A stretch of 41,137 nucleotides of DNA from Gemmatimonadota bacterium (GTDB lineage: Bacteria; Gemmatimonadota; Gemmatimonadetes; Longimicrobiales; Gaopeijiaceae), in assembly GCA_022823225.1 (NCBI GenBank), contig JAJDXM010000047.1, forward strand, positions 1-41,137, written 5' to 3'. Position numbers and translations under genes: made by a program. Shown here one piece after another: positions 1 through 41,137 of this stretch; within the stretch, counting starts at the first letter, position 1, and the number at the start of each line of letters is the position of its first letter. A model generated the notes under the pieces. It searched no databases and was not told the DNA's origin. It saw only the letters and a program-made list of their open reading frames with translations.

Positions 1-15
1 GCCTGACCCATCCAT
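1..15 (-). CDS. Possible start of next ssp operon gene (sspD-like), partial
   Basis: After the sspC-like stop codon at 45-43 the minus strand reads a good ribosome binding site (GAAGGGG), eight bases, then ATG at 15-13, with the frame open to the window edge. In SspABCD operons the next gene encodes SspD, a PAPS-reductase/ATP-pyrophosphatase-like enzyme that activates the DNA sulfur acceptor. Only five codons are visible, so the identity rests on position alone. An alternative GTG at 39-37 lies in the same open frame. Confidence 0.3.
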
Positions 16-42
16 GTCCAGCACCCCTTCAAGGATCACCGC

Positions 43-2016
43 TCAACCCGGACGACTTGCCTCGGAATCGGTGGACGCCTTGGCCCGGAACAGCCGGACG
101 GCTTCGCCCGGAATCGGTGGACAACTTCGTCGGAATAGGCAGGCCTGCGCCAACCGCTCGCTGACTTCCTGCCGGGCCACCCAATCGTCTCCAACGACCG
201 GATCGTCCAATACCGCCCCTACCGCAGCGCACTCCCGGGCTGCGTCGTCCAGCGCAGCCACGTCTGTTGGCATCGCGGCGACCACCGGCTTGGCTGCCTT
301 GGACGATTTCGCCAGAATTGGCGGATTGTCAGGATCGACCACCATGAGAACTTCGCCATCATAGTCGGAAAACGGATCGAGTGGCTCGACCAGCTCCCCA
401 CCTGCCACGTACCTCCGAGCGAAGACCCTCAGTAGATCGTGTTTCGCACTGTGCCGGGCAGCAATCACCGGCTTGGGATCGTCGATGTCCGACAGTATCC
501 CAACGAGCGAGCGTTGCTGCATCTCTCCCCGGGCGCGGGAAAGCCGTCGGGGGATATCGACATCGGTGCCCTGCCAGATTCGGTACTCGTCCGAGAAGTC
601 GCGATAGGTGACGACACCCGCTGTCTCCAGATCGGGGAGAAGGTCCGGCGCGTGAGGGTCGATCTCGGCGAGCAAGCGCCTCGACGCTCGCACCACACCG
701 GTCGTCGACACGAGGTTCAAGACGGCGACGGACTTTGCTAACCGTCTCTGGGCCGGGGTGAGGTTCGGGGCATCACGTAAACGAGTCGCGATCTCGGTCC
801 AGCGGCCTTGGTCCACTGGCACGCCCGCCATCGTTCCGCTTGCGACGAAATAGTCGTAGACACCGGCGAGTCCTACGGAAGGAAGCTCACCCTCCGGTAG
901 CAACACGGCGGCATCAAGGTAGGAGGCGGCGCTGGCTGGATCCGCGCTCGTGAGGAAGGAAAACAACGTCCGTTCGTGCTGCCCGTACCGGTTACACAGC
1001 TCAGGCAGCACGGATGCGGCCAAGGGATGAAGTGGGTAGCAGGACGCCACGACATCGGGGTCGGCCAGTTCCGCGATTCCTAGAGAGCGCATTGTCGAGG
1101 CTTGCTGGGTCGCCCACCGATCGATGCGACCACGGATGTTACGGTCCGCCCGAAACACGGTGCCGATGAACGCCCGTGTCTGGCTCGCAGATTCGACGTA
1201 GGCGACGGTCTCGAAGCGCCCTTGTACTTTCGCCCACTCGCGACGCTGTGGGCCGTCCGTGTGAGACAGATAATCCTCGAAGGAAAGGTGCTGAAGCGTC
1301 ATCAGGAAGATGGGAAGACCTGAGCCCTGTCCGGCTTCGGCGAGCTGCTGAAGCAGATACGGATCTCCGTCGCTGCTGTCGGCGATCGCTTCGAGGTTCT
1401 TTCCGAATTCGTCGATCACCAAGAAAAGGGGCCGATCTTTCGCTAGGCACGTTGCAACCTCTATCAGTGCCCCTGGGGATGGGCCGGTCCGGCGTGGATC
1501 CTGGCTATCGGCATCGCCGATGGCCGCTTTGAGCGCTCCCGCCGCCGGGAATTGGCGGGTGGACGGAATCCTGCCGAATGCTCCCAAGACGGCGCTGTGG
1601 AGGGCTCGCAGAATGGTGCGATTCAGTGGTTCACGAGCGGCGGTTACGAGACCCCGACGGAACCCGGTTTCTTGGGTATCGTGATTGTCGTGAGCGGCCC
1701 ATGCCAAGTCCGCCATGTCGGAGTTTGCCGCTTCAAGTAGCGCGATCGCTAGGTCCCTAGTTGCCCCGTCAGGCCCAAGCAGCGCGTCCAATAGAAGGGC
1801 CAGTGACGACTTTCCAGACCCGTAAGGACCGGTTAGAGACCACGCCCCCCCTGCTTGCTGGCTGGAAGCAACAGTGAGCATCCGCTCGACGGCTTCGAGC
1901 GCACGAGAGGTGACAATGTAGCCCTCAAGTGGCTGGGCACGTCCAGCATCGCGCTCAAGGTTTGCGGACTTGGCGAAGCGCGGCTGAATCTGGATGTGGT
2001 CCGCTAGTGTGGGCAT
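43..2016 (-). CDS. sspC: P-loop ATPase of an Ssp-type DNA phosphorothioation operon (SspC-like)
   Basis: This 657-residue protein has a clear Walker A motif, GPYGSGKSS, at residues 63-71, and a Walker B-like segment LFLVIDEFGKN at 197-207. The remainder is largely helical with no membrane segment. Its start ATG lies one base after the stop of the DUF4007 gene (TAGaATG), so the two are translationally coupled. In SspABCD systems the ATPase SspC works with the nickase SspB and the PAPS-reductase-like SspD to put sulfur into one DNA strand at a specific motif. I assign the gene from the operon order (cysteine desulfurase, DUF4007, ATPase), not from a family-specific motif. The last 25 codons overlap an imperfect 29-bp direct repeat offset by 46 bp, so the extreme C-terminus may be altered relative to homologues. 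Another P-loop defence ATPase remains possible. Confidence 0.7.
   Translation of the reverse strand: MPTLADHIQIQPRFAKSANLERDAGRAQPLEGYIVTSRALEAVERMLTVASSQQAGGAWSLTGPYGSGKSSLALLLDALLGPDGATRDLAIALLEAANSDMADLAWAAHDNHDTQETGFRRGLVTAAREPLNRTILRALHSAVLGAFGRIPSTRQFPAAGALKAAIGDADSQDPRRTGPSPGALIEVATCLAKDRPLFLVIDEFGKNLEAIADSSDGDPYLLQQLAEAGQGSGLPIFLMTLQHLSFEDYLSHTDGPQRREWAKVQGRFETVAYVESASQTRAFIGTVFRADRNIRGRIDRWATQQASTMRSLGIAELADPDVVASCYPLHPLAASVLPELCNRYGQHERTLFSFLTSADPASAASYLDAAVLLPEGELPSVGLAGVYDYFVASGTMAGVPVDQGRWTEIATRLRDAPNLTPAQRRLAKSVAVLNLVSTTGVVRASRRLLAEIDPHAPDLLPDLETAGVVTYRDFSDEYRIWQGTDVDIPRRLSRARGEMQQRSLVGILSDIDDPKPVIAARHSAKHDLLRVFARRYVAGGELVEPLDPFSDYDGEVLMVVDPDNPPILAKSSKAAKPVVAAMPTDVAALDDAARECAAVGAVLDDPVVGDDWVARQEVSERLAQACLFRRSCPPIPGEAVRLFRAKASTDSEASRPG
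48..122. repeat. Imperfect 29-bp direct repeat, 46-bp offset, at 3' end of sspC-like gene
   Basis: Copies at 48-76 and 94-122 share the block CGGAATCGGTGGAC and flanking CCGGACG. The 46-bp offset is not a multiple of three, so a duplication here would have changed the reading frame of the ATPase C-terminus. Deleting one copy in thought gives a C-terminus that ends in another frame a few bases further on. Confidence 0.6.
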
Positions 2017-2017
2017 T

Positions 2018-3010
2018 CTATGGGCCTCCGACTGCGGCGAGGGCCAGTTGGTCGGATTCCTTCGGTTCTGAGGTGCTTGAGGTCGTCACACCGTAGTAGT
2101 CATCGAGGATCTTCCGCCCTAGCGCTTCCCGATCTTCGGACCAAGCGAGTTGGATGCCGCCCGTTGCCGTAACTAGGTCCAATCCGGGGGTCTTTCGAAC
2201 CGCCTTCTCCAGCGCGGCTAGCATTTCGGACTCGCCAAGTTTGAATGCTCTGCCGGGCGAGCCCGGAGCCAACGTGATTCGGCTGAGGGTAACGGTGTTT
2301 CCACCGATCTCGACGCGGTCGACGTAGTCCAACGTCGAATAGGCCAGGATCGCCGGGGGAAGGGTGATTTTAGTTCCCAAGGAGAACCGGTATCGGCCTG
2401 TACTGTTAGGGCGGCTAATCAGACTGAGTTCCCGGAGCGGACAATCGAGGATATCGTCGATCGGCACTCGTCCTCGTCGTTCGGGGGGCGCATACGTGCG
2501 CAACAACGCGCCGACATCTTTCTTGACGGAGGAAGGGTGGGGTCTTCGCCATTCGGCGGCGAGGTCGAGCTGGGTATCGACCGTGGCGTAGAGATCATCC
2601 TCTGTGAACTCCACCGCGTGGAAGTCGTTGAATGCGAGCCACCAGATGGGCACGTGACACGGCGGAGCAAGCAACAACCAATGGAGCAGCCAGAGGGTGC
2701 CGGGATCTTCCATGTACGGGTCCCATCCCCCCTTACCGAACAGTGCTTCGCCCAACGGCGTCGTCATTAGATCTGGGGCCCTGCGGTTGGCAGAGTCCGG
2801 ATCGGTCGCAATCAGCTTGGCAGCCAATCCCCAGAAGCGTATCGCGCGAACCATGTTCTTGCCGACGCCGATTCGGACCGGAGCGTCGTCTCCGAAGAAC
2901 ACCCGAGGATCCGCTGCCACATGGGCGTGTGCTTTCCGGAACCAGCCGTAGCGAGGGTGGAATGTCTCGTGTCGGGCGAACATCGGAACTGCGGCATCGA
3001 CTAACCTCAT
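2018..3010 (-). CDS. sspB: DUF4007 protein (SspB-like)
   Basis: The N-terminus carries the pattern FARHETFHPRYGWFRKA, close to the (G/R)HETFxxRYGWxxKA signature of DUF4007 proteins, followed by a long uncharacterised domain; the protein is 330 residues. DUF4007 proteins occur in DNA phosphorothioation cassettes, where SspB is reported as a DNA-nicking component; I recall this from the family literature and cannot test it here. I chose the ATG at 3010 over an upstream ATG at 3043 because it starts one base after the sspA-like stop (TAGaATG), is preceded by GGGGAAGAGG, and puts the conserved motif near the start. Tight coupling on both sides places it in one transcript with the desulfurase and ATPase. 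Confidence 0.75.
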   Translation of the reverse strand: MRLVDAAVPMFARHETFHPRYGWFRKAHAHVAADPRVFFGDDAPVRIGVGKNMVRAIRFWGLAAKLIATDPDSANRRAPDLMTTPLGEALFGKGGWDPYMEDPGTLWLLHWLLLAPPCHVPIWWLAFNDFHAVEFTEDDLYATVDTQLDLAAEWRRPHPSSVKKDVGALLRTYAPPERRGRVPIDDILDCPLRELSLISRPNSTGRYRFSLGTKITLPPAILAYSTLDYVDRVEIGGNTVTLSRITLAPGSPGRAFKLGESEMLAALEKAVRKTPGLDLVTATGGIQLAWSEDREALGRKILDDYYGVTTSSTSEPKESDQLALAAVGGP

Positions 3011-3011
3011 T

Positions 3012-4271
3012 CTACGCCTCTTCCCCTGAAAGGCTGCGAACACGCGTTACCGCCTGAACCGTACGGTCCACGGCCAGGTCGATCTCTTCCCGCGTGGTGA
3101 AGCGTCCCAAGCTGAATCTCACGCCCTCGAACGCTGCCTCGCGGGACAGGCCCATCGCCAACAGCACGTCAGAAGGCTCGATCGACCCTGAACTACAGGC
3201 ACTGCCAGTCGACGCGGCGACCGGGTCCATGTTCACGACTACAGCGTCAGCGTCAGCGCCCTGGAACCGGAGATTCGCCGTGTTGGGGAGCCGGCAGGTA
3301 GCATCCCCAATCTCCGACACGTCGGGTAATCTCGCCTTCAGCGCCCGGGTCAGACGATCGCGGAGTTGGCTTACGCGTTGAGATTCCGTTGCGCGCTCCG
3401 TGGAGGCAATAGCAGCTGCCGCGCCCAGCCCAACGATCCCGGCGACGTTCAGCGAACCGGACCGAAGGCCCCGTTCATGTCCTCCGCCGTGTATCTGTGG
3501 ACCTAGTCGGCGGAGCGCCTGACTGTTGCCCACCAAAGCTCCGACTCCACCTGGGCCACAGATCTTGTGACCGCTTAGCGAGACGAGATCGATCCCTAGC
3601 TCCTCCATCTTCAGTGGCATCCAACCGACAAACTGAGTGACATCCGAGTGGAGCAGAGCACCGGTGCGGCGCACCAGTTCAGAGACCTCGGCGAGCGGGT
3701 TCATCACCCCAGTCTCGCCGTTCGCGGCAATGACCGAAACCAACAGAACATCCGGGCCGAGGAGTGACTCGAGCTTGACCAGATCCACGAAACCACCGTC
3801 GGTGACCGGAATGATGTCCAGCCGCACCGAGCCACGTTCCTCAAGCCACTCTGCGGTGCGGGCCACAGATGCATGTTCGGCGGCAGACATGAGGATCCGG
3901 TCCCGGCGTGCAGGAGCAGTCTCCACCGCTCCGCGGAGGGCGAGATTGTTAGCCTCGGTGGCGCTGGCAGTGAAGACCACGCCGCTCGGAGAGCCACCGA
4001 CCAACGCCGCGACATGATCACGCGCGTCGTCCACAAGCGCGCCTTGTCGCTGCCCGAATCTGTGAGTCGACGAGGCGTTTCCGGATCGCTCGGTGAGAAC
4101 CGGGACCATGACGCGAGCGACTCGCGGGTCGAGCGGTGCCGAGCCGTTGTAGTCGAGGTAAATCTCTCGTTCAGTGCCTCGCTGCCTCAATCCATATCGC
4201 TTCTCGCTCGGTACCGGAACTTCGTTCAGCATGTGGGCGACTTCGGACTCACTTCGGGTTACGTTCGGCAT
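3012..4271 (-). CDS. sspA: Cysteine desulfurase, DndA/SspA/IscS type
   Basis: This 419-residue PLP enzyme removes sulfur from cysteine as a persulfide. The PLP lysine is K236 in SLSGHKICGPGG, and the persulfide cysteine is C359 in STGSACSSGS. Other class V aminotransferase landmarks are the LDYNGSAPLDP start (39-49), TEANNLALRG (105-114), HSDVTQ (208-213) and the HGGGHERGLRSGS loop (261-273). On its own the protein could serve Fe-S cluster assembly, but the following DUF4007 and ATPase genes point to sulfur donation for DNA phosphorothioation, with SspD as acceptor. It is the first gene of the minus-strand operon. The start at 4271 touches an inverted repeat at 4273-4287 and has no good ribosome binding site; an internal ATG at 4232 is an alternative start. 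Confidence 0.9.
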   Translation of the reverse strand: MPNVTRSESEVAHMLNEVPVPSEKRYGLRQRGTEREIYLDYNGSAPLDPRVARVMVPVLTERSGNASSTHRFGQRQGALVDDARDHVAALVGGSPSGVVFTASATEANNLALRGAVETAPARRDRILMSAAEHASVARTAEWLEERGSVRLDIIPVTDGGFVDLVKLESLLGPDVLLVSVIAANGETGVMNPLAEVSELVRRTGALLHSDVTQFVGWMPLKMEELGIDLVSLSGHKICGPGGVGALVGNSQALRRLGPQIHGGGHERGLRSGSLNVAGIVGLGAAAAIASTERATESQRVSQLRDRLTRALKARLPDVSEIGDATCRLPNTANLRFQGADADAVVVNMDPVAASTGSACSSGSIEPSDVLLAMGLSREAAFEGVRFSLGRFTTREEIDLAVDRTVQAVTRVRSLSGEEA

Positions 4272-4272
4272 G

Positions 4273-4287
4273 CCCTATAGAATAGGG
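4273..4287. promoter_or_regulatory. Inverted repeat abutting the sspA-like start codon
   Basis: CCCTAT-AGA-ATAGGG is a perfect 6-3-6 dyad one base upstream of the desulfurase ATG on the minus strand. The same bases contain a weak -10-like TATTCT with a TTCCAA hexamer 17 bp further upstream, so the dyad may be an operator overlapping a promoter for a leaderless or internally started mRNA. This is inference from position and symmetry. Confidence 0.4.
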
Positions 4288-4351
4288 ATTCCGGGCGTCG
4301 GTTGGAAGGGGCGCTCCTTCGACCCGCGCGAGGCGAACCGTGATTCCACCC

Positions 4352-4660
4352 TTAGTCGACCAAGTCGCTCTCCACCCCCAACCCAGCCGCCCCCATCATC
4401 CTCTCGCGCAGATCCGCATCATACCCGGGGGCGCCATCGGCCGCCTTAAGTACCTTCACCGCGTCCTTCAGGCCCAGGCCCAGCCCCAACCACGACTGCG
4501 TGAACCACGTCTTCCTTCTGGTCCGAAACCAGTGCACAGCCACGATGGGACACATGTTGGAGCCGGGCTGAGTCTTCGGCGCCGCTGTCCCGATGCACCC
4601 GTCGACAATCTCCCAGCCCTTGATCCGCTCCATTTCAAGAACCAACTCGTCAATCTTCAT
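4352..4660 (-). CDS. Hypothetical protein, 102 residues
   Basis: This small ORF follows the HNH gene on the same strand after 43 bases. The ATG at 4660 is preceded by GGAGAGGGG at about ten bases, which favours it over a longer frame that would overlap the HNH gene. The product has two charged helices at the N-terminus (MKIDELVLEMERIKGWE), a middle with two cysteines, an RTRRKTWFTQSW segment and an alanine/glycine-rich end. It has no signal peptide or membrane span. I do not recognise a family. Its placement suggests co-transcription with the HNH endonuclease, perhaps as an accessory or immunity factor, but nothing in the sequence proves this. Confidence 0.45.
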   Translation of the reverse strand: MKIDELVLEMERIKGWEIVDGCIGTAAPKTQPGSNMCPIVAVHWFRTRRKTWFTQSWLGLGLGLKDAVKVLKAADGAPGYDADLRERMMGAAGLGVESDLVD

Positions 4661-4703
4661 CTCCGTGTCACCCCTCTCCCAATTGATCGCTGTTTCCCAC
4701 CCC

Positions 4704-5603
4704 TCACCCCCCAAACACCTCCTCCCGATGATACTCCAGGAACCGCCGATGCGGCCAGTACATCCTCTCCTCCGGCACCCGTAACCGCCGGTCCCGATTG
4801 ACCAGCCCAAGCACGCTGCTCGGAATCGCGTCCCTCTTCAGCAGCAACCCGTAGTCGTCGTCGATTGAGATGAGCCCGCGGTCGAACATCCAGTGGAAGG
4901 TGGAGCTCAGGGCCACCCCGTTCCGAAGGCTGTCCGGCCCGTTGGCCTTCACGGGCTGGATGTGCGCGGCCTGGGCCTCGGCCCTCCCGCCGCCGTTGAT
5001 GATCCTGAGACCGCTCATCGCGCAGGTGTTGTCGTAGGCCCTCTTGATCCCCGTGGCGAACACCCGGTCGCGGAAGGGTCTGCTCGAGACCGACTCGACG
5101 ATCGGCCGGTCCGCCAACTCCAGACTGGTGTCGTGGCGCGCCCCTTCGCGGATGCCGGGTCGCTTCCGCCGGTCGTCCCCTGCCTCAAATCCGGCCGAGA
5201 GAATCAGACTGTATTCGGCATCCGCCAGACCGCGCACCGACAGGCCGAACCTGCCCTTGTTCGTCGAACCGTCCGCCTTCTGCAGCCCGCTCTCGTAGTA
5301 GAAGTTCCCCTCGCGGAAGGGCACCGCCCGGTCGAATTCGAGATAATCCTTCACGTACGCGTAGTAGTGGTCGTGCCTGTTCGGATCAGGTCCGATGTGC
5401 ACGATCCGGGCCGTCGCGAAGTACGACTGGCGCCCCCCACGGCTCGACAACTCGGCGCTGCTGCGGCGAGGCTCGTAGTAGACGATCCAGTCGCCCAGCG
5501 CGGCCCGTGCGGCTCGGAGATACCTCTTCGGAAAGTGGTATCGATGCTCGGGGAGATCGTCGTACGACGGATCGACCTTCGTGGTCAGAACGGCTTTCGG
5601 CAT
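4704..5603 (-). CDS. HNH endonuclease with N-terminal PUA-like reader candidate
   Basis: The C-terminal third is a restriction-type HNH nuclease: YDNTCAMSG (190-197), H214 in AAHIQPV, N228 in SLRNGVAL and H237 in STFHWMFDRG, the arrangement seen in predicted restriction endonucleases such as COG3440. The first 150 residues have GDWIVYYEPRR, YFATARIVHI and YYAYVKDYLEFDRAVPF, a beta-rich pattern reminiscent of PUA/EVE/ASCH folds that read modified bases or RNA; that fold assignment is inference. The 299-residue length suits a two-domain modification-dependent restriction enzyme. It lies upstream of, and in the same direction as, the phosphorothioation operon, with the 102-residue ORF between. 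A phosphorothioate-cutting enzyme would be self-toxic beside an active Ssp system, so it more likely reads another modification or is held off by the sulfur mark. Confidence 0.8.
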   Translation of the reverse strand: MPKAVLTTKVDPSYDDLPEHRYHFPKRYLRAARAALGDWIVYYEPRRSSAELSSRGGRQSYFATARIVHIGPDPNRHDHYYAYVKDYLEFDRAVPFREGNFYYESGLQKADGSTNKGRFGLSVRGLADAEYSLILSAGFEAGDDRRKRPGIREGARHDTSLELADRPIVESVSSRPFRDRVFATGIKRAYDNTCAMSGLRIINGGGRAEAQAAHIQPVKANGPDSLRNGVALSSTFHWMFDRGLISIDDDYGLLLKRDAIPSSVLGLVNRDRRLRVPEERMYWPHRRFLEYHREEVFGG

Positions 5604-5738
5604 CGGGGATGCGGTGGCTGCTGTGGTAGTGGGGGACGGATTCGGGCTGGAATGCTCGTCGCCGGAAACCTACGGGGCGGTGCGGATTCTCTCAAGCGAG
5701 TGGTGGCCGAATGCCCGATCGAAGCCAAAGAGACCTCG

Positions 5739-5762
5739 GAATGTCAAGCACGCTTTACATTC
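5739..5762. promoter_or_regulatory. Inverted repeat GAATGT-N12-ACATTC
   Basis: This lies in the 215-bp gap between the HNH gene and the lipoprotein gene. The outer ATGT...ACAT halves resemble the dyads bound by PadR-type regulators. The minus strand carries TTGACA inside it, but I find no convincing -10 downstream. It may serve the HNH gene, which starts at 5603. Confidence 0.35.
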
Positions 5763-5818
5763 TGACAACTCGGCATTACCATGCTCACGCCCTGCGAACC
5801 CATCGGCACACCCCTCCC

Positions 5819-6400
5819 TCACCCGCAGAGGTCCACGCACTCGTCCGGGTCGTGGCGGTACAGCACGACCCACAGCGCTTCGCCGTCGTAGTTGGCGGCG
5901 TCCGCGTCTATCGGGTCGCGCCACTTGAAGGCGCACCAGAACCACTGGCACTCGGTGGGGTTGTCGGGGTCCTGGGGGAACCCTTCGGTCTGAGGGTACG
6001 GCGCGCGGTCCACGTCGATGTCCCACCGGATCTTCGGTGCAAGCCCCCAGCGCTCGGACACCTGGGCGACGATGCGGCCGTCCTGAACAATGCGGGCCAC
6101 GATGGTGGCCGAGCCCGAATCGGGAACCCTGAACTGCACGTCGCCGCCCGTGAACTGCGATGCGTTGTACGTGTGCGTCGGGATGCCGTCGCCGCTGACG
6201 ATAATCTCAAGGCCGGCGAACCCCTTCGGGTCATCGAGGTCGCCGTTGACGGTGACGTAGGTGGTGTCGTCGGGCCAGCGTGTCGGGTACCGACCCTCTC
6301 CCACGCGGATCGTCAGCATGGGGTCGCGGTCGACCCCCAGCGGGTTGGTACAACCGGTGGCGAGAAGCGCCAGTGCGAGCGCCATGGTCGTGGTCTTCAT
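5819..6400 (-). CDS. Small secreted lipoprotein, unknown function
   Basis: The ATG at 6400 is preceded by GGAGGGG at seven bases and begins a type II signal peptide, MKTTTMALALALLATGC, with the lipidated cysteine at residue 17. An upstream in-frame ATG at 6418 is less likely because the ribosome binding site would be inside the coding region. The mature part is about 175 residues, acidic, beta-rich and carries four cysteines near the C-terminus (ECQWFWC and ECVDLCG), which suggests disulfides outside the cytoplasm. I do not recognise a family. It stands alone between the HNH gene and a frameshifted gene on the other strand. Confidence 0.75.
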   Translation of the reverse strand: MKTTTMALALALLATGCTNPLGVDRDPMLTIRVGEGRYPTRWPDDTTYVTVNGDLDDPKGFAGLEIIVSGDGIPTHTYNASQFTGGDVQFRVPDSGSATIVARIVQDGRIVAQVSERWGLAPKIRWDIDVDRAPYPQTEGFPQDPDNPTECQWFWCAFKWRDPIDADAANYDGEALWVVLYRHDPDECVDLCG

Positions 6401-6604
6401 CCTACCCCTCCAGGTCATCCGTGTCGACCCGGTTCTCGAGGCACCATACCCGGTCGCTCACGGTTGCCGGCAGGCCACGAGGGCCTCCTGTCCCACAGTC
6501 TGTGACGCCCGAAATTCGAAGCGCAATCACTTCGGCGTAGCTTCGGCTCCAGCGCCGCGCAGTGCCCCTCCGGCTCCTTCTTGGGAACTATGCAGCCGCA
6601 CTGA

Positions 6605-7614
6605 ATGGACGGACGTGAAACGCCGGATCCGGCCGGGAATGGATGCGGCTTCCGGTTGCTCGCCAGCTTGCCACGGTGGCCTATCGGCGCCGGCACCGCA
6701 TCCAGCGTGGACGCCTGCTCACGCCTTGCGAACCCACCAACTCAACCCGAAGCCATCGGTTCGGTCCTTGCGGCCCGGGGGTTTCCGTCTCCGGACGTGC
6801 AGGCCTTCATCCGGCAGTATCTCGACATGGTCGGGAGGTGGTTTCGTCCCGGCAGCGAGAGCTTCAGGGCGCTTCTCGACGACCATCGCGCCATCCTGCA
6901 TGAGCTGCGCCGCGTCCTGGAGAAGGACGGCGACGGCGGCGTCCACGCGATGGTGTCGGCAGACCGGACGGAGTACCGCGACGCGCTCGCCAGGCTGGTG
7001 AGGGAGTCCAGGCACGATCCGAAGCAGCTGCGGGCTCTGGTGGCAAATCGACTGAAGAGCCGGGGCATCGCGCCGCAGTATTCCAACAATCCCTCGCGGA
7101 CCGTCTACTGGCTGTATTGGACGGACACTACCCTGGGTGACGCCGTGAAGCGCCTGGGCGGCCATCGTGGCTCCCTTTGCTGGGACATCGGATTCACACA
7201 CCACGGTGTCGAGATGGATTTCAACTTCTACGCCGAGAGCAGCGAGGAGCGTTCCTTCGTGGATCGGCTGAAGAGCTTCATGGAGAAGACGCCGATCAAC
7301 CGACGGAAACCGGACGAGTACGCCGTCAGGGACAAGGGATACGGCTGGGAAGGGGTCGTTTTAGACGATCCAGTCGCCCATCCCGGCCCCGACGCGCGCG
7401 CGCCCGCGAGTCAGATTACGCGATCGGCGTGGACCTTGAGTTCAGGTCGGACCCGTACACTGCCGAGCGGGTCAAGAAGGACTCGCAGACCTTCCCGTCG
7501 AGCGAGCTTCATTGCGGGTACGAAGTCGGACGCTCAGTCATGGATCCCCCAGAGAGAATTCGGCCCCTAAACCACGTGGGGCCGAAGCCCGCTTGGATCA
7601 TGGACGTGGCATAG
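6605..7614 (+). pseudogene. Hypothetical gene frameshifted at a CG-dinucleotide tract
   Basis: One frame runs from 6605 to about 7392 and encodes a plausible soluble protein (helical middle, then TVYWLYWTDTTLGDAV, WDIGFTHHGVEMDFNFYAESSEE, GYGWEGVVLDD). The continuing protein-like sequence (ESDYAIGVDLEFRSDPYTAERV) is in a different frame that ends at 7614. The switch falls on CGCGCGCGCG at 7393-7402. Removing one CG unit joins both halves into a 335-residue protein. The first 60 residues look unconserved, so the real start may be downstream. I do not recognise the family. It may be a true pseudogene, a phase-variable gene, or a sequencing or assembly error in the tract. Confidence 0.55.
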
Positions 7615-7682
7615 AGGCCAGTTTCGCTGTGGACCTACATTGGCATGGATGGATGCCTTGCATCAAGGATGGAATGCCGACC

Positions 7683-8519
7683 TTACACCCCGCGCTCCCG
7701 CACCCTCTCCAGGAACTCCTCGCGCGTGTCACAGTCGAGAATCGCGGCTGCGACCAGGGCGATTCGGTCACGGCCAGGGCTTCCCAGGATCGACCGCCGC
7801 ACTTCGTCCGCGGTACGCTCTCCAAACTTCCGCCCGATCTGCTGCACCAGCACCGCCACCTGCCCCTGCTCAATCCCTTGCTCTCGGCCCTCCCGCCGTC
7901 CCTGCCTATGCCCCTCCCGGCGTCCCTCCTCGCGCCCCTCCTGCCTGATGTCGTCCAGGCTGCGCTGGAATTCGGTCACCACGGTGCTCATCGTCATCGC
8001 CTCCTCCAATTGTCGGTTGGAAAACCCCTTCGAACGTAACATCGCCTTCACCGACCGGGCCATGAACCGGTCGAAGTCCTCGTCTTCGCAGGCTTCGACA
8101 AGCGGCAGCAGCACTGCGAGCGCCGCCCGCATCTGCGCAGCAGTCGTCACGCCGGAAAGCCCGAGCACGAGCCGTGGCAGATCTTCGGGACCGGATGGCC
8201 GTGCGCCGGGTGGCATCCGGCCCACCACCCGGTAGGTGTCTGGCGCAGAATCCCGGAAGAGTTCGCTCAGGCGGGTTGCAGCGTTCCAACGCCTGTCTCC
8301 GTGGTGGAGTACCAGGGCTACCAAGGCCAGTTCCCGGTCGCCACGCCCGAGTTCCTTGTCGCGCTCGATCAGGCTTTGGCCGGCGAGACAGCTGTAGACC
8401 GTCGTCCTGAGAGCCATATGCCGCTCCGGCCGGCCCTGGAATTCCAGCAGGAGCACCAGGTCCGTGGACCCATCAGTGGTGCGGACCCGCCAGACCATGT
8501 CGGGGTAGCGCCGTCGCAT
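7683..8519 (-). pseudogene. Rpn-family PD-(D/E)XK nuclease, N-terminally truncated (copy 1)
   Basis: The frame encodes an Rpn/transposase-like nuclease (PDDEXK_2): MVWRVRT, LVLLLEFQGRPERHMALR with the catalytic E/Q-type strand, and a C-terminal charged coiled coil (QEGREEGRREGHRQGRREG...) ending in DTREEFLERV. Homology-like sequence continues upstream of the first ATG (DYRTLQPLPTELIDEQ) to a stop at 8595-8597, without a start codon. The usual N-terminal HDxxYKxLF region is missing, so the gene is probably cut by a rearrangement; the flanking 8650-8841 DNA belongs to another gene family. Rpn proteins are DNA nucleases that promote recombination. A near-identical but shorter copy lies at 12678-12984. 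Confidence 0.7.
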
Positions 8520-8649
8520 CTGCTCGTCGATCAGTTCGGTAGGTAGCGGCTGCAGTGTCCGATAGTCGATGCTCCACTGCCCACGCCTCCAGCGTCACGA
8601 GTCGCCGAAAGGCCGCGCGCCCGCGACAACTCCTGCTCGAACGGTGGCG

Positions 8650-8841
8650 TCCCCCCCGGCCACTGATGCAGGCCGGCAGCCGCGCGCCGCGCTTGTGGGG
8701 GACCATGTACCGATCGAACATGGTGACCGTGAACGCGGTTTCGCCATGCGAAGGGTAATCCTGCTCCCTCGGCGTGAGTCGGTCGAAGCGGACGCGGAAG
8801 AAGCGCCGCGAGCTGGGGCAGTTAGGGACAAGTACGGCCAT
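8650..8841 (-). pseudogene. Fragment of a pRiA4b ORF-3 family gene
   Basis: The minus strand encodes VPHKRGARLPACISGRGG, which matches LPYKRGSRLPACISGRRR in the intact gene at 14467-15042; the shared DNA block begins CACTGATGCAGGCCGGCAGC (from 8659). Upstream residues (DYPSHGETAFTVTMF) may be a diverged part of the same domain. Homology stops where the truncated Rpn frame begins, so this is a gene scrap brought next to Rpn copy 1. Confidence 0.55.
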
Positions 8842-8897
8842 AACCCCAACTAACCGTCCCTAACTCTGTCAAACCGACGGACCAGGATCTAATCCCC

Positions 8898-9491
8898 TCA
8901 CCCAAACGTCCCCCGGAGCGCCGTGTTGACGGCTTCGACGCTGAACGCGTCCGGGTCGAAGTCCGGGTCGATCCACTCCGCGACCTGTTCGTATTCCTCG
9001 TGGTCCGGGTTGGCGAGGATGGTGAGCATGTGCCGGAACCGCCAGACGCCCCCGGAATCCTCGGGCGGACATCGACCTCTTCCCGAGAGGCACACCGGCA
9101 ACCGAACCGAGGGATCGCGGAGCAGGATCTTCTGCAGCGTGATTCGGTGGTGCCACTTGTCGCCGAAGTCGTATTGGTACTCGATCCAGTCCTTCGCCCG
9201 GGTCAGGAGCTGGTCGATCCGATACTTCCGCCCGTCGAGAAAGCCGGGCCGTCCGTCTGGACCCACGTCGTCCTGCCAGGGGTTGGGAAGGGTGAACCGG
9301 CGGTTGCCCTTGACGAACATGTGGAGGTGACAGTCGTCCCAGCCCATTGCGAGCTGCAGGGCATCGTGCAACCGGGAGAGCCTCATCGAGGGCGAGACGA
9401 GCAAGCGGCGCCAGATCGGAGGCTTCGCTCCCCTCAGGGCGACTCTGAGCTGGTAGGTGGTGCCGGGGGGCTGCGCATATCGGGGCGTCAT
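8898..9491 (-). CDS. Plasmid pRiA4b ORF-3 family protein
   Basis: This 197-residue protein has the family pattern: TYQLRVALRGAKPPIWRRLLV (11-31), LSRLHDALQLAMGWDDCHLHMF, a KYRI..LL segment, IEYQYDFGDKWHHRITLQK, and CLSGRGRCPPEDSGGVWRF. These are also called IS1096 passenger-like proteins; their biochemical role is unknown. I chose ATG 9491, 11 bases after the helicase stop on the same strand, because the family begins just before the YQLR strand; the frame is open much further upstream, but that part reads as antisense of the helicase end. It probably shares a transcript with the helicase. A second intact member is at 14467-15042 and a fragment at 8650-8841. Confidence 0.85.
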   Translation of the reverse strand: MTPRYAQPPGTTYQLRVALRGAKPPIWRRLLVSPSMRLSRLHDALQLAMGWDDCHLHMFVKGNRRFTLPNPWQDDVGPDGRPGFLDGRKYRIDQLLTRAKDWIEYQYDFGDKWHHRITLQKILLRDPSVRLPVCLSGRGRCPPEDSGGVWRFRHMLTILANPDHEEYEQVAEWIDPDFDPDAFSVEAVNTALRGTFG

Positions 9492-9502
9492 GGGTTCTAA
9501 CT

Positions 9503-11374
9503 CTAACCGAACCCCATCTCCCCCAGAAACTGCGACGGCCCCCTCACATACCCGAAGTACTCCCGCGCCCGCGTCAACGTCAGCGTCTCGCGCGCCCGCG
9601 TCATCGCCACGAAACAGCTCCGCCGCTCCGCCTCCACCGCTCCGCTCCCCGGCCCCTGCCGGAGCGCCCGCTGCGACGGGAACACCTCCTGGGCCATCCC
9701 GATCAGGTAGACATGCCTGAACTCCGCGCCCCTGGCCCGGCGCAGGGTCATGCACTGGACCGCTTCAGGCCTCGGAGGCGGGGTCTTCGGCGACCCATCG
9801 AAATGCCTCAAGTAGGTGTTCAGCGTGATCCCGGACCCGCGCTTCGCGACGATGTCCCGGTGCAGGTCCCTCCATGTCCGCACTTCCTCCCACGTCAACA
9901 GGTCGGGCTCGCGGGGTCCCGGGGACCACCATCCCTCACCCACAACCCAATCGACTAAGCTCCAGAAGTCCAGGCGGTCCACCAGATCGGTCCGGATGCA
10001 CTGCAGCACACTCCCTGCCTCCCCCGCGTCGGCTTCGGCCACATCGACCCAGGCCCGCAGGAAATCTCCGCCGACCAGCGCGGCCGCGGCCCCTACCGCA
10101 TGCGGCTCGATCACCACCCCCGTGAGGCGTTCCCACTCCCGGCAGATTCGTCGCAATACGACCCTGTCATGCCGCGAGTTGGCCAACCTCAGCGCCTCGG
10201 CCAGAACCCCGAGCACCGGGGCGTCGAAATCCCGCCTGTTCGCCGGCACGGATACCTCGTGGCCGACACTGCGCAGCCCGGCCGCGGCGCGAAGGACAAG
10301 GAGGTTGGTTCGTGCCAGGACTACACAAATGGCAGGCGAGAGGTCGCGGGCACGGATGTCGTGTCCGATGCACTCCGCCTCCGACCGGTGTGTGGGATAC
10401 ACCTCATGGCGCACGATGCGCTCGCTCGCGGGCCGTGGTTCGCGACCGGAAACCGTCGTCTCCCTGTCGATCAGCCGGGGACCGCGCGCGATGAGGCGGT
10501 TGGCGTGGCCCAGGATCTCCGGCGGGCAGCGATGGCTCTCGGGCAGTCGAATGGTCTTCACGTCGTAGTCGTTGCGCAGGTCCCGAAGCCTCTTGGGACT
10601 GGCTCCGTTCCACGGGTACGCGACCGGGTCGTCATCCGCCACGACAAACAGGTTGTGGTGCCGGTCTGGAGCGACGAGCCGGAGGAGATCGTACTGGGCC
10701 CTGTTCGTGTCCTGGAATCCGTCGACGCAGATGTGTGACCAGGCCAGCCGGACCACCCGCGCGACCGCCGGCTTCTCCACGAGCAGCCGGTTCGCGAAAT
10801 GAAGCAGGCTGCCGAAGTCCAGCCGGTTGGCGGCGACGAGCGCGTCGCAGTAGCGGTTGAAGAGCGACGGCAGCCATTCCGGGGTGGGTGCCAGGGAAGA
10901 GGAGGGGCCGGCGCCACCGTACGACTCCGAAAACAGCCGGTCGATGAGGTGAAGCAGGCTGGTCCGATCCGAGGGCATACCCGGCCCACCGCCGAACCGA
11001 TTCCGGAGCACCTCTTCGAGAACGGCGACCCGGTCTTCATCCCGGGTGAAGAGCCGGAAGTCCGGCCGGATCCGCAGGTGGCTTCCGTGCTGCCCCAGGA
11101 GATCGATCGCGAACTCGTGTAAGGTGCACAGCTTGGCGCGATCCGCGTACTCCCGGAGGACCTGTCCCACCCTCTCCCGCATCTCGGCTGCGGCCTTGTC
11201 GGTTAACGTCAGCGCCAGCACAGCCGCGTTCTCGTCCTCTTCCAGCAGCCGGGTCACCCGCAGCGTGAGCACGGCAGTCTTGCCGGAACCCGGGCCGGCG
11301 AGGACCAGGGCAGGGCCGCCGTCCCACGCAGCCGCGCGGCGCTGGTTCCGGTTGAGGCTCTCGAAGGCGATCAT
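9503..11374 (-). CDS. UvrD/PcrA-like superfamily 1 helicase with altered motifs II and III
   Basis: The 623-residue protein has most SF1A motifs: NRNQRRAA (Q motif), Walker A AGPGSGKT (26-33), LALTLTDKAAAEMRERV (Ia), TLHEFA, HRCPPEIL, TLRRARGAEFRHVYLIG (motif V) and FVAMTRARETL (motif VI, about 588-598). Motif II reads VDGFQDTN (217-224) where the family has VDEFQDTN, so the catalytic glutamate is glycine at 219. Motif III reads VADDDPVAYPWNGA where GDDDQ..Y is expected; the glutamine is proline at 250. Both changes are one base from consensus. The frame is otherwise intact. The protein likely binds DNA and perhaps ATP but is predicted to hydrolyse poorly. The start at 11374 fits the family N-terminus, though its ribosome binding site is weak. 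Confidence 0.85.
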   Translation of the reverse strand: MIAFESLNRNQRRAAAWDGGPALVLAGPGSGKTAVLTLRVTRLLEEDENAAVLALTLTDKAAAEMRERVGQVLREYADRAKLCTLHEFAIDLLGQHGSHLRIRPDFRLFTRDEDRVAVLEEVLRNRFGGGPGMPSDRTSLLHLIDRLFSESYGGAGPSSSLAPTPEWLPSLFNRYCDALVAANRLDFGSLLHFANRLLVEKPAVARVVRLAWSHICVDGFQDTNRAQYDLLRLVAPDRHHNLFVVADDDPVAYPWNGASPKRLRDLRNDYDVKTIRLPESHRCPPEILGHANRLIARGPRLIDRETTVSGREPRPASERIVRHEVYPTHRSEAECIGHDIRARDLSPAICVVLARTNLLVLRAAAGLRSVGHEVSVPANRRDFDAPVLGVLAEALRLANSRHDRVVLRRICREWERLTGVVIEPHAVGAAAALVGGDFLRAWVDVAEADAGEAGSVLQCIRTDLVDRLDFWSLVDWVVGEGWWSPGPREPDLLTWEEVRTWRDLHRDIVAKRGSGITLNTYLRHFDGSPKTPPPRPEAVQCMTLRRARGAEFRHVYLIGMAQEVFPSQRALRQGPGSGAVEAERRSCFVAMTRARETLTLTRAREYFGYVRGPSQFLGEMGFG

Positions 11375-11399
11375 CGTGGGTCTGGACACCAACCCCCGA

Positions 11400-12414
11400 C
11401 TACCGACCGACCACCGCCTTGGCTCGACCGATGAACTCCGTGGCCGTCCGGGACTCGACGACAGCATCGGCGACACCAGCGATCAGCTCCGGGTCGGCAA
11501 TACCATCGAGCACCGGAACCAGTTGCTCGGTGGTGCCCGGACCAAACCTTCGGGTAACCAGCCGATACACGAGAGCCCGTTCGCCCTCCAGGCGACCCCG
11601 CGCAACACCTTCCTCGATCCCCTTCTCCAGCCAGTGCTGATTGAGTTCCTCACCCCACTGCCGCGCCCGTTCGATCAACGTCGTCATTCGTCCCTCCTCC
11701 TCGTTTCTGATCTTCAGCTCCAGCGCCCGTCCCGCCGGACCGTGTCGCTGTACCAGCACCTGCGAGATCCACTCCCTGAAGTTGTCCAGCAGTTCCTCTG
11801 CATCGGCCCGCTCGACCCAATCCGCCAGCGTGCCAACCAAGTGTTCCAGCTGCTCCGGCGACCGCGCTTGCTCGAACCTCGCGATCATCGACAGCACGCT
11901 ACGGTACGGCAGGGTTGACGGATCAAGCGTCTGCAGCTCAATCAGAAGATACGGATGCCGCGGTTGCGTTCCAAGCAGCTGCTCTCGGGACCGTGGCCAG
12001 GAGGTCGCGAACGTCCGTTGCAGCGTTCCAGGGTTGCTCTCCGTTGTAGACGACGACCGGCAGCACAAACGGGTACTCGCCGCCGGGCCCCAGGTCGTTC
12101 TCGCCGAGGCCCATCCAGATGCCCCCCGCGTAGCTCATCATCCGCAACGCCATCCGCCGATCGATGGTCGACTGAAACTCGATCAGGACCAGCAGGTAGA
12201 GCCACTCCTCGTTGACCGTCTGGATCTTCCACAGCATGTCGGCGTGCCGTCGACCGAGGTGTTCCGTGACAAAGCTGGCAGGCATGCGTTCGAGGCTGGC
12301 GAAGTCGAGAGCGTCCTTGAGATCGAGGGTGAGCCCGTGCAGAGTGTCCGTCACGGTGCGCCTCTTCGCGAAAAAGCTCTTGTAGGAGGCGTCGTGTTTA
12401 GGTCGGTCGGCCAG
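11400..12414 (-). pseudogene. Rpn-family PD-(D/E)XK nuclease, frameshifted (copy 3)
   Basis: The first frame reads HDASYKSFFAKRRTV (the conserved Rpn N-terminus), LERMPASFVTEHLGRRHADMLWKIQ, YLLVLIEFQSTIDRRMALRM and PVVVYNGEQPWNAATD, then derails near 11974-11985. The second frame continues QPRHPYLLIELQTLDPSTLP through a coiled-coil segment (LEKGIEEGVARGRLEGERA) to 11400. One base must be gained or two lost to restore it. No ATG precedes the HDASYK motif; a GTG at 12354 is too far in, and a CTG at 12414 follows GAGAGG, so the start is uncertain. It is a different Rpn subtype from copies 1 and 2. Confidence 0.75.
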
Positions 12415-12677
12415 GTTGGACCTCTCGTGCGTCGTCTGGTGCGGTGGTCGGTTGCACCGGAACGATGGGTCCTGACGACGGGCGCACGAATGGCAGGATG
12501 GGACTGATCCTGTCGAAGCGAGTCCAGACCCTGCCTCACTCGCCCGCGTCTCTCACCTACGCGTCAGCCGTAGCACCTGCGGATGCTCGACATCCAGTTC
12601 GTCCCTCCAGAGGCCGAGTACTGCGTCCATAGTGATATCCGAACGTCAACTACACCTTACATTATGGAATGCCGACT

Positions 12678-12984
12678 TTACATCCCGCGCTCGCGCACCC
12701 TCTCCAGGAACTCCTCGCGCGTGTCGCAGTCGAGAATCGCGGTTGCGACCAGGGCGATTCGGTCCCGGCCAGGGCTTCCCAGAATCGACCGCCGCACCTC
12801 GTCCGCGGTCCGCTCTCCAAACTTCCGCCCGATCTGATGCACCAGCACCGCCACCTGCCCCTGCTCCCTGATATCGTCCAGGCTGCGCTGGAATTCGGTC
12901 ACCACGGTGCTCATCGTCATCGCCTCCTCCAATTGTCGGTTGGAAAACCCCTTCGAACGTAACATCGCCTTCGCCGACCGGGCC
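12678..12984 (-). pseudogene. Rpn C-terminal remnant, near-duplicate of copy 1 (copy 2)
   Basis: DNA from about 12665 to 12984 repeats 7671-8058 almost base for base. Encoded residues run from AKAMLRSKGFSNRQLEEA to DTREEFLERVRERGM. Relative to copy 1 an in-frame 72-bp block is missing (7872-7943 there), removing 24 residues of the charged coiled coil. Upstream of 12984 the similarity ends abruptly, so the nuclease core is absent. It is most likely non-functional. Confidence 0.75.
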
Positions 12985-13160
12985 TCGCGGACCGGACGGG
13001 GCGTTGACATGGCCGGATGGGCCAAGTTGCCACTGCCCACGCCCCCCCCCGCCTCGCCCGTACAACCATTGGGGCGCTACCGTCTGTCCAGATGGAAAGA
13101 GCCCCCCCCGCACCTCACCACCGCCACTCCCACACCCACCCCCACCCCCCAGGCCACCCC

Positions 13161-14450
13161 ATGCACCACACCCGCGCCATCACCCTCATCACCCCCCTCC
13201 TCATCATCCCCCTCCTCCTCACCCCACCCACCCTCCTCACCGCCCAGGACATCCCCCTGTCCTGGGACTTCGACGAAGTTTGGCGGGCCGGCGGGATCTC
13301 TGCGCCGGAGTGGGCGGAGTTCACCCGGAGCGGCGAGTTCGCCTTCGATGGCGGCGGCAACCTGTATGTGGTGGACCCGGAGGCGCTGCACATCGTGAAG
13401 GTCGGGCCGGACGGATCGCTGGTCGCGACGATCGGGCGCGAGGGCGAGGGACCGGGGGAGTTCGGGTGGATCGATGGCATCATCGTGTGGCCGGATGGCA
13501 GCTTCGCAGTGAACGACGACCTGCGCAGCGGTCTCCAGCTCTTCGGCGCCGACGGCAGCTTCCAGCGGGTGGTGCGGCGGCGTCCGATGGAAGGCCGGCT
13601 GGAGATGCATCTGGGCGCGTCGTGGGACATGCGTCCGGGACCGCGCCCGGGGATCCTCTACGCCCAGGGGCCGGAAGCCGGCTTCGGCCTTGTATTCGGC
13701 GCCGTGGCCGAGGCCGACGAGCGCACGATCGAGGCGCTCGACCTCGGCGGCGACGTGGTGGCCGGTGAAGTCCTGCTCGAAGGGTGGCGTCCCCCCCGGC
13801 CCGGGAACGCGGCAGCCACGATGCGCACCATCGACGTGCCGTACTTCGAGCCCAAACTCGAGTGGGACGTGCTGCCCGGAGGGGCCATCGCCCATGCGGA
13901 CTCGTCGACCTACAACGTCCGGATCGTCCGGGACGGCGTCGTGCTCAACACGCTGACACGCCCGATCGCACCGCGGCCAATCACGCGCGCCATGGAGTCC
14001 CGGATGCGTGACGCAATGCTCCTGGCGGTCGACGGGCAATTCGGCGTCGAAGTCACCGGGCGATCGGGGGACATGGCAAGGGGGATCGCAGCCAGGCAGA
14101 GGGCCGTCTGGGCGGCCGCGCGCGAGACCATCGAGAACGCGGCGTTCCATCCCGAAATCCCCGTCATCGGCGAGATCCGCGCCACGCCGGACGGGTTCGT
14201 ATGGGTGCAACGGCAGGATCCGGGGCCCGAGGGCCGGCGCAGAGTGGAACATCTCGGCTGGACGGCCGCCGCCGAGGGCCCGATCGACGTGTTCGACCCC
14301 GACGGCAACTACGTCGGCACATTCCCCTCGGGCGGGATGCGGATGCCCGGCGCCTTCGGCCCCGACGGCCTGGTCGCCTATTGGGAAACCGACGACCTGG
14401 ACATCCTGAGCGTCGTGGTGTACAGGCTCCCGGAGAATCTGCGGAGGTAG
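13161..14450 (+). CDS. Secreted 6-bladed beta-propeller protein
   Basis: The start at 13161 gives a signal peptide (MHHTRAITLITPLLIIPLLL..) with probable cleavage near LLTAQ, about residue 29. Repeated blade motifs follow: FAFDGGGNLYVVDP, IVKVGPDGSLVATIGREGEGPGEF, GIIVWPDGSFAVND, IRATPDGFVWV and IDVFDPDGNYVGTF. These NHL/YVTN-like blades are common in Gemmatimonadota and Bacteroidota extracellular proteins of unknown ligand. The protein is 429 residues. No ribosome binding site is visible because the 60 bases before the ATG are nearly pure C and A, so the start rests on the signal peptide. The gene stands between an Rpn remnant and a convergent pRiA4b-family gene. Confidence 0.8.
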   Translation: MHHTRAITLITPLLIIPLLLTPPTLLTAQDIPLSWDFDEVWRAGGISAPEWAEFTRSGEFAFDGGGNLYVVDPEALHIVKVGPDGSLVATIGREGEGPGEFGWIDGIIVWPDGSFAVNDDLRSGLQLFGADGSFQRVVRRRPMEGRLEMHLGASWDMRPGPRPGILYAQGPEAGFGLVFGAVAEADERTIEALDLGGDVVAGEVLLEGWRPPRPGNAAATMRTIDVPYFEPKLEWDVLPGGAIAHADSSTYNVRIVRDGVVLNTLTRPIAPRPITRAMESRMRDAMLLAVDGQFGVEVTGRSGDMARGIAARQRAVWAAARETIENAAFHPEIPVIGEIRATPDGFVWVQRQDPGPEGRRRVEHLGWTAAAEGPIDVFDPDGNYVGTFPSGGMRMPGAFGPDGLVAYWETDDLDILSVVVYRLPENLRR

Positions 14451-14466
14451 GGGAGGGCGACCCCCT

Positions 14467-15042
14467 TCACCAATCCCCCTCCGCCAGCTCCCTGTCCACC
14501 TCCTTCGCGCTGAACCCCTCCGGATCGAAGTCCTCGCCGATCCACTCCTTCACGTGCTCGTGGTCTTCCGCATTCGGATCCGCCAGGCTCTCGAGCATCT
14601 CCTCGTAGCCCCAGACCCCCCCGCAGTCCTCGGGCGGACACCGCCGCCGTCCACTGATGCAGGCCGGCAGCCGCGAGCCGCGCTTGTAGGGGAGGACCTT
14701 CTGCAGCGTGACCTTGTGGTCCCAGGAGTCGCCGAAATCGTAGATGTAGATCAACGAGTCCCCTTCGCGCTCCAGGAGATGGTGGATCCGGTACTTCCTC
14801 TCGTCGAGTTCCCGGGGCGTCCCCGACATCCGGAACTGTTGGCGCCACGGATCGGGCATGCCGTAGCGCTCCTTGCCCTTGCGGAACATGTGGAGGTGAC
14901 GGTCCTCCCACCCCATGACCGCCTGGATGAGATGGTGCAGGGTGTCGAGGTGCATCGACGGCGCCACGAGGACGCGCCGCCAGATCGGCGGCGTTGTATG
15001 CATCAGGACGATGCGGAGCTGGTAGGTGACTCGTTTGGGCAT
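14467..15042 (-). CDS. Plasmid pRiA4b ORF-3 family protein (second copy)
   Basis: The 191-residue product shows the full family pattern: TYQLRIVLMHTTPPIWRRVLV (6-26), MHLDTLHHLIQAVMGWEDRHLHMF, RKYRIHHLL, IYIYDFGDSWDHKVTLQKVL and LPACISGRRRCPPEDCGGVWGYEEML. It aligns end to end with the product of 8898-9491 but is clearly diverged, so this is an older duplication. It is convergent with the beta-propeller gene (16 bases between stops). Its 5' end faces pheA divergently. Function is unknown. Confidence 0.85.
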   Translation of the reverse strand: MPKRVTYQLRIVLMHTTPPIWRRVLVAPSMHLDTLHHLIQAVMGWEDRHLHMFRKGKERYGMPDPWRQQFRMSGTPRELDERKYRIHHLLEREGDSLIYIYDFGDSWDHKVTLQKVLPYKRGSRLPACISGRRRCPPEDCGGVWGYEEMLESLADPNAEDHEHVKEWIGEDFDPEGFSAKEVDRELAEGDW

Positions 15043-15221
15043 GTTGGAACAGTCGGGTGACGGGGGGTGATTGCGAAGCCTACACTACCGGCCGCGCAGG
15101 CCGCCAGTGGGGCATCGCACGGATCATGTACCGATCGTTCCTTGACAACCGGGCCGCCAGCCGGCGACGGTCTTCGTCGACGGGCATCGGGTCGCACCCC
15201 ATGTCGGAGAGCGCACATTTC

Positions 15222-16037
15222 ATGAAGCTGGCATACCTCGGTCCCCCGGGGACCTACAGCGAGCAGGCCGCCCTCGAAGTCGAAGGGGCCGTCCTCATGC
15301 CGTTCGGGACCATCTCCGCGGCCGTGCGCGCGGCGGAAGACGGAGCCGCCGACGCAGCCGTCGTCCCGGTCGAGAACAGCCTTGAGGGTGCGGTCACCCA
15401 GACCGTCGACATCCTGATCCACCATACGGAACTCAGGATCCGGCAGGAAATCGTCCTCCCGATCCACCATAGCCTGCTGACTCAGCCCGGTGTCGGGCCG
15501 CGCGACGTGTCGGTCATCTACTCTCACCCGCAGGCACTGGCCCAGTGCCGCGCCTACGTCGCCCGCAACCTGCCCGGGGCAGAGCCTGTCGCGTCGTTGA
15601 GCACGGCCGCGGCGGTCAGCGACATGCAGAACAGCGACCGCCCGGCGGCCGCGATATCGAGCGAGCGGGCGGCGGAGCTTTTCGGCGTGGACGCGACGGA
15701 TCGAAACATCGAGGACGTGCGCAACAACAGGACGCGCTTCGTGATGCTGGCGCCGCGGGACACGCCCCGGAGCGGTCATGACAAGACCTCGATCTGCTTC
15801 GACTTCAGGGAAGACGCGGCGGGAATCCTGCACGGGGCTCTCGGGGAGCTGGCCACCCGCAACATCAACATGATCAAGATCGAGTCCCGCCCCGACCGGC
15901 GGAGTCTGGGTCGTTACGTCTTTCTCCTCGATATCGAGGGCCACCGCGAGGACGGGATCGTCAGTGCCGCGCTGAATGGGATCCGGGCCCGGGCGACCAT
16001 GTTCAAGGTGCTGGGGTCCTACCCGCGCGCCCGATAG
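15222..16037 (+). CDS. pheA: Prephenate dehydratase
   Basis: This enzyme converts prephenate to phenylpyruvate in phenylalanine synthesis. The 271-residue protein is a monofunctional dehydratase plus ACT regulatory domain. Visible motifs are LGPPGTYSEQAA (6-17), VVPVENSLEGAV (47-58), the catalytic T-R-F at 171-173 in NNRTRFVML, and the ACT-domain ESRP phenylalanine-binding motif at 221-224. I chose ATG 15222 because GGAGAG lies ten bases upstream and the family starts at this point; an ATG at 15201 is in frame. There is no chorismate mutase domain. Its stop is only seven bases from that of aroF on the other strand, so the two aromatic-pathway genes are convergent rather than co-transcribed. 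Feedback control by phenylalanine through the ACT domain is expected. Confidence 0.93.
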   Translation: MKLAYLGPPGTYSEQAALEVEGAVLMPFGTISAAVRAAEDGAADAAVVPVENSLEGAVTQTVDILIHHTELRIRQEIVLPIHHSLLTQPGVGPRDVSVIYSHPQALAQCRAYVARNLPGAEPVASLSTAAAVSDMQNSDRPAAAISSERAAELFGVDATDRNIEDVRNNRTRFVMLAPRDTPRSGHDKTSICFDFREDAAGILHGALGELATRNINMIKIESRPDRRSLGRYVFLLDIEGHREDGIVSAALNGIRARATMFKVLGSYPRAR

Positions 16038-16044
16038 ACACCGC

Positions 16045-17061
16045 CTACACCGTCCGGCCCGCCGCCGCCGCGAACGCCTTCAGGTCACGCATCAGCTGCG
16101 CGAACCCCTTGAAGTCGAGCGACTGGTCCCCATCCGATAACGCAGTCCCGGGGTCGGGGTGCACCTCGATGATGAGGCCGTCGGCGCCGGCGGCCACTGC
16201 CGCGAAGCTGAGCGGAGCCACCAGATCACGGCGTCCGGCCGCGTGCGACGGGTCCGCAATCACCGGAAGGTGCGTTTCCGACTTGAGCCACGGAATCGCC
16301 GCGAGGTCGAAGGTGTTGCGGGTCTCGGCCCCGAAGGTGCGGATGCCCCGCTCGCACAGGATGACCTGCATGTTGCCTTTGCTCATCACGTACTCCGCGG
16401 CAAGGAGAAACTCCTTCAGCGTTGCGGCCAGACCCCGCTTGAGCAGCACCGGGCGATGGAGTTGGCCGACTTCGCGGAGCAGCGAGAAGTTCTGCATGTT
16501 CCTCGCTCCGATCTGGAGCACTTCGGCGTGGCCGGCGACGAGCGCCGCGTCCCTCGGGTCGAGGACCTCGGTGACGACCGGGAGCCCCGTTTCGTCCTGC
16601 ACCCGCGCCAGGATGCGCAACCCCTCCTCCTTCAGGCCATCGAAGGAATACGGAGACGTCCTGGGCTTGAAGGCGCCTCCGCGCAGCACAGTCGCGCCCT
16701 GCTTTGCCACGGCACGCGCCGTCGCTTTCATCATCCTCTCGCTTTCGACCGTGCAGGGGCCTGCTGCGACCAGACAGGCCTCGCCGCCGAAGGTGCGGTT
16801 GCCGACCTGTACGCAACTGGTCCGGTCGGCCGCAAAGTCGCGTGCGGCGAGCTTGTAGGGGCGCATGACCGGGTGTACGGAATCGACCCCCGGGATCGAG
16901 AGCAGAGAGACGTGGCCGAGGCGTGCCTCGTCGCCGATGCAGCCGATGATCGTGCGTGTCCCGCCGATCGAGATGTGCGTGCGCAGCCCGAGCGCTTCCA
17001 CCCGTTCCCGGATGTTGTCGAGCTCGTCTGCGGTCAGTCCCTTCCTGGCTACGATAATCAT
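16045..17061 (-). CDS. aroF: 3-deoxy-7-phosphoheptulonate (DAHP) synthase
   Basis: This enzyme joins phosphoenolpyruvate and erythrose 4-phosphate, the first step of the shikimate pathway. The first 80 residues form a small ferredoxin-like regulatory domain (MIIVARKGLTADELDNI, GVDSVHPVMRPYKLAAR), followed by the barrel: VAAGPCTVES (98-107), RGGAFKPRTSPYSF (127-140), CERGIRTF and ADPSHAAGRRDLV. This is the class I-beta type found in Thermotoga and in many Gemmatimonadota-like genomes. The length of 338 residues is normal. The start at 17061 is supported by the family N-terminus. Convergent with pheA. Confidence 0.95.
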   Translation of the reverse strand: MIIVARKGLTADELDNIRERVEALGLRTHISIGGTRTIIGCIGDEARLGHVSLLSIPGVDSVHPVMRPYKLAARDFAADRTSCVQVGNRTFGGEACLVAAGPCTVESERMMKATARAVAKQGATVLRGGAFKPRTSPYSFDGLKEEGLRILARVQDETGLPVVTEVLDPRDAALVAGHAEVLQIGARNMQNFSLLREVGQLHRPVLLKRGLAATLKEFLLAAEYVMSKGNMQVILCERGIRTFGAETRNTFDLAAIPWLKSETHLPVIADPSHAAGRRDLVAPLSFAAVAAGADGLIIEVHPDPGTALSDGDQSLDFKGFAQLMRDLKAFAAAAGRTV

Positions 17062-17552
17062 GGCATTCGATACCCTGAGCGTGGTTTTCCCCTGGGTCGG
17101 GGCGTGGAGCGGCCACGGGTGTGGCCCTGGGGATGCGATTCGGGTCAGGAAGCTGCTCGGGTGCCGCCTGTTGCCTGCAGCGGCTCGGTGCTCGCCTCGC
17201 GAGCGGTGACCTAACCCGAGTTAGTGGGCGTGCCCGATTCCATTCACGCCGGGAAAGCCATGCGTCGGCCGCGGACACCTCCTGGTATCCTCGGCCACAC
17301 TGCACCTCTCGATCCGACTGTGGACAACGCCGACGAAGTGGGTCCGCAGTTCAACCTCGTGATGAGGCCGGGCGGTGAGCATGCCCCCTTGCCGGTCATG
17401 GTCGCTTCTCTCGAATTCGACAGTCATTGGCAGTGGCTCGATGCTCTGGGGACGGATCCGGAAGGTCCGGATGAATGCAGGCGGCGCTGTCCGTGAGGCA
17501 GAAGATACATGGATAATCGTCGCTTGCAGGTTCGTCAATGGCTCCTGGGTCC
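17062..17552. other. Intergenic region, 491 bp, no gene recognised
   Basis: Short frames on both strands have no recognisable domain, no good ribosome binding site and arginine/proline-rich composition, so I do not call them. A small hairpin, CTAAC-CCGA-GTTAG, lies at 17211-17224. The part next to 17061 must hold the aroF promoter, but I see no clear hexamers and no T-box or leader peptide. Confidence 0.5.
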
Positions 17553-18686
17553 TCACCCCACCCCCGCCACTTCATACCAGTCCACCGCCCGGTCCGGGAC
17601 CCCGTCCGCATCGTCCGGCCCGAGCTGCCGCTCGACCAGCACCACCAGCGTCGAGCCCACCAGGTCGAAGCCCAGCATCCGGTCCCTGACCTTCACCGTC
17701 GCCACGTATTCGGTGTTCTCGTACACATCCAGCCAGGACCACTCGTGGAGGTCGCGGTGGGTGGCGACCCAATAGCGGTTGCCATCGTCGAACCGGTGCT
17801 GGCTTGTGGACAGGTAATACCGCTTGGGCGTGGCCCGGTAGTCTTCCAGCCGGTCCTCGACGCTCTCCGAAGGGTCCAGGCCCATCTCTGCGAAAGCCCT
17901 GTTGAGGGACTCGATCTCCTCCCTGCGCCGGGCCACGTCCCGTTCGTCCGGGAACTCCTCGGCGTAGGTCGGGGCGCGCACCACCACGGCCGCGGTGCCG
18001 GCGCCTTCGTCGAAGACCAGATAGCCGTCGCAGGCCAGGAAGGCCCACCGGCCCCGGCCGTCCGGAATGCCATTGATCACCCTGCCGCACTCGACGTCCC
18101 ACGGCCCGCCCCGCGACCCCTCCTCGCGCACGGTCTCGCCCGAAGCGAGGTCCACCTCGTACAGGATCATGAGCGGGCCATCGCTTTCCTCGCCCGGCAT
18201 CACGAACCGCAGCGAGATGCCCGTCAACACCGTGTCGAACGATCCGGTCGGGCTGAACCCGACGCCGGGCAGACTCACGCTCGACACGAACGCGCCGGAC
18301 GGCTCGAAGACCGAGAACCGGGACAGCGGCAGGTCCACCACCCCGATCGTTCCTCCCTCTCCGCGCACGAGCGAAGCTGCGCCGCCGAACTCGCCGGGAC
18401 CCTCTCCCTCGCGACCGAAGCTTCCGACGCTGCCCCCCTCCCGGTCCACGCAATGAACGCGCTGCTCGTAGGACTCGATCACGCAGGCCACCCGCCCGTC
18501 CGCCAGCACCGCGACATGGTTGTTTTCGCTGAGCGGCACGCTCGCGGTTCCGATGACTTCGGGCGCGAACACCGGCTCGCCGGACGTGTCGCCTTCGACG
18601 CAGGCGCTGGCGAAGGACAGGCCGGCGCAGCCGAGCAGGACGAGGGCGACCGGCGCCCGGGCGAGAGCGTTGGTTCCAGAGTTCAT
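17553..18686 (-). CDS. 6-bladed beta-propeller lipoprotein
   Basis: The ATG at 18686 follows GGAG at seven bases and begins a lipoprotein signal with the cysteine at residue 29 (LSFASAC). Blades include VAVLADGRVACVIES, VHCVDREGGSVGSFGREGEGPGEFGG, GTIGVVDLPLSRFSVF and a C-terminal DVYENTEYVATVKVRDRMLGFDLVGS. The FGREGEGPGEF motif matches that in the protein at 13161-14450, so the two are paralogues. The product is 377 residues and would sit on the outer face of a membrane. The ligand is unknown. It is divergent from the potassium-channel gene; the shared 102-bp gap holds an ATGTAA-N8-TTACAT dyad. Confidence 0.8.
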   Translation of the reverse strand: MNSGTNALARAPVALVLLGCAGLSFASACVEGDTSGEPVFAPEVIGTASVPLSENNHVAVLADGRVACVIESYEQRVHCVDREGGSVGSFGREGEGPGEFGGAASLVRGEGGTIGVVDLPLSRFSVFEPSGAFVSSVSLPGVGFSPTGSFDTVLTGISLRFVMPGEESDGPLMILYEVDLASGETVREEGSRGGPWDVECGRVINGIPDGRGRWAFLACDGYLVFDEGAGTAAVVVRAPTYAEEFPDERDVARRREEIESLNRAFAEMGLDPSESVEDRLEDYRATPKRYYLSTSQHRFDDGNRYWVATHRDLHEWSWLDVYENTEYVATVKVRDRMLGFDLVGSTLVVLVERQLGPDDADGVPDRAVDWYEVAGVG

Positions 18687-18725
18687 CGGGGACTCCAGTG
18701 GCGAATGTAAACTCGACGATACTTA

Positions 18726-18745
18726 ATGTAATCTACACTTTACAT
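18726..18745. promoter_or_regulatory. Inverted repeat ATGTAA-N8-TTACAT in a divergent promoter region
   Basis: This perfect dyad lies between the lipoprotein start (18686) and the channel start (18789). The ATGTA-N10-TACAT spacing is what PadR-type repressors bind. Another ATGTAAA half lies about 20 bp upstream, on the lipoprotein side. The regulator is not encoded nearby. Confidence 0.45.
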
Positions 18746-18788
18746 GTTGTGTCGCTTGCCCCGCGCCCTCGCCACCAGGAGACTCCCC

Positions 18789-19466
18789 ATGCGCGCCTCT
18801 CCATTCTCCGAACGCACCGAACGCCTCATCCTCGCCGTGATCGGCCTGGACCTGCTCCTGCAAATGGCCGAGACCGCCGAGACCCTGGCCCACCTGGAGA
18901 CGCTCTTCTTCTGGGCTGACGTAGGCATCTGGCTCGCCTACACGATCGAGTGGTCCCTTCGCATTCGCCGGGCGCGGGACCGGAGGAAGTACGCGCTCAG
19001 CTTCATCGGGATCGTGGACTTCATGGCGATCCTGCCGCTGTGGGCGTTCACCGGGCTCGATCTGGGGGCGCTCAGGGCCTTCCGCCTCTTCCGCCTCTTC
19101 GTCGCGACGGCCAAGCTCGCCACCCGGACCAGCGCCGTGGCCAGGCTGGCCCGCGCGTTCCGGTTCGCCGTTGACGAGGCCGGCGCGCTCTTCGCCGGCA
19201 CCTGCATCATCGTGATCACGGCCGGGTTCGGTATGTACCACCTCGAAAACCCGGTGCAGCCCGATGTCTTCAGTTCGGTGTCCGACGGGCTCTGGTGGGC
19301 GGTGGTCACCCTGACGACGGTCGGTTATGGCGACATCCAGCCCGTGACGGGCGGCGGCAGGATCCTGGCAACCGTGGCGATGTTCGCGGGCATCGGGGTG
19401 ATCGGATCCGCGTGCGGCATCATGGCCGATGCGCTGCGGGAGGCGTCGGCCGCCGAGTCGAGTTAG
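18789..19466 (+). CDS. Voltage-sensor-type potassium channel
   Basis: The 225-residue membrane protein contains the potassium selectivity filter TVGYGD at 177-182, preceded by the pore helix (SDGLWWAVVTLT). Six hydrophobic segments are visible: about 12-30, 38-56, 70-88, an S4-like segment with R96, R99 and R102 every third residue (ALRAFRLFRLF), 133-151 and 190-212. This is the plan of a KvAP-like tetrameric voltage-gated channel with almost no cytoplasmic C-terminal domain. ATG 18789 is preceded by AGGAG at seven bases; an upstream ATG at 18744 lies inside the operator-like dyad and is less likely. It could also be a weakly voltage-dependent leak channel, since the S4 carries only three arginines. 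Confidence 0.88.
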   Translation: MRASPFSERTERLILAVIGLDLLLQMAETAETLAHLETLFFWADVGIWLAYTIEWSLRIRRARDRRKYALSFIGIVDFMAILPLWAFTGLDLGALRAFRLFRLFVATAKLATRTSAVARLARAFRFAVDEAGALFAGTCIIVITAGFGMYHLENPVQPDVFSSVSDGLWWAVVTLTTVGYGDIQPVTGGGRILATVAMFAGIGVIGSACGIMADALREASAAESS

Positions 19467-19474
19467 GTGCGTGG

Positions 19475-19495
19475 GTAAAAATCCTGCTATTTTAC
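19475..19495. promoter_or_regulatory. Inverted repeat GTAAAA-N9-TTTTAC before the DUF4143 ATPase gene
   Basis: This perfect 6-9-6 dyad ends five bases before the ATG at 19500. It replaces a normal ribosome binding site, so the gene may be expressed from a leaderless message, with the dyad as operator. The AT-rich stretch stands out from GC-rich flanks. Confidence 0.35.
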
Positions 19496-19499
19496 TTAC

Positions 19500-20672
19500 A
19501 TGTACCCACGAATTCTTGCTAACGTCCTGAAATCCAGCGAGCGGAGCGTCCTTGTCCTTGGTCCACGGCAGGTCGGCAAGTCCACCCTCCTGGCCTCTCT
19601 GGCACCCGATCTCTCTCTGAATCTTGCGAGTCCGCGGGTGTTTCGGGACTTCGTTTCCTACCCGGAGCGGCTGGAGAGCGAACTGCGGGCCGCGTCACCG
19701 GGCGTGCGCACGGTGTTTCTGGACGAAGTTCAGCGGGTCCCGGCCCTCCTTGACGTGGTTCAGCTCTTTCTGGACGAACACCCCGGCCGCTTCCGGTTTC
19801 TCCTTTCGGGGTCCAGCGCCCGGAAACTCAAGCGGGGTCAGGCCAACCTGCTCCCCGGCAGGATCCACGTCCACCAGATGCACCCGCTGCTCGCGTGCGA
19901 ACTTGCAGGGGACTTCGACCTCGGCCGCGCGCTGGCGCACGGGACGCTGCCGGGAATCTACGCGGAACCGGACGACGAACTGCGCGCCGCGGACCTGCGG
20001 AGCTATTCGGATACCTATCTGCGCGAGGAAATCCAGGCCGAGGCGCTTGTGCGGAACCTGGGGGGCTTCTCACGCCTCCTGGATCTGATGGCGGCCTCTT
20101 CGGGCCGAATCCTCAACGTCCAGGCTATGTGCAAACAGGCAGGGCTGGGCTATGAGACCACGCGCCGCTACATAGAGGTCCTGGAGGACACTCTTGTCAT
20201 GTTCCGGGTTCCGGCCTGGAGCGGCTCCAGCCGTGCGAGCGCGGTCGGGCATCCCCGCCTGTTCCTCTTCGACAACGGAGTTCGCAACGCCCTTCTGCGG
20301 AGGCCCCTGAACTCGATTCTCCCAGACGAGCGGGGTATCCTCCTGGAACACTTCGTTGCCGGCGAACTGCACCGCCGGACGCGAAACCTGTGGCCCGAGG
20401 CCGCGCTGTTCCACTATCGAACCCGGTCCGGCGCCGAGGTGGACTTCGTGCTCGAAGCAGGGAGGGACCTGTGGGGCATCGAGGTCAAGGCGGGGCATCG
20501 GGTGACGCGGAGCATGCTGCGGGGCCTGCGATCGCTCGCATCGCGCAGTGATCGGGTCAAACGGCGGATCGTGGTCTTCCTGGGTGAGCGGCGCCAACTG
20601 CTTGACGGGGTCGAGGTGCTGCCGCTGTCGGACTTTCTGGCGGAGTTGCCCGGTTCGCACGACCGCAGGTAG
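19500..20672 (+). CDS. AAA ATPase with C-terminal DUF4143 nuclease-like domain
   Basis: The 390-residue protein has Walker A GPRQVGKST (21-29), Walker B VFLDEVQR (72-79), sensor LLSGSSARKL (101-110), then a winged-helix segment (NVQAMCKQAGLGYETTRRYIEVLED) and the DUF4143 domain with GAEVDFVLE and WGIEVKAG. In the DUF4143 part D315, E328 and K330 form a PD-(D/E)XK-like set. Such proteins are widespread and often duplicated in anaerobes and environmental phyla; the role is unsettled, with a link to toxin-antitoxin-like or defence behaviour suspected. The ATG has no upstream ribosome binding site but sits next to a dyad. It is followed closely by an unrelated secreted protein. Confidence 0.88.
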   Translation: MYPRILANVLKSSERSVLVLGPRQVGKSTLLASLAPDLSLNLASPRVFRDFVSYPERLESELRAASPGVRTVFLDEVQRVPALLDVVQLFLDEHPGRFRFLLSGSSARKLKRGQANLLPGRIHVHQMHPLLACELAGDFDLGRALAHGTLPGIYAEPDDELRAADLRSYSDTYLREEIQAEALVRNLGGFSRLLDLMAASSGRILNVQAMCKQAGLGYETTRRYIEVLEDTLVMFRVPAWSGSSRASAVGHPRLFLFDNGVRNALLRRPLNSILPDERGILLEHFVAGELHRRTRNLWPEAALFHYRTRSGAEVDFVLEAGRDLWGIEVKAGHRVTRSMLRGLRSLASRSDRVKRRIVVFLGERRQLLDGVEVLPLSDFLAELPGSHDRR

Positions 20673-20678
20673 CATGCA

Positions 20679-21752
20679 ATGATGAACCCCCACCGCCCCC
20701 CGGCCCCCCGGTTCGCGCTCGTCGCGCTCGCCGTGGCGGCCGCCCTCGTCCCCCCGGCCACCGCCCTCGCCCCCCCGGCCACCGCCCAGGTCCTGCCCGG
20801 CCCCAACGGCCCCGTCGAGTTCATCGGCCTGCAGAAATGGGACGCCCAGGAGCTGTTCGACGCGATCCGGGAAATCGATCCCGACCGTCCCTTCCACGCC
20901 TGCGCTGTCGTCATGCGAATGGAGCTCGGGTTCGCCGATGCGGGCGCATTCAGCTTCACCAACCCCCGATCCACCGAGTGGTACACGGTGGTGGTCGGCG
21001 TGGAGGACAGCGCCCGGGTGCGGTACCGCCCGGTCGGCAGCGACCGGTTCCTGCTGCCCGAGACCTGGCAGGCGCTGGTGGACATCATGCAGGAAGACTG
21101 GGCCACGATGGCCGCGGCCGCGTACACGCTCCCCTCGAGCGGCGGAATCTTGAGCTTCCTGGGCGGCGCGAAGCGGCGGGCAGAGGAGATGGGCGCCGAT
21201 CCCGAGCTCTACGACCGGCTGTCGGATCTCGTCGACGAGGCGGACACCGACGAGGATCTCCGCCTGATCCGGGAGGTGCTCGCCAGCGACGCTTCGGCGG
21301 AGGCGCGGACGGTCGCAACGCTGCTTCTCGTCAACTTCATGGACGACGACAAATCCTGGCACGCCCTCGTGGGCTCCGCAATCGACCCGGTGGCCCAGGT
21401 CAGCTCGGTGGCCATGAGCATGCTCTCGGCATTTGCGTCAGGAAGGGCGCCCACCGTCGACTGGTCCGGGGCCCGCGACCCTCTGTCGGCCGTCCTGGCG
21501 GGGACGAATCCCTTCGCGTTCACGCAGGTCCTGCAGATCCTGGCCGCCACGGACATCGACCCGGAGTTCGGGCGGCAGCTGGTCCGCGAGAACCCCGACC
21601 TGCTCCTTGCCTACGCCGGCGCCGAGCACGTACCGACCCGCGTCCCGGCCCTGGGACTCCTGAGGGCGGTGAGCGGCGAGGACTTCGGCACGGACGTCGA
21701 CGCGTGGAGAGCCTGGATCGAAGGGTGGGCGGTCCGCCGGCCGTCCGCCTAA
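20679..21752 (+). CDS. Secreted protein with HEAT-like helical region
   Basis: The N-terminus is a long alanine-rich signal peptide (RFALVALAVAAALVPPATALAPPATAQ, cleavage near residue 37), containing a short direct repeat of LAPPAT. The mature protein has a small alpha/beta part (GLQKWDAQELFDAIREIDP, YTVVVGVEDSARVRYRPVG) and then a run of helical pairs from about residue 185 (LRLIREVLASDASAEARTVATLLL) that look like HEAT repeats. It has two cysteine-poor halves and no enzyme motif that I recognise. It starts six bases after the DUF4143 gene. The stop codon TAA is shared with the first bases of the inverted-repeat element at 21752-22000. Confidence 0.7.
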   Translation: MMNPHRPPAPRFALVALAVAAALVPPATALAPPATAQVLPGPNGPVEFIGLQKWDAQELFDAIREIDPDRPFHACAVVMRMELGFADAGAFSFTNPRSTEWYTVVVGVEDSARVRYRPVGSDRFLLPETWQALVDIMQEDWATMAAAAYTLPSSGGILSFLGGAKRRAEEMGADPELYDRLSDLVDEADTDEDLRLIREVLASDASAEARTVATLLLVNFMDDDKSWHALVGSAIDPVAQVSSVAMSMLSAFASGRAPTVDWSGARDPLSAVLAGTNPFAFTQVLQILAATDIDPEFGRQLVRENPDLLLAYAGAEHVPTRVPALGLLRAVSGEDFGTDVDAWRAWIEGWAVRRPSA

Positions 21753-22000
21753 GCAGCCCGTGGACAATCCCCGCGCGGCACCGAGGGCGGCGAGGCGCCG
21801 GGCTGGCAAGGTGCGACGAAGGGCGAATAGCAGAGCTATTGGCCCGAGGAGCAACGCCGAGCGGTGCTTTGGGGCGGCGAGAAGTAAAGAGGACACGACA
21901 CTTGGTAAAGTGCGCTTTACGTAGCGAGCCCGTGAGCACCGCAGTCCAGCCCGGATGCATCGCCGTCCGAATGCAGCGGGGACTTGTTCCACGGGCTGCT
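21752..22000. mobile_element. MITE-like element with terminal inverted repeats (copy 1)
   Basis: The ends are inverted repeats: left AGCAGCCCGTGGA-CAA-TCCCCGC (21752-21774); right, read inward, AGCAGCCCGTGGA-ACAAG-TCCCCGC (22000-21976). The centre contains an imperfect hairpin GAATAGC-AGA-GCTATTGG, and long blocks match the inverse complement of 35670-35855. TA dinucleotides border both ends, as for IS630/mariner-type insertions. No transposase is encoded. The right end provides the T of the downstream toxin's TAG stop; the left end touches the TAA of the upstream gene. It also contains a GTAAAGTGCGCTTTAC dyad. It could be a transcribed RNA element rather than a transposon. Confidence 0.65.
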
Positions 22001-22421
22001 AGCCGCCAGGCATCCGCACCGGCACGCTCTGCCGTCCGCTCCGCCGATAGATCCTGAAGTCGCCGTCGAGCGTCAGCACCACGCTGCCCGGATTCTGCTG
22101 GGACATCCTCACGAGGCAGGCGTCCGCCAGCGACATGGGCACATCGTCGTACTTCTTCATCAACCGCGCGACCCGGGGGGCCTCATCGGCCAGCCGGAAC
22201 GACAGATCCAGGACACCTTGCTCGACCAGCGAGACAACGGCTTCCCCGGCACCCGACGTGAGCCGGTGGGCGAGAAAACACGCCTCAGCGACAACCGCTT
22301 CGCAGGTGAGGAACGGCGGCGCGACCCGCGCCCACTGTCCACGCGCCCAGTCGTGATGCCGGTCCCGGCGGTTCATGAACGCCACCAGTGGCCCCGTGTC
22401 GAGGATGACCGGGAGACTCAC
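21999..22421 (-). CDS. vapC: PIN-domain toxin, VapC type
   Basis: The 140-residue protein has the four acidic positions of a PIN ribonuclease: D8 in VILDTGPLVAF, E41/E46 in LTCEAVVAEACF, D99 in SLADACLVR and D119 in LTLDGDF. VapC toxins cleave tRNA or rRNA and are neutralised by the antitoxin encoded just upstream. Start and antitoxin stop overlap by four bases (22418-22421), a standard toxin-antitoxin junction. The stop codon lies at the border of the inverted-repeat element 21752-22000. Confidence 0.88.
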   Translation of the reverse strand: MSLPVILDTGPLVAFMNRRDRHHDWARGQWARVAPPFLTCEAVVAEACFLAHRLTSGAGEAVVSLVEQGVLDLSFRLADEAPRVARLMKKYDDVPMSLADACLVRMSQQNPGSVVLTLDGDFRIYRRSGRQSVPVRMPGG

Positions 22422-22657
22422 CGGCCGAAGTCACGCATGTAGTCGGGATTCACCGACAGATCCGCAGGCCCGGCGAAGGCGCCGGCGAGATCGGCCGCCC
22501 GCGACAGGGCGGATGCGGGCTCTTCGGCCATCTCCGCGCGCAGGAACGCCTCGAGTACCTCGCGAATCAGGGCCGATCTGCTGATGCCGCGCCGGCGTGC
22601 AGCCTCGGACACCTCCAGGGCGAGGCGCCTCGGCATCTTCAGGGATATGGGTGTCAT
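22418..22657 (-). CDS. vapB: Ribbon-helix-helix antitoxin
   Basis: The 79-residue protein begins MTPISLKMPRRLALEVSEAARRRGISRSALIREVLEAFL, a CopG/MetJ-type ribbon-helix-helix with the first strand contacting DNA. The tail (about 50-79) would wrap the PIN toxin. The start is preceded by GAGGAGGA. Autorepression at the AT-rich dyads upstream (22680-22735) is likely. Confidence 0.85.
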   Translation of the reverse strand: MTPISLKMPRRLALEVSEAARRRGISRSALIREVLEAFLRAEMAEEPASALSRAADLAGAFAGPADLSVNPDYMRDFGR

Positions 22658-22679
22658 CGGGCCGGTCCTCCTCGGGTGT

Positions 22680-22735
22680 GTACTATAGATTGCGGTATTA
22701 CTTTAGTACATCATCTAGTATTATCGAATACGACG
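22680..22735 (-). promoter_or_regulatory. Promoter/operator region of the vapBC pair
   Basis: An AT-rich patch in GC-rich DNA. It has the dyad GTACTA (22680-22685) / TAGTAC (22704-22709), and TATTATCGAATA further upstream. On the minus strand TATAGT (22687-22682) is a fair -10, with TGTACT 17 bp upstream as a weak -35. The antitoxin is the likely binder. Confidence 0.5.
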
Positions 22736-22759
22736 CCGGGGGTCAAGTGGGAGCCCCGC

Positions 22760-22822
22760 CCCCCTTGCCCAAGCACCCGCCCCCCTTGCCCAAGCACCTG
22801 CCCCCCTTGCCCCAGCACCCCG
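22760..22822 (+). repeat. Three 21-bp tandem repeats
   Basis: Units start CCCCCTTGCCCAAGCACC and lie at 22760-22780, 22781-22801 and 22802-22822, the last one diverged. They are in the leader of the propeller gene at 22918. In the plus reading frame they would code (P)PPLPKHP repeats, but I place the start downstream of them. Confidence 0.75.
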
Positions 22823-22917
22823 CGCCCCTTTCATTCGCCAACTGCAGGCGCTGGGGCTGTTGGCGGGGATGCAGGCCAGGTAGGTTTTCCCGAAACCCCC
22901 CCCAGGAGGACCAACTG

Positions 22918-24177
22918 ATGAGTACCCTGCGCCCCCCGATGTTCGCAGCCGCCCTCGCGCCCGTCCGCGCCCTCGCGCCCCGCGGCGCCCGCCAGCCAGT
23001 CGTCGCCGTTCTTGCCCTCGTCCTCGCCCTCGCCCCCGCCTCGGCGCTCGCCCAGGAGGCCGGGCGCCCCGGGCAGCCCGAACGCCCCGCCGGCCCCGAC
23101 CCCACCCTGGAGGAGTGGGAGGTTCCCTGGGAACAGAGCCGCCCGCGCGACCCCTACGTCGCCCCGGACGGGCGGGTCTGGTTCGTCGGGCAGCGCTCCC
23201 ACTACGCCGCCGTGCTCGACCCGGTGAGCGGCGAGTTCAAGAAGTACGATCTTCCTGAGGGTGCCGGCCCGCACACGGTGGTGGTCGGCACGGACGGGAT
23301 GGTGTGGTACACCGGCAACCGAGTCGGCAACCTCGGCCGCATCGATCCGGCGACCGGGGACATCGAGATCTTCCCGATGCCGGACGAGCGCGCCCGCGAC
23401 CCGCATACCTTCGCCTTCGACGCCTCGGGCGACCTCTGGTTCACCGTGCAGGGCGGCAACTTTGTCGGCAAGTTCTGGCGGGAAACAGGCGACGTGCGCC
23501 TGGTCGAGATGGCCGACAACGCGAGCCGTCCGGGTTCGTCAACGCGTCCCTACGGCCTCAAGATGGACTCGAAGGACCGCCCCTGGGCGACCCTCTTCGG
23601 CACCAACCAGCTGGTCATGGTCGATCCGCAGACCTTCGAGCCCACCTACTACGAGCTTCCCGACGGCGCCCGGCCCCGGCGGCTGGTAATCGACTCGCGA
23701 GACATCGTCTGGTATGTGGACTACGCGCGCGGCTACCTGGGCCGCGTGGACCCGGAGTCCGGCGAGGTCAGGGAGTGGGCCAACCCCAGCGGCGAAGGCG
23801 CGCGCCCCTACGGTGTCGCCATCGACGCGGACGACCGGATCTGGTTCGTCGAGACCGGCGTGCGCCCGAACCGGTTCGTCGGCTTCGATGCCCTGCTGGA
23901 GGAGTACATCAGCGAGGTGGACGTCGGCAGCGGCGGCGGCACCATCCGCCACATGTACTACGACCCGAAGACGAACGTGGTCTGGTTCGGCACGGACGTG
24001 AACACGGTCGGCCGCGCGGTGCTGCCGGCCACGAGGAGGGTGAGCGACTCAGGAGGGCCGGGGACTCAGGAGGGCCGGTCCGGGTGGAGGTCCCTGCCAA
24101 TAGGACGTCCGAAGAATTCTTCCCGATCGGGAAAAAACCGGCGAGAATGGACCGAGAATCTTCCCGTACGGGAATGA
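22918..24177 (+). CDS. Secreted streptogramin-lyase-like (Vgb family) beta-propeller protein
   Basis: The start at 22918 has AGGAGGA at eight bases and a signal peptide with cleavage after residue 45 (ASALA-QE). The mature protein is a seven-bladed propeller of the Vgb/SMP-30-like type: DPYVAPDGRVWFVGQ, GPHTVVVGTDGMVWYTGN, HTFAFDASGDLWFTVQ, RPYGLKMDSKDRPWATLF, RRLVIDSRDIVWYVDY and RPYGVAIDADDRIWFVE. Vgb lyases linearise streptogramins, but many relatives are not lyases; I could not place all the lyase histidines, so the enzyme function is uncertain. The last 45 codons run through a repeat-rich, palindrome-rich stretch (24046-24177), so the C-terminus may be an artificial read-through tail. 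The product is 419 residues. Confidence 0.8.
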   Translation: MSTLRPPMFAAALAPVRALAPRGARQPVVAVLALVLALAPASALAQEAGRPGQPERPAGPDPTLEEWEVPWEQSRPRDPYVAPDGRVWFVGQRSHYAAVLDPVSGEFKKYDLPEGAGPHTVVVGTDGMVWYTGNRVGNLGRIDPATGDIEIFPMPDERARDPHTFAFDASGDLWFTVQGGNFVGKFWRETGDVRLVEMADNASRPGSSTRPYGLKMDSKDRPWATLFGTNQLVMVDPQTFEPTYYELPDGARPRRLVIDSRDIVWYVDYARGYLGRVDPESGEVREWANPSGEGARPYGVAIDADDRIWFVETGVRPNRFVGFDALLEEYISEVDVGSGGGTIRHMYYDPKTNVVWFGTDVNTVGRAVLPATRRVSDSGGPGTQEGRSGWRSLPIGRPKNSSRSGKNRREWTENLPVRE

Positions 24178-24197
24178 TTTCTCGGACGATGTCCTAA
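24103..24197. repeat. Nested palindrome array
   Basis: In order: GGACGTCC (24103-24110), GAAGAATTCTTC (24111-24122), TTCCCGATCGGGAA (24120-24133) and TTCCCGTACGGGAA (24161-24174), followed by CTCGGACGATGTCC. The flanks form a longer imperfect dyad around the whole. The two 14-bp palindromes are 41 bp centre to centre, close to four helical turns. It lies at the 3' ends of two convergent genes. T runs are not placed for a terminator on either strand. Confidence 0.75.
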
Positions 24198-24279
24198 CAC
24201 ACCCCCCTGGGGGGGCGCCGAGCGCCTCGGCAGCCGCCAACTCCTCGCCAGCCGCCAGCTCCTCGGCAGCCGCCAGCCC

Positions 24280-25722
24280 TCAGTTGGCCGCCAGCTCCTC
24301 TCCTCCGATCAGCCATACCCGGGCATCCCGGACCGCCATCCGCTGCAGTTCCCGCTGGAAGCCGGTGAGCGAGAAGATCAGCCGCAGCCGCGCCTGGCGG
24401 CCGTAGCCGTAGCGGGTGGCGCGGGTCTGCCTGTCCAGGTTCTCCAGCGCCGAGGGTGGCGCGGGTCCCGGGCCGGGGTGGATGTGACCGTAGCAGATCG
24501 CGCCGTTGGCCAGGGTGGCCGCGACGGGGAAGTCGAAGCCGGAGCCCCGCAGCGGGCCGACGGTTCGGGCCCGCGCGCCGAGGACCGGTTCGCAGCCGTA
24601 GAGCAGGTAGTTGCGGCAGATCATCGGCAGCGCGGAACGCACGGCGCCCGGCAGCGCGGGGCGAACGCGGTCGTTCCAGATGCTTCGCCTCGCCCGTGCG
24701 GGGGTCGAGGTCGCGTCGCGCGACGGGGCCGCCGCCAGCAGGGACGGGCGCACGGGATGAATCGCGGACCACCAGAAAGCCTCGTGCGGGTCGGAGAGCC
24801 GGTAGCGGTTGCGGCGTCCGCCCGGCGCGGCGTCCAGCGGCCGGTCGGCGGCGATCAGTCCGATGTCGCGCAGCCTGGCCAGATAGGGGCCGGCGGAACC
24901 GGCGTCGCCCGGGGCGGCAGCGACGCGGCTCGCCAGGGCCTGCCAGCTGTCCGCGCCCCGGGCCACCGCCCGCAGAATGGCGGCGTAGCGGTTGATCTTC
25001 CCGACGGCGCGCTCGAGCAGCACCCTCGGCCGGTCAGCCAGCGGCTGGCCCCGCTGGAAGAGTCCGCGGCGCACCGCGGCGGCCGGACTTCCCCGTCCGG
25101 CCGCCAGCGCCCAGGTCCGGGGAAGGCCGCCGAGCACGGACCAGCCAAGCAGCAGGTCGGGACCCCGCCAATTGGGCACGGCCGCGCCCAGATCGTAGTG
25201 GGTGCCCACTTCCAGCCGGATCACCCTTGCCGGAGGCGGGCCGGCCGCGGCCTGCACCCGCGCCGCGGGCTCCCAGAACGGCGAGTCGGGGGCGTTCAGC
25301 CTGGCGCCCGGTCCGCGCCCCTGGCTGCAGAGAAAGAGGTGTATCCTCGCGCCGCTCCGGCGCACCTCGTTCCACGCCTGCCCCAACTCCCGCCAGAAGC
25401 CGCGATTCGCGTCGGCGAGCGCACCGGGGTTGTCGACCACCAGGGTCAGCGGCCCCATCCGTGCCAGCCCGCCGAACAGCCCGCGCCAGTCGTCGGGCGG
25501 CGCCCCCCAGGGCGCGAGCGGGGCCAGCCGGACGGCCAGGGCCATGCGGTTGTCCCGGTCGGTCAGCGCGGGCGCGGCGTAGAGCACCCGGCGCTCGCTC
25601 CGGGTCGCCTCCAGCACCAGTGACAGGGGCGAATGGCCGAGCCGCCCCTCGACCGAAACGAGGAGTGGCCCGGGGTCCTCCGCCAGGGTCCGCAGGCGTT
25701 CGACGATTTCCGTAAATAACAT
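24280..25722 (-). CDS. Archaeal-type ATPase/DUF234-like protein with degenerate active sites
   Basis: The 480-residue protein follows the plan of COG1672/DUF234 ATPases: N-terminal P-loop-like domain, winged helix (about 235-290), a linker YRLSDPHEAFWWSAIHPVRPS that matches the family's FWxxFxxP motif, then a C-terminal nuclease-like fold. The Walker A position reads EGRLGHSPLSL (25-35), lacking the GK(T/S), and Walker B reads LTLVVDNPGAL with DN for DE. In the DUF234 part, DFPVAATLANGAICYGHIHP lacks the usual E-C-K. The frame is uninterrupted and the GC content normal, so the protein seems to be maintained without ATPase or nuclease activity. It is divergent from the type III glutamine synthetase. 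Start 25722 has AAGGA directly next to the ATG. Confidence 0.65.
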   Translation of the reverse strand: MLFTEIVERLRTLAEDPGPLLVSVEGRLGHSPLSLVLEATRSERRVLYAAPALTDRDNRMALAVRLAPLAPWGAPPDDWRGLFGGLARMGPLTLVVDNPGALADANRGFWRELGQAWNEVRRSGARIHLFLCSQGRGPGARLNAPDSPFWEPAARVQAAAGPPPARVIRLEVGTHYDLGAAVPNWRGPDLLLGWSVLGGLPRTWALAAGRGSPAAAVRRGLFQRGQPLADRPRVLLERAVGKINRYAAILRAVARGADSWQALASRVAAAPGDAGSAGPYLARLRDIGLIAADRPLDAAPGGRRNRYRLSDPHEAFWWSAIHPVRPSLLAAAPSRDATSTPARARRSIWNDRVRPALPGAVRSALPMICRNYLLYGCEPVLGARARTVGPLRGSGFDFPVAATLANGAICYGHIHPGPGPAPPSALENLDRQTRATRYGYGRQARLRLIFSLTGFQRELQRMAVRDARVWLIGGEELAAN

Positions 25723-25837
25723 TCCTTAACATACAACATTTTTTCTTATTTTTTTCTCTTGACATTGCTCTACGGCCCGCCAAGTTGCATGTAGTACACT
25801 TCCGTGAACACCCCAGAGAGGCAAGGAAACCAACAAA
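25723..25837 (+). promoter_or_regulatory. Divergent control region of glnN and the ATPase-like gene
   Basis: A strongly AT-rich 115-bp gap between divergent starts with long T runs on the plus strand. TTGACA at 25759-25764 is a perfect -35 for glnN; I see no good -10 at 17 bp, so an activator or alternative sigma may be used. AAGGA lies ten bases upstream of the glnN ATG. Confidence 0.5.
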
Positions 25838-28015
25838 ATGACCCAGAGACGCTTTGACTCCGTCAGTGCCGCCAAGACCTGGAGCCGCAGACCGGAATCC
25901 CGGTCGGGCGACCGCGACCTTCTCCCGCGAATCTTCGGCGAGGACACCTTCGGCCTGAGGGAGATGCAGGCGCGGCTGCCGGACAACGTTTTCAAGCAGC
26001 TCGTGCGCACGATCGAACACGGCGAGGAGCTCGACCCGGGGATCGCGGACACGGTCGCCGCGGCGATGAAGGACTGGGCGCTCTCGCGCGGCGCGACCCA
26101 CTACACCCACTGGTTCCAGCCGCTCACGGGGAGCACGGCGGAGAAGCACGACTCCTTCCTCAAGGTCGGCCGCGACGGCCGCGCGATCACCGATTTCGGC
26201 GGCGACGAACTCGTCCAGGGCGAGCCCGACGCGTCCTCCTTCCCCTCCGGGGGCCTGCGCGCCACCTTCGAGGCCCGCGGCTACACGGCCTGGGATCCGA
26301 CGTCGCCCGCCTTCGTCCTGGGCGGAGAGACCGCCACCTTCCTCTGCATTCCGACCGCGTTCTCGAGCTGGGCCGGCGAGAGCCTCGACGCCAAGATCCC
26401 GCTGCTCCGCTCGATGGACGCGCTGGACCGGGTCACCCGCCGGGCACTCAAGATCTTCGGCGTGGACGCCGGGCGCGTCACCGCCAACCTCGGTCCCGAG
26501 CAGGAGTTCTTCCTCGTCGACCGCGAGTTCTTCTACCGGCGCCCCGACCTGATGACCTCGGGCCGCACCCTCTTCGGCGCGAAGCCGCCGCGCGGGCAGG
26601 AACTCGACGACCACTACTTCGGTTCGATCCACGAGCGCGTGCTCGCCTACATCCAGTCCGTCGAGATGGACCTCTACCGCCTCGGCGTCCCGATGAAGAC
26701 GCGCCACAACGAGGTCGCGCCGGGGCAGTACGAGATGGCGCCGGTGTACGAGAACGCCAACGTCGCGTCGGACCACCAGCAGCTGATGATGCGGATCCTG
26801 GAGCGGAACGCGCGGCGCTACGGACTGGTGTGCCTGCTTCACGAGAAGCCCTTCCGGGGCATCAACGGGAGCGGCAAGCACGTCAACTGGTCGTTCGGGA
26901 CCTCGCAGCGGAACTTGATGGATCCGGGCGACACCCCCCACGACAACCTGATCTTCCTCTTCTTCTGCACGGCCGTGATGAGCGCGGTGGAGAAGCACCA
27001 GGACCTGCTCCTGGCGTGCGTCTCGACCGCGGGCAACGACCACCGCCTGGGCGCCAACGAGGCCCCGCCGTCGATCATCTCGGTGTTCCTGGGCGACCAG
27101 CTGCAGGACATCTTCCAGCAGCTCGAGGAGTCCGGAGGCGCGGAGGAGCGGGAGCGCGAAGGCCTCCTGGGCCTGGGCGTGACGGTGCTGCCCGACCTGC
27201 CGCGCCACTCCGGCGACCGCAACCGCACATCGCCCTTCGCCTTTACGGGCAACAAGTTCGAGTTCCGCGCGGTGGGTTCGGCGTCGAGCATCTCGCTGCC
27301 GGCCACGGTCCTGAACACGATCGTCGCCGAGGCGATCGACGAGTGGACGGACGTGCTCGAGGCGGTCGTCGAGTCCGGCGTCTCGCTTGAGACCGCGCTC
27401 TGGAAGCTGCTGTCGAACGAGATTCCGTCGTTCAAGCGGATCATCTTCAACGGCGACAACTACTCGGCCGAGTGGGTCGAGGAAGCCGAACGGCGGGGGC
27501 TGCTCAACACCGGCAACACGGTCACTGCGCTCCCGGCGCTCGCGGCCCACAAGAACGAGCAGCTTTTCGACAGGTACGGCGTCATGAGTCCTCGGGAGCT
27601 GGAGGCGCGGCTCGAGGTGCTGACCGAGCAGTACTTCATCAAGATCAATATCGAAGGCGAGACGGCGGCCCAGATGGCGCGCTGCATGATCCTCCCGGCG
27701 GCGGTGACCTACCTGGAGCGGCTCGTGGGTGCGCGGAGCGGAACGAAGGGGGCGGGAGTCGGCACGGCCGGGCTCGACAACAACATCGCGCGGGTCTCCG
27801 GGCTGATCGACGAGCTCACCGAGGCGCTCGACGAGCTCGACGCGCAGAACGAGGAGCTCGGCGGCGACGAGGTGTCGGAGAAGGTGTTCCACATGCGCGA
27901 CAACGTGATTCCGGCGATGAACGCGGTGCGCGACGCGGCGGACCGCATGGAGAAGGTGATTCCGGACGATCTGTGGCCGTTGCCGAGCTATCGCGACATC
28001 CTGTTCGTGAAGTAG
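25838..28015 (+). CDS. glnN: Glutamine synthetase type III
   Basis: This enzyme makes glutamine from glutamate, ammonia and ATP. At 725 residues it has the size of GSIII, not GSI (about 470) or GSII. GSIII landmarks are [14 protein letters not shown] (85-98), EKHDSF (102-107), the [10 protein letters not shown] metal-binding stretch (219-228), [14 protein letters not shown] (287-300), [18 protein letters not shown] (335-352), and [18 protein letters not shown]. It has the long helical C-terminal part of the family. The start ATG has AAGGA upstream. It lies 23 bases before a lipoprotein gene in the same direction. Nitrogen assimilation in the cytoplasm is the expected role. Confidence 0.96.
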
Positions 28016-28038
28016 GGGAAGGTGGGGGGAGGAAAAGC

Positions 28039-29229
28039 ATGGAGACGCGGATGATGACGAGGTGGGTGGTGTGCGGGGTGGTGGCCGGGCTGGTGGGTGG
28101 CTGTGCGGCCGGGGACGCCGGCGTGCCGGAGGGGGTGCAGCTCGTGCAGCTGGGCCAGGCGGAGGCGGGGTGGGGCGGGGCCTTCTCGGTGGTCTCGACG
28201 GTGCGCGAGCTGCCGGCCGGGCGGGTGGTGGTGGCCGACCCGCTGAGCCAGGTGGTCGTGCTGCTCGACATGGGCACGGGCGTGGCCGACACGATCGGGG
28301 GGCTGGGCGGGGGGCCGTCGGAGTACCGGCAGCCCGACGCGGTGTGGCCGCTCCCGGGCGACAGGACGCTGCTCGTCGACCTGGGGAACGGACGCCTCAC
28401 CGTATTGAGCCCCGAGCTGGAGTTCGGGGACACGCGGCCGTACGCGACCGTGGACCCGGCGGCAGGAACGATGCTCAGGATGCACCCGCAGGGCGTGGAC
28501 GGCATGGGCCGCATCTACTTCCGCGCCTCGCCGGGGTTCGACGAGGACCCCGATTCGCTGAGGATCCTGCGCATGGACCTCGAAACGGAGCAGATCGAAT
28601 CGGTGGGGATGTTCATGCGGGAGGGCAGAACCCGGGAGGAATCGGGCGACGCCACGAGCCAGAACGTCTCGATCACCCAGATCCCGCTCTCGCCGACGGA
28701 TGCATGGGGGGTGGCGGACGACGGCCGCGTCGTTGTGGTGAGGGCCGGCGACTACCATGTGGACTGGTTCGAGGTGGACGGCTCGGTCACGAGCGGGCCG
28801 CCCATCCCCTACACGCCCGTGCGGATCGGCCAGGCGGAGAAGGAGGAGTGGAGCGAGAGCCGGTCCGAGACCGGAGGCGGACTGTCGATCCAGGCGATGC
28901 AATCGAACGGCAACGTGAGAATCACTGCCCGGCGGGGTGGTGGCGGCGGCGACGATGACAACCTGGACGACTACCCGTGGCCCGAAGTGAAGCCGGCCTT
29001 CTACAACCGGCCGGTCCCGGTCGACGGGCTGGGACGCGCCTGGGTCCGGCGCCACCGCGAGGCGGGGGCGGCGCCGCGCTACGATCTCTTCGATGGCGGG
29101 GGCCAGCTGGTGGGGGTCGTCGAACTGCCGATGGGCCGCCGCGTGGTGAGTTTCGGGGACGGCACGCTGTACGCGGTGCGGATGGACGACGTGGGGCTGC
29201 AGTACCTGGAGCGCTACGCGCTGCCCTGA
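28039..29229 (+). CDS. Beta-propeller-like lipoprotein
   Basis: ATG 28039 follows GGGGGAGGAAAAGC. The type II signal ends with C22 in LVGGC. The 396-residue protein has 6-bladed propeller-type strands: GRVVVADPLSQVVVLLDMGTG, PDAVWPLPGDRTLLVDLGNGRLTVL, GVDGMGRIYFR, WGVADDGRVVVVRAGDYHVDWFE and GLGRAWVRRH. A low-complexity glycine/aspartate loop (GGGGGDDDNLDD) interrupts it. It is the third such protein in the window and probably is co-transcribed with glnN. Ligand and role are unknown. Confidence 0.75.
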   Translation: METRMMTRWVVCGVVAGLVGGCAAGDAGVPEGVQLVQLGQAEAGWGGAFSVVSTVRELPAGRVVVADPLSQVVVLLDMGTGVADTIGGLGGGPSEYRQPDAVWPLPGDRTLLVDLGNGRLTVLSPELEFGDTRPYATVDPAAGTMLRMHPQGVDGMGRIYFRASPGFDEDPDSLRILRMDLETEQIESVGMFMREGRTREESGDATSQNVSITQIPLSPTDAWGVADDGRVVVVRAGDYHVDWFEVDGSVTSGPPIPYTPVRIGQAEKEEWSESRSETGGGLSIQAMQSNGNVRITARRGGGGGDDDNLDDYPWPEVKPAFYNRPVPVDGLGRAWVRRHREAGAAPRYDLFDGGGQLVGVVELPMGRRVVSFGDGTLYAVRMDDVGLQYLERYALP

Positions 29230-29266
29230 GGGGCGGGCCGTGCGGGCGCTTGCATGCTCCGCTGGG

Positions 29267-29704
29267 TCAGCTGGCCGCGTTGACCCGCAGCGCGTCGCCT
29301 GACAGCGTCGCCGGGCAGCCGTCGGCCGGCGCCAGGGCGGCGATGTCCGGGCCGTCGAGCCGCAGCATGGGGATGGTGGGGTGCCCGAGTTCGCCCGCAA
29401 CGAGAATCCCCAGCACGAGGATGGCGTCGGGCCGCGCGATCACGATGCCGGCCGGCGCGACATCGTTGCGCAGCAGCTCCAGCATGATCGCGCTCGACGA
29501 GCTGGAGCCGATCGTGCCCTCCATGACCAGGATGCGGCCGCGCACGGAGTCCCCGTGACGGGGGTGGCGCGGGTCGCAGATCTCGCCGGTGAGCGGGTCG
29601 ATCCCGCCCCAGAAGCTGAGCGGCTTGCCCAGGACGAGGAGGGGGCCCGCCGCGGGGCCGCCCTCTGCGGGGCCGCCGTGGACGACCGTGCCCGTCAGCT
29701 CCAT
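29267..29704 (-). CDS. Aconitase X small (swivel) subunit, DUF126
   Basis: The 145-residue protein is the swivel domain of type II aconitase X: LLVLGKPLSFWGGIDPLTGEI, HPRHGDSVRGRILVMEGTIGSSSSSAIMLELLRNDVAP and PDAILVLGILVAGELG. The serine-rich GSSSSS contains the catalytic serine. It works with the large subunit encoded at 29761-31017. Start ATG 29704 is preferred over a GTG at 29770 because the sequence in between is a tandem echo of MELTG with low-complexity filler; both begin MELTG. Partner proteins of this class dehydrate cis-3-hydroxy-L-proline in bacteria. Confidence 0.85.
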   Translation of the reverse strand: MELTGTVVHGGPAEGGPAAGPLLVLGKPLSFWGGIDPLTGEICDPRHPRHGDSVRGRILVMEGTIGSSSSSAIMLELLRNDVAPAGIVIARPDAILVLGILVAGELGHPTIPMLRLDGPDIAALAPADGCPATLSGDALRVNAAS

Positions 29705-29760
29705 CGGGGGCCCGTCAGCCCCGTCGGGCGCCGGCGCCGGTTGACGCGCGCGATCGCCCG

Positions 29761-31017
29761 TCAGCTCCACAGGCCCTCGTCCCGGGTCACGTGGCCGCCG
29801 GCCGCCGAGCGCACGCAGTCCTCCAGGCTGCCGTAGACCACGCCGTAGCCGGTGTTGGGCGGGGTGTAGTGGGCGAACTTGCCCGAGTTGGTCATGAGAA
29901 CGCCGCCGTCCGGGGCCAGGATCGGCGTCACGACGACGCAGGTGTCGACGACGATCTCGATGCCGGCGGCCTCAAGGCGTTCGAGCCGGGCGGCCGACTC
30001 CAGCGCCCTGTATTCGGAGCGGCCCGTGCAGACGTAGAAGGGCACGGCGAAGGGGGCCGCCGGGAGGAGCGCTTCGAGCTGCGCGAACTCGTCCAGCGAG
30101 AAGTGGGGGCTGCCCACCGCGACTGCGTCGATGCGGCCGGCGGGCGCGGTGCTGAGGCTGTCGCGGACGGCGCGGAGGGTGGCCGGGGCGAGCGGGATCC
30201 GGGCTTCGGGGGCGCGGCCGCCCAGCGCGGTCGCCAGGTCGGGCGCCTCGGGGGTGACGCCCTCGACGTGGAAGAGCCCGACCGCGCCGGAAGTGGCCGC
30301 CGCGGCCCCCATCGCCTTGAGCTGGTCCTCGCTGACGGTTGCCGGGAGACCCGTCAGCACCGCCACCCGGTCGCCCACCTCCGCCCCCAGCCAGGTCCCC
30401 AGCACCGGGTAGAAGATGTCCCGCCGCTTCAGCCCGGCGTCGATTCCGCCCGTGTCCACCACCACCGTCGCGCGGCGGCGCCCGCCCAGGTGGAGGCCCG
30501 TGCGCGGCGCCCGCCCGGCCAGCGCGCAGCAGATGTCCATGAAGTCTCCATAGCGGTTCGTGCGGGCGCCCAGCACCGAGTTGGCGAACGCGACCGCGTT
30601 GCTCTCGCCCCAGGCCACGTGTTCGCCGAGGGCGGGCCGGTGCCCGGACTGGTACGGCGCGCACGTCCACGTCGGCTTGCACCCGAGCGCCTGGTAGGCC
30701 CGCATCTGGCGCAGCGCCATCTCGCGGCGCCGGTCGCCGGCCCGCACCCGCCCGGGGTGGAGCAGGTCGAGGGCCCCCACGTTGAGCGTCGCCGGGACCG
30801 CCACCCGGCCGTCCAGCGCCACCAGCCGCTCCGCGAACTCGACCCCGCCATCGCCGTGGTAAAGGCACCCGTCGATGTGCGACGAGGTGACCGGCACCAG
30901 CTTGCGCGCGCCCAGGATCCCGGCCATGCGCACCACGATCCGCGTCGCGAGTTCGGCCGCGGGGCCGGCCGCTCCGTCGAGGAGGCGCTGTTCGTGGCGT
31001 GTGAGCTGCGGTCGCAT
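29761..31017 (-). CDS. Aconitase X catalytic (large) subunit
   Basis: The 418-residue protein matches aconitase X: VTSSHIDGCLYHGDGGVEF, TCAPYQSGHRPALGEHVAWGESNAVAFANSVLGARTNRYGD, DICCALAGRAPRTGLHLGGRRRA, then VDTCVVVTPI and MTNSGKFAHYTP near the C-terminus. The conserved cysteines in TCAPYQ, DICC and DTC would hold the Fe-S cluster. The two-subunit form in bacteria is known as cis-3-hydroxy-L-proline dehydratase; archaeal relatives dehydrate mevalonate 5-phosphate. The absence of mevalonate genes and the presence of amine/amino-acid oxidising and peptide-degrading genes downstream lead me to prefer hydroxyproline breakdown. No good ribosome binding site is seen before 31017. Confidence 0.9.
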   Translation of the reverse strand: MRPQLTRHEQRLLDGAAGPAAELATRIVVRMAGILGARKLVPVTSSHIDGCLYHGDGGVEFAERLVALDGRVAVPATLNVGALDLLHPGRVRAGDRRREMALRQMRAYQALGCKPTWTCAPYQSGHRPALGEHVAWGESNAVAFANSVLGARTNRYGDFMDICCALAGRAPRTGLHLGGRRRATVVVDTGGIDAGLKRRDIFYPVLGTWLGAEVGDRVAVLTGLPATVSEDQLKAMGAAAATSGAVGLFHVEGVTPEAPDLATALGGRAPEARIPLAPATLRAVRDSLSTAPAGRIDAVAVGSPHFSLDEFAQLEALLPAAPFAVPFYVCTGRSEYRALESAARLERLEAAGIEIVVDTCVVVTPILAPDGGVLMTNSGKFAHYTPPNTGYGVVYGSLEDCVRSAAGGHVTRDEGLWS

Positions 31018-31098
31018 GCGGGCTTCTGAACCAGGGGGATCGGAGTCTGTATATACTGATAGTGGTCGGTTCGAAGATAGCCAGCAGAGGAGGCGAGC

Positions 31099-31716
31099 AT
31101 GTCGGTATCGGCAAGAGCGAAAATCACTGTGGGAGCGATCACCCTGGCCGCGTGCCTGGTCGCCGTGGGCGCCTGCAACGACTCCACGGAGCCCGACAGC
31201 GATCCGCTGGCGCTGGCGGAGGCGACGGCGCTGTTCGTCGGCCTGAGAGCCACCGCGTCGGACACCACCCTCATTCCGATCTTCTTTTCGCCGGACAGCA
31301 TCGTCGTGCAGTGTCCGCTCGGCGGAACGGCGAGGCTGATCGGGGGGATCGAAGAGAGGCTGCCGGTAAACGACACCGCGCGCCTGGTGACGGACTTCGA
31401 CATCAACCCCAACGGCTGCAGCTTCACGGGGTTGGGGTTCCAGTTCACGGTCGACGGGAATCCGGGCATACGGGACATCACCACAGTGTCGATCGTCACC
31501 ACGACGTTCGAGACCCTGATCGACGGCAGTACCTCCGGCGGCCTGGACTGGGAGTTGGCGGGCCGAACGGGAACCTGCGAGATCGACCTGACACTGGCCG
31601 GCCGGCCGGATTTCTCCGGCTCCGAGCCGACCTTCAGCGCGAGGTACACGGGCACGATGTGCGGCTACGAGGTCGACTTCGACGCCTCGGAGCTCATATC
31701 ACCGCCAGGCGGCTGA
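31099..31716 (+). CDS. Secreted lipoprotein, unknown function
   Basis: ATG 31099 follows GAGGAGG at six bases. The type II signal ends at C26 (VAVGAC). The remaining 180 residues are beta-strand-rich with three cysteines (VQCPLGG, NGCSF and GTC/TMCGYE), likely disulfide-bonded. Repeated threonine-rich strands suggest an immunoglobulin-like or lipocalin-like sandwich. I do not recognise the family. It is divergent from aconitase X and overlaps or abuts the M14 peptidase frame. Confidence 0.7.
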   Translation: MSVSARAKITVGAITLAACLVAVGACNDSTEPDSDPLALAEATALFVGLRATASDTTLIPIFFSPDSIVVQCPLGGTARLIGGIEERLPVNDTARLVTDFDINPNGCSFTGLGFQFTVDGNPGIRDITTVSIVTTTFETLIDGSTSGGLDWELAGRTGTCEIDLTLAGRPDFSGSEPTFSARYTGTMCGYEVDFDASELISPPGG

Positions 31717-32849
31717 GCGGGGGCCGGCCGCCGGGCGAGGCCGCCCCGCCGGACGCCCGCGAGATCGGCCGCTCGCGCGAGGGCAGGCCGATCGTTGCGC
31801 ACCGGATCGGCGCGGGGCCGCTGCGGGTCAGTCTGGTCGGAGGATGTCATGCGGACGAGCCGGTGGGTCCGCGGTTCCTGCGGCGTCTGATCGGCACGCT
31901 GTCGGGCCCGGCCGGGGACGGGCTGCGCCGCCGCGCGACCTGGTTCGTCATCCCGCACCTCAACCCGGATGGGGCCGCGGTCAACGCCGCCTGGCAGGCG
32001 CCGGACGCCGAGCGCTACGACTTCGCCGAATGGCTGCGCCACCGCGTTCGCGAGCTGCCCGGCGACGACATCGAGTTCGGCTTCCCGCGCGGTGAGGACG
32101 ACCTCGGCGCCCGTCCCGAGAACCGCGCGGCGTGGGCTTTCTGGCGCGGCGCGGCCCCCTTCGACCTGCACGTGAGCCTGCACGGGATGAGCGTGGCGGC
32201 GGGCCCCTGGTTCCTGGTCGAGCGGTCGTGGTGGCCGCGCTTCCGGAACGCGGCGCGCGCCCTGGCCGGCGATGTGCGCCGGGCCGGCTACGAGCTGCAC
32301 GACGTCGAGCGCGAGGGCGAAAAGGGCTTCCACCGGCTGGCGCCCGGGTTCTGCAGCCGGCCCGATTCGCGCGCGATGCGGCGGCACTTTCTCGACCGGG
32401 GCGACCCGGACACGGCGGCGCGATTCCGGCCCAGTTCGATGGAGGCGGTCCGCGCGCTGGGCAGCGACCCCCTGACGCTCGTGACCGAGATGCCGCTGTT
32501 CATTACGCCGGGGGTGGGCGCCGAGGTGGGGCCGCCGGATCCGGTGCTGATGCGGTGGCGGGAGCGGGTCGCGGGGTGGGAGGCGCGGGTGCGGGGGGTG
32601 GGCCGGCCGCGCGGGGAGGGCGGGGAGGGCGCGGGTGATGCCGCCGAGGGGACGCACGGCGCAATGGCGCGCGAAACGGCGCGCGAGATGGCGGCCGTGC
32701 GGGGGGAGGCGGGGGGGGCGGGGCTGGTGGCGATGCCGGTCCAGGACCAGATGCGCTTTCAGTGGGCCTTCATCCAGGCCGGGCTGGGGGTGGTGGAGGA
32801 GGCTGCGGGTGGACGGCCCGCGGGGGGGTTGCGGTCCGCGGGCGGCTAG
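31659..32849 (+). CDS. M14-family zinc carboxypeptidase-like protein
   Basis: The frame has M14 features: GRSREGRPI near the start, zinc ligands H64 and E67 in GGCHADEPVGP, NPDG at 102-105, third ligand H171 or H175 in DLHVSLHGM, and a catalytic-type glutamate E277 in TEMPLF. No ATG lies upstream of the conserved part; the GTG at 31659 overlaps the preceding gene by 58 bases and CTG at 31713 is the other choice. The last 80 codons are glycine/arginine-rich and may not belong to the fold. No signal peptide is visible, so the enzyme would be cytoplasmic and could trim small peptides or amidated amino acids. The stop overlaps the PIN toxin stop by four bases. Confidence 0.75.
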   Translation: MRLRGRLRRLGAHITARRLSGGRPPGEAAPPDAREIGRSREGRPIVAHRIGAGPLRVSLVGGCHADEPVGPRFLRRLIGTLSGPAGDGLRRRATWFVIPHLNPDGAAVNAAWQAPDAERYDFAEWLRHRVRELPGDDIEFGFPRGEDDLGARPENRAAWAFWRGAAPFDLHVSLHGMSVAAGPWFLVERSWWPRFRNAARALAGDVRRAGYELHDVEREGEKGFHRLAPGFCSRPDSRAMRRHFLDRGDPDTAARFRPSSMEAVRALGSDPLTLVTEMPLFITPGVGAEVGPPDPVLMRWRERVAGWEARVRGVGRPRGEGGEGAGDAAEGTHGAMARETAREMAAVRGEAGGAGLVAMPVQDQMRFQWAFIQAGLGVVEEAAGGRPAGGLRSAGG

Positions 32850-33292
32850 GCTCCTGCAGTCACAAACGGACTCCGCGTCCTCAGCTCCGGAAAAAGGGAG
32901 AAGTCGCGGTCGCGGGTCAGCAGTTCGTCCACCCCGTGGGCCAGGCAGATCGCGGCCACGCGGGCGTCGTGAACCACCGGGCCTCGGACGCGGTGCCGCA
33001 GAACGAGGCTCTCAAGGATGTCCAGGAAGTCGCGTGTCTCCCCCAACAGCCGGTTCGAGGGTGAATCGGTCCAGGCCCGCAGCTGGCTCCAGGCCTGGTC
33101 GGGTGTCGATTGGGCGCCCCGCCAGATCCGGCGGTTCGTTGTGACGCTGATGAACTCGTAGCAGCAGGGCCACGGTATGGCCCACGGCCGGTCGCTTTCC
33201 GCAAGTGTCCGAAGAACGCGCACCGCCTCTTCGTGCACCCTGGACTCCCGTCGGTGTGCGTAGACGAGCACGTTGGTGTCGACCGCGATCAC
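32846..33292 (-). CDS. vapC: PIN-domain toxin, VapC type
   Basis: The 148-residue protein has PIN acidic residues D5 in IAVDTNVLVYAHR, E46 in CCYEFISV, D109 in VHDARVAAI and D127/D129 in LLTRDRDF. Toxins of this class are RNases. It begins with GTG at 33292, overlapping the antitoxin stop by four bases (GTGA), which couples translation. Its 3' end overlaps that of the peptidase gene. Confidence 0.88.
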   Translation of the reverse strand: MIAVDTNVLVYAHRRESRVHEEAVRVLRTLAESDRPWAIPWPCCYEFISVTTNRRIWRGAQSTPDQAWSQLRAWTDSPSNRLLGETRDFLDILESLVLRHRVRGPVVHDARVAAICLAHGVDELLTRDRDFSLFPELRTRSPFVTAGA

Positions 33293-33537
33293 GGCTCGCC
33301 GGGATGTTCGTAGATCATCTCCGACAGATCCTGCCAGGAGTAGGCCTCAAGGGGATCGTCGTCGGTCGGGTCGCCGACGCTGAGATCGGGGAGCCGGTAG
33401 GACTGCGAGGATGCCGGCGCCGACAGGACGAACCGCAACCCCTCTTCGACCAGCGACCGCAGGGTGCCGCCGGTCTCCCGCGCGTACCGCTTGGCGCGGG
33501 CCAGCAACTCATCGTGAATCTCTATGGTGGTCTTCAT
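33289..33537 (-). CDS. vapB: VapB-type antitoxin
   Basis: The 82-residue protein starts MKTTIEIHDELLARAKRYARETGGTLRSLVEEGLRFVL, the ribbon-helix-helix pattern of the VapB/DUF2191 group, followed by an acidic tail that would bind the toxin. ATG 33537 is preferred over 33558 because the CCATAT dyad lies between them. Autorepression at 33550-33567 is expected. Confidence 0.82.
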   Translation of the reverse strand: MKTTIEIHDELLARAKRYARETGGTLRSLVEEGLRFVLSAPASSQSYRLPDLSVGDPTDDDPLEAYSWQDLSEMIYEHPGEP

Positions 33538-33549
33538 GACCCATACTAC

Positions 33550-33567
33550 CCATATCAATGAATATGG
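33550..33567. promoter_or_regulatory. Inverted repeat CCATAT-N6-ATATGG upstream of the antitoxin
   Basis: A perfect 6-6-6 dyad 13 bp upstream of the antitoxin ATG at 33537, with a further CCATAT at 33573-33578 and CCATAC at 33541-33546. The AT-rich cluster contrasts with its surroundings and suits an operator of the toxin-antitoxin pair. Confidence 0.5.
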
Positions 33568-33660
33568 TCAACCCATATTGGCCTCGTGGCGCGCGCTTCC
33601 CTATCTTCTCCCCAGTCGCCGGGGGCATCCCGCGGCCCGTGCCGAAGCACGTTTTGCCCG

Positions 33661-33715
33661 CCAAGCGGCAGTCGATCGCCAAGCGGCAGTTCGAGTGCCA
33701 ACGGCAGTCGAAGCG

Positions 33716-33732
<17 letters not shown>
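33661..33732 (+). repeat. Four tandem ~18-bp repeats upstream of the TPP riboswitch
   Basis: Units (33661-33678, 33679-33697, 33698-33715, 33716-33732) share CCAAGCGGCAGTCG with changes. A small plus-strand frame (33558-33752) would read them as repeated KRQ residues and stop inside the riboswitch. The last unit borders or enters the riboswitch. Confidence 0.6.
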
Positions 33733-35652
<1,920 letters not shown>

Positions 35653-35669
35653 ACCGCCTCAACGGATCG

Positions 35670-35855
35670 GGCGGCCCGTGGACAAGAACCCTCCGGCATT
35701 CGACCGGCGATGCATCCGGCCGCGACGCTTCGCCCCAGGGCTGCGCTCTGCGTTGCTCCTCAGCCCAATAGCGCCGCTATTGGCCCCTCGTCGCGCCTTG
35801 CCAGCCCGGCGCCTCGCCGCTCTCGGTGGTCGGGCGGCTTTATTCACGGACTGCT
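35670..35855. mobile_element. MITE-like element (copy 2)
   Basis: It shares long blocks with the inverse complement of 21752-22000: CGGCGATGCATCCGG, GCGTTGCTCCTC, the hairpin CCAATAGC-GCC-GCTATTGG and CCTTGCCAGCCCGGCGCCTC. Ends are GGCCCGTGGACAAG (left) and TTCACGGACTGCT (right), degraded relatives of the copy 1 termini. About 60 bp present in copy 1 between the two halves are missing. The right end codes the last residues (ISAVRE) and the stop of the PIN toxin on the minus strand. No transposase is encoded. Confidence 0.65.
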
Positions 35856-36262
35856 GAGATGTCCACGGCCCGAACATGTCCCGCCTCGGAGTACGCCAGG
35901 ATCTTCCGGTCGGCGGTCAGCAGCGGCACCTTCAGGTGACGCGCAGTGGCGACGATGAAGCGGTCGGCGGGGTCGGCGTGAAACTCTCCCGGCAGGCGCA
36001 CGCTGTCGATGGCTATGGCCGGTTCAATCGGGATGAGCGTGACCCCTGGCAGGGCGAGAGCCTGTGCGATCCACGCGCCGACCTCGCGGCCGAGCCGCAA
36101 CCGTCGGCGTTCCACCAGCAGCGCGACTTCCCAGGGCGTGATCGCCGACACCGCCACCCGATCGGTCTGAACCGTTTCCTCGATCAGGCGGGACGCGCTC
36201 GTGCCGAGCCGCCCATCGCCTTCGACGGCCCAGATGAGCGCGTGCGTGTCGAGCACGATCAA
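35840..36262 (-). CDS. vapC: PIN-domain toxin, VapC type
   Basis: The 140-residue toxin starts with TTG at 36262 in a TTGA overlap with the antitoxin stop; there is no ATG at the right place. Acidic PIN residues are D5 in IVLDTHALIWAVEG, E46 in SAITPWEVALLVE, D97/D100 in ADPADRFIVATA and D117 in LLTADRKIL. The last six residues and stop codon lie in the inverted end of element copy 2, so insertion seems to have replaced its original C-terminus. It is the partner of the Phd-type antitoxin upstream. Confidence 0.85.
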   Translation of the reverse strand: MIVLDTHALIWAVEGDGRLGTSASRLIEETVQTDRVAVSAITPWEVALLVERRRLRLGREVGAWIAQALALPGVTLIPIEPAIAIDSVRLPGEFHADPADRFIVATARHLKVPLLTADRKILAYSEAGHVRAVDISAVRE

Positions 36263-36498
36263 CGGAGGGAAGCCCACTCGGAGGGGTCGGCAGCGGGCCC
36301 GAAGGGATCGTCGTACGCCAGAACCGTACCTGCCATCGCGCCGATTATTGATTCGGATCGAGCCTGTTCGGGCATGGGCGACAGTATGGCGACGGGACGG
36401 CCGCGGTTCGTGATGGTCAAGGGCTCGCCGTCCCGATTCATCTGCTTGATCAATCGCAGGCACCGGGCCTTGAACTCGGCCGCGCCGACGCTCTTCAT
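36259..36498 (-). CDS. Phd/YefM-type antitoxin
   Basis: The 79-residue protein begins MKSVGAAEFKARCLRLIKQM and has LTITNRGRPVAILSPM, the Phd/YefM N-terminal DNA-binding fold; the remainder is an acidic tail for toxin binding. ATG 36498 has GGAAGA eight bases upstream and fits the family start, so I reject an ATG at 36561 that would place the operator inside the gene. Autoregulation through the dyad at 36521-36540 is expected. Confidence 0.87.
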   Translation of the reverse strand: MKSVGAAEFKARCLRLIKQMNRDGEPLTITNRGRPVAILSPMPEQARSESIIGAMAGTVLAYDDPFGPAADPSEWASLR

Positions 36499-36520
36499 CG
36501 GAGTCTTCCGTTTCTCGTAG

Positions 36521-36540
36521 TGTACATGTCCAAATGTACA
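36521..36540. promoter_or_regulatory. Perfect operator-like dyad TGTACAT-N6-ATGTACA
   Basis: This 7-6-7 inverted repeat lies 23 bp upstream of the antitoxin ATG on the minus strand. Its position and symmetry match the autoregulatory operators of phd/yefM-type pairs. Confidence 0.6.
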
Positions 36541-36638
36541 CTTCATTGCGTCGCGCCACAACGGTCGCTCGCAAGAGCGGTTCGAAGTAGAATGGAGCAG
36601 GAGGCGCCAGCCACACCGATATCAGAGAAGGCAGGACC

Positions 36639-38033
36639 ATGAAGGCACCAGTACTCCCAACCCGACTTGCGGTTGTGCTCGCGCTGTCCCCGGGCGCCTG
36701 CGAGCCCGGCTTCTCCTTCGACCCGGCCACCGAATCGGTGATCGTCGGCGCCCGGGTGTGGGACGGTACGGGCGCGCCGCCCACCGGCCCGGCAGTCGTC
36801 CAGATCTCACAGGGCCGGATCCTTGCCATCGATCCCGTGATGGACTTCGCCGGTGCGGCGGGCAGGACCGACACGATGCGGGTCGCGACCCACATCATGA
36901 CGGACGCGTTCGAAGCCGGGATCGTGCCGACCCTGACCAGCGGCACGTACCTCATTCCCGGCCTCATCAACACGCACGGGCACGTCGGCGGCACCTGGGT
37001 TCCGGGCACCGGCGAGGAGTACGGGGAATACGCCTACCGCGAACTGGAACGCTACGCCCGGTATGGGGTGACGACGGTGGCAAGTCTGGGTGGCGAGCGA
37101 GGGGCGTTGTTCGACTTGAGGGAAGCCAGCTGGGGTGAGGGCGGGAATGCCGACGCTGCCGGCGCCGGAGAGACCACGCCTCCACCCCGCGCGCGCGTCC
37201 TCGTGTCCGGCCCGGTGGTGACCGGGTCCACCCCCGAACAGGCCGCCGAGCGGGTGGATGCGGCCGCCGCGATGGGTCCCGACTGGATCAAGATCCGCGT
37301 CGACGACAACCTGGGCACGACGCGGAAGATGTCCCCCGAAACCTACGCCGCCGTGATCGCGCGCGCCGGCGAGCACGGCCTCCGCGTCGCCTCGCACCTC
37401 TTCTACCAGGAGGACGCGAAGGGGCTGCTGCGCGCAGGCACGGGGATGGTCGCGCACAGCATCCGGGACGAGGCGGTCGATGACGAGACGATCGGCCTCC
37501 TCCACGAGACCGGAGTGTGCTATGTGCCGACGCTCACCCGGGAGGTGTCGACGTACGCGTACGGAGGCCGCCCGGACTTCTTCGACGACCCGTTCCTGAT
37601 GGCGGACATCGATTCGGCGCAGGTGGAGACGCTGAGTGACCCGGAGCGGCAGGCGCGGGTGAGGGCGTCGGGGGCGGCGGAGGCGTACGGGCGCGCGCTG
37701 GAGGTGGCGCAGGCCAACCTGGGGCGGGTGTCGGAAGCGGGCGTGCCGATCGCGCTCGGAACCGACTCGGGGCCGCTCGGGCGCTTCCAGGGCTACTTCG
37801 AGCACATGGAGCTGGAGTTGATGGCGGAGGCGGGCCTCACCCCGCTGCAGATCCTGCGTTCCGCGACGGGGGTGGCCGCCGAATGCCTCGGCAGGGACGA
37901 CATCGGCACGCTCGAGCCGGGCCGCCGCGCCGACATGGTGATGTTGCGGGACAACCCGCTCGAGGATGTGGCCAATCTGCGCGAGATCTGGGGCGTGTGG
38001 GTGGGGGGGGTGCGGGTGGAGCGCGGGGGTTAG
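36639..38033 (+). CDS. Secreted metal-dependent amidohydrolase, lipoprotein
   Basis: The protein has a lipoprotein signal (MKAPVLPTRLAVVLALSPGAC, C21) and the amidohydrolase fold. Metal-binding motif: H113 and H115 in NTHGHVGG; probable bridging lysine K218 in WIKIRVDD, H253 in VASHLFY, H273 in VAHSIRDE and D376 in ALGTDSG. The C-terminal ending DIGTLEPGRRADMVMLRDNPLEDVANL is the typical imidazolonepropionase-like part. At 464 residues it matches periplasmic imidazolonepropionase-like hydrolases of unknown substrate, perhaps a peptide or lactam. The ATG has AAGG/AGGA upstream. It precedes the FAD oxidoreductase by 113 bases, which contain a PIN relic. Confidence 0.88.
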   Translation: MKAPVLPTRLAVVLALSPGACEPGFSFDPATESVIVGARVWDGTGAPPTGPAVVQISQGRILAIDPVMDFAGAAGRTDTMRVATHIMTDAFEAGIVPTLTSGTYLIPGLINTHGHVGGTWVPGTGEEYGEYAYRELERYARYGVTTVASLGGERGALFDLREASWGEGGNADAAGAGETTPPPRARVLVSGPVVTGSTPEQAAERVDAAAAMGPDWIKIRVDDNLGTTRKMSPETYAAVIARAGEHGLRVASHLFYQEDAKGLLRAGTGMVAHSIRDEAVDDETIGLLHETGVCYVPTLTREVSTYAYGGRPDFFDDPFLMADIDSAQVETLSDPERQARVRASGAAEAYGRALEVAQANLGRVSEAGVPIALGTDSGPLGRFQGYFEHMELELMAEAGLTPLQILRSATGVAAECLGRDDIGTLEPGRRADMVMLRDNPLEDVANLREIWGVWVGGVRVERGG

Positions 38034-38069
38034 GCCGAATCCGCGACAACGGATCCGGCGTCAGAGAGA

Positions 38070-38140
38070 CCGGGATGCAGAAGCGGAATCCGCTGGCGCC
38101 GGCTCCGGCGGTAGATCGTGAAGTCGCGGTCCAGGGTGCT
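38070..38140 (-). pseudogene. Relic of a PIN-toxin C-terminus
   Basis: The minus strand reads STLDRDFTIYRRSRRQRIPLL, which matches LTLDGDFRIYRRSGRQSVPV at the end of the intact PIN toxin encoded at 21999-22421. No start, no other PIN motifs and no antitoxin are present. It is sandwiched between the amidohydrolase stop and the FAD oxidoreductase start, so the oxidoreductase start at 38147 begins just after the relic. Confidence 0.6.
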
Positions 38141-38146
38141 CCGTCC

Positions 38147-40708
38147 ATGACACCGGCCCGCATCCCACCCCCGAGGGCCAAAGTCGCCGTCATCGGAGCC
38201 GGCATCGTCGGCAACTGCCTGGTCGAGCACCTGGCGCGGCTCGGCTGGGACGACCTGGTCCTGATCGACAAGGGCCCGCTCCCCGACCCCGGCGGATCGA
38301 CCGGCCACGCGTCCAACTTCATCTTCCCCACCGACCATGGCCGCGAGATCGCGCTGATCACGCTGGAGAGCCAGCGCCAGTACGAAGCGCTGGGAACGAA
38401 CACGACCTGCGGCGGAGTCGAAGTCGCGCGCACCGAGGAGCGCATGGAGGAGCTGCGGCGGCGGATGACCTCGGCCAGGGTCTGGGGGATCGAGAGCGAG
38501 CTGCTGACGCCGGCGGAGGTGGCCGATCGCGTGCCGTTCGTCAACCCGGAGGTGATGCTGGGTGGTTTCTACACGCCCAGCGTGTCGGTGGTGGACTCGG
38601 TGAGGGCGGGCGCGATCATGCGGGAACGGGCGCTGGCGCGGGGGGTGCTGACGGTTCTCGACGAGACGGAGGTGACGGGTCTCGAAGTGGAGCCCGTGCC
38701 GTTCGGGCGCCCCCGGATCCGGGCTGTCTCCACGACCCGCGGGACGATCGAGGTCGACCACGCGGTCATCGCTTGCGGGGTCTGGAGCCCGCGGGTGGCC
38801 GCGATGGCCGGCGCCACGATCCCGCTTACCCCGGCGGTCCACCAGATGGCCGACTTCGGCCCGGTCGAACTCCTGCTCGCGACCGGCAACGAGATCGGCT
38901 ACCCCATCGTGCGCGACATGGATTCGTTCATGTATGAGCGGCAGAGCTACGGCGCGATGGAGGTGGGTTCGTACGCGCATCGCCCCATCCTGATGCGCCC
39001 CGGCGACATCCCTTCCATCGCCGAGGCGGAGCGTTCCCCGACCGAGATGCCGTTCACGGCCGGCGATTTTGCACCACAGCTGGAACACGCGCACGAAATC
39101 ATGGGCGAGCTCCTGGCCGGCACCGAGATGGAGTACGCCGTCAACGGTCTCCTGTCCCTCACGCCCGACACGCAGCAGCTGCTGGGCGAGACCGCCGAAG
39201 TGGCCAACCTCTGGTCGGCGGCGGCGGTGTGGGTGCGGGAGGGTCCTGGATCGGCGCAGCTCATCGCCGAATGGATGACATACGGCTACCCGCGCCTCCT
39301 CGACCCGCACGGCTCCGATGTCACCCGCTTCCAGCCGCACGAACGCACGGGCCATCACATCCGCGCGCGCTGTCGCGAGCACTTCCCCAAGACGTACGGG
39401 ATCGTGCATCCGCGAGAGCAGTGGGAGTCGGCGCGCGGAGTGAACCGGTCACCCTTCCATCCGCGCACGGAGGCGCTGGGGGCCGAGTATTTCGAGGCGC
39501 GGGGATGGGAGCGGCCGCAGTGGTACGCCTCGAACGAGGATCTGGTGGCGCGCTACAGGGTGCCGGACCGCCCGCACGAATGGGACCGCCCGCACGAGTG
39601 GGATCGCCGCTGGTGGTCCCCGATCATCAACGCGGAGCACCTGCACCTGCGCGAGAAGGTGGGCGTGGTGGATCTGGGCGCGTTTCAGATCTTCGACGCG
39701 TCGGGACCGGGGGTGGTCCGGTACCTGGAGGGGTTGACGGTCAACGAGTGCGACCGGCCGGTCGGCAGCTCGATCTACACGCCGCTGCTGACGCCGGACG
39801 GGGGTTTTCGCGCCGATCTGACCATCCAGCGGCTCGCGTCGGATCGGTTTCGCGTCGTCACCGGGGTCCTGGACGGGGCGCGGGACGCCTTCTGGTTCCG
39901 CAAGCACCTTCCGGCTGACGGGTCGGTGCACTTCGAGGACCGGTCGTCGGCGCTTTGCACACTCGGGGTGTGGGGGCCGGATGCGCGTCCGCTGCTTGCC
40001 AGGATCGCGGACAGCGAGCTCGGCCAGCGGGAGTTCCCTTACGGCACCGTCCAGCACGTCCTGCTCAACGGCATACCGGCCACGATGCTGCGGATCTCCT
40101 ACGTGGGCGAGAGCGGCTGGGAGATCTGCACGCGAACCGAGCACGGACTGGCCCTGTGGGACGCGATCCGGGGGGCGGGCCGCCATTTCGACCTGCGCCC
40201 CGTTGGAATCGGCGTCTATGGCACCACGGGACGCATGGAGAAGGGCTATCTGCTGATGGGTTCCGAGCTTACTTCCGAGTACTCGCCGGTCGAGGCCGGC
40301 CTCGGGCGCCGCCGGGTGAAGTCAGCGGACTTCATCGGCAAGGCCGCCTACCTGGAGGCGCGCGAACGGGGGCCGGCGGCCCGGATCTGCACGCTCACCA
40401 TGGACGACCACGCGAGCCCGTCCGGGTCCGGCATCGCCCGCTTTCCCACCGGCGGAAACGAGCCGATCCTGACCCTGGACGGCCACCGCATCGTGGACTC
40501 GCTCGGCCGCGAATCCCGGGTGACCTCCGCCGGCATGGGTCCGTCCTTGGGCAAGTACCTGCTCATGGCCTACCTGCCGGTGGAGTACGCCCGGGTCGGC
40601 GAGCAGCTCCAGGTGATGTACATGAACGAGTGCTACCCTGTCACCGTCGCCGCGGTCGGCGGGAGCACGGCGCTGTTCGACCCGGCGGGGAGCCGGATGA
40701 AAAGCTAG
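38147..40708 (+). CDS. FAD-dependent dimethylglycine/sarcosine dehydrogenase-like fused to GcvT-type domain
   Basis: The 853-residue protein combines a DAO-type FAD domain (VAVIGAGIVGNCLVEHLARLG, residues 13-33) and a C-terminal GcvT-like aminomethyltransferase (from about 470, VGVVDLGAFQIFDASGPGV, SYVGESGWEICTRTEHG and GKAAYLEARERGP). H54 in GGSTGHASNF corresponds to the histidine that binds FAD covalently in dimethylglycine and sarcosine dehydrogenases. The enzyme would oxidise an N-methyl amino acid and pass the one-carbon unit to tetrahydrofolate. Within it the hexapeptide DRPHEW is duplicated in tandem. ATG 38147 is preferred because upstream is a PIN relic; ATG 38075 lies in that relic. 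It may use N-methylated amino acids from osmolytes. Confidence 0.9.
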   Translation: MTPARIPPPRAKVAVIGAGIVGNCLVEHLARLGWDDLVLIDKGPLPDPGGSTGHASNFIFPTDHGREIALITLESQRQYEALGTNTTCGGVEVARTEERMEELRRRMTSARVWGIESELLTPAEVADRVPFVNPEVMLGGFYTPSVSVVDSVRAGAIMRERALARGVLTVLDETEVTGLEVEPVPFGRPRIRAVSTTRGTIEVDHAVIACGVWSPRVAAMAGATIPLTPAVHQMADFGPVELLLATGNEIGYPIVRDMDSFMYERQSYGAMEVGSYAHRPILMRPGDIPSIAEAERSPTEMPFTAGDFAPQLEHAHEIMGELLAGTEMEYAVNGLLSLTPDTQQLLGETAEVANLWSAAAVWVREGPGSAQLIAEWMTYGYPRLLDPHGSDVTRFQPHERTGHHIRARCREHFPKTYGIVHPREQWESARGVNRSPFHPRTEALGAEYFEARGWERPQWYASNEDLVARYRVPDRPHEWDRPHEWDRRWWSPIINAEHLHLREKVGVVDLGAFQIFDASGPGVVRYLEGLTVNECDRPVGSSIYTPLLTPDGGFRADLTIQRLASDRFRVVTGVLDGARDAFWFRKHLPADGSVHFEDRSSALCTLGVWGPDARPLLARIADSELGQREFPYGTVQHVLLNGIPATMLRISYVGESGWEICTRTEHGLALWDAIRGAGRHFDLRPVGIGVYGTTGRMEKGYLLMGSELTSEYSPVEAGLGRRRVKSADFIGKAAYLEARERGPAARICTLTMDDHASPSGSGIARFPTGGNEPILTLDGHRIVDSLGRESRVTSAGMGPSLGKYLLMAYLPVEYARVGEQLQVMYMNECYPVTVAAVGGSTALFDPAGSRMKS

Positions 40709-41137
40709 GAGCTTGCTTCGCGCGCCTGGGACGCGCCGTCACCTCCTTCCCCCCAGAGGCAGACCATCGCCCAGGCCCAGTCGATGGGTTCGCCCCGCCA
40801 CAGGGAGCCGCCGGTCGAGGGGCCGATGCCGGTCTGGCCGTGCCAGCGAGCCAGCCCGAAGTCCGCTGCCGGTGCCGCGGCGGCATCGCCCGGCACCAGC
40901 CCGCCGATGTACGGAGTCACCGGCACCACGGGCATGCGCACGCCCAGCGGGTTGAAGAAGTGCGGCACTCCGCGCTCGTCCATCTCCACCCGCCAACCGC
41001 CTTCGTGGACCGCGCGGTGATGGAAGGGACAGAGCAGCACCAGGTTGTCCATCGCCGTCTCTCCGCCGTGGGCCCAGTGGGCGATGTGGTGGGCGTGGGT
41101 GCGCAGGCGCGAACCGCAGCCGGGGAAGCGGCATCCG
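40705..41137 (-). CDS. HNH endonuclease of the DUF222/13E12 type, partial
   Basis: The frame runs off the right edge. It shows the HNH core near its end: CRFPGCGSRLRTHAHHIAHWAHGGETAMDNLVLLCPFHHRAVHEGGW, with zinc-binding cysteine pairs and the H-H, N, H catalytic set. These sequences sit at the C-terminus of DUF222/13E12 repeat proteins. The tail after this, about 95 residues, is proline-rich and low in conservation. The stop overlaps the FAD oxidoreductase stop by four bases. The N-terminal part is outside the window. Confidence 0.85.
   Translation of the reverse strand, partial: GCRFPGCGSRLRTHAHHIAHWAHGGETAMDNLVLLCPFHHRAVHEGGWRVEMDERGVPHFFNPLGVRMPVVPVTPYIGGLVPGDAAAAPAADFGLARWHGQTGIGPSTGGSLWRGEPIDWAWAMVCLWGEGGDGASQAREASS

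Follow-up and report, generated by a model that had tools for sequence, protein, structure and literature searches.

The ssp genes at the left edge of this stretch of DNA raise the question of which genes complete their operon, which restriction partner they have, and whether they mark the genome of their host. The mark expected of an SspABCD module is a single-stranded phosphorothioate (PT) at 5'-CCA-3'. The window, i.e. the whole stretch analysed (41137 bp), is an entire contig (C26) of a 4.19-Mb, 97-contig genome that is ca. 96% complete, and the ssp feature reaches the true contig end at its left edge. The open reading frames and PADLOC family calls confirmed the order sspA-sspB-sspC on the minus strand with TAGaATG at both the sspA/sspB and the sspB/sspC junctions, where sspB starts 1 base past the sspA stop (Table 1). 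The scores of the three proteins are far beyond chance. SspA has the PLP-lysine motif SGHK (K236) and the catalytic-cysteine loop SACSSG expected of its family, with DndA as the second-best PADLOC model (1e-121); the N half of SspC carries the Walker A (GPYGSGKS) and Walker B (LVIDE) motifs; and the reading of the 330-residue protein as a DUF4007 protein agreed with its Pfam match. An HNH gene at 4704-5603 was considered as the main restriction partner and rejected, its similarity being weak and confined to the HNH domain.

Table 1. Features of the ssp-pbe locus. Positions with no contig name are those of the window (C26).
Feature	Position	Strand	Basis
End of a multicopy element inside sspC, assigned to the IS21 family	1..141	.	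Repeats elsewhere in genome
5-bp target-site duplication AGGCC	142..146	-	Second copy C89:171-175; both contig ends and empty site of G018
sspC, first 625 codons	142..2016	-	PADLOC SspC 1.6e-176
sspB, DUF4007 protein, 330 aa	2018..3010	-	PF13182 2.1e-81; PADLOC SspB 3.1e-100
sspA, cysteine desulfurase, 419 aa	3012..4271	-	PADLOC SspA 1e-124; Aminotran_5 1.3e-67
sspC remainder	C89:171-1762		First 5 bases are the target duplication
sspD, PAPS-reductase family	C89, after sspC remainder		PADLOC SspD 4.8e-107; SGGKDS loop
X	C89:2594-4735		
pbeA, HKD nuclease and SF2 helicase	C89:4732-6979, two frames		PADLOC PbeA 9e-126 and 7.7e-33
pbeB, 75 aa	C89:6973-7200		Position, size and conservation only
pbeC, CxC ABC ATPase	C89: about 7196-9439		PADLOC PbeC 1.2e-47 vs DndD 2.9e-20
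pbeD, predicted DndE fold	C89:9439-9927		Structure model of G018 ortholog

The initial annotation, which was partly confirmed, had rightly spotted a real operon and misread its edge: it took the leftmost bases as the visible start of a fourth gene that fits sspD. Bases 1-141 instead proved to be the end of an insertion sequence (IS), since they are repeated at four other sites of the genome (100% at C21:1-141, 96% on C34, 93% on C84) and IstB genes adjoin the C84 and C34 copies. A fourth gene starting within 1-42 is thus ruled out. The IS, inserted into sspC at 141/142, also accounts for the final ca. 32 codons of the ORF that had been called mechanically at 43-2016. The remainder of sspC was found on a second contig, C89, whose first 165 bases recur (98%) at C55:1-165 and represent the other IS end. 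The end on C26 begins TGCCTATTCCGACG, and the opposite end on C89 reads CGTCGGAATCAGCA. The SspC profile (1104 positions) was covered at positions 2-621 on C26 and 618-1102 on C89; the protein belongs to the SspC family, and its gene lies on two contigs with an IS between them, so that the window holds only 621 of the 1104 profile positions. An intact SspC ortholog of 1153 aa in the relative G018 aligns across the junction, where its gene has a single AGGCC copy, and the reading frame of the present genome runs on over the junction (...LAQA on one side, QAHL... on the other). The IS ends, target duplication, reading frame and synteny together argue for the link between C26 and C89. Judging from its multiple copies, the IstB genes beside related ends and the short target duplication, the inserted element is a member of the IS21 family. 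The body of the copy in sspC is absent from the assembly. Since sspC is interrupted, this copy of the operon probably gives the host genome no marks, contrary to the marking proposed initially.

On C89, the order of genes was sspC remainder, sspD, X, pbeA, pbeB, pbeC and pbeD, followed by McrB and McrC genes. The PAPS-reductase-family gene anticipated after sspABC was therefore present, as sspD; the genome has two PAPS-reductase matches, this SspD and one on C23. A restriction partner outside the window was also found, as had been predicted, but its proposed identity as SspE or SspFGH did not hold: the genes after sspD encode a PbeABCD-type system together with a protein designated X, and the modification module beside pbe is Ssp, not Dnd. 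The interesting part, the Ssp-Pbe hybrid, is situated outside the window. The PADLOC model of PbeA was matched along its full length, split between two frames, and the HKD (HPK...GSGN) and SF2 helicase motifs of the protein are conserved. Compared with G018, two bases are missing (GCAAG--CGCCC) at a site outside a homopolymer run; this frameshift might reflect a mistake in the assembly or a difference between strains. The pbeB ORF is present in the present genome and in G018, and the same ORF occurs in the relatives G405 and G154. PbeC has the invariant C-x-C-G of the CxC motif, by which its ATPase clade has been defined (PMC10853773). The components found on C89 correspond to those given for PbeABCD in that study. 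An AlphaFold model of the G018 PbeD ortholog (pLDDT 93.8) resembled archaeal DndE 7x4e (Z 8.0, rmsd 3.7, 112/114 residues) and DndE 5wtu (Z 6.4), with relaxosome chains close behind (Z 6.3), in a second structure comparison (VIA), middling Z values being common in such searches; Foldseek gave no match at E <= 0.001 for the PbeD or X models. PbeD is accordingly predicted to be a DndE-fold protein. GC3 was ca. 0.58-0.75 across the ssp/pbe operon genes, as compared to 0.83-0.89 in the McrBC genes and most other genes of the window.

In X, sigma-70 region 4 was matched in 29 of 30 homologs and the RNA polymerase alpha CTD in five. The structure model of X (pLDDT 85; pTM 0.47, which leaves the domain placement unsure) resembled sigma region 4 at residues 236-312 (Z about 8.6), a winged helix at 429-483 (Z about 8.7) and B3 DNA-binding domains at 565-668 (Z about 8.4), where the domain of the restriction enzyme LlaJI.R1 scored Z 8.2; these values are from the same second comparison. 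X may thus be a DNA-recognition subunit, and a transcriptional regulator is the alternative reading. X also adjoins Pbe at loci that lack Ssp (L087, L090-L092) and so belongs with Pbe, not with Ssp.

Intact versions of the operon persist in close relatives. That of G018 consists of sspA-sspB-sspC-sspD-X-pbeA (747 aa)-pbeC-pbeD, with sspA cut by the stretch fetched, and complete consecutive Ssp-X-Pbe operons were found in G405 and on contig C17 of G154. In these three genomes and the present one, sspD, X and pbeA are successive on one strand and closely spaced or overlapping. SspB was detected in 14 of the 395 genomes of the phylum, at 15 loci, six of which have PbeA, PbeC and PbeD beside them (one each in the present genome, G018, G405 and G021, and two in G154). 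The G021 locus is split across two contigs. PbeA served as the probe when 84,980 species genomes were scanned, the sequences initially aligned for X being too diverse for this purpose. Among the 80 PbeA loci kept, 54 had two or all three of SspB, SspC and SspD within about 10 kb, a proportion biased towards Ssp and not an unbiased rate, as all five probe PbeAs came from Ssp-linked loci; five had SspD only, and 21 had none, some of them at contig ends. The PbeA loci were distributed over Gemmatimonadota, Acidobacteriota, Actinomycetota, Chloroflexota, Poribacteria, Latescibacterota, Planctomycetota, Rhodothermota, Verrucomicrobiota, Binatota, Pseudomonadota and a Bacillus. Cultured hosts of the pairing include Bacillus sp. 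2B10, Novosphingobium sp. PC22D, Oleispirillum naphthae and Sphaerisporangium perillae, which makes it testable.

Ssp and Pbe might nevertheless be independent defence systems that only lie in one defence island and do not work as a pair. The correlation of distance matrices was 0.95 within modules (SspC-SspD and PbeA-PbeC) and only 0.31-0.40 between Ssp and Pbe (0 of 999 permutations as high), as independence would lead one to expect, and SspABCD occurs with no Pbe nearby in the relatives G001, G017 and G004, while X-Pbe also stands beside other modification genes (L087). On the other hand, the consecutive arrangement of sspD, X and pbeA on one strand recurs in the four genomes, and the pairing at 54 of 80 PbeA loci extends over many phyla though SspB itself is rare in the present one. 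In addition, a minimum of six switches of the Ssp label falls on starred branches of the PbeA tree; therefore, the pairings have been gained or lost repeatedly. Taken together, the strong correlation within modules, the weak one between them and the changes on the tree indicate that the modules pair repeatedly and exchange. The dS values between the present genome and G018 fit such exchange consistently, being ca. 0.5 for pbeA and pbeB and 0.9-1.1 for sspA, sspB, sspC and X. We therefore consider independence unlikely, and the partnership of Ssp and Pbe could be a loose one, given the weak coevolution between modules. That this is an ordinary SspABCD system whose partner, SspE or SspFGH, is encoded at another site, with Pbe beside it by coincidence, is highly improbable. 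Such pairings are the described ones (PMC8092258), but no match to the SspE model of PADLOC (PDLC02783) was found in the genome, whose single DUF262-like (GmrSD_N) match is partial and lies on contig C40, and the genes adjoining sspD are those of Pbe, not of SspFGH.

A further reading, which we hold to be doubtful though less so than the two above, is that the system is active here, the two lesions being either artefacts of the assembly or variants carried by a minority of cells. Repeats can lead to false joins in MAG assemblies, the base-level frameshift is a single one, and dN/dS was 0.09-0.21 in all the genes measured (sspD was not among them), the broken ones included, which points to purifying selection. 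However, IS sequence stands at the ends of both contigs, the 5-bp target-site duplication is exact as compared with the empty site of the relative, the 2-nt deletion in pbeA lies outside a homopolymer run, and low dN/dS is equally expected after recent inactivation, which the low values in the broken genes fit. The sequence features of the assembly thus suggest that the copy in the present genome is probably inactive.

Based on these results, the locus is most probably one operon, sspA-B-C-D-X-pbeA-B-C-D, that combines Ssp PT modification with Pbe restriction and is probably disabled here by the IS and the frameshift; the identity of the operon is firm. Its biochemistry (the PT chemistry, sequence target and antiphage effect) and the presence of the lesions in living cells we infer as described below. 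SspA would take sulfur from cysteine and hand it to SspD, SspB would recognise and nick the target, and ring-forming SspC would drive sulfur insertion into one strand of the host DNA. PbeC and PbeD may scan DNA, with X (HhH, sigma-region-4 HTH, winged HTHs and a B3-like domain) aiding recognition of target sites or of their PT state. PbeA, a helicase that also has an HKD nuclease domain, would act on unmarked DNA, blocking phage replication, and PbeB is probably a small regulator. With the IS21-family element in sspC and the 2-nt deletion in pbeA, marking and most restriction would probably have been lost together; should unmarked DNA be what Pbe attacks, restriction would be expected to disappear along with marking. 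The mechanism of Pbe is disputed: viral DNA cleavage was not seen in one study (PMC6459918), whereas nuclease action was argued for in another (PMC10853773).

The Ssp-Pbe operon joins two gaps, namely sspBCD loci that have no partner and solitary PbeAC. Of 2,678 sspBCD loci, 196 have SspFGH beside them, 199 have SspE and 36 more have both, i.e. coverage is about 16% (7.3%, 7.4% and the 36 strains; PMC8092258), and PbeAC is solitary, lacking dnd, in 320 of 553 cases, a count that predates the description of Ssp (PMC6459918). Whether SspABCD-X-PbeABCD is a widespread third class of Ssp-based defence that has so far gone undescribed, with Pbe reading the Ssp mark and not the Dnd mark and with X as a dedicated reader, appears to us evenly balanced. 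If it is, a single reader/nuclease cassette would accept Ssp, Dnd and a PDC-M33-type PAPS-reductase module as interchangeable writers, and some of the sspBCD loci that lack SspE or SspFGH (roughly 85% of the total) would be explained. The operon also offers a direct test of self/non-self recognition by Pbe, namely whether one cassette reads both types of PT.

All four modification genes match those of the described SspABCD systems with SspE or SspFGH (PMC8092258) at the family level. The difference here is the Pbe-type partner with X, the genome having yielded no SspE; SspFGH, among whose proteins one has a Walker A and another is FtsK-like (PMC8092258), is unlike the genes after sspD. The DndCDEA-PbeABCD systems of archaea and bacteria (PMC6459918, with a later reinterpretation in PMC10853773) share PbeA-PbeB-PbeC-PbeD in the same order. 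Their Dnd writer consists of an ABC ATPase and DndE and makes double-stranded PT, whereas the present operon has the Ssp writer, an Orc/Cdc6-type ATPase with a DUF4007 protein that is described as making single-stranded PT, and an extra subunit, X, between the modules. The loci that combine a PAPS reductase with PDC-M33A/B (e.g. L087) share the X-PbeA-PbeC-PbeD cassette, which there too adjoins a gene of the PAPS-reductase type; they differ in lacking SspB and SspC, their modification genes belonging to the PDC-M33 candidate families of PADLOC. Pbe/CxC systems have been paired with Dnd or methylases, and Ssp was treated separately (PMC10853773). Our literature search, whose incomplete coverage leaves priority uncertain, found no description of an Ssp-Pbe pairing. 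What is new is that known PT-defence modules, Ssp and Pbe, recur together as a hybrid that includes the distinctive subunit X.

The HNH endonuclease gene upstream of sspA could be a second phosphorothioate-linked nuclease gene. The HNH half of its product scored 76.8 bits against the NCBIfam family 'phosphorothioated DNA-binding restriction endonuclease' (cut-off, 180), and relatives of its N-terminal half and of its HNH part were found near the Ssp modification genes in the loci L075 and L071, respectively.

Features of the window and of other loci (L); G, genome
Feature	Location	Strand	Remark
HNH endonuclease gene	window 4704-5603	-	upstream of sspA
Transposase_31/YhgA-like (Rpn-type) ORF	window 7683-8519	-	
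Transposase_31/YhgA-like (Rpn-type) ORF	window 12678-13040	-	shorter of pair
pRiA4b ORF-3 family gene	window 8898-9629	-	
ORF starting like pRiA4b ORF-3 family gene	window 14467-15042	-	
McrB- and McrC-like genes	L008 10218-13145		immediately 3' of pbeD
DndB-family gene (PF14072)	L046 3312-4580	-	G021; adjoins Ssp/Pbe genes
DndB-family gene (PF14072)	L071 10636-12048	+	G159; adjoins Ssp genes
SF2 helicase and GHKL-ATPase protein genes	L067 6618-10171	-	G001
X-Pbe or Pbe with PAPS-reductase-like and PDC-M33A-family genes	L087 119-9992; L099 65-4912		

Elsewhere in the window, the two related Transposase_31/YhgA-like ORFs have MLRSKGFSNRQLEEAMTMSTVVTEFQRSLDDIR in common, and the pRiA4b ORF-3 family gene and the ORF at 14467-15042, spaced by ca. 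5 kb, are alike at the start (YQLR...PIWRR).

The GC3 of the McrB/McrC-like genes of L008 was 0.83-0.89 versus 0.58-0.75 in the Ssp-Pbe operon; therefore, these genes are probably a system apart from the operon. In the relative G001, SspABCD is followed by the SF2 helicase and the GHKL-ATPase protein in place of the Pbe restriction module, and this pair is possibly another Ssp partner. SspB and SspC are absent from the Pbe loci of L087 and L099, and the former additionally carries PDC-M33B and a DndA-like gene near its cassette. The PAPS-reductase-like/PDC-M33 genes of these two loci would represent a third writer type for the Pbe reader cassette.
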